This document shows positions 1-52,709 of a stretch of 52,709 nucleotides of DNA, piece after piece. Source of the stretch: an uncultured Bacteroidales bacterium (GTDB taxonomy: Bacteria > Bacteroidota > Bacteroidia > Bacteroidales > F082); the NCBI GenBank assembly GCA_947164955.1, contig CAMUYT010000002.1, positions 1 to 52,709 of the forward strand, in the 5' to 3' direction. The position numbers and the translations under genes were made by a program. The notes under the pieces were generated by a model. That model was not told where the DNA came from. It saw only the letters and a list, made by a program, of their open reading frames with translations, and ran no database searches. The first letter of the stretch is position 1, and the number at the start of each line of letters is the position of its first letter.

Positions 1-742
1 ATGAAGCGTTGAGGTTATCCATGTACTTGTTCATAGTTTCGGTCAACTTCTTGCTTGCGGCAGAGGTCTGCTCGGCACCTTGGAGCTGGAGCTCGTAGAT
101 GGAGTTGAGCGAGGTCATGCTGCTGGCCACCTTCTTGATGGTGTTGGCATCGAGGGCGCTGAAGTCGAGTTTGCCCAGCGAATCTGAAAGCTTCTGGTTG
201 GTCTGGATGTAGGCGTTGGAGAAGTCAGCGATTGACTTCGTGGCGCGATCCATGGCGTTGGCATAGTTGGTCGTGGCGGCCATGGCGTTGCTGATGTCGG
301 CCATTTGGCCAGCATTCTCAGCCAATTTGTCAATACCTCTACCGAGTTTCTTGAATGTATCTTCGCTAACGTTCATCTTTTCGAACATCTTGCTCAGCAT
401 GGCTTCTTCCACGTCGGTGGTAGCAGCAGCTGCTTTGCCAACGGCACCCGTAGTGGCAAACTGAGTCTTTTGAACGCCATCCCAGTCTTCCTCAAGTTCG
501 ACAAACACGTTGTCCCAAGCGTACTCCACGTGCTGAGGCTCGAAGGCCGACATGAAGAAGATTAATGCTTCGATACCCAGACCGAGAGCCAGCATGAAGT
601 CAGCGCCAGGGATGTGGGTCAGTTTAAAGTAAGCACCAATCATAACCACAGAGGCACCCCAACCATAGAGGTAACCCATAATCTTCTTATACTTCTTCGA
701 TGCAAGGAATTTCTGGAATTTGCTAAGTTCTTTTTTTGCCAT
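1..742 (-). CDS. gldL: GldL/PorL, T9SS motor protein (3' end cut by window edge)
   Basis: Inner-membrane component of the type IX secretion and gliding motor. With GldM it forms the proton-driven motor that energises secretion through the T9SS (family knowledge). The frame opens with ATG at 742 and stays open to base 2, so the gene continues beyond the left edge; 247 codons are visible. The start reads MAKKELSKFQKFLASKKYKK. Two membrane segments follow, at about residues 22-38 and 48-65. The second carries a glutamate (E58, in LGLGIEALIFF) that matches the conserved protonatable glutamate of GldL. The rest is a helical cytoplasmic region rich in Ala, Ser and Asn. It lies 68 bases after gldK on the same strand, the standard order porP-gldK-gldL-gldM-gldN; gldM and gldN should lie outside the window. 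Confidence 0.93.
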   Translation of the reverse strand, partial: MAKKELSKFQKFLASKKYKKIMGYLYGWGASVVMIGAYFKLTHIPGADFMLALGLGIEALIFFMSAFEPQHVEYAWDNVFVELEEDWDGVQKTQFATTGAVGKAAAATTDVEEAMLSKMFEKMNVSEDTFKKLGRGIDKLAENAGQMADISNAMAATTNYANAMDRATKSIADFSNAYIQTNQKLSDSLGKLDFSALDANTIKKVASSMTSLNSIYELQLQGAEQTSAASKKLTETMNKYMDNLNAS

Positions 743-810
743 GACAATTGATTTTTTAAAATGTGATTGATTTAGTTATTTAAATTTATTGATTTCTTAT
801 GTGTTATGAT

Positions 811-2220
811 TTATCTGTAAACTCTCGACATTCTCGGGTTATCGCCCTTGTTGCGGCCAAGGTAAGGTTGGATGCAACGGAAGCCGGTGTAGCAGTTGGC
901 AGAGTCTTGGTATTGGTAATCGCGGGTGGTGACTTGCAGGTAGTAAGACACATCCTTCCACGAACCGCCGCGCACCACTTTACGCTTCATGACAGCCGGA
1001 TCATCGGCTTTGGCGTTATAGGTATAGTTGGGGTTCATGTCCCAAGTGAAGTTGTAGGAGTTGGGGTCGTAGGCCGTGTTGGTCCATTCGGACACATTGC
1101 CAGCCATGTCGTAGAGGCCCCAGCCATTGGGCGGATAGCAACCCACCACGAGGGTACGCAGACCACCGTCGGCGAGGTAGTTGCCTCTTCTTGGTTTGAA
1201 GTTGGCCAAGAAGCAGCCTTTGGCGTTGCTAGCGTTAGGACCGCCCCACGGATAGGGGTTCAGCATCTTGCCGCCACGGGCAGCCCATTCCCATTCAGCC
1301 TCGGTAGGCAGACGGAACTCGGAGAGGTCGACATCCTTCTTGGTACGCAGATAGGCATTGAGCAACTCGGTACGCCACACGCAGAAGGCTTTGGCCTGTT
1401 GCCAGGTGACACCCACCACCGGGTAGTTGTCGTAGGCAGGATGCCAGAAGTACTTCTCCGTCATCGGGTCGTTGAACGAATAGCTGTAGTCGTGAATCCA
1501 GCACAAGGTGTCGGGATAGACATTAATGACTTCCGAACGGGCATACACCGAACGGTCGCTATAGCCTTGGCGACGGTTCGACCAAGCGCCCTTGCGGTCG
1601 ACATTGATGCCAGCATCGGCTTCGCCCAGCGAGTAGTCGTTTTCCACCAGCTTGTCATCGGCGAAGTCTTTCTTAGCGGCTGCCACCATGTCAAACCAGA
1701 AATAGGAATAATAGAGTTTTCTCGTGTCGATATCCTTATGGCGGAAATATCTCTCATGTTCAGGAAGATACATCGGTTCAAGGGCTTCACGAACGTCTTG
1801 TTCCTTGCTGTTCCAATCGAGCTTTTCCTTCCAATTCAAGTGCGGCGGATCATAGACCTCGCCCGATTTGCTTTCGGTGATGGCAAATCTGTCGGGGAAA
1901 TTGTCGGCAAGCATTCTTCTTGCGATGGAGTCTCTCACCCAATAGACAAACTGGCGATACTCATTGTTGGTGATTTCGGTCTCGTCCATGAAGAAAGCGG
2001 AAACGGAAACCGTTTTCGGCTCATTCAAGTAGGAGCCCGTGATGTCTTCACCACCCACTCCCATGGTATAACTACCTTGTGGAACAAAAACCATCCCGTA
2101 AGGGTCAGGCTGATTGAAGGTTTTGCTGGACTTTCTCACTCCAACCAATTCGCCTTGATTTGAATTACCGCAGGCTGTGAGCAGCAACGCTACGGAAAAA
2201 ATGAACAGTAGTCTTTTCAT
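811..2220 (-). CDS. gldK: GldK/PorK, T9SS outer-membrane ring lipoprotein
   Basis: 469-residue lipoprotein that with GldN/PorN forms the periplasmic ring under the outer membrane in the T9SS (family knowledge). Signal peptide with lipobox LLTAC (Cys17). From about residue 43 (MVFVPQGSYTMG) to the C-terminus runs a formylglycine-generating-enzyme (SUMF1)-like fold, with typical FGE-type stretches LPTEAEWEWAARGG, GNVSEWT, VVRGGSW and GFRC. In GldK this fold is structural rather than catalytic. It lies downstream of porP and upstream of gldL, all on the minus strand. The 200-base gap before it contains a good -7 box (2315-2322), so gldKL may have its own promoter in addition to read-through from porP. 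Confidence 0.95.
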   Translation of the reverse strand: MKRLLFIFSVALLLTACGNSNQGELVGVRKSSKTFNQPDPYGMVFVPQGSYTMGVGGEDITGSYLNEPKTVSVSAFFMDETEITNNEYRQFVYWVRDSIARRMLADNFPDRFAITESKSGEVYDPPHLNWKEKLDWNSKEQDVREALEPMYLPEHERYFRHKDIDTRKLYYSYFWFDMVAAAKKDFADDKLVENDYSLGEADAGINVDRKGAWSNRRQGYSDRSVYARSEVINVYPDTLCWIHDYSYSFNDPMTEKYFWHPAYDNYPVVGVTWQQAKAFCVWRTELLNAYLRTKKDVDLSEFRLPTEAEWEWAARGGKMLNPYPWGGPNASNAKGCFLANFKPRRGNYLADGGLRTLVVGCYPPNGWGLYDMAGNVSEWTNTAYDPNSYNFTWDMNPNYTYNAKADDPAVMKRKVVRGGSWKDVSYYLQVTTRDYQYQDSANCYTGFRCIQPYLGRNKGDNPRMSRVYR

Positions 2221-2314
2221 CTTCTTGACAATGATATAATTACTATTTTTATTTCTTTTTCTTTCAATTCAATTTCGCCCGTATCTTCAGGCAACATTTC
2301 GTTTTAAAAACCGC

Positions 2315-2322
2315 CAAAATTA
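2315..2322 (-). promoter_or_regulatory. TAnnTTTG -7 box upstream of gldK
   Basis: The minus strand reads TAATTTTG, a full match to the Bacteroidota -7 consensus TAnnTTTG, about 95 bases before the gldK ATG. It would allow gldK-gldL to be transcribed separately from porP. Assigned from sequence alone. Confidence 0.5.
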
Positions 2323-2346
2323 GAAAATATTATATTTCCGCCGTCT

Positions 2347-2397
2347 ATTTTTTTCCATTTTTTTCCATTTTTATCCCCTAAAGCCACTTTTATCCCC
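2347..2397. repeat. short T-rich tandem repeats in the porP-gldK gap
   Basis: TTTTTTCCAT-like units occur back to back, followed by two copies of TTTTATCCCC. They lie between the porP stop and the gldK promoter, just upstream of the -7 box in the direction of gldK transcription. No function assigned. Confidence 0.4.
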
Positions 2398-2420
2398 GCT
2401 CAAACGACTTGAAACATCCC

Positions 2421-3398
2421 TTACAGATAACGCACGCTACGGTAGTCGCGAGGCGTCCTGTCGAGGTCTAACTTGAAGCAATAACTCAACCCTATTTCGT
2501 GGGAGCCAGGAACGCCCAAACCCATCGTATTAATATCATAAGAATATAGTATGGTCAAATCCTTGATGCTGATGCCAGCCATCAGGCCCACCGACTCTTG
2601 GAAGCGGTAGTTGACGCCTAGCGAAAAGATATTGTTGTAGATCACGCGTGCGCTTGCGTTAAACTGCGTCGAAGCGATGTCGGTCATCACGCTGACCGAA
2701 GGGACGAAGGTCAGGAAAGGCATGTCCTCGAATTGGAAAGGATAGCCTGCCAAGGCGTAGAAGGTGCGATCGGTGGTGAAACTCGCGCTCGTCTCCGAAT
2801 TATCGTTCAGTGCCTTGCTCATGCTTTCCAACACATTAATCACCGACACGCCAACATAGAACGACTCGGGGATTTGCCAGAAAAGGCCGACGTTGAAGTC
2901 GAACAACATGGCACTTTCCTCACCCAGGCCTTGCAGGATGGGGTCGCTTTCCTGGTTGGGATGAAGTTGGGCGAAGTCGACCGTGCGGTTGAGCAAGGTG
3001 CCTGCCACACCGATGCCGAGGGTAGAGCCGCCCAGATCCATATGGAAGGAATAGTCTAGTCCCACGTTGACATTGTTTTCGAAGCCCAACTTGTCTTGCA
3101 TGATGGAAAAGCCAAGACCGCCATGCAGTTTCCTGAATGGCATATCGCCTGTGAGGAGGAAGGTCTGCGGGGCGATTTCATTGCCGTCGTTGTCGACAAA
3201 GCCAGCCCATTGTTGACGATAGAGCCCCAAGAGATTAATGCCTTCGCTCATCCCTGAGAAGCCAGGATTCACGTAGGCATAGGAATTTTGGTAGTTGGTG
3301 AAGATAGGGGTTTGCTGAGCCTTAAGTCCTACCGTTGCCGTCATCACCAAAATGAAGAGGAGCGCAATATGTATGATTTTCTTCTTCAATTTCAACAT
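2421..3398 (-). CDS. porP: PorP/SprF family T9SS outer-membrane protein
   Basis: 325-residue outer-membrane protein of the PorP/SprF family, involved in secretion or anchoring of T9SS substrates and SprB-type adhesins. The start at 3398 is chosen because it gives a proper signal peptide (MLKLKKKIIHIALLFILVMT, cleavage after LKAQ); the 58 extra codons upstream have no protein-like features. The mature start QQTPIFTNYQNSYAYVNPGFSG is typical of the family, as is the C-terminal part (GISIKDLTILYSYDINTMG, then EIGLSYCF), a barrel-type alternation. First gene of the por/gld cluster here. Upstream, TATATTCG near 3420 is a one-mismatch -7 box. Confidence 0.9.
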   Translation of the reverse strand: MLKLKKKIIHIALLFILVMTATVGLKAQQTPIFTNYQNSYAYVNPGFSGMSEGINLLGLYRQQWAGFVDNDGNEIAPQTFLLTGDMPFRKLHGGLGFSIMQDKLGFENNVNVGLDYSFHMDLGGSTLGIGVAGTLLNRTVDFAQLHPNQESDPILQGLGEESAMLFDFNVGLFWQIPESFYVGVSVINVLESMSKALNDNSETSASFTTDRTFYALAGYPFQFEDMPFLTFVPSVSVMTDIASTQFNASARVIYNNIFSLGVNYRFQESVGLMAGISIKDLTILYSYDINTMGLGVPGSHEIGLSYCFKLDLDRTPRDYRSVRYL

Positions 3399-3501
3399 GT
3401 CTGGTCTGATTGAAACCGCGAATATACGAAAATAGTATTTATCTCGGCAAATTAATTTTTCTGCGTTTCTGTTAAACGTCTGTTTTTCAGTATGATATTT
3501 T

Positions 3502-4980
3502 TTACCTAAACAAACGGATAATATCGTTGCCATTGGCAAGAATGACCAATCCCAGCACCAGAACGAGGCCAACGGTTTCGGCCACCTCCATGAACTTGTC
3601 GCTGGGTTTGCGTCGTGTGATGATCTCGACGAGCAGGAAGAGGATGTGACCGCCGTCCAAGGCGGGGATGGGCAAGATGTTCATCACGGCGAGGGCGATG
3701 GAGAGGAAGGCCGTCATGCGCCAGAAGATGCTCCATATCCATTGGTCGGGGAAGATGCTGCCGATGGAGATGAAGCCACCCACACTCTCGTAGGCCTTGG
3801 TCTTCGGGTTGAAGATAAGCTTGACCTGCTTCCAATAGTCCGACAAGCCGTCGAAGGTCTTGGCAAAACCGGCGGGGATGGCCTGCCAGAAGGTATACTC
3901 CTTGGTCTCCAGATCGAAGTAGTCGGTGAGATAGGTCTTGCAATAAGCGCCAATCACGCCCTCTTCAGGCAAGTGCATGGGCAAGGCGAGCGTGTCGCCA
4001 GCGCGCACCACTTTGACCGATATGTCCTGATTCTTGAACTGTTTGATCTGCTTCACGAAATCCTGGTAATACAATGTCTCGAGGTCGTTGATTCCGATGA
4101 TGGCATCGCCGGCTTGCAAGCCTCCAGCTTGGGCGGCAGAGTTGTCCATGACCTCCGCCACGACGAACGGCGTGCGGTAGGAGATGAAACCGGCATCCTG
4201 CTTCGAAAGGAGTTGGGTGAGAGCGTCTTCGGGCAAATTGATCAAGGTGTCCTTGCCATTGCGTTCCACCTCGATGGTCTTGGCCTTTTCGAGGATGATT
4301 TGCATCGGGATCTCCTGGAATTCTTCAATGTACTTGCCGTCGACGGCCAAGATCTTGTCGCCATCGCGGAGGCCGAATGCATAGCCCAAGCTGTCGACTG
4401 AGATGCCGTATTTGTTGACTTCGGCAGTGGGCAGGTAAGTCTCGCCCTCATGAGCCAGCAGTCCGATATAGATGACGAAAGCTAGCAGCACGTTCATCGT
4501 GACGCCGGCAATCATGATGATGAAGCGTTGCCAAGCCGGCTTCGAGCGGAACTCCCAAGATTGGGGAGGCTGCTGCATTTGCGACTTGTCCATCGACTCG
4601 TCGACCATGCCTGCGATTTTGTTGTATCCACCCAAGGGGAACCAGCCGATGCCATATTCGGTGCTGTCGCTGCGACGCCAGTCGTCCTCGGCCAGGGTAT
4701 TCAAGTCGATAGGCTCATATTTGGTCTGCTTCTTTCCAGCGGCGTCCTTGTATTCCGTCACGGTGTAGCTCTCAGGCACGTTCTTAGAGAAAAACTTGAA
4801 GCGCCACTTGCCGTTCACCTTTTTGCAGCGAAAAAGCGAAAAGCCCCAATCGAAGAAAAGGTAGAACTTGTCGACCCGGGTCTTGAAAGCCTTTGCGGCC
4901 AAGAAATGGCCCAACTCGTGGATGAAGATCAAGATGGAAAGGGAGAGGAAAAACTGCAATACCTTAATTAATATAGTCAT
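3502..4980 (-). CDS. rseP: RseP-type site-2 zinc metalloprotease (M50)
   Basis: 492-residue intramembrane protease. HELGH at residues 21-25 within the first membrane segment supplies two zinc ligands and the catalytic glutamate. The C-terminal membrane motif NILPIPALDGG supplies the third ligand. Between them lies a periplasmic region with two PDZ-like segments (around VDSLGYAFGLRDGDKI and AAQAGGLQAGDAI). The role in the family is cleavage of membrane anti-sigma factors and remnant signal peptides. The N-terminal half is longer than in E. coli, with a charged insertion after the first helix, as is usual in Bacteroidota. A consensus promoter lies 37 bases upstream of the ATG. Confidence 0.93.
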   Translation of the reverse strand: MTILIKVLQFFLSLSILIFIHELGHFLAAKAFKTRVDKFYLFFDWGFSLFRCKKVNGKWRFKFFSKNVPESYTVTEYKDAAGKKQTKYEPIDLNTLAEDDWRRSDSTEYGIGWFPLGGYNKIAGMVDESMDKSQMQQPPQSWEFRSKPAWQRFIIMIAGVTMNVLLAFVIYIGLLAHEGETYLPTAEVNKYGISVDSLGYAFGLRDGDKILAVDGKYIEEFQEIPMQIILEKAKTIEVERNGKDTLINLPEDALTQLLSKQDAGFISYRTPFVVAEVMDNSAAQAGGLQAGDAIIGINDLETLYYQDFVKQIKQFKNQDISVKVVRAGDTLALPMHLPEEGVIGAYCKTYLTDYFDLETKEYTFWQAIPAGFAKTFDGLSDYWKQVKLIFNPKTKAYESVGGFISIGSIFPDQWIWSIFWRMTAFLSIALAVMNILPIPALDGGHILFLLVEIITRRKPSDKFMEVAETVGLVLVLGLVILANGNDIIRLFR

Positions 4981-5016
4981 GATAGGTCATTTTTATCGTT
5001 GGGGAAAAAAACGGTG

Positions 5017-5024
5017 CAAAGATA
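5017..5024 (-). promoter_or_regulatory. consensus -7 box TATCTTTG for rseP
   Basis: The minus strand reads TATCTTTGC, the exact Bacteroides -7 consensus, in the 51-base gap between the M23 gene stop and the rseP ATG. It indicates that rseP has its own promoter although it is co-oriented with the gene before it. Confidence 0.65.
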
Positions 5025-5031
5025 ATGATTT

Positions 5032-5970
5032 TTAGTTATCCTGAGCCTGATTAATGGTCATATATTCCGCTGGATTAATTGCGATGCCGTTGTGCCATAT
5101 CTCAAAATGGAGGTGCTCGACCGTCACATCGCTGCCCGACTGGCCCAAGATGGCGATGGCCTCTCCTGCCTTCACATAGTCGCCTTCTTTCTTCAAAAGG
5201 GTAGCATTATGCTTATAGACAGAAAAATAGCCATCCTCGTGCTGGATGCCGATGCAATAGCCATTGTTGATACTCCATGTGGCGAACACCACGGTGCCGT
5301 CCAAAGTGGCGTTGATGATTTGGTCGCCATTGGAGGCGATATCAACGCCAAAATGGCCTGCGGCGGCATTGAAGCTGTTGATTGCCGTACCGATGAGCGG
5401 CACGAAGAAATTCTTCACCACGGGACTTGGCTTCGTCGTGCTCATCAAGTCACCGCCGAAGAGGTTGTACTGGTTTTGGGCCTCGTATTCGGCACGCAAG
5501 ATACTGTCTTGCACCGACTTCTTCAGTGTGATTGTATCAGTAACGCCCGAAGGTAGCGGCTCGTAGATATGCGTTAAGGCCAAGTTGCTATCGGCAGCGA
5601 AGTCGTAGCCTTCGACGATTTTCTTCAGGTTGTCGAAATAAACATCCTTCTTGTGCATCTCGCGACTGAGCGAGTCGGCACGCAAGTTGAGCTCGTACAC
5701 TTCGCGGTTAAGGTTGGTGTCGGTGTAGCCTGGGATATATTCGCGCAAAGGCGTGAAGGCAATGATGATGGAAGTGATGACGATGAGCAGCAAGGCCACG
5801 CCAAGAATAACGAGGACGAGGTTGAGCAGGTTAAGGCGGAATTTCAGCATGGTGCGTCCCGTCTCGTCATGCGACATCTGGAAGTCGTACTTCCTATTGA
5901 GTTTTTTCAGGGAAAACCACTTGCGCAGTCGCGCTCGCGTGATGATCCTTTCTTTTTTTTCTTCGGCCAT
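5032..5970 (-). CDS. membrane-anchored M23 family metallopeptidase
   Basis: 312-residue protein with a basic cytoplasmic start, one membrane helix (about 47-72), a predicted coiled-coil stretch (about 85-125) and a C-terminal M23/LytM domain. Zinc-site residues are visible as H206 and D210 (HFGVD) and H288 (HLHFE, 286-290). With these intact it is probably an active peptidoglycan endopeptidase, although some LytM proteins only regulate amidases. Helix plus coiled coil plus LytM resembles the MepM/NlpD-type organisation of division and envelope factors. It precedes rseP on the same strand; the terminator at 6028-6063 separates it from the gene before. Confidence 0.88.
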   Translation of the reverse strand: MAEEKKERIITRARLRKWFSLKKLNRKYDFQMSHDETGRTMLKFRLNLLNLVLVILGVALLLIVITSIIIAFTPLREYIPGYTDTNLNREVYELNLRADSLSREMHKKDVYFDNLKKIVEGYDFAADSNLALTHIYEPLPSGVTDTITLKKSVQDSILRAEYEAQNQYNLFGGDLMSTTKPSPVVKNFFVPLIGTAINSFNAAAGHFGVDIASNGDQIINATLDGTVVFATWSINNGYCIGIQHEDGYFSVYKHNATLLKKEGDYVKAGEAIAILGQSGSDVTVEHLHFEIWHNGIAINPAEYMTINQAQDN

Positions 5971-6027
5971 TTCAACTGTTTGTAAGGTATTAATAACCCA
6001 TTTTTTTGCGTTTTATTGCGTCATTGC

Positions 6028-6063
6028 AAAAAAAGACCCTTAGTTAAGCTAAGGGTCTTTTTT
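6028..6063 (-). terminator. rho-independent terminator after the DUF2795-type gene
   Basis: Twelve-base perfect stem (AAAGACCCTTAG paired with CTAAGGGTCTTT) with a 5-base loop, flanked by A and T tracts on either side, so it could act in both directions. It lies 21 bases beyond the stop of the 6084-6305 gene and insulates the M23 gene from it. Confidence 0.85.
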
Positions 6064-6083
6064 AAATTACTGATAATCAGCAA

Positions 6084-6305
6084 TCAATACTCATCTTCGT
6101 GGAAAAAGAAGTCGTCCTTCGTTGGATAGTCGGGCCAGAGGTCCTCGATGCGTTCGTATATTTCACCTTCGTCCTCGATTTCCTGAAGGTTCTCAATGAT
6201 CTCTTCCTGCGCTCCTGTACGCAAAGCCCAATCCAACAGCTCGTCGCGGGTGGCTGGCCACGGAGCATCTTCCAATTTTGAAGCCAATTCTAGTGTCCAA
6301 TACAT
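6084..6305 (-). CDS. small acidic DUF2795-type protein
   Basis: 73 residues starting MYWTLELASKLEDAPWPATR and ending DDFFFHEDEY. The WPAT(R/K)-(D/E)EL(L/I) stretch is characteristic of the DUF2795 family as I know it from Bacteroidota; the function is unknown. The protein is very acidic and has no signal peptide, so it is probably cytoplasmic. The ATG at 6305 is chosen because the protein begins with the conserved block there, 41 bases after a consensus -7 box; a longer reading back to 6356 would cover that promoter. Monocistronic, bounded by its own promoter and terminator, and so probably well expressed. Confidence 0.8.
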   Translation of the reverse strand: MYWTLELASKLEDAPWPATRDELLDWALRTGAQEEIIENLQEIEDEGEIYERIEDLWPDYPTKDDFFFHEDEY

Positions 6306-6345
6306 AGTATAATTTTTTTTGTGTTTTACTTGTTTTTTGAGCGCG

Positions 6346-6353
6346 CAAAAGTA
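6346..6353 (-). promoter_or_regulatory. -7 box TACTTTTG for the DUF2795-type gene
   Basis: The minus strand reads TACTTTTGC, matching TAnnTTTG, about 41 bases upstream of the ATG at 6305. Confidence 0.6.
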
Positions 6354-6402
6354 CAAGTATTTTTTGAACCAGCAAGGGCTTTTTATTAAAAATTACGAAA
6401 TT

Positions 6403-6963
6403 TTATTTTGTTGATTCCCAGTTATTTTCATTAACTTTGTCTAAAAAGCCGAAAAATCTGGACAAAACAAAGAAATAGTCGGACAAACGATTGAGGTACT
6501 TCAAATCGAGCGTGTCGACAGGATGCAGCGAGGCCAACCGCCATCCCTGACGCTCGGCCCTGCGGCACACCGTGCGGCAAACGTGGGCATGGCTCGCCTT
6601 CAAGTTTCCGCCTGGAATGACAAAGGATTTCAGCTCGGGCAGCTGCTCGTTCATCACATCGATTTCGTGCTCCAAAAATGCCACGTCGTCGGCAGTCAGC
6701 ATGGGAATCATCTTCTTCACCTCGGAGTTCTCGTCCAAGGCGAAGTGCGACTCGATGGTGAAGAGCTTGTTCTGGATGGTGTCGAGCACCTTGCGCATCT
6801 CGGCGGTGACACCCTCTTGGTCGTAAAGCACGCCGATAAAAGCACTCAGTTCGTCGACAGTGCCGTAGGCCTCCACACGGTCGTCATATTTCGCGACACG
6901 CAGGCCACCGATCAGTGAGGTTTGGCCTTGGTCGCCGGTTTTTGTGTAAGTGATATTTTTCAT
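6403..6963 (-). CDS. PduO-type ATP:cob(I)alamin adenosyltransferase
   Basis: 186 residues. Transfers the adenosyl group of ATP to cob(I)alamin, giving coenzyme B12. The N-terminal ATP-binding motif TKTGDQGQTSLIGG is present, as are the downstream family motifs GTVDELSAFIG, FVIPGGN and the helix HVCRTVCRRAERQ. Length fits the PduO class. No B12-dependent enzyme is encoded in the window; methylmalonyl-CoA mutase is the usual client in Bacteroidales. The 66-base gap to the preceding gene is AT-rich with two near-repeats of GATTTAAAATT and is too short for a cobalamin riboswitch. Confidence 0.92.
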   Translation of the reverse strand: MKNITYTKTGDQGQTSLIGGLRVAKYDDRVEAYGTVDELSAFIGVLYDQEGVTAEMRKVLDTIQNKLFTIESHFALDENSEVKKMIPMLTADDVAFLEHEIDVMNEQLPELKSFVIPGGNLKASHAHVCRTVCRRAERQGWRLASLHPVDTLDLKYLNRLSDYFFVLSRFFGFLDKVNENNWESTK

Positions 6964-7029
6964 TTAAGATTTAAAATTCAAGATTTAAAATTTAAAATCC
7001 CTTCAGCATACCTCATTCCTAATTCAGCG

Positions 7030-7698
7030 CTAATACTTAAGCACAAAATCTTGTTTCTCAATGTCTTCGCGGAAGAACACCAAGCCCATTGTATAGAGGT
7101 CCATCGTGAGTGTGACACCCTCGCCTTCCTTGATGGCTTCCCAAGCGGCCTCGGTGCGGCGCGAGTGGTGAATGCCCTCGAATACCAGCACCGTGTCGTC
7201 GTCGACCTGCGCCATGCCGTCCTCCAGGTTGTTCCAGTTGTCCTCACCGAAGTCCTCAAGGCCATAAAGCACAAAGCCCGTGTTGTATCGTTCCAGCTGC
7301 TCCTCCTCGTCGGCATCGGGATGGATGAGGTTCACGTTGACCACGCCCATCGAGCTTAAGGTCTCCAAAAACTCCGTCGTCTGCTCCAAATAGACTTTGG
7401 TTTGCAGATTACCCAAAGCCAACGCGCTGGTATTCAATGCCGACACCTTGCCAAAGCTAAGCACGGTCTCAGGCTCAAGATAGCCCACAAGCCGGTAAAG
7501 GAAACGCGCCTGCTTGCGCCTTGAACGAGTTGCAAAACGCTTTCCGTCAACGAGATGGCTTACGCGCAACATAAGGTCATAGTCGCGGTTGGAGCCTTTG
7601 TCGTAGAGCACCTTGACCATGAAATCGTACACAAAAGGCGAATGGATCGAGTATTTGCTCTTTCGCTGCATCAGGTATTTCAGATAGCTTCCCAACAT
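7030..7698 (-). CDS. probable class I SAM-dependent methyltransferase
   Basis: 222 residues beginning MLGSYLKYLMQRKSKYSIHS, a start I associate with a Bacteroidota family annotated as class I methyltransferase. A Rossmann-like strand and turn is visible (ETVLSFGKVSALNTSALALG), but the classic GxGxG motif is degenerate and the substrate cannot be guessed. Only three bases separate it from the stop of the upstream gene (7702-9261), so the two are probably co-transcribed, perhaps with the adenosyltransferase downstream. No signal peptide. Confidence 0.6.
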   Translation of the reverse strand: MLGSYLKYLMQRKSKYSIHSPFVYDFMVKVLYDKGSNRDYDLMLRVSHLVDGKRFATRSRRKQARFLYRLVGYLEPETVLSFGKVSALNTSALALGNLQTKVYLEQTTEFLETLSSMGVVNVNLIHPDADEEEQLERYNTGFVLYGLEDFGEDNWNNLEDGMAQVDDDTVLVFEGIHHSRRTEAAWEAIKEGEGVTLTMDLYTMGLVFFREDIEKQDFVLKY

Positions 7699-7701
7699 AA
7701 C

Positions 7702-9261
7702 TCAATCATATTGAACCTTTTGCAAATAAAACACAGTACGACGCGCTTTGGGCTGGGTGCTGTTTTGGATGATCTGTGAGCCGTAGATGAGGAAACGGCT
7801 ACCATACCATGGCGCGATTTGGGCGAAGTATTCATCTTCCACATAATCCGCCCCATGGAAGGGGTCGAGTTTCTCGATTTGTTGGTTCATCAGCGGCTGG
7901 CCATTGCTATTGAAAGAGGTGTAGCGCAAATGATTGTGATAAGGCGAAGCCACCACCAGCTCATCGTAGCAAACGCCGTCCGACGAATGTGGGAAAAGAT
8001 CATAAGTCAGTTCATTCTCGAACTTCACCGACTGTTGCCATTGCAGCTTACCGTCGCGGTCGAAGGCGAGGATGATTTCGCTGAAAAAGTCGTAGCCGTC
8101 GAACACAGTGTAAGTGTAGGGATAGCCGCCGTAGTAGCGGTAATAGCCATAAGTCATGCGGGTCTCGGTATGGTAATAAGGCATGAAGGCCTCGGCAGCA
8201 AAAACCGTCAAGTCGCCGAAGTCGGTCAGGCGCGGTGTGAGGAACTGGAACGCGATTTCGCCCTTTGTGGGTTTTTCCTTGTTCTGGTTTTTCAGGCGTT
8301 CCTCGCGCACGCGGACGCGGTCAGAGGCAGTGAGTGCCAACTCGATTTCGGGCATGTCCTTGAAGAGGTAGATATGGCTTTCGGGTATGCCTCCAACGAA
8401 GCGCATCCACACCACGCCCACGCTTTCCTTGTCGAAGTTCTCCGTAATGCCTTCAAGACTGACCTTGCGTCCCGTCTCGCGCTCCAAAGTGCCGATGACG
8501 ACGAGGTTTTGACTCTCGTCGAAGCGGAAGCCCATGCGACCCAAAGCCGCGTTGGGGATGTTCTCATACCTGTATGAACCCTGCAGGTTGCCCGCAGCCG
8601 AATACACCAAGAACGAGGTGGACTTGAAGCGTTTTTCTTCAAACTCCTTGGCGGCCACCACGAAGCAATGCTCTTTGCGGAAACGAGCCGTTTGGAACAA
8701 CACGAAACTGCTTGATGGCGCAGGCGTGACGGTGCGGTACTGGTTGCTCGTGAGGTCGTAGAAATAAAGGATGCCATTACCGCCTTTGTTGTTTAAGGCA
8801 AGCATCATCGTGCCGTCGGCGACCTCAACGGAAAGCGGCACCGAACGTTCGGGCCATTTGTTCCAGAAGGTTTGGTATGCGCCGTTCACCTTGTCGAAGG
8901 AGACGACGAGGAAGTCGAGGCTGTCGGCGGCTTTCTTGTTGCCGTCGTTGACGAAACAAAACGCCGCATAGCGACCGTCGCTGTCGGAGTCGAGATATTT
9001 CATTTTCTCGGGCAGGGGGATGAGGTCGCTGCGGGTCTCGTAAAGGGTGCTGTCGAGACAGGCGAACTGCCACAGGCGATGTTTGTCCTTGTCGGTCTTA
9101 TCGGTCTCGTAGAGCATGATGCCGTCAGTTTCGCCAAGGGCTTGGAAGTGGCAGCCCTGCTCCTTGTTCCAGCGCGGCACCTCATAGCGCACCGGCTCGG
9201 CCTGCTGGGCCGAGGCGAAACAGGAGAGGAAGAGGAATGCTATGAGGAGATGGTTTTTCAA
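7702..9261 (-). CDS. secreted protein of unknown function (TTG start)
   Basis: 519 residues. Residues 1-18 form a clear signal peptide (KNHLLIAFLFLSCFASAQ). No family is recognised. The body has alternating hydrophobic strands with many WxF, YxY and 'FDRDGKLQWQQSV'-like segments, which suggests a beta-propeller-like fold (inference). There is no T9SS sorting domain and no lipobox, so it is predicted periplasmic or released. The start codon is TTG: the frame is closed by a TAA just upstream, and no ATG precedes the signal peptide. It heads a probable two- or three-gene unit with the putative methyltransferase and cobalamin adenosyltransferase. Confidence 0.75.
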   Translation of the reverse strand: MKNHLLIAFLFLSCFASAQQAEPVRYEVPRWNKEQGCHFQALGETDGIMLYETDKTDKDKHRLWQFACLDSTLYETRSDLIPLPEKMKYLDSDSDGRYAAFCFVNDGNKKAADSLDFLVVSFDKVNGAYQTFWNKWPERSVPLSVEVADGTMMLALNNKGGNGILYFYDLTSNQYRTVTPAPSSSFVLFQTARFRKEHCFVVAAKEFEEKRFKSTSFLVYSAAGNLQGSYRYENIPNAALGRMGFRFDESQNLVVIGTLERETGRKVSLEGITENFDKESVGVVWMRFVGGIPESHIYLFKDMPEIELALTASDRVRVREERLKNQNKEKPTKGEIAFQFLTPRLTDFGDLTVFAAEAFMPYYHTETRMTYGYYRYYGGYPYTYTVFDGYDFFSEIILAFDRDGKLQWQQSVKFENELTYDLFPHSSDGVCYDELVVASPYHNHLRYTSFNSNGQPLMNQQIEKLDPFHGADYVEDEYFAQIAPWYGSRFLIYGSQIIQNSTQPKARRTVFYLQKVQYD

Positions 9262-9371
9262 ATAAAGAGTTTTTTACTCCCCCTTGCCCCCTCAAGAGGG
9301 GGACGCCTACCGGACGCTTGTTTTGCGCCGCTTTGCGCGTCCCCCTTTTAATGGTTGCAGGAGGGATTGAA
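9262..9371. repeat. hairpin-rich intergenic element, possible terminator
   Basis: Two nested inverted repeats: CCCCCTCAAGAGGGGG (9287-9302), and GGGGGACGC (9298-9306) facing GCGTCCCCC (9337-9345). The shared GGGGG means the two hairpins exclude each other. It lies after the stop of the 9372-11030 cargo gene and before the next gene on the same strand. It may act as a terminator or mRNA-end structure, though there is no clean U tract. Confidence 0.5.
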
Positions 9372-11030
9372 TCAATACTTCACGAACTTGGAGACAGCCG
9401 TAGTGCCGTCGGCGAAGCGGAATTTGACGAAATAAACGCCATTCACCAATTCGCTAACGTTGATTTTGGCTTCACCGGCCATGCAGTCGGTCGTGCTCAC
9501 CATGCGGCCCGTCATGTCGTAGACGCTCACTTGGGCGTCGCTGTCAAGCGTGAAGGAAACCTGGGCACTGGCGGGGTTGGGATAGACACCAACCGACGTG
9601 GCAGCGTTCTCGTTGACTGCAGTCAGATGTTGACCCGTCACTTTCACATAGTCGATCTCCCATGAAGCGGCGGCTTCGTCACTGCTGGTATAGATGAAAG
9701 CGATGTAGAAGCCGTGATTGCCAACGATGTCAGACACATCTAAGGCACCTGACTCAACCCATTCGTAGTTACCTGTCGAATAGTCGAAGGCGTCGGTGAT
9801 GTCTTCCCATTCGAAATCGCTTGGTTCGCTGATGCCGTCATAGTCGGTGGAGATGGCCACACGCAGCGGGTCGCCTTCAAACTTCATGGCGTTGCGGAAT
9901 TCAACCCAAATCTCGTCAAAACCGAGGCCATTCGGGATCTCAGCATAGCCAATCAGCCAGTCTTCGTTCTGATGAGCAGCGCCATCGGCATAACCATTCA
10001 TATTGGCATAGGTCGTGCCTTGATGAGTGCCTTGATGCCAGGTTTGATCGCCATAGGCATCGAAGGTGAAAAACACGCCAAGATCATCATTGAAATCTTC
10101 ATAGAGCAGAACGTAGACCTCTTCAGTAGTGGCCTCTGCGGTTGGATAGGTGCCATCGGTCTTGTAGTCGATGTTGGAACCACTGTTGGTGTAGGGGAAG
10201 ATAGCGAAGTGATAGGTAGTGTTGGGCTCTAAGCCTTCGAAAACGACGCCATTGACGCCATAAGGCACATTCTTGGCGAGGTCGCTATCGGAAACAGGTG
10301 TGCCGTCGACAGGAACGGTGATGTTGCCCGTGGAGGCCAAAACCAAATACTTGGAAGGCAATTGAGCTCCGGTGGCATCCTGCCACACTACGTATACATC
10401 AACGCCATCAGGCGCAGCCGTGAATTGGGTCGGATAGTTGCTCGGCTCGGGATCGGGCTGGGCAGCGCCACCAGCCTTGTAGAAGCTGACGCGCGTGTCG
10501 ATGTTCGACGTTTCGGCATAGCAGCTGAAAAGCGGGGCGTTGTTTTGGGTGTTGGGGTTGAAGCGCATGTTGTTGCGCTCGTTTTCGCCTTGGGCGACCA
10601 CTTCAGCCGTGCCATCGCCGTTGAAGGTGATGTTCCACTCGCCGTTGGCATCGAGCGTGGTTTGCGTCTTCAGGTGGTTGCTGCTGCTGCTGGCTGCATA
10701 GAGGTAGCCGCCTTTGGCCTCGTCGAAGAGCGTCCAAGCTCCCGCGTTGCCGCCAAGGGTAAACTGGAACACTTCGGTCTCGCTGGTGGGATCGGTGCCA
10801 GGGGTGACGGTGATAGACTCACCGTTTTCGCTCACCACCACGGCGTTGCGGTTGTTCGACTTTTGGTAGCCCATGGCGAGGACACCAAGTTCGTCATTGT
10901 GGGCCACGATGAGGTAATTGGCTCCCGCTTCAAGTCCAGAAGCAGAGGTCACCTTCGTGTAGGTCGTTTGCGCGATGCTGCTGACCGCGAACAGCAGCAT
11001 GGCCGCTAATGAGAATAAAGATTTTTTCAT
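9372..11030 (-). CDS. T9SS cargo protein with a choice-of-anchor-J-like domain
   Basis: 552 residues. Signal peptide (MKKSLFSLAAMLLFAVSSIA), then an N-terminal domain (about 20-165) containing GGYLYAASSSSNHLKT-type stretches. A fibronectin-like part follows (about 175-300). Next is a lectin-like jelly-roll module starting at YEDFNDDLG and holding NEDWLIGYAEIP, of the kind annotated as choice-of-anchor J. It ends in a type A T9SS sorting domain (VGVYPNPASAQVSF, VSVYDMTGRMV, NGVYFVKF, final KFVKY). Predicted to be exported by the T9SS and kept on the surface. No catalytic motif seen; a carbohydrate- or surface-binding role is inference. It lies 29 bases after the nfu stop. Confidence 0.82.
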   Translation of the reverse strand: MKKSLFSLAAMLLFAVSSIAQTTYTKVTSASGLEAGANYLIVAHNDELGVLAMGYQKSNNRNAVVVSENGESITVTPGTDPTSETEVFQFTLGGNAGAWTLFDEAKGGYLYAASSSSNHLKTQTTLDANGEWNITFNGDGTAEVVAQGENERNNMRFNPNTQNNAPLFSCYAETSNIDTRVSFYKAGGAAQPDPEPSNYPTQFTAAPDGVDVYVVWQDATGAQLPSKYLVLASTGNITVPVDGTPVSDSDLAKNVPYGVNGVVFEGLEPNTTYHFAIFPYTNSGSNIDYKTDGTYPTAEATTEEVYVLLYEDFNDDLGVFFTFDAYGDQTWHQGTHQGTTYANMNGYADGAAHQNEDWLIGYAEIPNGLGFDEIWVEFRNAMKFEGDPLRVAISTDYDGISEPSDFEWEDITDAFDYSTGNYEWVESGALDVSDIVGNHGFYIAFIYTSSDEAAASWEIDYVKVTGQHLTAVNENAATSVGVYPNPASAQVSFTLDSDAQVSVYDMTGRMVSTTDCMAGEAKINVSELVNGVYFVKFRFADGTTAVSKFVKY

Positions 11031-11059
11031 TTTCGATTGATTTTATGTTAGACATTTAG

Positions 11060-11311
11060 TTATAAATCCAGTGTTTCGACCTGTTCCACCGACTTGATTT
11101 CGGGGATGACCTTCTTCATCACGGACTCGATGCCGTTTTTGAGGGTCGAGCGGCTATGCGGGCAGTTGCCGCAGGCGCCCGTGAGTTCGACGATGACAGT
11201 GTTGTCGTCGGTGAGTTCCACGAAGTTGACGTCGCCACCATCCTGCTGGAGGTAGGGACGCACTTGTTCGAGGACGTTCTTCACTTTGCGTAGTATTGTG
11301 TCTTTATCCAT
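11060..11311 (-). CDS. NifU-like (Nfu) iron-sulfur scaffold protein
   Basis: 83 residues comprising only the NifU C-terminal domain. The cluster-binding CxxC is C47-C50 in LTGACGNCPHS. Carrier for 4Fe-4S clusters (family knowledge). It lies 87 bases downstream of the Mrp-type ATPase on the same strand, and a joint role in cluster delivery is likely. The gap between them contains a small GCCCCTACGGGGC palindrome near 11382. Confidence 0.9.
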   Translation of the reverse strand: MDKDTILRKVKNVLEQVRPYLQQDGGDVNFVELTDDNTVIVELTGACGNCPHSRSTLKNGIESVMKKVIPEIKSVEQVETLDL

Positions 11312-11398
11312 TGCTATTACTATTTGTTTTCGCTGATGGGCAGGGACTTACGTCGCCTGCTTACTGATGTGTCGCCCCTACGGGGCTGCGCTTATCCA

Positions 11399-12418
11399 TT
11401 ATCCTTTATTAATTATCGCTTGGGCAATCTTATCGAAGGCCTTCGTGACGGGCGAGTCGGCATCCAAAGCCAAAGGCGTGCCGGCATCGCCACACTCGGC
11501 AATCCTCTCCGTAATCGGGATCTGGCCCAGCAACGGCACACCAAGTTGGTCAGCAAAATCCTTGCCCGTTTCCTTGCCGAAGATGTAGTATTTCTTGTCG
11601 GGCATGTCGGAGGGCGTGAAGTAGGCCATATTCTCCACCAATCCGTAGATCGGGATTTGCAGGGCTTCCTCCTTGAACATCATCGCGGCGCGAAGCACGT
11701 CGGCGAAGGCCACCTTCTGCGGCGTGGTGACGATGACCGCACCCGACACATTATATTGCTGTGCCAGCGTCAGTTGGATGTCGCCCGTCCCAGGAGGCAT
11801 GTCGACCACCATCCAGTCAAGTTCGCCCCAGAGGGTGTCATTCATCAGCTGGTTGAGGGCGCTGGTGGCCATGGGTCCGCGCCAGATGAGCGGACGATTG
11901 GCATCGACGAAGCAACCGATGCTCATCAGCTTGATGCCATAACGCTCAAGCGGCACCATGACCGTCTTGCCGTCTTTCTCGAAAGCACCCGGTTGCTCGT
12001 TGCCAAGGCCGAACATCATCGGGACGGAAGGACCGTAGATGTCGGCGTCAATCAAGCCCACGCGCTGGTTGGCGCGAGCGAGAGCAATGGCCAGGTTGGC
12101 CGCCACCGTCGACTTGCCGACGCCGCCCTTGCCCGAAGCCACGGCGATGATATGCTTCACCTTCGAGAGGGCCGTCTTCTCCTCCACCACCTTGATTTCG
12201 ATATTGACCTCACCGAAAACCTCGGTCAGCGTGCGCTTGGCACCGTTCACGAGGATGTCGTTTTTCGGGTCGTTGGCATGTTCCATGACAAGGTCGAAAC
12301 GAATGGCATCGTCCTTAACCATCAGGTTGTCAACCATATTGAGTGCCACTATGTTGTCCCCTTTGGGGAAATAAATCACGTCCTTCAGGACTTCCAGTAC
12401 ATTCTCTTTGTTCAGCAT
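11399..12418 (-). CDS. Mrp/NBP35-type P-loop ATPase, iron-sulfur carrier
   Basis: 339 residues. An N-terminal MIP18/DUF59 domain (about 1-75) is followed by an NBP35/ApbC ATPase domain with the deviant Walker A GKGGVGKST at 96-104, DADIYGPSVP and VVDMPPGTGD. Cytoplasmic carrier that loads 4Fe-4S clusters on apo-proteins. The segment where many homologues have a cluster-binding CxxC reads VENMAYFTPSDMPDKKYYIF and has no cysteine. I believe this is usual in Bacteroidota; it implies that the cluster is bound otherwise, perhaps with the neighbouring Nfu. A -7 box lies 31 bases upstream. Confidence 0.92.
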   Translation of the reverse strand: MLNKENVLEVLKDVIYFPKGDNIVALNMVDNLMVKDDAIRFDLVMEHANDPKNDILVNGAKRTLTEVFGEVNIEIKVVEEKTALSKVKHIIAVASGKGGVGKSTVAANLAIALARANQRVGLIDADIYGPSVPMMFGLGNEQPGAFEKDGKTVMVPLERYGIKLMSIGCFVDANRPLIWRGPMATSALNQLMNDTLWGELDWMVVDMPPGTGDIQLTLAQQYNVSGAVIVTTPQKVAFADVLRAAMMFKEEALQIPIYGLVENMAYFTPSDMPDKKYYIFGKETGKDFADQLGVPLLGQIPITERIAECGDAGTPLALDADSPVTKAFDKIAQAIINKG

Positions 12419-12448
12419 GATTTTCTAAAATGATTCTAAATTACGCTG

Positions 12449-12456
12449 CAAAGGTA
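12449..12456 (-). promoter_or_regulatory. -7 box TACCTTTG for the mrp-nfu unit
   Basis: The minus strand reads TACCTTTGCAGC about 31 bases before the ATG at 12418, a match to TAnnTTTG with the recurrent GCAG extension. Confidence 0.6.
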
Positions 12457-12501
12457 GTAAATAGTTGGGAGTTGGAAGTTAGGAGTGGGGAGTTTTTTTG
12501 C

Positions 12502-15039
12502 TTAATGTTTGATGGCAACCCTTTTGATGAAAACTCCGTTCTCGGTTTTGACACGGAACAAGTAGAGCCCTTCAGGCATGGACTGCAGGTCGATAGTTGA
12601 CTGATTTCCTGCAATTTCCTTACGAACAATCAGCTGCCCCAAAGTGTTATAAACCGACACTTCCATGATGTTTGCTGCATCAATGTTCACCTTGCCCTTT
12701 GTAGGGTTGGGATAAATCCTCACCATTGTCTCATCCTCATCCATGCCCGTGGGCGAATAATAGACGTGCAGTTCGAACTCGTTGGGGCTGTATTTGCGGT
12801 TGGCAGGCGCCGACGTACAATCCAAGTCGCCGTAGTAGGCAAACAAACGGTAATAATAGTCGCCTTCTTGGTTCACGGTATTGTCGGTGAAAGTAACCGC
12901 GGAAGCGTTCAGCAGCTTGATGCGATGGTATTCGCCGTCGCCTTCCTTACGGAAAAGATAGTAACCCGAAAGGCCGTCGTGAGGCTCGGGTTTCTCCCAT
13001 TTCAGTTTCGGCTTGTAATTGTTTGTCAACTCAAAATCGAGGTCGCGCGGCGGATAGCAAGGTCCAGCCGTGGCGCACGATTCGTTGGATTGTTCGCCGC
13101 TTTCGCCGCCATCGCAAAGCACTGCCACTTGGTAGCAATGGCCACCTATAGTGGGCTGCTCATCCAAGAAAGCATTGTCTTCTTGAACGAGACGATACAG
13201 CAAACCGTCGCGATAAACGTTATAGCCATAGCCTGGATTCACGACGGCATCCCAAGTGAGCAAGATAGCGTCGTCGTGGAACGAGGCGACGAGGTTTTGC
13301 GGTGTCTCGCAAACCATTTCGCCGCCACAATTGTTGTTGGTCTCGAAGAAAACGCCCGAAGGCAACGCATCGGAAGCACCGGAGAAAGAATAGACCGTCT
13401 GCCCGTTGGCATCCTTGATGACGAAGGCCATTTGGCTGACCGTTTCTTCGGGGGCAGTCCAGCCAAAGCTCACATGGCCTAACGGAAGATTGGGATTAAC
13501 CTGTACGGTCGTTGAGGTGGTGGTGGTCATACGTTCGATTTCACGGCCAGTGGCAGAATAGGCAGTGACGGCGCCGCCCTTCCAACCTAGCATGTCGGTG
13601 GTGGTCATGATGACCTGCCATGGACATGACGGGCCAACCAAGACTTTCATGACATTGGCATGTTTCCCGATACGGCCGTTTGCGACGGCATACACGGCAT
13701 AGTGAAACACATCATAGCGCGGCACGCCGACATCTTCAAACTCGAGTGTCGCCCCAGGTATGGCATCGGTGATGGTAGCGACAACCTCGTTGTCGCGCAT
13801 CACCACCACCTGTTCGATGGTCTCCAAAGGCGTGCCGTCGAGTGTGGCGGCTGGGTTGGTCCAGCTGAGCCGCACCTTGAGGTCGGTGTCGCTGACCGCA
13901 GCCGCAGTGAATCCGGCAGGGGCTGATGGGGTTTGGTTGTAAACCCAAGCAGGCACAAAGTTGAACATGGCATCGGCGGGATGGGTATAGGGCGCGTCGT
14001 CGATGAGATACCATCCGTCGGAGCTACCGCCCCATCCGAGGTTGAAGTGGAACATGTCGAAATCGTCGTAGCCATCGCACACAAAGGCATGGCAGCCGCC
14101 GTCCTGACATCCACCGTAATACATCGGCCAGCCCATGTCGAACTGCTCGCGCACCATGGTCTTCCAAGTCTCTGTCTCAAAGTCATTGCGACGCAGCTGC
14201 ACGTTAGCCTCACTATAATTGAAATATTGGTGCATCGCGCCTGGGATGGGACCCGAAGCGCCACCGCTGCCGTCGGGGCCATAGCCCATGTCGATGGTCA
14301 CGCCCGCATGGAAACACAAAGTGCCAGTGGCCAATTTTTCCGCTTCAGAAGAACTGTTGTTCAGCACATTAGGCATATTATCCCAGTCATAATCCGTGTT
14401 GCCAAAGTCGGCACAGATCTGGCCGTAGTCGCTGTGGTTGTAGCAATGGCTGCCATTGCCTTTGGCGGGATAAGCCCAAAAACGCATCAGTTGCGACATG
14501 GCCGTGGCCAAACAACCCACATAGGTGTGACCGCCCGAACCGGCGGGGTCGGCGGGACAAAGGCAATTGTAAGGATAGTCCTGGTTCCACTTGGTCTGGC
14601 AGAAATAGCCCGTGCCACGACCGCCGTGACGCGAGATGAGACGGCCATGTCGGAGCACCGACTCCCATTCGGCGGCCACATCGGGAGTGGCGATTGCCTG
14701 ACGCAGTTGCGACATGCACTCAGCCACCCCATCCAGATAATACGCCAACGCGGGCGGAATATTCGAGGCATCGAAGGCCGACTCGGCGGAATAGCCGATG
14801 ACCGGGCGGTGCGCATCGTCGCCAGCGATGATGACGAATGCATGGTCGCCGACATTGAAAACGAAGAAGGTTTCGTCCTGACCCGCGTATACGAGTCGGG
14901 GCATGGCACGTTCGATAGCCAGTTGTGTTGAGGAAAACTTTTGAGCCGCTGTCAGCGCGAGACTGCGGTCAATAGGTTTGGCTTGAAGATTCATCATGCT
15001 GACAATCAACACGAAAAGAGAGAAGAGATGTTTTTTCAT
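12502..15039 (-). CDS. C10 (streptopain-like) cysteine protease with T9SS sorting domain
   Basis: 845 residues from the ATG at 15039; a TTG three codons earlier is possible. Signal peptide MKKHLFSLFVLIVSMMNLQA. A Spi/propeptide-like region (about 20-120) is followed by the C10 catalytic domain. The nucleophile is C176 in GCLATAMSQLM and the histidine is H317 in GGCHAFVCDGY, followed by the tryptophan-rich HFNLGWGGSSDGWYLID. After this come several fibronectin III-like modules and a type A sorting domain (VRIYPNPTKGKVNI, EVSVYNTLGQLIV, GLYLFRV, final VAIKH). Relatives include SpeB, interpain A and periodontain. Predicted secreted surface protease, exported by the T9SS whose core lies at the left edge. 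Confidence 0.92.
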   Translation of the reverse strand: MKKHLFSLFVLIVSMMNLQAKPIDRSLALTAAQKFSSTQLAIERAMPRLVYAGQDETFFVFNVGDHAFVIIAGDDAHRPVIGYSAESAFDASNIPPALAYYLDGVAECMSQLRQAIATPDVAAEWESVLRHGRLISRHGGRGTGYFCQTKWNQDYPYNCLCPADPAGSGGHTYVGCLATAMSQLMRFWAYPAKGNGSHCYNHSDYGQICADFGNTDYDWDNMPNVLNNSSSEAEKLATGTLCFHAGVTIDMGYGPDGSGGASGPIPGAMHQYFNYSEANVQLRRNDFETETWKTMVREQFDMGWPMYYGGCQDGGCHAFVCDGYDDFDMFHFNLGWGGSSDGWYLIDDAPYTHPADAMFNFVPAWVYNQTPSAPAGFTAAAVSDTDLKVRLSWTNPAATLDGTPLETIEQVVVMRDNEVVATITDAIPGATLEFEDVGVPRYDVFHYAVYAVANGRIGKHANVMKVLVGPSCPWQVIMTTTDMLGWKGGAVTAYSATGREIERMTTTTSTTVQVNPNLPLGHVSFGWTAPEETVSQMAFVIKDANGQTVYSFSGASDALPSGVFFETNNNCGGEMVCETPQNLVASFHDDAILLTWDAVVNPGYGYNVYRDGLLYRLVQEDNAFLDEQPTIGGHCYQVAVLCDGGESGEQSNESCATAGPCYPPRDLDFELTNNYKPKLKWEKPEPHDGLSGYYLFRKEGDGEYHRIKLLNASAVTFTDNTVNQEGDYYYRLFAYYGDLDCTSAPANRKYSPNEFELHVYYSPTGMDEDETMVRIYPNPTKGKVNIDAANIMEVSVYNTLGQLIVRKEIAGNQSTIDLQSMPEGLYLFRVKTENGVFIKRVAIKH

Positions 15040-15064
15040 TTCAGACAATGTTTCAATTAGCCTG

Positions 15065-15072
15065 CAAATGTA
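15065..15072 (-). promoter_or_regulatory. -7 box TACATTTG for the C10 protease
   Basis: The minus strand reads TACATTTGCAGG, matching TAnnTTTG, about 26 bases before the ATG at 15039. Confidence 0.55.
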
Positions 15073-15095
15073 ACAATATTTTTCAGCGGCCCAAC

Positions 15096-15809
15096 CTATC
15101 GCATCAACTTTCGTCTTTCTTCTTCTGGGAACTTCTCAATTGCATAGCGCAGCATCGTGCGCGGCATGGTTTGGCAGCGAGGCTCAAGCCATTCCTTCAG
15201 CCGCTGTTCGTCGCGTTTGCCCGCTTCGCGTAGCAGCCAGCCAACGGCCTTTTGGAGCAAATCATGCAGTGGCTTGGGCTTGGCCAAAAAGATGTCGGCG
15301 ATGGCGTAGGTGTCGTCCAATTCGCGGTGGCGGATGAAGGTCATGGTGCTCACCATGCCGATGCGTTGCTCCCAAATCGTTTTTCCATCGCGGGCGAGGT
15401 CGTAGAGCAGGGTGCGGTCCTTGTCCAAGAGCCAAGTACCCAGCAATTCGTAACATGAGAGGTCGACCAAATCCCAGTTGTTGATGAACTCGGTATGGGT
15501 CAAATAGAAGTCAATGCATTGCTGCTGCAAGGCCTTGTCTTTTTTGGCATGTTTGAAGATTTGCACCAAGGTCAACAAAGCGGCCAAACGGATTTCGTGA
15601 TATTCGGAACGTATGCAGACCTCCAAATCATTGAAACTGGTCTCCTGCCAGCATTGTTTCACTACTTCACGAGTCACCGGCACCTTGATACCAAGGAATT
15701 GATCGCCTTCGCCATACTGTCCCTTCCCCGTCTTGAAGAAACGCGACAGGTTGACAGCTTGCTCCACATCTTGTCGGGCTAGGATTTCGTTATAGAGTTT
15801 GCAGCTCAT
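15096..15809 (-). CDS. AlkD-like DNA alkylation repair protein
   Basis: 237 residues, all-helical HEAT-like repeat protein of the AlkC/AlkD family, which excises alkylated bases (for example 7-methylguanine, 3-methyladenine) without base flipping. Landmark residues are visible: the tryptophan-aspartate pair in FINNWDLVDLSCYE, and the C-terminal KAVGWLLREAGKRD that forms the other side of the cleft. Its ATG overlaps the stop of the upstream acyltransferase gene by 4 bases (ATGA), so translation is probably coupled. It is the last gene of the AbrB-acyltransferase-AlkD unit. Confidence 0.92.
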   Translation of the reverse strand: MSCKLYNEILARQDVEQAVNLSRFFKTGKGQYGEGDQFLGIKVPVTREVVKQCWQETSFNDLEVCIRSEYHEIRLAALLTLVQIFKHAKKDKALQQQCIDFYLTHTEFINNWDLVDLSCYELLGTWLLDKDRTLLYDLARDGKTIWEQRIGMVSTMTFIRHRELDDTYAIADIFLAKPKPLHDLLQKAVGWLLREAGKRDEQRLKEWLEPRCQTMPRTMLRYAIEKFPEEERRKLMR

Positions 15810-16918
15810 GACTTTTTCTTTTTAATGCCCAATACGCACCACCTGACAAACGGAATCCGACGTATAATTTCATAAATCAACGGCGATAAGACCATCACTG
15901 CAAAGAAGAGGATGACGTACATCATCCAAGGTGCCAGCGAGGTGTAATATTTCATCATATAGCCCAACGATGCAATCACCAGGTAATGAACAATATAAAT
16001 ACCATAACTCGACTGGGTCATATATCCTGCAAAGGCTCCCGTACGATTGAAGCGCGCCTTGAACCAAGCCATCATGGCAAGACACATCAGCCAACCATAA
16101 AGGCAGTTGAGCGGGCTACCCAGATACTGAGGCGAAGTGTTGTCCTGACCAAAGGTGGAGACGACCAACACCACGCCTGCCACAACGGCACAAGCAAGCA
16201 GCGGAATCCAAGCCTTCTCAAGTTTCTCTTGCACCTCATCGTGCGAGAACACAAAATAGCCCAGCAGGAAGGGAACCAAATAGAAAAGGGGCTTATATAA
16301 GTTCAGCAAACCGTCCAACGATTCGGGACGAGGATTCTTGACGAGCGTTTGCTCACCAACCCAAAACAGCACACCCAGCAGAATGATGACAACAAGGTTG
16401 GCCTTACCACACCAATTCCAGAATTTGTCTTTCCTGTCTATCACACGCGCCAAAAGCAACACAAGGCAAAGCAGCCACAGCACCTGAATAAACCACAACG
16501 GTCCCGTGCCACTTATGGCCATCATGAAATACTTTGCTATTGCGGGCATGCCATCAAACACGCCTTGCCTTGAAGCAACAACGGTATTGAAATAACCAAC
16601 CATCCAATGGAACACAAAGAGACCTATCGTCCCAGGCACCAATAGTTTTCGGGTGCGTGTCTTGAACCACTCTTTGGCGGATTGCTTTTGCAATGCATAG
16701 CGTGCGCTAATGCCAGCAAGTATGAAAAGGAGTGGCATGAACCAAGGATAAAGGATATACATGACAACATCCTGGTACTGCTTGTACTGCGGATATTCGC
16801 CAAATCCGCCAACACCACCGAAGACGCCTTTGTTATTATAAAAATAAAAAACGTGGTAAAACAGCACCAAAAGCACTGTCACCCAACGAAGGTTATCCAT
16901 CCAGTGTTTGCGTTCCAT
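15806..16918 (-). CDS. acyltransferase family 3 membrane protein
   Basis: About 370 residues, with 9-10 predicted membrane helices. The N-terminal signature RKHWMDNLRWVTVLLVLFYH contains the arginine and histidine characteristic of OafA/acyltransferase-3 proteins, which O-acylate surface sugars, lipids or peptides. The acceptor cannot be inferred. The ATG at 16918 is preferred; a TTG two codons earlier would overlap the AbrB gene by 4 bases. Lysine-rich C-terminal tail. Upstream is the AbrB-type regulator and downstream (4-base overlap) the AlkD-like gene, a combination with no obvious common purpose. Confidence 0.87.
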   Translation of the reverse strand: MERKHWMDNLRWVTVLLVLFYHVFYFYNNKGVFGGVGGFGEYPQYKQYQDVVMYILYPWFMPLLFILAGISARYALQKQSAKEWFKTRTRKLLVPGTIGLFVFHWMVGYFNTVVASRQGVFDGMPAIAKYFMMAISGTGPLWFIQVLWLLCLVLLLARVIDRKDKFWNWCGKANLVVIILLGVLFWVGEQTLVKNPRPESLDGLLNLYKPLFYLVPFLLGYFVFSHDEVQEKLEKAWIPLLACAVVAGVVLVVSTFGQDNTSPQYLGSPLNCLYGWLMCLAMMAWFKARFNRTGAFAGYMTQSSYGIYIVHYLVIASLGYMMKYYTSLAPWMMYVILFFAVMVLSPLIYEIIRRIPFVRWCVLGIKKKKS

Positions 16919-16920
16919 AG

Positions 16921-17151
16921 TCAATCTCCTCCTAACATTTCATCGATTTTGTCCTGAAATATTTCAGTCTTCAAGACAGCCATACCTTTTGAATCGCCAA
17001 GCACCAGCAGACTGTCGCCCGCCTTGATGCCATAAATCTCTCGGGCTTCCTTGGGGATGACGATTTGTCCCCTCTCGCCCACTTTCACTACACCAAAAAT
17101 GTATTTTCCTTGTTCTGCTAACATAGTTGTATAATTTGTATGTTTTTTCAT
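16921..17151 (-). CDS. AbrB/MazE/SpoVT-type DNA-binding protein
   Basis: 76 residues. The swapped-hairpin DNA-binding domain is recognisable as VKVGERGQIVIPKEAREIYG followed by IKAGDSLLVLGD. An ATG nine codons downstream (17124) is an alternative start. No toxin gene (PIN, MazF) is adjacent; the next gene on the strand, two bases away, encodes an acyltransferase. It is therefore more likely a transcriptional regulator, perhaps of its own operon, than an antitoxin. A consensus -7 box lies just upstream. Confidence 0.85.
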   Translation of the reverse strand: MKKHTNYTTMLAEQGKYIFGVVKVGERGQIVIPKEAREIYGIKAGDSLLVLGDSKGMAVLKTEIFQDKIDEMLGGD

Positions 17152-17160
17152 ATTTTACTG

Positions 17161-17168
17161 CAAAAGTA
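17161..17168 (-). promoter_or_regulatory. -7 box TACTTTTG for the AbrB-acyltransferase-alkD unit
   Basis: The minus strand reads TACTTTTGCAG, 10 bases before the 17151 start. If that spacing is too short for a leader, the ATG at 17124 is the better start. Confidence 0.55.
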
Positions 17169-17252
17169 TGAATAATTTCCAAAACAAGCACAATTTCTGT
17201 CGAAAAATAATCCAATTCATGCAAAGCGGCAGCAAAGCTTCCATAATTTTTA

Positions 17253-17260
17253 TAATTTTG
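17253..17260 (+). promoter_or_regulatory. -7 box TAATTTTG for the C25 protease
   Basis: TAATTTTGCGC lies 19 bases before the ATG at 17280. It is divergent from the AbrB promoter about 85 bases away. Confidence 0.55.
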
Positions 17261-17279
17261 CGCTCAAATTTTTGCAAAA

Positions 17280-20200
17280 ATGAAAAGATTATCCCTCCTT
17301 ATGGTTCTGGCCTTGGGCACCGTGTTTGCCATGGCACAGAACGGCCGCATCGACTTGCGTCGCGAGTCGAAGGCCGAAATCACGAAAAGCGACTTCAGCT
17401 CGCTCCGCGCCACCTTCAGCTACGGCTCCATCGAGAGCCAGCAAGTGGCCACCGAACGCGGCACCTTCTCCGAAATCGCCATCGAAGGCACCTACGCCTC
17501 GGGCGAGATCGGCACACCCGAACTGCCTGCCTCTCACCAACTGCTGGCCGTGCCTTTCGGCGCCACGCCTCGCGTCACTATTCTTAACTATTCCACCACG
17601 GATTACCGTCTCTCCGACTATGGCATCGGCACGCTCCTGCCCCATCAGCCTTCTGTCCGCAAGGACCAAAATCCCGATGAGGTCGAGTTTGTCTACAATG
17701 CTTCGGCCTACCAAACCCGTAGCCTCGCCACGGAACCCACAGCCTCCATCGAGGTGCAAGGCACCCTGCGCGGCATCCGCGTCGGCTCGTTGGTCATCAA
17801 CCCCGTGAGCTACAACCCGGCTACCAACACCCTGCGCGTCTTCAATGACATCGAGGTGGAAGTGAGCTTCGACGGTGCCGACCGTGCCGAGACCGAGCGC
17901 ATGTTGCTTAGTACCTACAGCCCTTATTTCGACATCGTCTACAAGCAGATGTTCAACTACCGGCAAATCATGGACGTGTATGACGACCACCCCGACCTGA
18001 TGGCCTATCCCACCCACATGATCGTCATCACGCCCGAAAGCTACGTTTCGGCACTTCAGCCTTGGGTCAACTGGAAGATACAGAAAGGCATCGACGTGAA
18101 CGTGGTGACCACGGCACAGGCTGGTGGCAACTACAATGCCATCCGTAGTTACGTGCAGAACCTCTACAATACGGGCGTCAGCCAAGGCGCCACGCCTACC
18201 TTCCTTGTCCTAGTGGGCGATGTGGCTCAGGTGCCGAACACTACGGGCAGTTCAACCCAAAAGGTGACCGACCTTTATTACGGCAGCGTCGACAATGACT
18301 ACTTCCCCGACATGTTCTACAGCCGCATGTCGGCAGAGAACACGACGCAGCTCACCGCCATCGTCAACAAGATCCTGCAATATGAGCAATACACCATGCC
18401 CGACCCGAGCTACCTCAACAACGTGACGCTCATCGCTGGCTGGGACAGTTATTGGACTTCACGCGTCGGTGCTCCCACCATCAACTACGCCACCACCTAT
18501 TATTATAATACGGCCCACGGCTTCACCCAAGTGAACTCGCACGTCAACCAAAGCCAATACAACGGCTGCTACAACGCCCTGAGCACTGGCGTCGGCTTCG
18601 TCAACTACACGGCCCACGGCGACAACAATATGTGGTACCAACCCCAGCTGACCAACAGCGGTGTCAACGCCCTGACCAACACCGACAAATACTTCCTCGC
18701 CATGGGCAACTGCTGCCTGTCGGGCAACTTCGGCTACAGCTCGGCCTGCTTCGGCGAAGCCATGATTCGTGCCGAGAACAAGGCCGCCTACAGCTACATC
18801 GGCTCCTGCCCCAACACCTACTGGTATGAAGACTATTACTTTGGCGTGGGTGCCACCAACGTCTTCAGCCAAACGCCCACTTTGGAAAACACAGCCACAG
18901 GCGTTTACGACGGCATCTGGATGGATGATACCTACAACACCGTCTCCTCCATCGTCTTCCTCGGCAACCTCGCCGTATGCTATGCCAGCACAGGAGGCTA
19001 TCAAACCAGCTCGAATCCGACTTATTATTGGCAAGCCTACCACGTCTTGGGCGACGGCTCCATCATGCCTTACCACGTGAATCCTACAGCCAACACGGTC
19101 AGCCACGCCTCCTCCATCCCGGCCGGCTCGGGCAATTTCATGGTGAATGCCCAAGCGGGTTCCTACGTCGCCATCTCCCAAAACAATGTGCTGAAGGGCG
19201 TCGCTTTGGTGCCTGCCAATGGCTCTTCGGTCAACGTGGCCTACAGCGGCATCACCTCGGGCTCGCAAGTGAGAATCGTGGTCACCAAGCCGCAACGCCA
19301 GCCCTACATCCAAGACATCAACGTGGGTGGCGGCACCCAGACCTATAACATCACGGTGTCGGCCAACCCGACCAACGGCGGCACGGTCACAGGCGGTGGC
19401 TCCTACAACCAAGGCCAGTCGTGCACCGTCACGGCCACGGCCAACAGCGGTTTCACCTTCGCCAACTGGACCGAAAACGGCAGCGTGGTCTCCACGCAAG
19501 CCAGCTATACCTTTAGTGTGACGGGCAACCGTACGCTTGTGGCCAACTTCACCGCACAACCTGTGAACTACAACATCGCAGTTTCGGCCAACCCGACCAA
19601 TGGCGGTCAAGTTAGTGGCGGCGGCTCCTACCAGCAAGGCCAATCGTGCACCGTCAACGCCACGGCCAACAGCGGCTTCACCTTCGCCAATTGGACCGAA
19701 AACGGCAGCGTGGTCTCCTCGCAAGCCAGCTATACCTTTAGTGTGACGGGCAACCGCACGCTTGTGGCCAACTTCCAAGCGTTGCCCCAAACCTACACCA
19801 TCAGCGTTTCGGCCAATCCCACCAACGGCGGCACTGCTACCGGAGGCGGCACCTATCAGCAGGGACAAAGCTGTACGGTACATGCCACACCTGCCGCAGG
19901 TCACACTTTCGAGGGTTGGACCGAAAACGGTAATACGGTGTCGACCAACACCAATTACACCTTCACGGTGACCGGCAACCGTGCCTTGGTGGCCAACTTC
20001 GCTTTGCAGACCGTCGAGATCACTGCCAGCGTTGAGCCTGCCGAAGGCGGCACGGCCACAGGTGGCGGCGTCTACAACTATGGCGATGAAGTGACCATCA
20101 CCGTTGTGACCAATGAAGACTGGGCCTTCCAGCACTGGACGGAAAACGGCATCATCCTGATGGAAGAACAAAGCTTCACCTTCGTTGCAACGGTCAGCCA

Positions 20201-20477
20201 TAACTTTGTGGCCCGCCTCGCGTACACCGAAGGCATCGACGAGCTAAACAGCACGACCTTACTCTACCCCAACCCTGTCAACGACAAACTGACCATCGAG
20301 GCCCAAGAGGCCGTCGAAAAGGTGGAGATCTACAATGTGATGGGAGCTTTGGTTTACAGCCAGAAGAGCTGTGGCGAGATGGTGGAAATCACCACTGCCG
20401 ACCTTCCCGCTGGCACCTACGTTGTCCGCATGACGACGAAGAATGCCACGGAAACCAGAAGGTTTGTAAAGGAATGA
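17280..20477 (+). CDS. gingipain-like C25 cysteine protease with InlB-type repeats and T9SS sorting domain
   Basis: 1065 residues. Signal peptide (cleavage after AMAQ), a propeptide-like region to about 215, then a C25 peptidase domain. The dyad is H446 in NYTAHGDNN and C479 in MGNCCLSGNFGYSS. Their spacing of 33 residues equals that of His211/Cys244 in gingipain RgpB. Residues about 689-982 are four tandem modules of about 75 residues (NITVSANPTNGG, GQSCTVTATA, GFTFANWTENG, LVANF), like divergent InlB B-repeats. The protein ends in a type A sorting domain (LLYPNPVNDKLTI, VEIYNVMGALVY, AGTYVVRM, final RRFVKE). Predicted surface or secreted endopeptidase. No arginine or lysine specificity can be read from the sequence. 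Confidence 0.9.
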   Translation: MKRLSLLMVLALGTVFAMAQNGRIDLRRESKAEITKSDFSSLRATFSYGSIESQQVATERGTFSEIAIEGTYASGEIGTPELPASHQLLAVPFGATPRVTILNYSTTDYRLSDYGIGTLLPHQPSVRKDQNPDEVEFVYNASAYQTRSLATEPTASIEVQGTLRGIRVGSLVINPVSYNPATNTLRVFNDIEVEVSFDGADRAETERMLLSTYSPYFDIVYKQMFNYRQIMDVYDDHPDLMAYPTHMIVITPESYVSALQPWVNWKIQKGIDVNVVTTAQAGGNYNAIRSYVQNLYNTGVSQGATPTFLVLVGDVAQVPNTTGSSTQKVTDLYYGSVDNDYFPDMFYSRMSAENTTQLTAIVNKILQYEQYTMPDPSYLNNVTLIAGWDSYWTSRVGAPTINYATTYYYNTAHGFTQVNSHVNQSQYNGCYNALSTGVGFVNYTAHGDNNMWYQPQLTNSGVNALTNTDKYFLAMGNCCLSGNFGYSSACFGEAMIRAENKAAYSYIGSCPNTYWYEDYYFGVGATNVFSQTPTLENTATGVYDGIWMDDTYNTVSSIVFLGNLAVCYASTGGYQTSSNPTYYWQAYHVLGDGSIMPYHVNPTANTVSHASSIPAGSGNFMVNAQAGSYVAISQNNVLKGVALVPANGSSVNVAYSGITSGSQVRIVVTKPQRQPYIQDINVGGGTQTYNITVSANPTNGGTVTGGGSYNQGQSCTVTATANSGFTFANWTENGSVVSTQASYTFSVTGNRTLVANFTAQPVNYNIAVSANPTNGGQVSGGGSYQQGQSCTVNATANSGFTFANWTENGSVVSSQASYTFSVTGNRTLVANFQALPQTYTISVSANPTNGGTATGGGTYQQGQSCTVHATPAAGHTFEGWTENGNTVSTNTNYTFTVTGNRALVANFALQTVEITASVEPAEGGTATGGGVYNYGDEVTITVVTNEDWAFQHWTENGIILMEEQSFTFVATVSHNFVARLAYTEGIDELNSTTLLYPNPVNDKLTIEAQEAVEKVEIYNVMGALVYSQKSCGEMVEITTADLPAGTYVVRMTTKNATETRRFVKE
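19344..20226 (+). repeat. four tandem ~220-base coding repeats in the C25 gene
   Basis: Units begin near 19344, 19569, 19794 and 20013. The first two are nearly identical at the DNA level over long stretches; the fourth is the most divergent. They encode the ~75-residue InlB-like beta modules. Such identity suggests recent duplication and possible length variation by recombination. Confidence 0.85.
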
Positions 20478-20506
20478 AATACGTTTGTGTTTTTATGGTT
20501 TTGTGT

Positions 20507-20534
20507 GTAGAGACGGTGCATGCACCGTCTCTAC
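20507..20534. repeat. 28-base perfect palindrome, probable bidirectional terminator
   Basis: Arms GTAGAGACG and CGTCTCTAC enclose the self-complementary core GTGCATGCAC. It lies 29 bases after the C25 stop and its last base is the first base of the TAG stop of the converging YiiX-like gene. An element with the same arms and another core occurs at 51789-51816. Confidence 0.8.
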
Positions 20535-21205
20535 TAGTATACGGGGACCAGCAAAGACGAATGGTATAAATCGTTCGGATTGGTGCCCAAAACGCCCTGC
20601 GGAATCTCCATACCCTGACGCTCGAACAATTCCACCCAATAGGCATCGAACTCGCCGTCGGCATTGCGAAAATTCATCGGGGCAGCTTCGAAAATCGGTT
20701 TTCCGTTGCGCTGATAGCATTCGTAAACCAATTCGCTGCAATAGTATTTGCCGTTATCAGGCAGGAAAGTGAAATCATACTCAGCGCCAACCAGCATTTT
20801 GGCCTTGGCCACAAAATCCATGGCGCCACGTTGGTCTTTCAACTGCATGATCTTGATGTTGGGCATACGGCCTTCTTCGTCCCGTTGGGCTTCAAGAAAC
20901 TCGTTGAGCTCCCGGCGACTTACGCCCGTCTTGGGTGCCGCATCGATGACGAAAAGGCTGTCGTTGCACCCCTCGATGATGCCCACATGCACCATCGCGC
21001 CCGTGCTGCCCATGATGGCTTGGTCCATGCTGGGCCGGCATTCAGCCCGAATGCCAAGCGTATCTTGGCAGCATTCGGGCCGAATGCTGGTCGAGATGCC
21101 TTCAACAAAAATCAAGTCGCCGGAAAACACCGGCTCGTTGTGGGTGCACGAAACCATTAAGGCCGCAAACAAGCCAATAAAAAGAAACCTTTCAATTTGT
21201 TTCAC
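20534..21205 (-). CDS. YiiX/YebB-like NlpC/P60-type lipoprotein hydrolase
   Basis: 223 residues, lipoprotein (lipobox LMVSC). A permuted papain-fold cysteine hydrolase is recognised by GDLIFVEG near the start, the histidine in MVHVGIIEG and the cysteine in YYCSELVYECYQ. Such proteins cleave amide bonds in the cell wall or lipids; the substrate is unknown. It starts with GTG, which overlaps the TGA of the DUF362 gene by 4 bases (GTGA), so it is translationally coupled. Between STS and MDQAI the protein carries 19 residues (with IRPEC and IRAEC) encoded by a palindromic insertion (21029-21090) that keeps the frame. Last gene of a three-lipoprotein operon. Confidence 0.85.
   Translation of the reverse strand: MKQIERFLFIGLFAALMVSCTHNEPVFSGDLIFVEGISTSIRPECCQDTLGIRAECRPSMDQAIMGSTGAMVHVGIIEGCNDSLFVIDAAPKTGVSRRELNEFLEAQRDEEGRMPNIKIMQLKDQRGAMDFVAKAKMLVGAEYDFTFLPDNGKYYCSELVYECYQRNGKPIFEAAPMNFRNADGEFDAYWVELFERQGMEIPQGVLGTNPNDLYHSSLLVPVY
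21029..21090. repeat. in-frame palindromic insertion inside the YiiX-like gene
   Basis: Two palindromic half-elements (GGCATTCAGCCCGAATGCC, and GCATTCGGGCCGAATGC) lie head to head around a short CGTAT-centred loop, with AAGCG/CTTGG joining arms. GCTGG occurs at both ends (21029-21033 and 21086-21090), exactly 57 bases apart. This fits an insertion of 52 bases plus a 5-base target duplication, in total 19 codons. Confidence 0.65.
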
Positions 21206-22239
21206 TTGGCTTCGTCAATGTTGACAAGGTCATAGTCGCGCACGCCGAGACCGATCTTGGCGGCATGTTCGAGGATGTGGATGCCGTGTTGGCGATTGAC
21301 GCGGTTGATCAAGGCCGTGGCATCGTCGCCTTCAGCGTTGGGATAGTTGAACACGAGGTCGATACAGGCTTGGTCCAAGGCCACAGGGTCGGTGGAGGCC
21401 AAAATGCCCACGTCCTTCATCTCGGGGTCGGCAGGATGGGCGTCGCAGTCGCAGTCGACGCTGAGGTTGTTCATCACGTCGATGTAGATGATTTCCTTGC
21501 CTTCTTGCTTGAAGTAGTTGTGGACACCTTGCGCGGCAGCGGCCATCGACTCGAGGAAGCCGTCTTGGTTCTCGATGTGGTTCCAGCAATCGGCAGGGTC
21601 GGTGGTGTAGCCACACGAGTGGATGTAGGCCTTGCCAGCGGTTGAAGCCACGCCGATGCTCTGGTTCTTCAGCACGCCGCCGAAGCCGCCCATGGCATGC
21701 CCCTTGAAATGGGCCAAGTTAAGCATGAAATCGTAGTTGGCCAAGTGTTCGCCCACGATGTCGTACTTGATGTAAGTGGTGTCTTCCACAGGGATTTGCA
21801 TCTCGCCGAACTCGTCCATGATGTCGACCTTGGCGATGTCCAAGAAGCCGTGCTCCTTGATGGTCTCCCAGTGTTTCTTCACGTCTTGGCGCGAGCCGCC
21901 GTAGGCGGTGTTGCACTCGACGATGGTGCCGTTCACCGTGTTCACCAGGTCCTTGATGAGCTCAGGCTTCAGGTAGTTGTGTCCGCCCGATTCGCCTGTG
22001 CTGATTTTCACGGCCACGCGTTGTCCTTCGGCAGGTTTCACGCCGAGGGCTTCGTAAATCTTCACCAAGCCTTCGGGGCTGATGTCCTTGGTCATGTAGA
22101 CCACAGGTTTGGTAGTTTGTTCTTGTTCCATAGGTTCGTTGATAGGTTCGTTGTTTGTGTTTTCTTGTTTTTCGGTGTTGTTGCCGCAGCTGCAAAGGCC
22201 GAAGGCCAAGGCGGCGATGAGGATGTGGTGCATTTTCAT
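21202..22239 (-). CDS. DUF362 domain lipoprotein
   Basis: 345 residues from the ATG at 22239, chosen because it gives a lipoprotein signal (MHHILIAALAFGLCSCG). The DUF362 core follows: RVAVKISTGESGGHNYLKPE, IVECNTAYGGSR, LAHFKGHAMGGFGG, VGILASTDPVALDQACIDLV. DUF362 proteins are poorly characterised; many carry added ferredoxin domains, which this one lacks, although it has a CDCD motif and several other cysteines. It follows the nitroreductase by 16 bases and overlaps the YiiX-like gene by 4. Lipobox plus neighbour suggest a role in the cell envelope, possibly redox-linked (inference). Confidence 0.85.
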   Translation of the reverse strand: MKMHHILIAALAFGLCSCGNNTEKQENTNNEPINEPMEQEQTTKPVVYMTKDISPEGLVKIYEALGVKPAEGQRVAVKISTGESGGHNYLKPELIKDLVNTVNGTIVECNTAYGGSRQDVKKHWETIKEHGFLDIAKVDIMDEFGEMQIPVEDTTYIKYDIVGEHLANYDFMLNLAHFKGHAMGGFGGVLKNQSIGVASTAGKAYIHSCGYTTDPADCWNHIENQDGFLESMAAAAQGVHNYFKQEGKEIIYIDVMNNLSVDCDCDAHPADPEMKDVGILASTDPVALDQACIDLVFNYPNAEGDDATALINRVNRQHGIHILEHAAKIGLGVRDYDLVNIDEAK

Positions 22240-22255
22240 GACATTCGATTTATGG

Positions 22256-22924
22256 TTATTCAATCCAGTACACATAGTTCTCTTTGCGTGGACGGGCTTC
22301 GGGGTAGTCGCCTTTCACGTAGCCGAGGATGCAGTTGCCGATGCCGACGTATTTGTTGGCGTCGATGCCGAGGTCGGTTAGGATGGCCTTGCCTTCTTCG
22401 GTCTCGAAGACTTCCTTGGCGCGGTGGATCCAGCACGAGCCAAGGCCTTTGGCATGGGCGGCGTTGAGCAGGTTGCCCATGACGAGCGAGCCGTCTTCTT
22501 TCCAGGTGAAGGCGGCAGTGGTGTCGGCCAGGACGACCAACACGACGGGGGCGCCATAGAACGGGTCGGAGTCGTTGTCGGGACCGAACACGGCGGCGTT
22601 GAGTTTGCTCAAACGGTCGCGCACCTCACGGTTGGTGACGGCGACGATGATGGGGGCCTGGCGGTTCATGCCCGTGGGGGCGTAGGTGCCGGCCTTGCAG
22701 ATTTCTTCGATGACCTCGCGCGGAGGGATCGAATCGGTGTAGCTGCGCACGCTGCGGCGCGTCAGCAGGTCTTGCATGGTAGTACTCATGATGGTTTCGT
22801 TTTTGTTGTCTTCAGTGGCATTGGCTTCCGTGCCTGCGGCTGCGGTTCCTGAGCCCGTCGAAGGACCGCATGCGCTGAAAGCCGCTACCACAGCCAAAGT
22901 GAGGATGAAAAGTAGTTTCTTCAT
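22256..22924 (-). CDS. nitroreductase-family flavoprotein with lipoprotein signal
   Basis: 222 residues. The N-terminus is a lipoprotein signal (MKKLLFILTLAVVAAFSACG) and a linker rich in Gly, Ala and Thr. The nitroreductase domain starts near residue 46 (MSTTMQDLLTRRSVRSYTDS) and contains AGTYAPTGMNRQAPIIVAV, MGNLLNAAHAKGLGSCWIHR and GIGNCILGY, typical of FMN-binding NAD(P)H-dependent reductases. Most family members are cytoplasmic. Here a flavoenzyme is predicted to be exported by Sec and lipid-anchored, which is unusual. Alternatively translation could start at the internal ATG (near 22789). Part of the linker (GPSTGSG) is encoded by an interspersed repeat. First gene of the three-gene operon. 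Confidence 0.87.
   Translation of the reverse strand: MKKLLFILTLAVVAAFSACGPSTGSGTAAAGTEANATEDNKNETIMSTTMQDLLTRRSVRSYTDSIPPREVIEEICKAGTYAPTGMNRQAPIIVAVTNREVRDRLSKLNAAVFGPDNDSDPFYGAPVVLVVLADTTAAFTWKEDGSLVMGNLLNAAHAKGLGSCWIHRAKEVFETEEGKAILTDLGIDANKYVGIGNCILGYVKGDYPEARPRKENYVYWIE
22844..22867. repeat. interspersed repeat copy within the nitroreductase linker
   Basis: GGTTCCTGAGCCCGTCGA followed by AGGACC. On the minus strand it reads GGTCCTTCGACGGGCTCAGG-AACC, the same family as the repeats at 39771-39833 and 42270-42316. It encodes the GPSTGSGT segment just after the lipidated cysteine. Confidence 0.6.
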
Positions 22925-22951
22925 ATTTTGTGAATTTATCGATTAGGGCTG

Positions 22952-22971
22952 CAAAGGTAAGGATTAATTTC
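22952..22971. promoter_or_regulatory. back-to-back divergent promoters
   Basis: Minus strand: TACCTTTGCAG at 22949-22959 for the lipoprotein operon. Plus strand: TAATTTCG at 22963-22970 (one mismatch) or AATTTTGCAG just after, for the transporter. The region between CTGCAAA and TTTGCAG is an imperfect dyad of about 35 bases, so the two polymerases would overlap. Confidence 0.5.
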
Positions 22972-23000
22972 GCAATTTTGCAGCCCCAAATCGAATTTCG

Positions 23001-23939
23001 ATGCAAAAAATCATTGTCATAGCCAACAAGATACGCCAATATGTCCTCCCGATAGCCATCATTTTAGGGCTGTTGCTCCACGAATATTGCGCCGCCTTCA
23101 ACGTGGTGGTGCCCTATATCATCTTCACCATCCTGTTTTTGACCTTCTGCGCTGTCGACATCCGCCAGCTGCGTTTCAAGCCGCTGTTCATCTGGATCAT
23201 CCTCTTCCAGGTGGTGGTCAGCGTGGGCGGCTATTCGCTGCTTCGGCTGTTGAATGTCAACGAGATTGTGGCCGAAGGCATACTGATTGGCGTGCTTTGC
23301 CCCGTGGCAGCCTCGGTGGCGGTGGTGAGCACGATGCTCGGGGCCGACCGCAACACGGTGACGTCCTACACCGTCATTGGCAACTTGGTGATTTCGGTGG
23401 TGGCGCCCATCTATTTCTCGTTCATCGGGGTGAACCAGGACATGCCTTTCTGGGCCTCGTTCCTGCAAATCCTACGCCGTGTGGGCACGGTCATCGGGCT
23501 GCCGTTCTTTGTGGCCTTGGCCTTGCAAGTCGCCTGGCCCAAAGCCAACGCGGTGGTGGCCCGTTTCAAAGGCTTGGCGTTCTATCTGTGGGCGGTGGCC
23601 TTGTTTCTCACCTTGGGCCAAACCATCGACTTCATCTTCCTGCACGGCAAGGGCAACGGGAACAATATCCTGTGGCTCGGCGTCTCCGCCTTGCTGTTCT
23701 GCGTCATCCAATTCGGCTTGGGCAAATGGATCGGCCACAAATACGGCGACACCATCGCGGGCGGACAGCTGTTGGGCCAGAAGAACTCGGCCATGGGCAT
23801 CTGGATGGCCAACCACTACCTCCATCCGCTGGCGTCGGTGTATCTGGCTTTCTATTCGGTGTTCCAAAACCTGTTCAACAGTTGGCAGATCTGGTATTTT
23901 GGCCGCAAGAAACAAAAAAGCGAGACGCGCGACTCTTGA
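23001..23939 (+). CDS. bile acid:sodium symporter (BASS) family transporter
   Basis: 312 residues with 9-10 hydrophobic helices and a KKQKSE-type basic tail. Family-like segments: VLCPVAASVAVVSTMLGADRN (crossing helix region) and GGQLLGQKNSAMGIWMA near the C-terminus. Related to the BASS superfamily; the true substrate in gut Bacteroidales is not known and need not be bile acid. Divergent from the lipoprotein operon, with which it shares a promoter region of about 75 bases. It converges with the zinc peptidase gene; a short imperfect hairpin (AGACGCG near 23926, CGCGTCT near 23961) could end transcription. Confidence 0.85.
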   Translation: MQKIIVIANKIRQYVLPIAIILGLLLHEYCAAFNVVVPYIIFTILFLTFCAVDIRQLRFKPLFIWIILFQVVVSVGGYSLLRLLNVNEIVAEGILIGVLCPVAASVAVVSTMLGADRNTVTSYTVIGNLVISVVAPIYFSFIGVNQDMPFWASFLQILRRVGTVIGLPFFVALALQVAWPKANAVVARFKGLAFYLWAVALFLTLGQTIDFIFLHGKGNGNNILWLGVSALLFCVIQFGLGKWIGHKYGDTIAGGQLLGQKNSAMGIWMANHYLHPLASVYLAFYSVFQNLFNSWQIWYFGRKKQKSETRDS

Positions 23940-23996
23940 ACTCTTACCGTCCAAAGGTCACGCGTCTTGTAGTCTCGAAATCCCGTGTCGAAGGGA

Positions 23997-24854
23997 TTAC
24001 AGCTGGCTCTCAGGGATAGAGAAGGTATCGCCTTGGCTGATGTCGCCCGACTGGAGGCCGCGCTTGAGCCAACGCATACGCTGTTGTGAGGTGCCGTGGG
24101 TGAAGAGGTCGCTCTTCACGTCGCGGTAGCCGGCTTGGCGTTGCAGGTAGTCGTCGCCGATCTTCTGTGCCGCATTGATGGCCTCTTGGAGGTCGCCGTC
24201 TTCGAGCGAGCCGAACATCTTCTGCTCGTGATGGCCCCAAACGCCGGCATAGTAGTCGGCTTGCAGTTCGATGCGCACGCTCATCTTGTTTTTGCTCACC
24301 TCGTCCATGCGGGCCATTTGTTGGTGGGCGTCGTCGAGGGTGCCTAGGAGGTGCTGGATGTGGTGTCCCACTTCGTGCGCGATGACGTAGGCGCAGGCGA
24401 AGTCGCCCTTGATGCCCATCGACTGTTGCATCTCGTTGAAGAAGTCGAGGTCGAGATAGAGTTTCTCGTCGGCCGAGCAATAGAACGGGCCTGTGGCCGA
24501 GGTGGCGTTGCCGCAGCCGCTTTGCACCGAGCCCTTGAAGAGCACCATCTTGGGGGCGCGATATTGGGCTTTATACTTGGCGAACTCAGCCGCCCAAACG
24601 TCTTCGGTCGAAGCCAAGACTTGCGAGGCGAAAAGCTCGAATTCCTGCTCTTGGGCCGTAGGGACGTATTCCGTCGTTGTGCCACTTTGAGGTTGTTGCA
24701 TCTGTTCCATAACAGCGCTAGCGTCGCCGCCCATAAAGGTGACGAGTAGATAAATGAGGAGACCGCCCAAGCCTATGCCGCCAGCGGCCACCGCAGCACC
24801 TTTTCCGCGACGGTCTTCGACGTTGGTGCTGGTTCTTCTGCCATCCATTTTCAT
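23997..24854 (-). CDS. YpfJ-type neutral zinc metallopeptidase
   Basis: 285 residues from the ATG at 24854; the longer reading covers the promoter. Basic N-terminus with RRGKGAAVAAGGIGLGG, one membrane helix (about 24-42), then an extracytoplasmic domain. The zinc site HEVGHH (160-165) lies after CAYVIA, the third ligand is probably the glutamate in RIELQADYYAGVWGH, and the upstream FYCSADEKLYLDLDFF is typical of the family. Function in the cell is unknown; the active site is complete. Confidence 0.9.
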   Translation of the reverse strand: MKMDGRRTSTNVEDRRGKGAAVAAGGIGLGGLLIYLLVTFMGGDASAVMEQMQQPQSGTTTEYVPTAQEQEFELFASQVLASTEDVWAAEFAKYKAQYRAPKMVLFKGSVQSGCGNATSATGPFYCSADEKLYLDLDFFNEMQQSMGIKGDFACAYVIAHEVGHHIQHLLGTLDDAHQQMARMDEVSKNKMSVRIELQADYYAGVWGHHEQKMFGSLEDGDLQEAINAAQKIGDDYLQRQAGYRDVKSDLFTHGTSQQRMRWLKRGLQSGDISQGDTFSIPESQL

Positions 24855-24884
24855 AGTAGTACGATTTTTAAGATTAATGTGCGG

Positions 24885-24892
24885 CAAAAATA
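24885..24892 (-). promoter_or_regulatory. -7 box TATTTTTG for the zinc peptidase
   Basis: The minus strand reads TATTTTTGC, 31 bases upstream of the ATG at 24854. Confidence 0.55.
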
Positions 24893-24973
24893 CAAAAAAG
24901 TGGAAATGGAAATGAATTATCGGAAAAATAAACGCGAGCCGAAGCCATCCAAAAGAAACAGTTATGCAAACAA

Positions 24974-24997
24974 AAGGCCGCCCCGCGGGGCGGCCTT
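24974..24997 (-). terminator. strong terminator after the giant surface-protein gene
   Basis: Perfect self-complementary GC-rich stem (AAGGCCGCCCC with GGGGCGGCCTT) followed on the minus strand by TTTGTTTG, 35 bases after the stop at 25032. Confidence 0.85.
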
Positions 24998-25031
24998 ACG
25001 ATTGATGAACCACTGAAGAAGCCGAAGGGCA

Positions 25032-28000
25032 TTAATAACTGAACGTCATTGTCTTCGTCTCATTAGTGGCATTATAGTAGATGTAGCCAATGCCAGGTTG
25101 GATTACGAAGGAACTAGAATATGCTCCGTTATCGAAGATCCAATACGTTCCGTCAAAAGTAACCCAAGTGCCGTCATCCTTCAAGATCTTGTCGCCATTG
25201 GCGGGTGTTATCAAGGTGGCAAGAGCGGTAGAATTGCCCTGGATGCCAAACCAGTTGTAGCCAGGCTCGATAGCGACGGCGACGGTGGTAGGCCGTGTGC
25301 CGTTATAGTTGAACGACCCATCACTAACGGTCTTGATCTTATACATCTTACCGACGACGAAATCTGAGAGCGTGCCGCCCCACTCGCCATTGGTACGACG
25401 CAGGAAGCCTTCGCTCTGTGAGTTGATGAGGATGTCGCCAGTGATGGTACCCTCGTCGAAGGCATTCCTAAGCTCATCGGCTGTGACGTCTAAATACGGC
25501 ACCCACCATGTCCAGCCCGCACTGAGGTAACGGGAGTTCTCGCATCCCATACCTTGGATGCTGTTGAAACCACCCCAAGGTGCGCCGTTGTTGTAGGTCT
25601 GATAATCTGCAACCGATCCGCAAGGCACGTAGACGGGGATGGATTTGGGGACATCATAGAACGTCGACGTGGGATAGTATCCAAAATCAGGCGGAGCACA
25701 CTCCAAGGAGATATAACTAAGCTCAGTGCATCCGTTGAACGCATCATCATCGATAGTGCCAAGATTAGCACCTAAGCTCAGTCCAGTAAGGGCAGTGCAT
25801 TGCATGAACGCCTGGACCCCGATTTCTTGGACTTTATCAAGGTTGCCCACATAACTCAGAGCGCTACAGCCAAAGAATGCTCTTGACGCCACAGTTTGTG
25901 TGTTCATGGGCAGCGTGACCTCTTGCAGCGACGTACAACCCTCGAAGGCGCCGGGATAAATGCCAGTCATGCCGGTGAAGTATTGCAATTCATTGAAGGT
26001 CTCTATCGTGGTGTTGTTTTTGAATACATTGGCCAACGCCCCGTATCCAACCGCAGCAGCCTCGGCATAGCTCAACTGACCGTCGCCGTTGGTGTCCCAT
26101 CCCGTTGCGGGATCCACGCAGAGGGCCTTCACCTCTGGGTCGGCGAAGCAGATGAACACGTCGCTCTCCTGGTAGTTGGTGAAGCCGCCCCAAGGCTGGC
26201 CGGTGTTGTTGTAGTTCCGGTAGGCCTCGATGCTCTCGCAAGGCACGTAGACGGGGATACCAGGATAGACAGCTGCGGGAGAACCGCCAAAAACGCCATT
26301 GCCCAACGAGGGTGGCGTAGTGGCATTGACGTGCATTTCCATGACCCCACCACAACCCATAAAGGCAGTAGAACCGATGCTCGTCACTGATGCGGGCAGC
26401 ACAATCGTAGTCATCTGCGAGCGGCCATAGAAGGCATTGGCGCCTATGGTGACCACATCATCAGGAATTTCGGTGTTGTCGCAGCCAATCACCAACTCGT
26501 TCGTTTCGGTCTTGATAATGGCGTTGCAGGCATTACGCGAGTCATAGACGGTGTTCTCCGGCTCCACAACGATGCTTTGCAAACTGTAGCAATTGTTGAA
26601 GGCACCGACCACAATGGTGTTCACTGAAGCGGGAATAACAATGGAACTCAGACTGCTGCATCCACCGAAAGACGAACCTATATAGGTCACCGTACTCGGG
26701 ATGTCAATATGGGACAATGCCGAACAATTAACGAACGCGTTATTCATAATCCTTACAAGCTGATCGGAGAGTGTGACAGAGATCAAACTTGAACAACCGC
26801 TAAATGCATAATTCCCAATAATAATGATGTTATTCGGAAGCATGATGCTGGCCAATTGGCTGCAACCGTTGAACGCATTCGCAACTAAACTTGTCAATCC
26901 AGTGAAGTATTGCAGCTCGTTGAACGAAATGATGCTGGTGTTGTCACGGAACACTGTTCCTATGTTCGTCACTTCCTCAGCCTCCGTATAGCTCAGCTCA
27001 CCGTCGCCGTTGTTGTCCCAGTTGGCCACGCAGATGGCCTTCACGTTGGCATCGGCGAAGACGATGTTGCAGGGGTCGACATAGTTGAAGTTAAGCCCGC
27101 TCCAAATCTCGGCGCTCCTGTAGTCCGTCAGGGCGCCACAGGGCACGTTGACGGTGACGTTCGAATGCACCATATTGAGGAAGGTGTTGCTGTAGATGGT
27201 AGGCGGCAACGTGCGTTCCGCATTGATGGTGGTGAGGCCGGTGCAGTTCATGAAGGCGTATTCGCCGATGCTCTCCACCCAGCTGGGCAGGGTAATCTCC
27301 GTGAGGCCACTGGCATACTCGAAGGCCGAGACACCGATGCTGACGACGTCGTCGGGAATGACCGTGTTCTTGCAGCCCGTGATCAACTTGTCGATGTCCG
27401 TCTGGATGATGGCGTTGCAGCCGCCACGCGAGTCGAAGTAGATGTTGTCCTGGTCGACCTCGATGGTCTCGATGCTGGTGCCCGTGAAGGCGTTGCCCTC
27501 AATGCTGGTCACCGAGGCGGGCAGGTAGACGTATTCAAGGTTGTTGCATTCGCCGAAAGCGAGGGCGCCGATGCTCCACACGGAGGGAGGCAGGATGACC
27601 TCGGTGAGGCCACTTTGGCTGAAAGCATAGGCACCGATGGTGGTCACGCTGGGCGGAATGACAATGTTGTGCAGGCTCGAGCAAGGAATGGTTTGCCCTT
27701 GTTGGTTCACAGTGTAACCGAAAGCGTTGTATCCGATGGAGGTGATGGTTGGCGGCAGCGTTATGGCACTGAGGTTGACACAACCTGAGAAGGCGTTGTC
27801 GCCAATTGCCGTCAATCCGGTGAAGTATTGCAACTCATTGAAATACTGCATTTCCACTTGATCTTTGAAAATGAGGGTCAAATCGGTGATGGCAGCGGCT
27901 TCGGCATAACTCAGCTCACCGTCGCCGTTGGTGTCGCCGAGATAAACACTTGCCGATTTTGCTATCGGGTCTTGGAACACGATGTTACCAGGCGTGCTGA

Positions 28001-31000
28001 AGCTCACGGGGTCGGTCCAATAGCCGAGATAGGAGGCATCGCCGACTTCGCACATGGCGCGCACGCGCGCTTGGTAGGTGTGGCCCGGCGTGAGACCTTC
28101 GAAGTCGTATTGTCCGCCTTCGACAGGGCCGAGGGAAGTCCAGTCGCCTCCATTAAGATAGGTCACATCGTCAATGACCAATGTGCAACCGCTTGGGACA
28201 TCCTGATGTCGGATGGCAACATAGCCCAAGCCTTCAAATCCTGACAAATCTATTATGAATTCCTGGTAGGACAAAGGCGAGCCGGTCATGACGGGAGTGG
28301 TTCCGAAATCCGCAATGTTGGTTCCTGTTGTGGAGACATAGACCGAGAAACTCTGCTGTGTGCCCTGTGTAGTACACGCCCAGAGCTTTAACACACCGCC
28401 CAACTCCATTTGAGGCAGTATGAGCCAATTATCAGATAGGTAAGTAGAGAACCCTGACGATCTCATTTGACGTTCTCCAGAATGAGGGGGAATATTGTTG
28501 TGTGAGCCATAATTCCACCACCCTCCACTAGCTTGTCCATTACCATTGTAGAACTTTGTCCATCCGCTGGGCAGGGCATCTCCCGACAGTCCTTCAAACC
28601 CTTCTTCCCACTGGGTCGCCAGCTCTCGATACTCCACCTCGTCATACGCCGCGGTGTTGTCCCAGGTGATGGTGGCCGAGAAAGGCCCCACCTCGTTCAC
28701 CTGCAGGTTGTCGGGTGCAGCGCAGTAATCGGGTGTGGAGAACGCGACGGGGTTGGTCCAGGCGCTGTAGTGGGTCTCGCTGCCCACCGTGAATCGGCCA
28801 CGGAGGCTGACGTAGTAGCCGGTGCCGGGGTCCAAGTTGCCGAGGCCGAAGACGTTGCCATTGCTCCAAGTCCACGGAGTGCCCATCGCCACCATGTCCT
28901 CGTTGAACAGCTGCACGTCGGTGGCGGTCTGGCCCTCGCGCGGCGTCCACGTCAGCGCCACCTCAGTGGGGGCTATGGGCGTTACCACGATGTCGGTGGG
29001 GGGAAGGTAGGCATCCTTTGCATAGCCAAAAGTGACCTTGGGGGCAAACTGGTCACATTGCACCATATCAGGATCATATTGACAGTCGATGTAGCCCGAC
29101 ATGGCCACGTTAGTGTTAACGCCGTACCATCGGGCTTGGCCCGAGCCTCCACTCTCTGTTTGCTTGATACCTATCAGCAAGTTGCCGCCATCGTATCTGA
29201 AAGGATTACCCGAGTATGAATCTTCTGGCTTTATGGTCATTACGCCATCGACAATGCTAGGCCAACCATCATAGAACAGCGACATGTCGTCCCAATCATA
29301 GAACGAGTCGCTACAGAATTGGTTATAGTTGCTAAAATCGACAACGGCCATGCGCACTTCAAATTTGACATTGCCCCAAGGCCGTCCATTTTGCACATTG
29401 GCGCAATAGAACTGCAGCTTTTCGATGGAGCTGTATTGCAGGTCTTCGAGCTGATTAGCAGGCACTACAAACTGTGTTGAGCCATAGCCAGCATCTGTAC
29501 AGTATGCATTGATGACGGCCCAATAGTCAGTGTTTGTGCCATCGTTCACCGTCTCTGTGGGCCAAGCTGCCATGGTGCCTGACCAATAATTGCTGAAAAT
29601 CTCTTCATTATTGTCGGAACAAATGGCACTAACCTGAACGGAATAGTGTTCCTCTGGTTCGATAAAATTCGAAACATCAATCAAGGCCGAGGTGACATTC
29701 TCAAATTCATATTCTGATGGATAATCTGACCCACTAACATAAACGGTGAAACTGGTTTGGTCAGACTCTCCAGGCTCCCATGTGACGAAAAGGGTCGTCG
29801 GAGAAGCCTCCACGTTCGTGATGGTGGGATGGCCACACACCTCAGCGGTAGTGAAATCATTTTCCGTACGCGTCCAAGCGCTGGTTGTCGTGCCGTCGTT
29901 GTAGCGCACCCACGCGTGGTAGCTGCTGGCAGAAGCCAACCCTGTCATTGTGGTATAGAAGTAGCCATTCACATGTGTCATGATGGTGCTTGGATGTTGT
30001 TCCATTTGGTTGGAGTTCGTGATCCAGTAGGGGGCAACCGCCACATCCCATTCGTATTGCACGGGCGAAGCGGGCGTCCAGCTCACCTTGGCCGAGTGGC
30101 TGCCCACCTCGCTCACCGTCACCGCCGTGGGTGGCATCGAGACGTCGTAGCTCATGATGCTGACGTTGTCGATATGCACGTTGTTCACGTTGTCGCTGCC
30201 ATCGGTGCATTCCACATAGAAGGCTACTTGGATGGTTTCGTTCTGGTAGCTACTCAGGTTGACATAACTCGTGGTGCCTTGCGGGTTGAGAGCATTGAGG
30301 TCTGGCAAGCCACACATCTCGCCGCACCATCCTTTTACCATATGCCAAGTGGCGCCCTCGTCGTCGGAGACGAAGACATAAATCTTCTGGTTGTCTTGTT
30401 CGCCAGGCGTCAAAGGCACTTGGTTGCCGGTTTGGCGCGACATGCCGATGTCGAAGCTGAGCTTTAGGTCGTTCGCGTTGCCGAGGATGATAGGCGGCGA
30501 CACCAGCCATTTGCGCTCGTTGCCGTTGGCACCGAGCACAGTGTAGGCATGGCTGTCGAACACGCCGTTCTGCTGACCGAAGTGCCATGCGTTAGTGGAC
30601 GGTGTCAGCGTGGCCGTGTATGTATTGCCGGACTCTTGCAACTGGCCCGTATAGCTGGCCCAGCCTTGAGGTGCGCTGGTGGTGGCGAAGGGCTCGGTAA
30701 AGGGAACGGTCACGGCCGAATAAACGTGGACGTCGTCGATACACCATTCGTTACCCGAACCATAGGCGGTGCATTGGATGGCCAGGCGCGCGCCAGCAGG
30801 CACGGAGCCGAAGCTGACGTACATCCTTTGGTAGTCTGACCAATAGGTCTGGAAATCTAGGGTGGTGAGGCCCATGAAACTGGTGAGGCTGCCACCCGTG
30901 GGGATGTAGCCCACACGAATCCGGCCGCCGTAGTTCATGATGCTGGGACGGCAGCGGAAGTCGAGTTGCAGGGTGTTGAGTTCGACGGGGTTGTGACTGG

Positions 31001-34000
31001 CATCTTCAAAACAGGGCAACACGGCGTAGCCGGTACCTTGCAACCTATAGTAAGTAGTGCCTCCGTTTTGCACCGTCATGTTTGGCGCATACCATCCCTC
31101 GGGCAGGCTGCCGACTGTCAGGCTTTGGAAGTCTTGGGTATATGGCACGGTGATTGTCGGCTTGGTCACACCAACACCCCCTAGTGCCCATCCTCCTTGG
31201 CACTTGAATGCCATCCTCGCGTTGGAGGGTACCCCGAAGTAATTGACCGTCCATGTATAGTGAATATTAGGCGATGGTGAAGTAACAGACTGGAGCGCGG
31301 TGAAAGACGAGGGGTCGTTGGGGTTGGTGACATAACCTACCGCGAAACTTTGCGCGTCTGACTCCCAAGACCTGAATGTGATTTGCAGCTGAAGCGAAGC
31401 GATGGGAACATTGAACTGGGGCAGGACGGCACAACCCGTAGTATAGGTATCATAGGACGTAGTGTAATTGTAATAATGGTTGTTCGCAATCCAACCATCA
31501 GGCTGGTTGTCGAAGGTACTATATTCGTTATATGGCACATCAAACGAGGGCTCGACGTACACACTCAAGTTTTCAAACAGCCAATTGCCGTCACATAGGA
31601 TGGCCATCCTGGCATTATTGGGTATGTTGCTTCTATAAAGCACCCTCTTTTGCCGGTAACGCCCGGTCCATGAAGACGCATTGCTGAAGGTTTGGATGGG
31701 CATGAAGGTCTCCGTCGGATTGTTTACATTGGTGACGTAGCCTATCTGTACGCTTTGGGCACCATCGGCGGGCTTCAGGTCGACTTCGAGAATAAGCGAG
31801 CCAAAGCTGGCGTTGAACTGGGGCAGCACGGCGCAGCCGGAACTGAAGCCTGCCGTTCCCGGCTGATAATAGAGATTGTTGGCCGTCCAACCCTCGGGAT
31901 AATTGTAATTCAAGGTCAGATTGTATGGCACGTCAAAAACAGTCTGGACATCGTTCGTTGATTTCACCGACACGCCGGCAATGTTCCAGTCTCCATCGCA
32001 AAGGATGGCCAGACGTGCACCAGCAGGAGCCGAAACGAAGCGCATCCTCTTGGGTAGATAGTACTCCCATGAAGAATTGACGTAGGTGTGGGTTGCCACG
32101 AAGGTTGCCGGGTTGTTGGGATCAGTGACGTAACCTAACTTGATGTTGCGTGCGGAGGAGTTTTTGGGCTTGAGTGCGATGTCTAAAAGAAGTGTGCTGA
32201 TTTCAGCATTGAATTGAGGGAGAATGGCTAAACCGTTGTTGAGATAGGCATTGCCTGAAGAATAGCCGTAATTGTTGGCCATCCAGCCATCGGGCTGACC
32301 TTCTCCCAAAGTCGGATTATAGGGCACCGCCGTTGGCGATGGCGTAGGATACAATTTCACATCACGTATGGTCCATTCTCCTGCGAACGAGATGGCCATC
32401 CTTGCCCCAGAAGGTACATCGTTGAAATCGAGTCGTTGGATTCTGAAATCTGTCCAATCGGTTGATGAACTAAAGGTTTTGAGAGCAGTGAATGTGGTCA
32501 CTGCCTGCGATGTGGTCACATAACCCAAAGAGAAGCTTGTATTGCTAGAGCTAGGTTTAATGTCGACATCCAAAAACAACGAGTTGATGGAAACTGCACT
32601 GTTGAGACGAGGAAGCTGGTTGACGCCTGTCTTGAAAAGGCCTTCATTGACATAGCTGTTGGCAATCCATCCCTCGGGTTGGTTAGTGTCGAAGGTCGCC
32701 AAATGGTAAGGGTTGGATTGGGTCGGATAGATAGTCGAAGGTTTATAGCGCACCGCCACATCACGGATGTTCCAATCCCCGTTGCATTGAATGGCTAGTC
32801 GCGCACCGGCGGCAATGCCCGCATAGTCAACTCTCTTGGGCTGTATTTCGGTCCACGAGGAGGTGTTACTATAGAATGTCTGAACATCCACGAATGTCGA
32901 CGGGTCGTTGGGGTCGGTGATGTAGCCTATCTTGATGTTTCGGGCTTGGGAGTTCCGAGGCATGGCCGCAAGGTCAAGCTCAAGTTCCCGCCAGGTGTCG
33001 TACTGGAAATTGGGCAGGACGGCAATGCCGTCAGTAAGGAATGCAGTGCCATCGTAGTAACCATAGTTATTGGATAACCAACCGCCAGGCAGGGTTTGGC
33101 CAAAGCTGTATTGGTAAGGCAACGAATAAACAGTGGAAGCTGGATTGTAGACATAAATATTGTTGAATTCCCACCTTCCATTGCAGCTGATGGCCATTCG
33201 AGCCCCTGATGGTGCGCTGGAGTAAGAGATTCTTTTGGGCATGAAACCCGTCCAAGAGGAGGAGGCGTTGAAGGATTGAACCGAAACGAAATTCCAATTC
33301 GAGGAAGGGCTATTGGGATTGGTGACATAACCAACCTCTATGTTTTGGGCGCTGTAGTCATAAGGCTTTATTAAGACGTCCATCTCGAGCAAGTTCAAAG
33401 AGCTGTTGAACTCAGGCAGCAAAGCTGTCCCTTCTCGGAAATATTGATAATAAGAGACATAATCGTTGATCATCCAACCCTCATTTTGGCCTACCCCCGA
33501 TTGAAAAGAAGGGAGAGAATAAGGCACATCGAAAGGGTCTGGCGTTTCATACACCAACACCGACTGAATAAACCATTCATAGATAGTGACAAACGCTATT
33601 CTGGCATTTTCGGGAACACCTGAAAAGACAGCCCTCTTGCAGCGAAGGTCCCCTTCCCATGGCAATTCATACATATACCAGGAATCTTCGAGTTCATGAA
33701 ATGTGCTAAAGTCATTCACGTCGGTAATATAACCAATACGGAAAATAGAGCCGTACACAGGGTTTACAAAAGGTTGTATGTTTACGTCTACCGTAAGCGT
33801 GTTAGTGGGAGCATCCAGTTCAGGGAGCACTATTATGCCAGTCGAGAACGCATAATAATCTAATCCATTATACGGGATGGGACCATAGTTGTTTGAAGTC
33901 ACCCAGTCTTGTGGAATGTATCCAGCGATAACAGTGGCACCATAGGGCACACTGTGTTGTTGCGCCCAAGTCGTCTTCGGCGCAAGCGCCATCAGCAACA

Positions 34001-34112
34001 GCAAGGCGAAAAGTGGAAGAAGGTTTTTGCGTGATTTTTTGGTTTCATGTTGTGGGGCGGAACTCAGTTGAGGATTTTTACCCTCCCCTTTCAAATTGTA
34101 TAAGTTTCTCAT
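25032..34112 (-). CDS. giant modular surface protein, BspA-like (3026 residues)
   Basis: Long basic leader and signal peptide (hydrophobic LLPLFALLLLMALA, cleavage near TWAQ). Residues about 54-1135 are eight similar modules of ~133 residues, with motifs such as QPDGWIANNY, AVLPQFN, GYVTDPNDPSTF and AGARLAI. A related ninth jelly-roll (VPFTEPFATTSAPQGW) follows, then fibronectin III-like modules (about 1325-1800) and another jelly-roll. Then come three ~307-residue blocks, each opening with an EF-hand-like DTNGDGELSYAEA followed by BspA-type leucine-rich repeats (FNELQYFTGLT, NAFSGCVNLSAITLP). The last ~170 residues (AGWTWWVPYLDVTADEL to KTMTFSY) form a C-terminal module without the YPNP-type sorting signal. 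Predicted adhesin or matrix-binding protein. One ORF, no frameshift. Confidence 0.88.
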   Translation of the reverse strand: MRNLYNLKGEGKNPQLSSAPQHETKKSRKNLLPLFALLLLMALAPKTTWAQQHSVPYGATVIAGYIPQDWVTSNNYGPIPYNGLDYYAFSTGIIVLPELDAPTNTLTVDVNIQPFVNPVYGSIFRIGYITDVNDFSTFHELEDSWYMYELPWEGDLRCKRAVFSGVPENARIAFVTIYEWFIQSVLVYETPDPFDVPYSLPSFQSGVGQNEGWMINDYVSYYQYFREGTALLPEFNSSLNLLEMDVLIKPYDYSAQNIEVGYVTNPNSPSSNWNFVSVQSFNASSSWTGFMPKRISYSSAPSGARMAISCNGRWEFNNIYVYNPASTVYSLPYQYSFGQTLPGGWLSNNYGYYDGTAFLTDGIAVLPNFQYDTWRELELDLAAMPRNSQARNIKIGYITDPNDPSTFVDVQTFYSNTSSWTEIQPKRVDYAGIAAGARLAIQCNGDWNIRDVAVRYKPSTIYPTQSNPYHLATFDTNQPEGWIANSYVNEGLFKTGVNQLPRLNSAVSINSLFLDVDIKPSSSNTSFSLGYVTTSQAVTTFTALKTFSSSTDWTDFRIQRLDFNDVPSGARMAISFAGEWTIRDVKLYPTPSPTAVPYNPTLGEGQPDGWMANNYGYSSGNAYLNNGLAILPQFNAEISTLLLDIALKPKNSSARNIKLGYVTDPNNPATFVATHTYVNSSWEYYLPKRMRFVSAPAGARLAILCDGDWNIAGVSVKSTNDVQTVFDVPYNLTLNYNYPEGWTANNLYYQPGTAGFSSGCAVLPQFNASFGSLILEVDLKPADGAQSVQIGYVTNVNNPTETFMPIQTFSNASSWTGRYRQKRVLYRSNIPNNARMAILCDGNWLFENLSVYVEPSFDVPYNEYSTFDNQPDGWIANNHYYNYTTSYDTYTTGCAVLPQFNVPIASLQLQITFRSWESDAQSFAVGYVTNPNDPSSFTALQSVTSPSPNIHYTWTVNYFGVPSNARMAFKCQGGWALGGVGVTKPTITVPYTQDFQSLTVGSLPEGWYAPNMTVQNGGTTYYRLQGTGYAVLPCFEDASHNPVELNTLQLDFRCRPSIMNYGGRIRVGYIPTGGSLTSFMGLTTLDFQTYWSDYQRMYVSFGSVPAGARLAIQCTAYGSGNEWCIDDVHVYSAVTVPFTEPFATTSAPQGWASYTGQLQESGNTYTATLTPSTNAWHFGQQNGVFDSHAYTVLGANGNERKWLVSPPIILGNANDLKLSFDIGMSRQTGNQVPLTPGEQDNQKIYVFVSDDEGATWHMVKGWCGEMCGLPDLNALNPQGTTSYVNLSSYQNETIQVAFYVECTDGSDNVNNVHIDNVSIMSYDVSMPPTAVTVSEVGSHSAKVSWTPASPVQYEWDVAVAPYWITNSNQMEQHPSTIMTHVNGYFYTTMTGLASASSYHAWVRYNDGTTTSAWTRTENDFTTAEVCGHPTITNVEASPTTLFVTWEPGESDQTSFTVYVSGSDYPSEYEFENVTSALIDVSNFIEPEEHYSVQVSAICSDNNEEIFSNYWSGTMAAWPTETVNDGTNTDYWAVINAYCTDAGYGSTQFVVPANQLEDLQYSSIEKLQFYCANVQNGRPWGNVKFEVRMAVVDFSNYNQFCSDSFYDWDDMSLFYDGWPSIVDGVMTIKPEDSYSGNPFRYDGGNLLIGIKQTESGGSGQARWYGVNTNVAMSGYIDCQYDPDMVQCDQFAPKVTFGYAKDAYLPPTDIVVTPIAPTEVALTWTPREGQTATDVQLFNEDMVAMGTPWTWSNGNVFGLGNLDPGTGYYVSLRGRFTVGSETHYSAWTNPVAFSTPDYCAAPDNLQVNEVGPFSATITWDNTAAYDEVEYRELATQWEEGFEGLSGDALPSGWTKFYNGNGQASGGWWNYGSHNNIPPHSGERQMRSSGFSTYLSDNWLILPQMELGGVLKLWACTTQGTQQSFSVYVSTTGTNIADFGTTPVMTGSPLSYQEFIIDLSGFEGLGYVAIRHQDVPSGCTLVIDDVTYLNGGDWTSLGPVEGGQYDFEGLTPGHTYQARVRAMCEVGDASYLGYWTDPVSFSTPGNIVFQDPIAKSASVYLGDTNGDGELSYAEAAAITDLTLIFKDQVEMQYFNELQYFTGLTAIGDNAFSGCVNLSAITLPPTITSIGYNAFGYTVNQQGQTIPCSSLHNIVIPPSVTTIGAYAFSQSGLTEVILPPSVWSIGALAFGECNNLEYVYLPASVTSIEGNAFTGTSIETIEVDQDNIYFDSRGGCNAIIQTDIDKLITGCKNTVIPDDVVSIGVSAFEYASGLTEITLPSWVESIGEYAFMNCTGLTTINAERTLPPTIYSNTFLNMVHSNVTVNVPCGALTDYRSAEIWSGLNFNYVDPCNIVFADANVKAICVANWDNNGDGELSYTEAEEVTNIGTVFRDNTSIISFNELQYFTGLTSLVANAFNGCSQLASIMLPNNIIIIGNYAFSGCSSLISVTLSDQLVRIMNNAFVNCSALSHIDIPSTVTYIGSSFGGCSSLSSIVIPASVNTIVVGAFNNCYSLQSIVVEPENTVYDSRNACNAIIKTETNELVIGCDNTEIPDDVVTIGANAFYGRSQMTTIVLPASVTSIGSTAFMGCGGVMEMHVNATTPPSLGNGVFGGSPAAVYPGIPVYVPCESIEAYRNYNNTGQPWGGFTNYQESDVFICFADPEVKALCVDPATGWDTNGDGQLSYAEAAAVGYGALANVFKNNTTIETFNELQYFTGMTGIYPGAFEGCTSLQEVTLPMNTQTVASRAFFGCSALSYVGNLDKVQEIGVQAFMQCTALTGLSLGANLGTIDDDAFNGCTELSYISLECAPPDFGYYPTSTFYDVPKSIPVYVPCGSVADYQTYNNGAPWGGFNSIQGMGCENSRYLSAGWTWWVPYLDVTADELRNAFDEGTITGDILINSQSEGFLRRTNGEWGGTLSDFVVGKMYKIKTVSDGSFNYNGTRPTTVAVAIEPGYNWFGIQGNSTALATLITPANGDKILKDDGTWVTFDGTYWIFDNGAYSSSFVIQPGIGYIYYNATNETKTMTFSY
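25560..28000 (-). repeat. three ~922-base blocks: EF-hand-like plus leucine-rich repeats
   Basis: Near-identical EF-hand-like DNA (CACCGTCGCCGTTG on the plus strand) occurs at about 27925, 27000 and 26080, spaced 922-923 bases. Each is followed by LRR units and a PVYVPC-type link. Regular spacing indicates block duplication. Confidence 0.75.
30710..33960 (-). repeat. eight to nine tandem ~400-base modules in the giant gene
   Basis: Module starts (VPY-type motif) lie near 33951, 33527, 33121, 32713, 32318, 31930, 31533 and 31147, with a divergent one at 30707. They are diverged at the DNA level but clearly homologous in protein. I know no named domain for them. Confidence 0.75.
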
Positions 34113-34154
34113 AATGAATGTGTTATGCGTTTGTTATTCATACATTATCGCCTA

Positions 34155-34183
34155 CAAAAATATGAAAAAAACGGAAAAACAAA
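34155..34183 (-). promoter_or_regulatory. full Bacteroidota promoter of the giant gene
   Basis: The minus strand has -33 TTTG (34180-34183), a 17-base spacer and -7 TATTTTTG (34155-34162), about 42 bases upstream of the ATG. Confidence 0.65.
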
Positions 34184-34406
34184 AAAAATTTCATCGTTGC
34201 TGTCTAAAATCTTCGATCACGCCAATGCTTTTTCCTTGGATTTCGTCTTATTTTGTATTTGTGAGGCTGAAACAGAAAGGATTGAAAATGTATTACAAAA
34301 TATGCCGTGGAGAATATTAAGTATAATCGATAAAACCACATAAAATTTTGTTTTTTCCATAATTCGACATTTTTTTGAAAAACAGTAGAAGAAGGTGTTT
34401 TTTTCC

Positions 34407-34414
34407 TATTTTTG
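34407..34414 (+). promoter_or_regulatory. -7 box TATTTTTG for the small protein and nucleotidase
   Basis: TATTTTTGCC lies 28 bases upstream of the ATG at 34443. Confidence 0.55.
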
Positions 34415-34442
34415 CCTTTTGAAAACACATAAAACACATCCT

Positions 34443-34637
34443 ATGAAAGCATTCGTCAACGACACCGAAGTGCGCACCTACTACGGCGCCAAAGTGAAAT
34501 CCGTGGTGCTGGCCTACTGCCGCGCCAACAACCTGTCGCTCAAGCTCGACAACGTCGAAGTGCGCGACGCCTATGGCAACATCATCGACCTCGATGGCGC
34601 ACTGCGTGCCAACTCCAAGATCTACGTCAAATTCTGA
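34443..34637 (+). CDS. small unknown protein (64 residues), perhaps beta-grasp fold
   Basis: MKAFVNDTEVRTYYGAKVKS begins the protein, which ends LDGALRANSKIYVKF. The start at 34443 is chosen because it follows the -7 box by a sensible distance; an upstream in-frame ATG (34395) lies before the promoter. Two strands, a helix (VKSVVLAYCRANN) and then strand-turn-strand with DxxGxxIDLDG resemble ubiquitin-like sulfur carriers in outline, but there is no C-terminal GG, so that function is unlikely. Five bases separate it from the 5'-nucleotidase-like gene, so the two are co-transcribed. Confidence 0.75.
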   Translation: MKAFVNDTEVRTYYGAKVKSVVLAYCRANNLSLKLDNVEVRDAYGNIIDLDGALRANSKIYVKF

Positions 34638-34642
34638 AGACC

Positions 34643-36076
34643 ATGAAGAAGATTACACGACTCGTGATGGTCGCCTTGGCGGCCATGCTCTTCCTGGCCT
34701 CGTGCCAACCCAAGGAACAGAAGATTTACGTCGTTTCGACCAACGACATGCACGCCAACATCGACTACTTCCCGCAACTGGCCGCCTTGGTCGACAGCCT
34801 CCGTGGCGTCCATCCCGACCTGCTGCTCTTCGGCGCAGGCGACAACCGCTCGGGCAACCCCATCAACGACCGCTACGAAGAGGTTTCAAAACCCATGTAT
34901 GAGCTGATGAACGCCGTCGGCTTCGACCTCTCCACCTTCGGCAACCACGAGTGGGATGCCGGTGTGTTGGCCTTGCGCGACGTGCTCACGTGGGCCCAGT
35001 TCCCCTTCGTGTGCGCCAACGTCACCTTCGACGACAGCTTGCAGATGCCCAACGTGAAGCCCTACGTGGTCTTCGAACGCAATGGCTTGAAGATTGGCGT
35101 CGTCGGGGGCATCCAGTTGGGCGAAAACGGCCTGCCCGACTTCCACCCGAAAAACGCCGGCGGCTCGCATTTCGTCGCCTTCACCGACGTGCTGCCCCAG
35201 TATCTCGACACGCTGAAAGACTGCAACGCCATCTTCCTGCTCACCCACTTGGGCTATGAGGACGACCGCGCCGTGGCCGAGAAGTTCCCCCAGGTGGACG
35301 CCATCTTCGGCGGACACTCGCACACACGCGTGGGCCAGGACGGCAAGCAAATGGTGAACGGCGTGCTGGTCACCCAGGCCGAAGCCAAGGTGAAGTTTGT
35401 GACACTGAGCACCTTCACCTTCCGCAAAGGCGAGATCGTCGACGTGGCGTCGGAGCTGCTCTCCATCCGCGACTTCAAGGGCCGCAACGCCAAGGTGCAA
35501 GCCATGGTCGACGGCTACAACAGCAACGAATACTTCCGCACCGTGGTGACCACCAACACCACTGCCATCGACAGTCCCGAGTCGCTGGGCTGCCTGATGA
35601 CCGACGCCATCCGCTACACCACGGGGGCCGACATGGGCTTCCAGAACCCCGGCGGCGTGCGTTTCGACACCCTTTCGGTGCGCCCCGTGACGCTCAAGGA
35701 CATCTTGGCCCTCGACCCCTTCGACAACGAGATCGTCGCCTTCACGCTCAGCGGACAAGAGATCATCGACCTGATGAAGTCGTGCTTCGTCACCGACGGC
35801 GGGCCCATCTATTGCTCGGGCTGCGCCTATAACTATAAGGTGGACGACAACGGTGAGATGACCGACATCGAGGTCACCTTGGAGGACGGCAAGCCCTTGG
35901 ACCTCAACGCGAAATACAACGTAGTGATGAACAGCTACATGACCTCGGTGTTCGACTATCCGCACGAGGACGAAGGCCGCAGCACCTTCCGCAACTCCAA
36001 CGAGCTGATGCTGGAATACCTAGCCCAGCACCCCGAGATCGATTATGGGAAAACGACGCGCGTAACCGAAAAATAA
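34643..36076 (+). CDS. UshA/5'-nucleotidase-family metallophosphatase lipoprotein
   Basis: 477 residues; lipobox FLASC (Cys21). The N-terminal calcineurin-type phosphoesterase domain has the metal-site motifs VVSTNDMHANID, LLFGAGDNRSGNPIN, STFGNHEWDAG, LLTHLGYE and FGGHSHTRV. The C-terminal 5'-nucleotidase domain has MTDAIRYTTGADMGFQNPGGVR and DPFDNEIVAFTLSG. Predicted to hydrolyse nucleotides or related phosphate esters in the periplasm or at the surface. The first metal motif reads DMH rather than the common D(F/L)HG. Co-transcribed with the small gene upstream. Confidence 0.9.
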   Translation: MKKITRLVMVALAAMLFLASCQPKEQKIYVVSTNDMHANIDYFPQLAALVDSLRGVHPDLLLFGAGDNRSGNPINDRYEEVSKPMYELMNAVGFDLSTFGNHEWDAGVLALRDVLTWAQFPFVCANVTFDDSLQMPNVKPYVVFERNGLKIGVVGGIQLGENGLPDFHPKNAGGSHFVAFTDVLPQYLDTLKDCNAIFLLTHLGYEDDRAVAEKFPQVDAIFGGHSHTRVGQDGKQMVNGVLVTQAEAKVKFVTLSTFTFRKGEIVDVASELLSIRDFKGRNAKVQAMVDGYNSNEYFRTVVTTNTTAIDSPESLGCLMTDAIRYTTGADMGFQNPGGVRFDTLSVRPVTLKDILALDPFDNEIVAFTLSGQEIIDLMKSCFVTDGGPIYCSGCAYNYKVDDNGEMTDIEVTLEDGKPLDLNAKYNVVMNSYMTSVFDYPHEDEGRSTFRNSNELMLEYLAQHPEIDYGKTTRVTEK

Positions 36077-36085
36077 CCATGGTTT

Positions 36086-36194
36086 TGTAGGGCTGTCACA
36101 TTGTGGCAGCCGCAATCATTGAAGCGGCTGCCGTGATACGACAGCCCTACAAACGTGAAAATGATTGGGGCGGCCGTGATACGACAGCCCTACA
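36086..36194. repeat. TGTAGGGCTGTC inverted/direct repeat cluster
   Basis: Inverted pair TGTAGGGCTGTC...GGCAGCCGC (36086-36113) and GCGGCTGCC...GACAGCCCTACA (36124-36151). A direct copy of the second arm is at 36170-36194, sharing GGCCGTGATACGACAGCC apart from one base. It lies 10 bases after the nucleotidase stop; the hairpin could protect or end that mRNA. Confidence 0.7.
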
Positions 36195-36272
36195 GAATTT
36201 TTGGCACGATTTTGGTAAAGACACAAATAGAACACACAAACAGAAGTCAAACCCTTAAAAACAATCGCAACT

Positions 36273-37421
36273 ATGAAAGCCAAGAACATCCTGATGACCA
36301 TCCTGCTGGTAGCAGGGTCCATCGCAGCAAAAGCAGCCGGCTATCCACCCGAACTCGCCTTGGTATCACAGCCGGTTATGGTGTACAACTACGACTACGT
36401 CACGGTCTACTACGACGTGGAGAACATCGGAGACTACACCTATAGGGGTTACGTACAAGTCTACCTGTCGCCTGACGACGGCTACGTCTTCGCCGAGAAG
36501 TACGTGAGGGTCCGCCCTGGCCGCATCAAGAGAATCGCAGTGGACATCCCGCGCTATCGCATCGACCCCTACTACGCCTACACCATCATGCCCTACTACA
36601 CCTTGGGCAACGAGCTCTACAGCTTCACCACCTTCGAATACTTCGAGCCCCTCACCTACCACTGGCACGGCACCCGCTCAGCGGTCTGGATCGTCACCTA
36701 CGCCCCGCCGCGCCCGCACTACTACCACCGCCCCGGCGTCTATCGCTACTACTACGATGGCTACCGTCCGCCGATGCCCCCGATGGGCTACAACGGCAAC
36801 ATGCCCCCGCCGCTCAACCCGATGCACCACACCTATAACTACCACCACAACAACGGTGGTTACCCCGCCGCCAACGAGGGCAACGTGAAACCCAACACCA
36901 CCGAGCCCGCCCCCACCGCAACGGTGCGCCCCAAAGCCAACGGCAACAGCAACAGCATGAGCTCGGGCAGCAGCAGCGCCAGCACGGGCAACAACGCAGG
37001 CACCGTCAACAACGGCTCGATGAGCAACAGCCGCCCGACCAGCAGCACCCGCCCCAAGATCAACGACGGCACGTCGACCGGACGCACGCCGAGCAGCGCA
37101 GCCCCCAGCAGCGGACGCACGCCCAGCAACAGCTCGAGCAGCCGCATCAACAACGGGAGCACCAGCCGCCCCAGCGGCACCACCAACAGCGGTCGCACGG
37201 GTAGCAGCAACACGAGCAGCCGAGTGAACAACTCGAGCAGCAACAGCCGCCCCAGCGGCACTACGAGCAACACAAGCCGCGTCGGCAACAGCTCGAGCAA
37301 CACCCGCAGCAGCGGGACTTCGAGAGGCTCAGCCTCCACCAGAAGCTCAAGCAGCACCTCGAACAGCTCAAACGGCTCGAGCAGCCGCACCGGCTCAGCC
37401 ACCGGCAGCGGTCGCAGATAA
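36273..37421 (+). CDS. secreted protein with Ser/Asn/Arg-rich low-complexity tail
   Basis: 382 residues. Signal peptide MKAKNILMTILLVAGSIAA (cleavage near KAAG). A beta-rich N-terminal domain (about 22-140) contains VYYDVENIGDYTYRGYVQVY, resembling a CARDB/Ig-like strand pattern. A Tyr/Pro/His-rich segment (about 145-195) follows, then a tail of nearly 190 residues of S, N, G, T, R with recurrent NSSSNSRPSGTT-like units. The function is unknown. The low-complexity tail is positively charged, and flexible or surface-associated behaviour is likely. A terminator follows. Confidence 0.8.
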   Translation: MKAKNILMTILLVAGSIAAKAAGYPPELALVSQPVMVYNYDYVTVYYDVENIGDYTYRGYVQVYLSPDDGYVFAEKYVRVRPGRIKRIAVDIPRYRIDPYYAYTIMPYYTLGNELYSFTTFEYFEPLTYHWHGTRSAVWIVTYAPPRPHYYHRPGVYRYYYDGYRPPMPPMGYNGNMPPPLNPMHHTYNYHHNNGGYPAANEGNVKPNTTEPAPTATVRPKANGNSNSMSSGSSSASTGNNAGTVNNGSMSNSRPTSSTRPKINDGTSTGRTPSSAAPSSGRTPSNSSSSRINNGSTSRPSGTTNSGRTGSSNTSSRVNNSSSNSRPSGTTSNTSRVGNSSSNTRSSGTSRGSASTRSSSSTSNSSNGSSSRTGSATGSGRR

Positions 37422-37448
37422 GAGACAAACGACACCTTAATAAACAAA

Positions 37449-37481
37449 AAAGAGAGCGGTCACAACGGCCGCTCTCTTTCT
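37449..37481 (+). terminator. terminator between converging genes
   Basis: AGAGAGCGGTC paired with GGCCGCTCTCT (one G-T pair) around ACAAC, followed by TTTCT; preceded by an A-run, so it could also serve the ElbB gene on the other strand. Confidence 0.8.
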
Positions 37482-37502
37482 ATGTGTGATGACGCGATTC
37501 GC

Positions 37503-38168
37503 TCAGTCGCGTTTCCCGTCCAACGTGTCAATGATGGCGTCGATTAGGTTGTAGGCGCCGTCGTATACATCCTTCAAAGTCGCATCGAGCATATAGGCCG
37601 GTGTGGTGAACACCATCAGCTCGTTGTCGGCACACACGTCGCCGTGTTCGGTCTGCACGTGATAGGCACCCATGGCGCGGACGTTGTCGGCATCGGGCGT
37701 GCCCTCGTTGCCCAAGGTGACGCACACGCCGGGCAGCAGCTTGGCGAACATCACGGGGGCGATGCACATGCCGCCGAGTGGCTTGCCCGCCTCACGCGTC
37801 TCGATGATGGCGCGGGCCACGTCGGGCTTCACCTCCATGTCGGCGCCACGATAGGCATAGTCGCAGAGGTTCTTGGCCACGCCATAGCCGCCGCTGAAGA
37901 GCAGGCCGTCGAAGTCTTCGGCCTTGTATTCCTCGATGGGGCGCACGTTGCTGCGCGCCAGGCGGGCCGCCTCGACGAGGATGTTGCGTTCCTCCTTGAC
38001 CTGTTCGTTGGTCAGGTGGTCGACGACCTCGGTTTGCGGGCGGTTAGGGGCAAAGCATTGGTATTCGCAATGGTGCTGCTCGATGGAAAGCAGCAGCGTA
38101 ATGGCTTCGTTGATTTCGCTGCCGTCCTTGCGACCGCAGCCGGCGAGAATTACTGCAAATTTCTTCAT
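37503..38168 (-). CDS. elbB: ElbB, DJ-1/PfpI-family glyoxalase-type protein
   Basis: 221 residues from the ATG at 38168 (promoter 24 bases upstream; the upstream extension is not protein-like). MKKFAVILAGCGRKDGSEIN, CFAPNRPQTEVVDHLT, LLFSGGYGVAKNLCDYA, GKPLGGMCIAPVMFAKLLPG and VFTTPAYMLDA agree closely with E. coli ElbB as I remember it. The nucleophile-elbow cysteine is in GGMCIAP. The family has weak glyoxalase activity and was linked to isoprenoid synthesis; its physiological role is uncertain. Monocistronic, between a converging gene and a hairpin. Confidence 0.92.
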   Translation of the reverse strand: MKKFAVILAGCGRKDGSEINEAITLLLSIEQHHCEYQCFAPNRPQTEVVDHLTNEQVKEERNILVEAARLARSNVRPIEEYKAEDFDGLLFSGGYGVAKNLCDYAYRGADMEVKPDVARAIIETREAGKPLGGMCIAPVMFAKLLPGVCVTLGNEGTPDADNVRAMGAYHVQTEHGDVCADNELMVFTTPAYMLDATLKDVYDGAYNLIDAIIDTLDGKRD

Positions 38169-38191
38169 AGGAATAGGATTTATATTTGAGG

Positions 38192-38223
38192 CAAAAATAA
38201 GCAAAATCCCTCGAACAGCCAAA
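38192..38223 (-). promoter_or_regulatory. Bacteroidota promoter of elbB
   Basis: The minus strand has TTTG (38220-38223), a 20-base spacer and TATTTTTGC (-7 box 38192-38199). Confidence 0.6.
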
Positions 38224-38257
38224 AACAGAAACAAGATTTTCGGAAAAACACCCCTTG

Positions 38258-38300
38258 AACGCTGCGGAAAGTGCATTTATTTGACAGATTCCGCAGCGTT
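38258..38300 (-). terminator. 12-base stem hairpin after the enoyl-CoA hydratase gene
   Basis: AACGCTGCGGAA (38258-38269) pairs perfectly with TTCCGCAGCGTT (38289-38300) around a 19-base loop. It begins about 10 bases after the hydratase stop. There is no immediate U tract (GTGTTTTTCC follows on the minus strand), so terminator activity is likely but not certain. Confidence 0.6.
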
Positions 38301-38310
38301 GGAAGCCTTT

Positions 38311-39096
38311 TTACGCCCATTCAGGCTTCCGCTTCTCGAAAAACGCCTTCATGCCCTCCTGGCCGACCTTTGAGATGCGTTGGTTGGCGATGGCCACTGA
38401 GGTCTGCATAAAAACGGGATTGTAGCGATCGTCGGTGCCGCTCACCATGCGCAGCAGGTTCTTGCACTCGGCGATGGCATCGGGCGAGGCTTGCAGGAAA
38501 TGCCCGATGTATTGTCTTTCAGTGTCAATCATTTCCGCCTCCTCGACGACGGCATTCACCAGGCGGAAATCCTTGGCCTCGCCAGCGCTGAAACGTCTTC
38601 CTGTCAGCATCAGCTCCTTGGCGGCGGTGTTGCCGATTTTGGCGACCACAAAAGGCGAGATGGTGGCCGGTGTGATGCCCAAGCGCACCTCGGAGAAAGC
38701 GAACTTGGTTTCCTTTTCGGCAATCACGACGTCGGCGGCGGCAACGATGCCGTTGGCGCCGCCGATGCAGGCGCCATGCACGTCGACGACGACCGCCTTA
38801 TTGCAGAAATAGATGGTCTGAAACAGTTTCGACAGCTTCTGCGCATCGTCGAGGTTTTGAGGATAACTGTATTGAACCATCGCTTTCATATAGTCGAGGT
38901 CGGCGCCAGCACAAAAACACTTGCCGTTGCCTTTGAGGATAATGACGCGAATGTCATCGCGGCTGTTGAGCCAGTCGAAAACTTCCGTCAACTCGTGTAT
39001 CAGCTCAGCATTCAGGGCATTGCGCACCTCGGGGCGGTCGAGGTTGACCCATGCCATGCTTTCGCCCAGTTGTACTTTTATTGTGTTGAAATCCAT
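38311..39096 (-). CDS. enoyl-CoA hydratase/isomerase, methylglutaconyl-CoA hydratase-like
   Basis: 261 residues from the ATG at 39096. Crotonase fold: NLDRPEVRNALNAELIHEL, GNGKCFCAGADLDYM (oxyanion loop), VDVHGACIGGANGIVAAADV (second oxyanion glycine) and KFAFSEVRLGITPATISPFV, with the glutamate that in hydratases acts as a catalytic residue. The SEVRLGITPATISPFV form is what I associate with 3-methylglutaconyl-CoA hydratases of leucine breakdown (LiuC), but no other leucine-pathway gene is in the window, so substrate is open. It lies alone. Confidence 0.88.
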   Translation of the reverse strand: MDFNTIKVQLGESMAWVNLDRPEVRNALNAELIHELTEVFDWLNSRDDIRVIILKGNGKCFCAGADLDYMKAMVQYSYPQNLDDAQKLSKLFQTIYFCNKAVVVDVHGACIGGANGIVAAADVVIAEKETKFAFSEVRLGITPATISPFVVAKIGNTAAKELMLTGRRFSAGEAKDFRLVNAVVEEAEMIDTERQYIGHFLQASPDAIAECKNLLRMVSGTDDRYNPVFMQTSVAIANQRISKVGQEGMKAFFEKRKPEWA

Positions 39097-39272
39097 TTTG
39101 TCTGACGCTATTGAGCGGGTATTAAAATCGCCCGATAATTTAGTTTCGCCCCTTCGGGGCTTGGTTTTGCGTTGCAATATTCGGAAAAAACTGGCAATTT
39201 GTCACAATCATTCCACGAAAATTTCGTTATTTTGCACGCGGAACGGTTTTTGCCGTGTCGTTGACATTCATC

Positions 39273-39296
39273 AGGACGCAAGCATTGCGTCCCTAC
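39273..39296. repeat. short palindrome AGGACGCAA/TTGCGTCC before the 39308 gene
   Basis: GGACGCAAGCATTGCGTCC is a near-perfect palindrome followed by CTAC. The outer bases (GTAGGGACGC on the other strand) resemble the arms of the 28-base palindromes at 20507 and 51789. It lies 11 bases before the ATG of the next gene. Confidence 0.5.
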
Positions 39297-39307
39297 ATTC
39301 TTAAAAT

Positions 39308-39763
39308 ATGGACGAAAACAACCTCAATAACGGACTCGATGACCTCTTGAACATGTTCAAGAAGATGATGGAAAACCAAGACCTTGACGCCATTCCGGGC
39401 ATCAGCGAAGAGCAGAAGGAACAGCTGAAGATGTTTCTCGAGGACTTCGACGAGCTGAAAGACGACATGAAGGTGGAGATCTACAAGCTCGACCCTTTCA
39501 CCAAGCAGATGGTAGGCATGGTCATGGGCCAGCTGAAGAACATGCCGGGCATGCCGCAACAAACGCCCGATCAGGCCACTGCGCCGACAGAGCCCGTCGT
39601 CAACAAGGAGAAGCAACTCACCGACATCCCTGGCACCACCGAGAACCTGGAGGCCCACTTGGCCGCCATCGACGACCAGCTGCGTGCGGGTAACCTAACG
39701 GACGAGGAAATCAACCAACTGCTTGACGAGCGCACGGCCATAATGAAAGAACTAGAAGTTTAA
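39308..39763 (+). CDS. unknown cytoplasmic protein, acidic and methionine-rich
   Basis: 151 residues starting MDENNLNNGLDDLLNMFKKM. Predicted mostly helical: an N-terminal helical region with many Met (MVGMVMGQLKNMPGMPQQ), a Pro/Thr linker (about 80-105) and a C-terminal helical hairpin (AHLAAIDDQLRAGNLTDEEI). No signal peptide or known domain. Codon use matches the neighbours. It is followed by a terminator-like repeat and is probably monocistronic. Confidence 0.75.
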   Translation: MDENNLNNGLDDLLNMFKKMMENQDLDAIPGISEEQKEQLKMFLEDFDELKDDMKVEIYKLDPFTKQMVGMVMGQLKNMPGMPQQTPDQATAPTEPVVNKEKQLTDIPGTTENLEAHLAAIDDQLRAGNLTDEEINQLLDERTAIMKELEV

Positions 39764-39770
39764 CAGCCGG

Positions 39771-39833
39771 CGTTTCGACAGGCTCAACGACCTTAGCCTT
39801 TCGGTCCCCGAGCTTGTCGAAAGGCCGTTTTTT
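39771..39833 (+). terminator. repeat-derived terminator (TTCGACAGGCTCA family)
   Basis: Imperfect inverted repeat: CGTTTCGACAGGCTCAACGA...CC faces GG...TCCCCGAGCTTGTCGAAAGG, followed by CCGTTTTTTT. It lies 8 bases after the 39308-39763 stop. The sequence belongs to the same interspersed family as 22844-22867 and 42270-42316. Confidence 0.7.
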
Positions 39834-39856
39834 TAATACAAATCAATAACAAATAA

Positions 39857-40543
39857 ATGAAGAAAGCATTATTCACCCTCATCGCGCTGGCATTTTCAGT
39901 CGTGTCGTATGCCCAGCTGATTGCCAACAAAACCGACAAGAAAGTCACCTTTGGTCTTGACCTTTTCAGCGACTTCCAGCTTGCCCCTAGCGACAACTGG
40001 GATCCGCGCGGCTTCAACCAAGGTGTGAGCTTTGCGCTCACCTACAACTTCCCATTGGGCGAGAGCACCAAGCACACCGTTTCGGTGGGTGTGGGCATGT
40101 CGTCGCACAACTACTTCTCTTACACGCGCATCACAGACCCGTATCAGAGCACTTTTGAATACAAGAACTACCGCGACGTGGAAGGTTTCAAGCGCTACAA
40201 AGTCAACCCGACCTATGCCGAGGTGCCGCTCGAGCTACGCTTCCGCATCAAGGACGCCGTGAAGATTGGCGTGGGCTTCAAAGTCGGCATCAACATCAGC
40301 ACCAAGACCCGTTATGTCGGCCCCGGCGATGGCATCACACTGGAGAACAGCGACGTGACCATCAACGAAAAATACCTCAACATCAGCAATATGGAACGCA
40401 TGGCCTACTCGGCCACCCTGCGCATCGGCTGGAAATGGGTGAGCGCCTATGCCGCCTACCAACTCAGCCCCGTGTTTGCCGTGGGCCACGAGGCACCTGT
40501 CTTCCATCCGTTGTCGGTGGGCCTGACTTTCGCACCGTTCTAA
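39857..40543 (+). CDS. outer-membrane beta-barrel protein
   Basis: 228 residues; signal peptide MKKALFTLIALAFSVVSYA. The mature part alternates hydrophobic and polar residues in strands (VSFALTYNFPLGE, HTVSVGVGMSSHNYFSY, VPLELRFRIKDAVKIGVGFKVGINI) and ends VGLTFAPF, with the C-terminal aromatic typical of outer-membrane barrels. Porin-family type (PF13568-like in appearance); the ligand is unknown. It is not obviously linked to its neighbours; an inverted-repeat element follows. Confidence 0.8.
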   Translation: MKKALFTLIALAFSVVSYAQLIANKTDKKVTFGLDLFSDFQLAPSDNWDPRGFNQGVSFALTYNFPLGESTKHTVSVGVGMSSHNYFSYTRITDPYQSTFEYKNYRDVEGFKRYKVNPTYAEVPLELRFRIKDAVKIGVGFKVGINISTKTRYVGPGDGITLENSDVTINEKYLNISNMERMAYSATLRIGWKWVSAYAAYQLSPVFAVGHEAPVFHPLSVGLTFAPF

Positions 40544-40568
40544 TTTGGTAAGGATTGCTTGTGGTTGC

Positions 40569-40694
40569 TTTGCGTCACTGCGAGGCGTTGCGAGCAAAGC
40601 GCGGCAAAGCAGTCCAGAGCACTTGTCATTTACTAGATCGCTTCCACTTCGCTTGCCTCGTGGCAGGCTCTGTTCCTCATCGCAATGACGCAAA
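40569..40694. repeat. 126-base inverted-repeat element overlapping the queG start
   Basis: Ends TTTGCGTCACTGCGA (40569-40583) and TCGCAATGACGCAAA (40680-40694) are inverted repeats with one mismatch. The interior is also partly palindromic (GCAAAGCAGTCC, GATCGCTTCC, CTTCGCTTGCCTCG). Similar 'TCATTGCGAGG...CGCAATGA' palindromic elements are known from several bacterial groups, notably Rickettsia. The right end contains the ATG of queG (40685). Confidence 0.7.
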
Positions 40695-41617
40695 TCGCAT
40701 CCCAATGGATTATTGCTGAAGCCGAGCGTTTGGGCTTCGACGCTTGTGGCGTGGCCCGAGCAACGGCCTTGGAAACCGAATCGGCCAACATGGAGCGATG
40801 GCTCGACGAGGGGCACGAAGGCGAGATGGGCTACCTGACCCGCAACAAAGAGAAGCGTTATGACCCACGTCGGCTCGTGGAAGGCACCAAAAGCATCGTC
40901 ACCGTACTCTACAACTATTTCCCACAGCAACCGTTGGGCGACGGCGAGCACTACAAAATCGCCAAATACGCCTATGGCGCCGATTACCATGACGTGCTGA
41001 AACGCAAGCTGCGCCAGCTCCTTGAAACCATCGAGACCCAAACCGGAAGGCTCGATGGCGTGCGCGTCTTCGTCGACTCGGCGCCCGTGCTCGACCGCGC
41101 CTGGGCTGTCAGATGTGGCTTAGGCTTCATCGGCAAGAACACCACTTTAATCCACCCCAAGAAAGGGTCGTTTTTCTTCATCGGGCACCTGTTTCTACCC
41201 TTAGACCTAACCGAAACCGGTCAAGACATGACCAACCGTTGCGGTCGCTGTACCAAATGCATAGATGCCTGTCCCACAGGCGCTTTGGAAAGCCCATTCC
41301 ACATCAATGCCCGCAAATGCATCTCCTACTTGACCATCGAATACAAAGGAAGCCTGGCAGGCCTTGACCGAGAAAAGTTCAAAGGCTGGATGTATGGCTG
41401 CGACATCTGTCAGGACGTGTGTCCTTACAACAAGTTCGCCTTGCCCAATCAAGAGCCAGATTTCCAGCCCTCTGAGCAGCTATTGGCCATGAAAGCCGAG
41501 GACTGGGAAAAGCTCGACAAAGAAACGTTTGACGCCTTGTTCAAGCATTCAGCCGTGCAACGCGCCGGATATGAGGGATTGCAGCGGAATATTGGGTTTA
41601 TCTCAGAGGAGAGTTGA
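40685..41617 (+). CDS. queG: epoxyqueuosine reductase QueG
   Basis: 310 residues. Reduces epoxyqueuosine in tRNA to queuosine, using cobalamin and two 4Fe-4S clusters. Motifs: GFDACGVARA, VDSAPVLDRAWAVRCGLGFIGKNT (with the catalytic aspartate region), and the cluster ligands CGRCTKCIDACPTGAL and CDICQDVCPYN. This is the short form without C-terminal HEAT repeats. The only plausible start is the ATG at 40685, which lies within a palindromic repeat element, so the first residues (MTQIAS) are encoded by the repeat. It converges with and overlaps the barrel gene 41598-42248 by 20 bases. Confidence 0.95.
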   Translation: MTQIASQWIIAEAERLGFDACGVARATALETESANMERWLDEGHEGEMGYLTRNKEKRYDPRRLVEGTKSIVTVLYNYFPQQPLGDGEHYKIAKYAYGADYHDVLKRKLRQLLETIETQTGRLDGVRVFVDSAPVLDRAWAVRCGLGFIGKNTTLIHPKKGSFFFIGHLFLPLDLTETGQDMTNRCGRCTKCIDACPTGALESPFHINARKCISYLTIEYKGSLAGLDREKFKGWMYGCDICQDVCPYNKFALPNQEPDFQPSEQLLAMKAEDWEKLDKETFDALFKHSAVQRAGYEGLQRNIGFISEES

Positions 41618-42248
41618 GATTGTAGGTCAACGTGAACTGAATCACCTTGTTATAATAGTGTCCGAAGAACCAACTTGTAGAATTTTTGAAGCGGATAGGC
41701 ACTACGGTATACATGAACCGTGCCCCCATGCCCCAATGCTCGTTGAAGGCGAAATGCAAGCCGCCGTTGGCCGTGGCTGAGAAGAAATTCCAGCGGTTGG
41801 TCGTCACCTGATAGTCGGTGTCGACATCTTCCGTGGCGCGAAGGCGGAAGTCGAGGCTGACGCCCGCTTCGAGCGTGATAAAGTCCAACGGCCGTCCGCC
41901 AACCCTGAAATGCCCAAGATTATAATGGAGCATCAAAGGGATCTCGGCGTAATGCAAACGAAGGTTGTAGGGGTTGTAATAGTATTCCATCACCTCCTTG
42001 GTGGAAGAATGCGCGCCAAGGAGCGAGTATTTCAGCTCCATCTGGGCAGCGAAATAATCGCCCAAAGGCAGGTTGACATACGCGCCTGCGGTGAATCCCA
42101 ATTGGTGATAACCCGCATAGCTGTCGCCATCCACTTGGCAGAACGTTGGGCCCACGATGAGGCCCGCATTGAAGCTTTGGGCAGAGGCTTTGGAGAAGCC
42201 AAAGAACAAAACCGATAAAAGGATAAAGAGGGTGTAAATCTTTTTCAT
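41598..42248 (-). CDS. outer-membrane beta-barrel protein, PorT-like type
   Basis: 216 residues; signal peptide MKKIYTLFILLSVLFFGFSK (cleavage near SAQ). Strand pattern GLIVGPTFCQVDGD, AGAYVNLPLGDYFAAQMELK, EIPLMLHYNL and LDFITLEAGVSLDFRL. This resembles the PorT/outer-membrane beta-barrel (type 2) family, some members of which assist T9SS; that role here is only a possibility. It is downstream of the mltF-like gene on the same strand, separated by 86 bases holding a repeat, and overlaps queG tail to tail by 20 bases. Confidence 0.78.
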   Translation of the reverse strand: MKKIYTLFILLSVLFFGFSKASAQSFNAGLIVGPTFCQVDGDSYAGYHQLGFTAGAYVNLPLGDYFAAQMELKYSLLGAHSSTKEVMEYYYNPYNLRLHYAEIPLMLHYNLGHFRVGGRPLDFITLEAGVSLDFRLRATEDVDTDYQVTTNRWNFFSATANGGLHFAFNEHWGMGARFMYTVVPIRFKNSTSWFFGHYYNKVIQFTLTYNLNSPLR

Positions 42249-42269
42249 AGCTATTTTGGAATTAAACTG

Positions 42270-42316
42270 GGTCCTTCGATGCTTCGGCTTTGCTCAGCAA
42301 CCTCAAGCTCAGGAGC
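42270..42316. repeat. interspersed repeat copy between mltF-like and barrel genes
   Basis: GGTCCTTCGATGCTTCGGCT, then TTGCTCAGCAACC and TCAAGCTCAGGAGCC: a degenerate inverted pair of the TTCGACAGGCTCA family seen at 22844-22867 and 39771-39833. Confidence 0.5.
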
Positions 42317-42334
42317 CATGGCATCACATTAATA

Positions 42335-43759
42335 CTAATTATACGTTGCTTGGTATTGGTAATAGCGGTCGAGCACCTCTTCGACGAAACGGTAGGTCTC
42401 GGTGCCGCGCAGGTAGCCCGCCTTGCAGCAGGTGTCGTTGTAATATTGCGACTTCGACTTGTTGAGGATGAAATAGTCGACGTTGTTGTCCCACACCTCG
42501 GGGTCTTTGCCGTATTTGAGCGCCAGGCGTTGGGCGTCGTACACATGACCGAGACCGGCGTTGTAGGAAGCCAGGACGAACTTCATCCGCTCAGTGCTGT
42601 CGGCCACCTTGTTGGTCAGGCAGTCGCTGAGGTACTTGATGAGTTTTCCGCCCGCTTCGAGCTGTTCTTCGGGTGTGGCATCGTAGTCGATCCCATAGCG
42701 TTCCATGACGACGGGCATCAGCTGCATCAGCCCGAAGGCGCCCTTCTCGCTCTCGAGGTCGAGGCGGAAGTGCGACTCCTGATAGATGAGTGAGGCCAGC
42801 AGGCGCCAGTCCCAACCGATGTCCTTGGCCGTTTTTTTGATGATGCCATCGAAGCCTGAGAGCTCACCCGACTTGGGTTTCCTCGTCCCGAAGACATTGC
42901 CCTTGTTGACATATTTGGCCAAGATACGGTTCAGGTTGCGCTGTTCGAAGTTGTCGATCCAGCCATTGATGGCGGTCAGGAGCGACGAGTCGCCGTCATG
43001 GTTATGCATAGCCCAACCTAAGGGTTGCTCGACGCTGACCATGAGCTTGGTGTCGAGGCCGCCGAGACCAATGGACGCCATGCGCGCCACATACTCTTCC
43101 ACCACGGTATAGTCAATCACGCCTTCGGATACCGCCTGCACCAACTCGACGCTGTTCATCGAGTCGCACTCGATGACATAGATCGTGTCGCCAATCTGGT
43201 CGGAGAGATGGTTGAGCAGCGTCACTTCGTGGCTGCCCGAAGGGAGGTAGATGGTCTTGCCTGCCAAGTCGAGGGGCGAGCGCAGCAGTTGGTTCTCCAC
43301 CTCGTTGGCCGTCGACATCTTCTTCCAGTCCTTCGGCATACGCTGCACCAACACGCTGCGTTGCCGCAAAATGGGATTGCTCAGCAGATAGCGGCGTTTC
43401 ATCTCCTTGTTGGAGCCAATGCCTACGGCCACGATGTCGACCTTGCACGAGTCGAGGAGGCTGAAGCACGAGTCGAGGTTCTCGTTGACCACCATCTCGA
43501 GTTCAAGGTTATTCGCCTTGCAGAAGTTGCTCAACAGCTCGTACTCGAAACCCGATGGCGTCCGTGAATCAGTATTATAATTGATTAATTCACAGTTGGT
43601 TACTGCAACCAATTTACCCCGTTCCTGCAAATGTTGCATAATGGTCAGGGTGTCGGCCTCTTCTCCGTTTACTTCATCCGATTCAGGCTGGTTTTGACAA
43701 GAAAACAACGCACCAAAGAGAGGCACCATCATATAAAACAGCAGCTTGTTTATCTTCAT
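42335..43759 (-). CDS. MltF-like lytic transglycosylase lipoprotein
   Basis: 474 residues; lipobox LFSC (about Cys21). An N-terminal periplasmic solute-binding (ABC type 3) domain (about 45-285) contains GKLVAVTNCELINYNTDSRT, GFEYELLSNFCKANNL and VDIVAVGIGSNKEM. The C-terminal SLT goose-lysozyme-type domain has the catalytic glutamate E328 in LIYQESHFRLD, then GAFGLMQLMP and LASYNAGLGHV. It cleaves peptidoglycan glycan strands. This two-domain arrangement is that of MltF. A near-consensus -7 box (TACTTTTA) lies about 30 bases upstream, facing the promoter of the divergent acyltransferase. Confidence 0.9.
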   Translation of the reverse strand: MKINKLLFYMMVPLFGALFSCQNQPESDEVNGEEADTLTIMQHLQERGKLVAVTNCELINYNTDSRTPSGFEYELLSNFCKANNLELEMVVNENLDSCFSLLDSCKVDIVAVGIGSNKEMKRRYLLSNPILRQRSVLVQRMPKDWKKMSTANEVENQLLRSPLDLAGKTIYLPSGSHEVTLLNHLSDQIGDTIYVIECDSMNSVELVQAVSEGVIDYTVVEEYVARMASIGLGGLDTKLMVSVEQPLGWAMHNHDGDSSLLTAINGWIDNFEQRNLNRILAKYVNKGNVFGTRKPKSGELSGFDGIIKKTAKDIGWDWRLLASLIYQESHFRLDLESEKGAFGLMQLMPVVMERYGIDYDATPEEQLEAGGKLIKYLSDCLTNKVADSTERMKFVLASYNAGLGHVYDAQRLALKYGKDPEVWDNNVDYFILNKSKSQYYNDTCCKAGYLRGTETYRFVEEVLDRYYQYQATYN

Positions 43760-43837
43760 TTTGTGCTATTTGGGGCGGTAAAAGTACAAAAAAATGTTAT
43801 TTGGAGGAAAAAAACGCCTTCGTAAATGGGAAATTAG

Positions 43838-43845
43838 TACTTTTG
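43838..43845 (+). promoter_or_regulatory. -7 box TACTTTTG for the PlsC-like gene
   Basis: TACTTTTG lies 20 bases before the ATG at 43866. It shows that the in-frame ATG at 43794 is too far upstream to be the start. Confidence 0.6.
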
Positions 43846-43865
43846 TCCTTTATTTTAAGACTAAA

Positions 43866-45155
43866 ATGGCTAAAAAAATACAAGATCCGGACTTTTGGTA
43901 CTCGTTTTTCCTACCCTACGTCAACTGGCACACGAAGACCTCGTACCGTAGATTTGAGGTGCACGGCAAGGAGAATGTCCCCAAGGATGCCGCTGTCATC
44001 TTCGGTGTCAACCACAGCAATACCTTGATGGATGCATTGGTGCTGCTAGCATCAAACAATGTGAGAAAAGTGTTCATCGCGCGGGGCGACATTTTCAAGA
44101 ACCCCGTAATCGCCAAGATCTTGAATTTTCTACGCATCCTGCCCATCTTCCGCATCCGCAATGGGGTGGCTGCCGTGCGCCAAAACGACGACTCGCTGAG
44201 CAAGGCCGTCGACGTCATCCACGACCAAGTCGACCTCTACCTCTTCCCCGAAGGCATGCACCGCACCAAGCACTCGTTGCTGCGTTTGGGCAAAGGCCTG
44301 TTCCACATCGCCGTCGACGCCAACAAGCAGTTCGGCAACGAGAAGTCCGTCTACATCGTCCCCACCGCCATCGAATACGGCGACTATTTCCGTTACCGCA
44401 GCACCGCGATGATCCATTTCGGCAAGCCCATCAACGTGACCGAGTTCATGAAGACCACCACCGAGGAGAACGAAGCCGTCAACATCAACATCCTCAAGGA
44501 GATGCTGCAAGAGGAAATCGCGAAACTGTTCACCTACATCCCTGACGACGAAGACTACGACGCCATTTGGGAAATCGTGAAGATGAAGAACGAGAAACGC
44601 GCTGGTGGTCTCTTCAAGAAGATGCTCCGCAACCGTGCCACTGTCGACAAGGTGCTGAAATACAGAGAGGAACAGCCCGAAAAGGCCAAGAACCTCTTCC
44701 AAAAGGTGCTCGACTTCGCGAAGGAGCGCGTGAGACAAAAGATCTCCGTCACCTCGACAGCCAAACGCAAGCCTTTCCTCAACTCGCTGTGGAAACTGGC
44801 CGTGCTGTTGGTGGGCCTCCCCTATTTTGCGGCCTCGGCCATCGTCAACCTGCCAACATGGCTCATCACCTTGATTATCAGAGGGAAGCTGAAAGACCCC
44901 GCCTTCGGCAACACCGTCAGTTTCGGCGTGCGTTTTGTGCTTTCACCCCTTCTTTTCGTCATCGGCACCATCGTCATGTTCTGCAACCTGCCATGGATGT
45001 GGGCCTTGGGCGGCACCGTGTTGCTGTTTTTCTCCTACCGCGTGTTTGTGGACTATTGTGAATTGGCCCGTCGCTGGATTTCCGATGTGCGTTGGAGTTT
45101 GAAGACCAAGCTCCGCAAACAGTACAAAGCCCTGAACCTCAACAATCTGTTCTGA
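43866..45155 (+). CDS. PlsC-like 1-acyl-glycerol-3-phosphate acyltransferase
   Basis: 429 residues. The acyltransferase domain carries the catalytic histidine and aspartate in GVNHSNTLMDALVL (H50, D56), one residue longer than the classic HX4D; I believe this HX5D form is common in the Bacteroidota branch. Further motifs are FIARGDIFKNP, LFPEGMHRTKHSL (glycerol-phosphate site FPEG) and VPTAIEYGDY. After a helical region come two or three membrane helices (LLVGLPYFAASAIVNLP, LLFVIGTIVMFCN). Membrane phospholipid synthesis or remodelling. Its TGA overlaps the ATG of the phosphatase gene (TGATG), so the two are coupled. Confidence 0.88.
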   Translation: MAKKIQDPDFWYSFFLPYVNWHTKTSYRRFEVHGKENVPKDAAVIFGVNHSNTLMDALVLLASNNVRKVFIARGDIFKNPVIAKILNFLRILPIFRIRNGVAAVRQNDDSLSKAVDVIHDQVDLYLFPEGMHRTKHSLLRLGKGLFHIAVDANKQFGNEKSVYIVPTAIEYGDYFRYRSTAMIHFGKPINVTEFMKTTTEENEAVNINILKEMLQEEIAKLFTYIPDDEDYDAIWEIVKMKNEKRAGGLFKKMLRNRATVDKVLKYREEQPEKAKNLFQKVLDFAKERVRQKISVTSTAKRKPFLNSLWKLAVLLVGLPYFAASAIVNLPTWLITLIIRGKLKDPAFGNTVSFGVRFVLSPLLFVIGTIVMFCNLPWMWALGGTVLLFFSYRVFVDYCELARRWISDVRWSLKTKLRKQYKALNLNNLF

Positions 45156-45865
45156 TGGCACAACGTTGGATCATCCCCGATATTCATGGTTGCGCCAAAA
45201 CCTTGAAAGTGCTCCTTGAGAACATGCTCAAGGTGACCAAGAACGACGATGTCTATTTTTTGGGCGACTACATCGACCGGGGACCCGACGGGAAAGGCGT
45301 CGTCGATTACCTGATGCGTTTGCAAAAAGAAGAATACAAGGTGCATTTCCTCAAGGGCAACCACGAGGACATGTGCGTGAAGGCCTACAAAGCCGACCAA
45401 AAGAAGAAACTCTTCGGCGGCAAGCACCAGGAGCAAAAAGACTGGGAAACCGTGGGCGCCAAGGCCACTTTGGAGAGCTTTGGCGTGAAGCATCCGCGCG
45501 AGATTCCGCAACCGTACATCGACTGGATGAATGCCTGCGTGCCTTACATCGAGTTGGAGGATTATATCTTGGTCCACGCCGGCATGAACTTCAGCATCGC
45601 CGACCCTTTTGAGGACACGAAGAGCATGATGTGGACCCGCAAGTTCAAGGTCGACTTCAACAAATCACACGGCAAGAAAATCATCCACGGGCACATCCCC
45701 GTCGACTACAGTTTCATGAACATGGTGATCGAGCAAAACGACAATTACGACTTCATCGCCTTGGACAACGGCGTTTATGTGACCGACAAGCCCGGCTTGG
45801 GCAACTTGACCGCCTTCAATCCCGACACAAAACAGATTGTGGCGCAGTCGAACATGGATTTTTGA
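45155..45865 (+). CDS. PPP-type serine/threonine phosphatase-like metallophosphoesterase
   Basis: 236 residues. The start at 45155 gives the metal-binding block at the very N-terminus: IIPDIHGC (usually GDxHG), then FLGDYIDRGPDGKG and FLKGNHEDM, with later histidines in LVHAGMN and KIIHGHIP. It resembles bacterial PrpA/ApaH-like phosphatases; substrates may be phosphoproteins or dinucleoside polyphosphates. The leading glycine of GDxHG is replaced by proline. Translation is coupled to the acyltransferase by a one-base overlap (TGATG), which links it functionally to lipid metabolism only by inference. Confidence 0.88.
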   Translation: MAQRWIIPDIHGCAKTLKVLLENMLKVTKNDDVYFLGDYIDRGPDGKGVVDYLMRLQKEEYKVHFLKGNHEDMCVKAYKADQKKKLFGGKHQEQKDWETVGAKATLESFGVKHPREIPQPYIDWMNACVPYIELEDYILVHAGMNFSIADPFEDTKSMMWTRKFKVDFNKSHGKKIIHGHIPVDYSFMNMVIEQNDNYDFIALDNGVYVTDKPGLGNLTAFNPDTKQIVAQSNMDF

Positions 45866-45884
45866 ACGCGGGGATTTTTCCGAA

Positions 45885-46050
45885 CACGGATTTCGCGGAT
45901 TTTCACAGAAATGCTATTCCTGTGGATTTGCAATCCCCTTTCGATGGCAGTTCATGGCAACAAGGTCTTTTTTCGTCGACAAATATAGCTTTTTTCGGAA
46001 AAACAAGGAGGAAAAGTGTTTTTCTCGCATTTCAAATGCTGATATTCAAG
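45885..46050. repeat. dispersed AT-rich repeat, copy 1
   Basis: After an ACACGGATTTCGCGGATTTT stretch (a common bacterial intergenic repeat type) comes GGATTTGCAATCCCC, then GGCAACAAGG, CAAATATAG, TTTTTTCGGAAAAACAAGG and CAAATGCTG, collinear with copy 2 (46601-46730). The minus strand carries TATATTTG (45980-45987). Confidence 0.65.
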
Positions 46051-46051
46051 G

Positions 46052-46074
46052 CTGGCGGATTGCAAATCCGCCAG
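46052..46074. repeat. palindrome with ATTGCAAAT core
   Basis: CTGGCGGATTGCA-AATCCGCCAG: 23-base near-perfect palindrome; sister of the one at 46567-46589 with different outer arms and the same core. Confidence 0.65.
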
Positions 46075-46123
46075 ATTGTTGTACTGAGGAAGATTCTCCT
46101 TGCGGCTAACTCCCCAACCAAGA

Positions 46124-46510
46124 TTAACTGAATAAATGATATATAAAACTTGACAATATTGGCAATAGGAATAATCCAAACATGAACAACCACATCATCC
46201 AGCCTTTCAACCATCTATTAATCGAATAGGATTCATATTTTTCTGACAAAAGAGAAAGTCTTCTTCCATAATACATTGAATTAAAACAAATACATGCAAT
46301 TGCCAATAACAGAGTTAGAAGCAAGGTCGTTAATTTGCCAAAAGATTGATTCCTGGGAACAAACAATCTGATAATCATAATTATATTATAAATGATTAGG
46401 CCTTGAATGACTCCAACCGCACAGGAAGCCGCAAAAACGGGATTGTCATCAAATTTGTATATTTTTTTGTAATGATGAGAATAAAACCAATAATACAAAT
46501 AGCTAAACAT
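46124..46510 (-). CDS. unknown small membrane protein
   Basis: 128 residues with three to four predicted membrane helices (GVIQGLIIYNIIMIIRLF, KLTTLLLTLLLAIACICF, GWMMWLFMFGLFLLPILSSF) and an aromatic, basic N-terminus (YLYYWFYSHHYKKIYKFDD). No family recognised. Base composition is far more AT-rich than the flanking genes, suggesting acquisition. It lies between two copies of a dispersed repeat, and copy 2 supplies a candidate promoter (46661-46668) about 150 bases upstream. Confidence 0.65.
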   Translation of the reverse strand: MFSYLYYWFYSHHYKKIYKFDDNPVFAASCAVGVIQGLIIYNIIMIIRLFVPRNQSFGKLTTLLLTLLLAIACICFNSMYYGRRLSLLSEKYESYSINRWLKGWMMWLFMFGLFLLPILSSFIYHLFS

Positions 46511-46566
46511 GATCTATTTTTTAATGTACAATTGAGAATGTCCTAGTGTCAAATCCTACACCAGTT

Positions 46567-46589
46567 CCAGCGAATTTGCAATTCGCTGG
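46567..46589. repeat. palindrome with ATTTGCAAT core
   Basis: CCAGCGAATTTGC-AATTCGCTGG, 23 bases, in the leader region of the 46124-46510 gene. Confidence 0.65.
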
Positions 46590-46600
46590 TGCCAAGTATT

Positions 46601-46730
46601 GGGATTTGCAATCCCTTTCTATGACGGTGGCTCTCATGGCAACAAGTTCTTTTTCAGCGGCAAATATAGTGTTTTTTTCGGAAAAGCAAGGAAAAAACGT
46701 GTATTTTCAGCATTACAAATGCTGCTATAG
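46601..46730. repeat. dispersed AT-rich repeat, copy 2
   Basis: GGATTTGCAATCCC, ATGGCAACAAG, GCAAATATAGTG, TTTTTTTCGGAAAAGCAAGG and CAAATGCTG are in the same order and spacing as in copy 1. Both copies flank the unknown membrane-protein gene. Confidence 0.7.
46661..46668 (-). promoter_or_regulatory. repeat-borne -7 box TATATTTG
   Basis: The minus strand reads TTG, 18 bases, then TATATTTGC, pointing at the membrane-protein gene. The equivalent site in copy 1 (45980-45987) points toward the converging phosphatase gene. Confidence 0.5.
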
Positions 46731-46783
46731 GAACTTTTTCGTTGTTTTTCAGCGGAAAAAGGTTGCGTTTTTGGAAAAATGTG

Positions 46784-46791
46784 TACTTTTG
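46784..46791 (+). promoter_or_regulatory. -7 box TACTTTTG of the candidate small RNA
   Basis: TACTTTTGCAGG, with TTG 18 bases upstream (46763-46765). No ORF follows; a hairpin with T tract does. Confidence 0.6.
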
Positions 46792-46795
46792 CAGG

Positions 46796-46861
46796 CAGAA
46801 AACCACCGACGGACGGGAAATGCCGGACAGCAAGCCCCTCAGTAACTCCGTCGGTTTTTTT
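46796..46861 (+). ncRNA. candidate small RNA of about 65 nt
   Basis: A promoter (46784-46791) is followed by a short sequence with an outer stem CCGACGGA/TCCGTCGG and an inner CGG-AAATG-CCG-type hairpin, and ends in TTTTTTT at 46855-46861. There is no coding sequence and it matches no RNA family I can recall. Its terminator reaches the end of the converging gene 46860-47303. The promoter and terminator pairing is visible; that it is an RNA gene is inference. Confidence 0.5.
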
Positions 46862-47303
46862 ATGTGCTTAGTGCTGTGATACAATATTGTATCTTCATTT
46901 CAGTTTTCTTTTTCACACCGACGGTAAGTTTTGCAATTCCGATGCCAACCAAAGGGCACTCCATGATAATCATTTCCGAAAATTCACTTTGGTTCTTGAT
47001 GCCAGCTTTCGGTGGCACAGGTTCTCTAACTTGATAGGCGTTTTTCAGAATCAAATCCAATTGCAGCACTGCTAATGTTGAAAGATATGATTTTGCAGCG
47101 TGTCTCATGGTTTCTGTAATAGATAGGAATCGCACGTTTATAACTTCTCTCAAGTCGGTGTTATAAGCCGCTTTCGAGGGATTCGCCTCATACCATTTCT
47201 TATACACATCGGAAATTATTGCTTCCCTGGCCTTGATGTCTTCTTTGGTGCTTCCCATCGGGACATTAATGATTTTGTAATCTTGTGGATCCATGTAATT
47301 CAT
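46860..47303 (-). CDS. conserved hypothetical protein of accessory type
   Basis: 147 residues, MNYMDPQDYKIINVPMGSTK to KIQYCITALST. Soluble, without signal peptide. An N-terminal helical part (EDIKAREAIISDVYKKWYEA, VINVRFLSITETMRHAAKSY) is followed by a strand-rich C-terminal part (LVGIGIAKLTVGVKKKTEMK). I have an impression of similar proteins scattered in Bacteroides accessory regions but cannot name a function. AT-rich compared with the housekeeping genes around. The stop is almost at the T tract of the candidate small RNA on the other strand. Confidence 0.65.
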   Translation of the reverse strand: MNYMDPQDYKIINVPMGSTKEDIKAREAIISDVYKKWYEANPSKAAYNTDLREVINVRFLSITETMRHAAKSYLSTLAVLQLDLILKNAYQVREPVPPKAGIKNQSEFSEMIIMECPLVGIGIAKLTVGVKKKTEMKIQYCITALST

Positions 47304-47358
47304 TTTATAAACCTATTGCAAAGAAACACCATCCGCCAAGACTAAGCCGTTGATTAAA

Positions 47359-47400
47359 CGTTTGTTGTCGACAGTAGTCGTTTATTGTCGTTTGTTGTCG
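47359..47400. repeat. short direct repeats TCGTTTRTTG
   Basis: CGTTTGTTGTCG occurs at 47359-47370 and 47389-47400, with CGTTTATTGTCG at 47379-47390 overlapping the last. They lie just upstream of the 46860-47303 gene and could be operator-like sites. The rest of the 47304-47522 gap shows no gene I support. Confidence 0.5.
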
Positions 47401-47522
47401 GGTATATTGTTGATAAATAACAAGATGCAATTTTATATTCTATATCGGACGAAAGAAAACACTTATGTTTTGGAATTTCCCTGCGGGGAACAGAATGCGC
47501 TTTTGCTTGTTGTTGGCGGCGG

Positions 47523-50105
47523 CTACCTCGTCCCCACCACAGCGGCGTTCTTGAATTGCTTTACCTTCCCGTCAAAACTAAAGACCTCGGTGACGACGAC
47601 ATAAACGCCGACGGGCACCTTGTTGCCGTTGTTGTCCAAGCCGTTCCAGATTGCGCTGCCCTCCTGCCCCACCAGCTCGCCTTTCACCAAGTGGCGAATC
47701 AGTTGTCCGGCTACATTGAAGATATAGGTGTTCATCGTGTAGCCTGCCTCGTCGAAATGGTAGTTGATGAAACAGGCGTCGTCGAAGCCGTCGCCGTCGG
47801 GCGAGAACACATCGGGGCTGACGGTGATTTCATCGGTGGAAGGCTCGGTGCTTTGCATCATCGAGTTGGGTTGCCCAGGAGTGCCGAAATGCACGTGCTC
47901 GGCGGCGGAATGCCAGTTGTCAGTCGCCATCGAGGGCTGGTCGAAGCTGACGCGCTCCAACGCTACGCCTTTCGTGACCTTCAAAAGCGGATAGTGCATC
48001 TTGTCGGAGAAATACATGGCATCAACCAGGGTGCCGTCCCTGCCCATCAGGATGGCCGTGCCGCCCGCGTTGGCATAGCTGGGGAACGAAGCCATCTGCA
48101 CGAAGTTGTCGGTTGGGCAGTCGTATTGCTGGCCCACAATCTCGCTGTCAGTGGAAAGTAAAACGTAAGTCTTGGGCAGGAACAGACGGCTGTCGGCGGT
48201 GATTTCCTTCAAGGTGGTATCAGCGGGATTGGGGAACGTGCCATCGCGTATCACGCCGAGCATCAAGGTGCTGAGATCGAAGGTTTTATCGGTGTTGTTG
48301 TAAAGCTCCACATAGTCGACACCTGGGCTGATGGGGTCGAAAAGGATTTCATTAATCAGGATCTCGCCTTCGGCAATGTCGTTGGGGATGCCAAACTGCA
48401 CCTTCGTGTCGGCTTCGATGGCGTTGCCCACGCAGTTGGTCACGCCATTAATTAACAATGTATAGACCAAACCTTGCTCGAATCCGTGGTCGAAGATGAG
48501 GCCCACATAGTTGGGGTCCATCGGGTTGGTTTCCACTTGGTCGGGATGCTCGCTCAGTTCCTCCACGAGATAGTTTTGCGTCGACAAAAGGCTTGCGGCA
48601 TCCATCTGCTGGTCGAACCATAGCTGGACGATGTAGTTGGCAAACAGACTGATACGCTCCACCTTGGGCTGGATGTTGTTCTCACCGTTGACCGAATTAA
48701 TGCGTCCCGGCGTGCCGCCCGAGGCATCCGTCGAAGCCGTCCAGTTGGAGGCACCTGCACAGGGGTTCAGCGGGTCGATTTGTTCCACCGACCAGCCGCC
48801 GTTGGCTTTGTTGGCGTCGTGGTACCACGAGCTGCTGAAGTTGACCCTCGAAACCAACGTGCCCCCCTTGCTATAAAGAAACATCGCCGAGGCCGTGTTG
48901 ACCACTGAGAAGCTGCCGAACCCGAGGCAGTCGCCGTATTCGCGCAGTTCGGCCACGGCGTCGTTGTGGCAAAGGATGACATAACCGTGCGGCTCGAGAA
49001 CGAAACTGCCAAAAGTCAAGTCGTTGGAGCCGATTTGTATCTGCCAGTCTTTCAGGTCGATGCCAAAATCGGTCGTGTTGTAAAGCTCCACATATTCCCA
49101 TTCGGGCAGGCCCACCACAGGATTGGGGTCGGCCATGATTTCGTTGATGACGATGTCGCATTCCGAAGCTTCGTAGATAGAGAACGTCTTGGTGGTCGGC
49201 TCCATCGTGTTGTTCCACAGGTCTTTAATGCCGCTCACCGTAATCGTGTAATTAATGCCATTGCCGATTTCGCGCTCCAGCTGCAAAACGACGATAGACA
49301 AATTGTCGCCAAAACTGACCGATGCGGGATGGCCTAAGCCGTTATCGATGGCATAATTACCTGTATTCAAAGCTGTTGTCTCGTCGACAGCCTCATTGAA
49401 AGCGAGTTGAAGATGCGTCAAGTCAATCACCTCGCAGGTCAGGAGCTGGGGCGGTTCGTGGTCGACGATGCGCGGGCCGACGTAGACGCCATCGAAATAC
49501 ATCTTTTTGGCGTTGCCCGAGGTGAACTTCGACGAGAACCCGAAATGGCCGCCTTTGCCATGCGTATCGTCAACACCTTGGGCTTCAGTGACATAAATCC
49601 CAGAGTTGTCGTAACACGTCTGGATCATCCAGTTGCCTTCGCGGTCGCAAATCACTTTGACGGCGACAGCAAACGAGGCCGCGATATTGCCCTCCGTGCC
49701 GCGACATATCTGCTGTTGTCCGTCGACATCCTTGCGGAACAAGGTGATGGCATCGGCGCTACCGCCTTCGCCAAAACGAAGGAAATAGCCATTGCCCACC
49801 TGCGACAGGTCGGCATTGTCGGCGCTGAGCCACACATCGGTGAAGTTGTTGCCCGAAGGCGCGAAAGCCTCCCTGATCCAAAACTGCCATTCCATCGTTT
49901 CAAACTCGGTGACGGGCAGCGAGAGATAGGCCGTGCCTTCCCCTTCGGCGTTGAGCTGAAGCTGCAAGTTGCTGTTAACGATATATTTATCCGTCGCCCC
50001 CGACCAAGTGGGGTTTTGGGTGAAGTCGCCGTCGGCGAAGTCGTCGCTGACTTGGGCGAAGAGGGAAAAGGGCAACAAGAGCAGGAGTAGGAGCGTCTTT
50101 TTCAT
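47523..50105 (-). CDS. lamin-tail-domain surface protein with gliding/T9SS-type C-terminus
   Basis: 860 residues from the ATG at 50105 (signal peptide MKKTLLLLLLLPFSLFAQ). An N-terminal jelly-roll-like domain (SDDFADGDFTQNPTWSG onward, to about 215) is followed by bacterial Ig-like segments (LTHLQLAFNEAVDETTALN, YIVQLWFDQQMDAASL) alternating with two lamin tail domains (INEIMADPNPVVGLPEWEYV; INEILFDPISPGVDYVELYN). The C-terminus (VSPDVFSPDGDGFDD, YIFNVAGQLIRHLV, IWNGLDNNGNKVPVGVYVV) is of the FlgD/gliding-associated CTD type rather than the short type A. Predicted T9SS cargo on the surface. A full consensus promoter lies upstream. Confidence 0.88.
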   Translation of the reverse strand: MKKTLLLLLLLPFSLFAQVSDDFADGDFTQNPTWSGATDKYIVNSNLQLQLNAEGEGTAYLSLPVTEFETMEWQFWIREAFAPSGNNFTDVWLSADNADLSQVGNGYFLRFGEGGSADAITLFRKDVDGQQQICRGTEGNIAASFAVAVKVICDREGNWMIQTCYDNSGIYVTEAQGVDDTHGKGGHFGFSSKFTSGNAKKMYFDGVYVGPRIVDHEPPQLLTCEVIDLTHLQLAFNEAVDETTALNTGNYAIDNGLGHPASVSFGDNLSIVVLQLEREIGNGINYTITVSGIKDLWNNTMEPTTKTFSIYEASECDIVINEIMADPNPVVGLPEWEYVELYNTTDFGIDLKDWQIQIGSNDLTFGSFVLEPHGYVILCHNDAVAELREYGDCLGFGSFSVVNTASAMFLYSKGGTLVSRVNFSSSWYHDANKANGGWSVEQIDPLNPCAGASNWTASTDASGGTPGRINSVNGENNIQPKVERISLFANYIVQLWFDQQMDAASLLSTQNYLVEELSEHPDQVETNPMDPNYVGLIFDHGFEQGLVYTLLINGVTNCVGNAIEADTKVQFGIPNDIAEGEILINEILFDPISPGVDYVELYNNTDKTFDLSTLMLGVIRDGTFPNPADTTLKEITADSRLFLPKTYVLLSTDSEIVGQQYDCPTDNFVQMASFPSYANAGGTAILMGRDGTLVDAMYFSDKMHYPLLKVTKGVALERVSFDQPSMATDNWHSAAEHVHFGTPGQPNSMMQSTEPSTDEITVSPDVFSPDGDGFDDACFINYHFDEAGYTMNTYIFNVAGQLIRHLVKGELVGQEGSAIWNGLDNNGNKVPVGVYVVVTEVFSFDGKVKQFKNAAVVGTR

Positions 50106-50128
50106 GGCATTGGCGGTTTTGGAGAGGA

Positions 50129-50160
50129 CAAAGATAGGGGTTTTTGTGGATTTCTCCAAA
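50129..50160 (-). promoter_or_regulatory. consensus Bacteroidota promoter of the lamin-tail gene
   Basis: The minus strand has TTTG (50157-50160), a 20-base spacer and TATCTTTG (50129-50136), 24 bases before the ATG. This is one of the best promoters in the window. Confidence 0.7.
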
Positions 50161-50181
50161 AAAGAGCAGAAAAAGCCGCCA

Positions 50182-51774
50182 TTACTTCACCATGAACAGC
50201 CCTGGCGTGATGTCCAGCCAATGCAGCACCGTCTCGCCCCAGACGAGGATGAGCACCCATGAGATGGTCATCATGGTGATGCCGAACTTGAAGGCATCGG
50301 TCTGGCTGTACTGGTTGGTGTTGTAGAGCAAGGCGGCAGGCTTGCTGTTGAAGGGCAACACATAGCAGTGCTCGATGAGCATGGCCACGGGCAAGCTGAG
50401 GCTCATCACGGGGAAGCCGAAACGCGCCTCCACACCCAAGGCGATGGGCACGAAGACCATGGTGCGGATGGTCTTGCTTTGGAAGACCAGGCCCGAATAC
50501 ATCATCAAGAAGGTGAGAATGACATACAGCACCCAGAACGGTGTGTTGGCCGTGATGCCCATTGCATCGAAGGCCGCGTTGACCATGGTGTTGGGCAGGT
50601 CGGTGGCATTGAGGCCTGAGCCCAAGGTATAGGCGCCAGCCGAGAAGAGCATCAGGTGCCACGGGATGTCGACGTCGTTCCATTTCACCACGCCGATGCC
50701 CGGCAACAAGGCCAAGATGGCACCCAACAAGGCGACGATGGTCTCGTCGATGTTGTGGAAGGTGCCTTTGGTGACCCATAAAAACAGCACCAACACGAAG
50801 ATGCCCACGGCCTTATATTCCTCGGCCTTCATCTTGCCCATGGCCTTAAGCTCTTCCTTCAGGCGCTCCAAGCCGCCTTCGATTTGCGGCACCTGTTCCT
50901 CCTTCTTCATCGGGAAGAAGACGTAAATGCCGAGCAGCAGGCCTATGACCAAGATCAGCAAACTCATCGGGCCACAGGAGATGAGCCAGTCGGCATAGCC
51001 GAAGTCGCAGCTGCCGACGAAGCCGGCGATAAGGGAGATGGCGAGCAGGTGGGCGCCACTACCCGTGTAAAATGCGTTGGCACCGATGTTCACCTGGAAG
51101 AGGTTCTGGATGACGAGGTTGCGGCCGAAGTTGTTGCGGTTGCCGTTGGAAGCACCGTAGATGGCGCACACCGTCATGAAGATGGGTAACATAATGGTGG
51201 CCTTCACTGTGGTGGCGGAGATGAACGCAGAAAGCACCAAATTAATGATCAGGAAGCTCCAAAGCACGCCTTTGGCACTCTTGCCGAACTTGATGACGAA
51301 GGCCAAAGCCAATCGTTTGGCGAATTGCGTCTTGACCAGCATACTCGCCAAAACGAAGGAGAGGATGTTCAGCCACATCACGGGGTGACCGAGTTGGGCC
51401 AAGGCTTCCTTCTGTGTGGTGACGTTACAGAGCACGATGCCGAGGATGATGAACAGCGAGGTCAGGTAGTTGGGGATGGCTTCCGTCATCCAGAGGATGA
51501 GACCTGCGACGAAGATGGCGAGCATGGCGTAGTTGGTGCGGATGAACTCGTCGAAGCCGATGTCGTTGCAACGTTTCAAGGCCTTCTCGGTCAGCATCTC
51601 GGTGTTCAGGTTGTCGATGAAGCCGATGTGGCAACACCAATAAATCACGACGAATGCGATGATGGCCAAGGGGCCGCCGAGGCGTGCCATCCAAATCTCA
51701 AAGTTGGATTTCTGCATCTTGGGCAGTTTCTCCACTTTGTAGTTGTTCATGTCCAAGGGATCAAATGTGCTCAT
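50182..51774 (-). CDS. SLC13/DASS family anion symporter
   Basis: 530 residues with about 11-12 membrane helices. A cytoplasmic start (MSTFDPLDMNNYKVEKLP) is followed by family-like segments: LILWMTEAIPNYLTSLFIIL, AFISATTVKATIMLPIF (Na+/substrate loop position), GANAFYTGSGAHLLAISLIA and LPVAMLIEHCYVLPFNSKPA in the second half. The DASS family imports dicarboxylates, citrate or sulfate with sodium; the substrate cannot be read here. It precedes the lamin-tail gene, which has its own promoter. Confidence 0.85.
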   Translation of the reverse strand: MSTFDPLDMNNYKVEKLPKMQKSNFEIWMARLGGPLAIIAFVVIYWCCHIGFIDNLNTEMLTEKALKRCNDIGFDEFIRTNYAMLAIFVAGLILWMTEAIPNYLTSLFIILGIVLCNVTTQKEALAQLGHPVMWLNILSFVLASMLVKTQFAKRLALAFVIKFGKSAKGVLWSFLIINLVLSAFISATTVKATIMLPIFMTVCAIYGASNGNRNNFGRNLVIQNLFQVNIGANAFYTGSGAHLLAISLIAGFVGSCDFGYADWLISCGPMSLLILVIGLLLGIYVFFPMKKEEQVPQIEGGLERLKEELKAMGKMKAEEYKAVGIFVLVLFLWVTKGTFHNIDETIVALLGAILALLPGIGVVKWNDVDIPWHLMLFSAGAYTLGSGLNATDLPNTMVNAAFDAMGITANTPFWVLYVILTFLMMYSGLVFQSKTIRTMVFVPIALGVEARFGFPVMSLSLPVAMLIEHCYVLPFNSKPAALLYNTNQYSQTDAFKFGITMMTISWVLILVWGETVLHWLDITPGLFMVK

Positions 51775-51788
51775 GGGTAATAAAATTA

Positions 51789-51816
51789 GTAGAGACGTAG
51801 CGCGCTACGTCTCTAC
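51789..51816. repeat. 28-base perfect palindrome, twin arms of 20507-20534
   Basis: Arms GTAGAGACG and CGTCTCTAC with core TAGCGCGCTA. It lies 11 bases after the CYTH gene stop and 14 bases before the transporter ATG, both on the minus strand. Possible terminator of the CYTH operon or a leader hairpin of the transporter. Confidence 0.8.
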
Positions 51817-51827
51817 AATTTAACAAT

Positions 51828-52304
51828 TTATTTCCAATTCTTATAAGGATTCTTCATCAACATGGAGTTGAAGTACTTGGGGTCGCCGGTGACCTCTTCG
51901 CCGAGCCAGGCGGGCTTGTCGAAGGGCTCGTTCTCGTCGGTGAGCTCGACTTCAGCGACGATAAGACCGTCGTTGTCGCCATAAAACTCGTCGACTTCCC
52001 AGGTGTGCTTGCCGTCGGTGTTCTTGACGAGATAGCGGGTCTTGTCGATGACACCAGGCTCACAGATTTCAAGGAGCTGTTGCACCTCGTCGACGGGGAT
52101 TTCCTTCTCCCACTCGAAGCGGGCGGCGCCCGAGGCGTTGCCGATGCCCTTGATGGTGATGAAACCCTTGTCGCCCTTCACACGCACGCGGACGGTGCGC
52201 TCGGGCACGCTGCTGAGATAGCCTTGGGTGATGCGCGTGGCCTTGAAAGCCTCGGCCTTGAAGTCACCCTTTACCAAAAACTTTTTTTCAATCTCTTGTG
52301 CCAT
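51828..52304 (-). CDS. CYTH domain protein (triphosphate tunnel metalloenzyme)
   Basis: 158 residues, a single CYTH domain. The N-terminal EIEKKFLV (ExExK) motif is intact. Basic and acidic tunnel residues are visible in RTVRVRVKGDKGFITIKG, RFEWEKEIP, KTRYLV, WEVDEFYGDNDGLIVAEVEL. Members hydrolyse inorganic triphosphate or related compounds; the precise reaction is not deducible. It lies 6 bases after the stop of the upstream partial gene, so the two share an operon. Confidence 0.92.
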   Translation of the reverse strand: MAQEIEKKFLVKGDFKAEAFKATRITQGYLSSVPERTVRVRVKGDKGFITIKGIGNASGAARFEWEKEIPVDEVQQLLEICEPGVIDKTRYLVKNTDGKHTWEVDEFYGDNDGLIVAEVELTDENEPFDKPAWLGEEVTGDPKYFNSMLMKNPYKNWK

Positions 52305-52310
52305 AGTCGT

Positions 52311-52709
52311 TTATTCGTTTGCAAGCGGTTTGTCGGACATACCGATGACGCGCTTGATCGCCTGTAAATAGTTGATGTTTTCGACACCTTCGAGGCCACA
52401 GTCCTTGATGGTCTTCTTGATGTCCTCGATCTCTGTCGACTCGGAGTTGATGGTCACCACCTTGGCGCCGTTGATGAGCACCTCACCGAACTCGCAGATG
52501 GTGTCGTTGACCATGTAGCCAAAGCGGCGCTTGTGGACGCGCACGGCAGCCAGGTCGGGGTTGGCCTTCACCATGGCGATGAACTCATCGTAGGTGTAAG
52601 TGTCCTTCGTCAACTTGGGCATTTCGACCATGAAAGCGGGGAACACTTCCTTCTCGAGCACTTCGCGGCTGATGGGAAACTCGCCCTTCATGAGGGGATT
52701 CCACTGCTC
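52311..52709 (-). CDS. unknown protein, 5' part beyond the right edge
   Basis: The frame is open to the last base (EQWNPLMKGEFPISREVLEK at the edge), so the 5' end is missing; the ATG at 52691 is internal. 132 codons are visible. The visible part has KLTKDTYTYDEFIAMVKANP, VRVHKRRFGYMVNDTICEFG and GLEGVENINYLQAIKRVIGM. I do not recognise the family with certainty. The pattern of basic strand followed by EFGEVLINGAKVVTINSES suggests a beta-rich fold, conceivably CYTH-related as for its neighbour. Operon partner of the CYTH gene (6-base gap). Confidence 0.75.
   Translation of the reverse strand, partial: EQWNPLMKGEFPISREVLEKEVFPAFMVEMPKLTKDTYTYDEFIAMVKANPDLAAVRVHKRRFGYMVNDTICEFGEVLINGAKVVTINSESTEIEDIKKTIKDCGLEGVENINYLQAIKRVIGMSDKPLANE

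What the first reader, a model, noticed from the sequence alone, without database searches (positions are those of the whole stretch)
21029..21090. Palindromic element inserted in frame in a lipoprotein hydrolase gene
A double palindrome lies between GCTGG copies exactly 57 bases apart. It adds 19 codons (with IRPEC and IRAEC) between STS and MDQAI, a place where related proteins, as I remember them, have no such segment. Length in multiples of three, open frame and a possible 5-base target duplication resemble protein-coding palindromic elements (RPE) of Rickettsia.
Basis: partly seen in the sequence, partly recalled or inferred. Interest (0 to 1): 0.7.

Follow-up and report, generated by a model that had tools for sequence, protein, structure and literature searches.

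The report
REP-like palindrome pair inside lipoprotein gene
A short self-complementary DNA repeat, normally found between genes in a few related bacteria, sits as a pair inside a gene without breaking its reading frame and adds about 18 amino acids to the encoded protein; similar cases are known from Rickettsia and some other bacteria, so this is a new example rather than a new phenomenon.

Summary
The gene at 20534-21205(-), a Peptidase_C92 lipoprotein, carries a double palindrome that all 8 homologues found lack. The net gain is 18 codons rather than 19.

The unit is a 17-bp palindrome, GCATTCGGNCCGAATGC. At <=1 mismatch it occurs 25 times at 16 loci in 8 of 99 genus genomes, with 0 reversed controls. 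Among 393 genomes sampled across the order, exact copies occur only in this one. By my reading of the ORF tables it lies between genes at 15 of 16 loci. At 9 of 16 it is the tip of a larger GTAG-ended hairpin (several are orthologous). One such hairpin, at a fixed locus, has the core in six genomes and a core-less tip in two.

Best reading: a REP-like palindromic repeat that inserted once, as a dimer, in frame. It resembles Rickettsia palindromic elements at this site but is not one, because coding insertion is the exception (1 of 16). In-gene REP dimers are already described (PMC3733652). How it moves is unproven; the 5-base target duplication is not established.

The parts
20534..21205 (-). 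Host gene: Peptidase_C92 (YaeF/YiiX-type) lipoprotein, GTG start, 223 aa, lipobox LMVSC
   Evidence: PF05708 E 1.9e-18; lipobox read by eye; the upstream DUF362 ORF ends at 21202 and overlaps the start by 4 bases
21032..21085 (-). Net inserted segment relative to homologues: 54 bp, 18 codons IRPECCQDTLGIRAECRP (residues 41-58); 21029-21085 (57 bp) if the codon for S59 is counted
   Evidence: gap of 18 columns in 7 of 8 homologues and 19 in one
21038..21054 (.). Palindromic core copy 1, GCATTCAGCCCGAATGC (1 mismatch to the family)
21071..21087 (.). Palindromic core copy 2, GCATTCGGGCCGAATGC (exact)
21052..21070 (.). Spacer palindrome, on the gene strand TGCCAAG-ATACG-CTTGGCA (7-bp stem, 5-nt loop), tip of the long hairpin formed by the two cores
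21030..21095 (.). Long inverted repeat: arms 21030-21054 and 21071-21095, 84% complementary
21027..21033 (+). Direct repeat ATGCTGG, first copy (candidate target duplication or microhomology)
21084..21090 (+). Direct repeat ATGCTGG, second copy (its first four bases belong to core copy 2)

Best explanation
The segment is a dimer of a lineage-restricted, REP-like short palindromic repeat (17-bp unit GCATTCGGNCCGAATGC). Its normal home is intergenic: the tip of a larger GTAG-ended hairpin repeat, single units just after stop codons, or small arrays. One dimer was copied into the N-terminal part of a C92 lipoprotein gene. It has survived because its length is a multiple of three, the family core has no stop in any of six frames, and it falls between the GDLIF motif and the conserved MDQAI...HVGI block. 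SHOWN: family, absence from homologues, mainly intergenic habit, presence/absence of the core at one fixed hairpin. INFERRED: that it moved as a single-stranded hairpin, either by a Y1 (RAYT-like) transposase acting in trans or by replication template switching at the GCAT microhomology, and that the protein still works.
For: Homologues lack it, 8 of 8, the nearest 77% identical. The family is real: 5 cores at <=1 mismatch in the own genome and 25 in 8 of 99 genus genomes, controls 0; no exact copy in the other 392 of 393 genomes sampled across the order. Intergenic habit. Both arms of the GTAG-ended hairpin flank the core at 9 of 16 loci. At one fixed locus the hairpin carries the core in G000, G066, G077, G111, G115 and G142 and a core-less tip in G112 and G126. 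Core dimers with 17-23 nt spacers also occur in two intergenic arrays of G117 (window spacer 16). The family core is open in six frames, though the window element itself has a stop in one of its six. Y1 transposase domains occur in 10 of 10 genomes tested.
Against: No mover is tied to the repeat: none of the 10 Y1 loci held (of 51 listed matches) carries a core or hairpin arm within the flanks held, up to 1.5 kb. The core lacks the GTAG or CGTC end tag of the known REP superfamilies. Outside the window, dimers with such spacing were found in only one genome of the genus, and the reversed control of that loose pattern also rang in one genome (G063, 2 matches). Two- and three-mismatch copies are near chance (about 0.75 and 10.6 expected), so the family is small. 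Mechanical ORFs cover some intergenic cores. No data show the gene is expressed. The structure model failed (pLDDT 38).
Confidence: 0.75

Rival explanations
1. Template-switch insertion without any transposase: during replication the strand at CCAGCAT paired with a core elsewhere (shared GCAT), copied its palindrome(s) and returned. The repeat spreads passively by hairpin-driven strand switching or gene conversion. (Overlaps with the best explanation, which leaves the route open.)
For: The ATGCTGG direct repeat at both edges overlaps the core end, as microhomology would; cores sit at hairpin tips; a small array in G117 C15 ends beside a hairpin arm (by eye); no constant flank beyond a weak GGNTT...AANCC tendency.
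Against: Near-identical 17-mers at unrelated sites imply a shared source that is repeatedly chosen; no second dimer was found in the own genome. Target duplications at other copies were not tested.
Confidence: 0.4
2. True RPE-like selfish element adapted to coding genes.
For: In frame, multiple of three, family core open in six frames.
Against: 1 of 16 loci coding by my reading. One further in-frame candidate in the own genome is a two-mismatch hit near chance level (L007).
Confidence: 0.07
3. Ancestral loop of the protein that relatives lost; the palindromes are incidental.
For: None beyond the open frame.
Against: 8 of 8 homologues found, including the 36%-identical one in G054, lack it; the DNA matches a dispersed repeat.
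Confidence: 0.02
4. Assembly artefact of a draft genome joining a repeat into a gene.
For: Draft genome, 229 contigs, 72.8% complete; no reads could be examined.
Against: Frame kept on both sides, flanks collinear with the G051 homologue; the two cores differ from each other; no second copy of the dimer in the genome that could have been misjoined.
Confidence: 0.06
5. The added loop (three cysteines) was selected for a new property of the enzyme.
For: The insert lies near the N terminus, between two conserved blocks.
Against: Seen in a single genome; no polymorphism or expression data.
Confidence: 0.07

Closest known systems
REP elements inside genes (GTAG/CGTC REPs, Di Nocera et al. 2013, PMC3733652)
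   Same: Short dispersed palindromes, mostly between genes and near gene 3' ends, often dimers able to form one large hairpin, occasionally inside genes (dimers or groups encoding 20-30 residues); patchy among species.
   Different: No GTAG or CGTC end tag on the unit; 17 bp with a one-base centre; few copies; found here at the tips of another repeat's hairpin.
Rickettsia palindromic elements (RPE)
   Same: Palindromic repeat inserted in frame in a gene, absent from relatives.
   Different: 54-57 bp rather than the usual 100-150 (some in-gene RPE-4 are shorter); coding insertion is rare (1 of 16 loci); unrelated lineage; one coding copy, so no conserved peptide can be claimed.
MITEs
   Same: Inverted-repeat arms, hairpin, intergenic preference, no gene of its own.
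   Different: No established terminal repeat plus target duplication; no parent insertion sequence identified (not searched for beyond Y1 domains).
Tandem palindromic arrays in Spirochaetaceae MAGs (L070, L071)
   Same: Similar palindromic unit (GCATTCAGCCTGAATGC and variants).
   Different: Head-to-tail arrays of about 23 bp, another phylum; I take it for convergence, untested.

Membership tests
Rickettsia palindromic elements | Dispersed palindromic repeat | tested here: met
Rickettsia palindromic elements | Inserted in an ORF without destroying the frame | tested here: met
   (one case)
Rickettsia palindromic elements | A large share of copies inside unrelated genes (nearly half in R. conorii per PMC10969869, passage) | tested here: not met
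   1 of 16 loci by my reading
Rickettsia palindromic elements | Length 100-150 bp (PMC3767692, passage); weak criterion, since its Table 1 lists an in-gene RPE-4 of 84 bp | tested here: not met
   54-57 bp
Rickettsia palindromic elements | Conserved encoded peptide across insertions | not testable with these tools
   only one convincing coding copy found
GTAG REPs | Unpaired GTAG at one end of the unit | tested here: not met
   no GTAG within 12 bases of the window cores; by eye it occurs near 1 of the 18 cores listed (G117 C15), not as a constant end. The larger host hairpin does begin TGTAGGG
GTAG REPs | Association with RAYT transposase genes | tested here: inconclusive
   Y1 domain in 10 of 10 genomes but no core or arm in the 10 loci held of 51 matches
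CGTC REPs | CGTC end, 8-9 bp stem, 4-5 nt loop, mostly CCA tail | tested here: not met
   8-bp stem but one-base centre, and no CGTC at the stem ends of the window cores
REP-like repeats in general | Short palindrome, dispersed, mostly intergenic, singles, dimers and clusters | tested here: met
MITE | Terminal inverted repeats plus target-site duplication | tested here: inconclusive
   arms 84% complementary; the 7-bp direct repeat overlaps the core and homologue lengths favour a 54-bp gain

The most novel reading that the evidence does not exclude
The 17-bp palindrome is a minimal mobile unit that preferentially enters the loops of existing DNA hairpins (a hairpin-tip parasite of another repeat) and only by accident enters genes. 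It would be an unusually small dispersed palindromic unit with exact ends, moving by single-strand hairpin chemistry.
Probability: 0.12. Interest if true: 0.6.

Novelty: new member of a known kind. Interest (0 to 1): 0.42.

Why it matters
It adds a case of in-frame palindromic insertion, best known from Rickettsia, in another lineage (Bacteroidota-like by my recall; no call names the organism). The comparisons are clean: insert-free orthologues, the nearest 77% identical to the window protein, and a fixed hairpin locus with and without the core. That makes the movement of such repeats testable in sister species.

Tried and rejected
Uptake-signal idea: GCATTCGG is not enriched in the window (51 matches at <=1 mismatch, 61.75 expected). 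Rejected for the window; not tested genome-wide.

Virus or plasmid origin: 13 viral contigs hold the exact 17-mer. Their flanks do not resemble the window element; some resemble each other (L083 and L084 look like one sequence on opposite strands, L072 and L074 are alike). I take them for chance, but no expectation was computed. Plasmid and phage searches with the 79-bp element gave only weak partial hits: 15 plasmid records (best listed E 0.2) and 2 phage records (E 8).

Known RNA family: none at gathering score for 20400-22400.

Structure of the insert: the single-sequence model is useless (pLDDT 38). The PDB search matched only YiiX 2if6 (E 0.00053), and that alignment starts after the insert.

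Copies at 2 mismatches (2 further places) and 3 mismatches (11 further places; reversed control 6 in all at <=3): at or near chance, not used in the counts. The first pairwise alignment used the wrong strand and was redone. A first extraction of the flavodoxin locus found no gene in 23 of 30 loci and was redone for 22 of the 30 (the 8 others, more distant, were left out).

Full report
CHECK. The segment is as described. Two 17-bp palindromes at 21038-21054 and 21071-21087 lie in the minus-strand gene 20534-21205. The gene encodes a Peptidase_C92 (YaeF/YiiX) lipoprotein (lipobox by eye). On the gene strand the two cores pair with each other, with the spacer TGCCAAG-ATACG-CTTGGCA as tip, into one long hairpin (-24 kcal/mol as DNA, -40.8 as RNA; z -4.7 and -4.9; 0 of 200 shuffles each).

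IS IT AN INSERTION? A family-level scan matched 3 of 60 genomes (own included) and a genus-level scan 8 of 99 (own included), at E <= 0.001. That gave 8 distinct homologues: G051, G080, G133, G125, G114, G060 and G088 in the genus, and G054 in the family. All 8 were aligned and none has the segment. The flanking DNA of the nearest, G051 (77% protein identity), is collinear up to both edges. The gap is 18 residues in 7 and 19 in one. The five closest relatives have five residues between the glycine and the methionine of MDQ/MDH (for example ASAGA) where the window minus 57 bp would have four, so 54 bp is the more economical net gain.

DIRECT REPEATS. ATGCTGG occurs at 21027 and 21084. The second copy overlaps the core's end (GAATGC), so it may be microhomology. 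With the homologue lengths, a 5-base target duplication is not established. Duplications at other copies were not tested.

FAMILY. GCATTCGGNCCGAATGC in the own genome: 2 exact, 5 at <=1 mismatch, 7 at <=2, 18 at <=3, with reversed controls 0 at <=2 and 6 at <=3. Base composition of the window predicts 0.0007, 0.03, 0.75 and 10.6, so only the <=1 class is secure. In the genus: 25 cores at 16 loci in 8 of 99 genomes, all controls 0. Across the order: exact copies in 1 of 393 genomes, the own one. That sample held only 5 genomes of this genus, and the seven other exact-copy carriers were not among them, so it speaks for the 388 genomes outside the genus. Flanks of 18 of the 25 cores (chosen to leave out most orthologous and array copies) show only a weak GGNTT...AANCC tendency. 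The family core is open in all six frames; the window element as a whole has a stop in one of six, not the gene's.

HABITAT. By neighbouring ORFs, 15 of 16 loci lie between genes. Mechanical ORFs do cover cores there: 477 codons at G066 C60 (antisense to a 489-codon ORF that ends 9 bases before the core), 253 at G110 C45, 242 and 208 in the two G117 arrays, 144 at G066 C58, where a right-hand ORF's mechanical start also lies in the core. I judged these spurious from the neighbours, not from a test. At 9 of 16 loci both arms of a larger repeat, TGTAGGGCTGTC...GACAGCCCTACA, enclose the core; a tenth, G110 C45, has degenerate arms by eye. Several of these are orthologous copies of one locus, so they are not independent. 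The larger repeat occurs in 7 of 7 genomes tested (own 18, G066 15, G110 10, G117 14, G051 4, G080 1, G142 7; 69 matches, two of them nested; reversed controls 0). By eye 7 of the 69 carry a core (one with two mismatches) and the rest have other short tips, so the core is a separate piece.

FIXED LOCUS. Downstream of a flavodoxin-like gene I compared 22 of 30 loci held. The hairpin test rang in 11 of 22: with the core in G000, G066 (two mismatches), G077, G111, G115 and G142; with a core-less tip in G112 and G126; shortened in G110 and G140; divergent in G079. The other 11 showed no such hairpin within about 210 bases.

DIMERS. In G117 cores form two intergenic arrays with 17-23 nt between close neighbours; the window spacer is 16 nt. 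A loose dimer pattern matched 2 of 99 genus genomes (own 1 place, G117 5 places), and its reversed control rang in one genome (G063, 2). A stricter dimer pattern over genome-contig hit 2 stretches, both Spirochaetaceae MAGs with tandem arrays; that tool may leave out near relatives of the window.

MECHANISM. Shown: dispersed family, presence/absence at two kinds of site, in-frame survival. Inferred: movement as a hairpin. Y1 transposase domains occur in 10 of 10 genomes (51 listed matches), but the 10 loci held contain neither core nor arms, so a link is unproven. Template switching at GCAT microhomology is the main rival route. Effect on the protein: the insert lies between the GDLIF and MDQAI...HVGI blocks; the conserved H and C are kept (their catalytic role is recalled). 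It adds three cysteines. The structure prediction failed.

LITERATURE. PMC3733652 (abstract, sections 5, 6, 13, 14, 15, the first part of 17, and passages read) describes GTAG and CGTC REPs, their dimers, their position near gene 3' ends, and intragenic cases, more than half of them dimers or groups encoding 20-30 residues. It states that CGTC repeats occur in Bacteroidetes and Spirochaetes and that CGTC-4 and CGTC-1 elements of R. conorii are RPE-4 and RPE-6. PMC10969869 and PMC3767692 (passages only) give RPE habits. A literal search for four short strings (both core forms and two hairpin ends) found 0 papers in the held library.

VERDICT. A real, small, lineage-restricted REP-like family with one convincing in-frame coding insertion. 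It behaves like an RPE at this one site but fails RPE membership by habit (and, more weakly, length), and carries neither REP superfamily tag. A new member of a known kind.

Noticed in passing
window 20507-20534: Perfect 28-bp palindrome GTAGAGACGGTGCATGCACCGTCTCTAC sharing one base with the C92 stop codon; near-identical copies occur at many places in the genus genomes searched (capped list).
   Followed up: partly
window 36087-36150 (and a lone right arm at 36183): A full copy of the larger GTAG-ended hairpin repeat TGTAGGGCTGTC...GACAGCCCTACA with a core-less tip.
   Followed up: partly
G066:C123:18089-18994 (L121) against window 20534-21205: The close relative G066 (99% identical flavodoxin-like protein) has a permease-like ORF (named by eye) where this genome has the C92 gene; G051 has both, suggesting alternative losses.
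   Followed up: partly
L105, L106 against L103: The flavodoxin-locus hairpin appears, by eye, in opposite orientation in different genomes, as if it flips in place.
   Followed up: no
L070:2900-3139, L071:277-730: Spirochaetaceae MAGs carry head-to-tail arrays (about 23 bp) of a very similar palindrome plus AAACCC/GGGTTT.
   Followed up: no
L007:1501-1517: A two-mismatch core lies in frame in a 612-codon ORF with a Big_5 domain; could be a degraded second coding copy or chance.
   Followed up: partly
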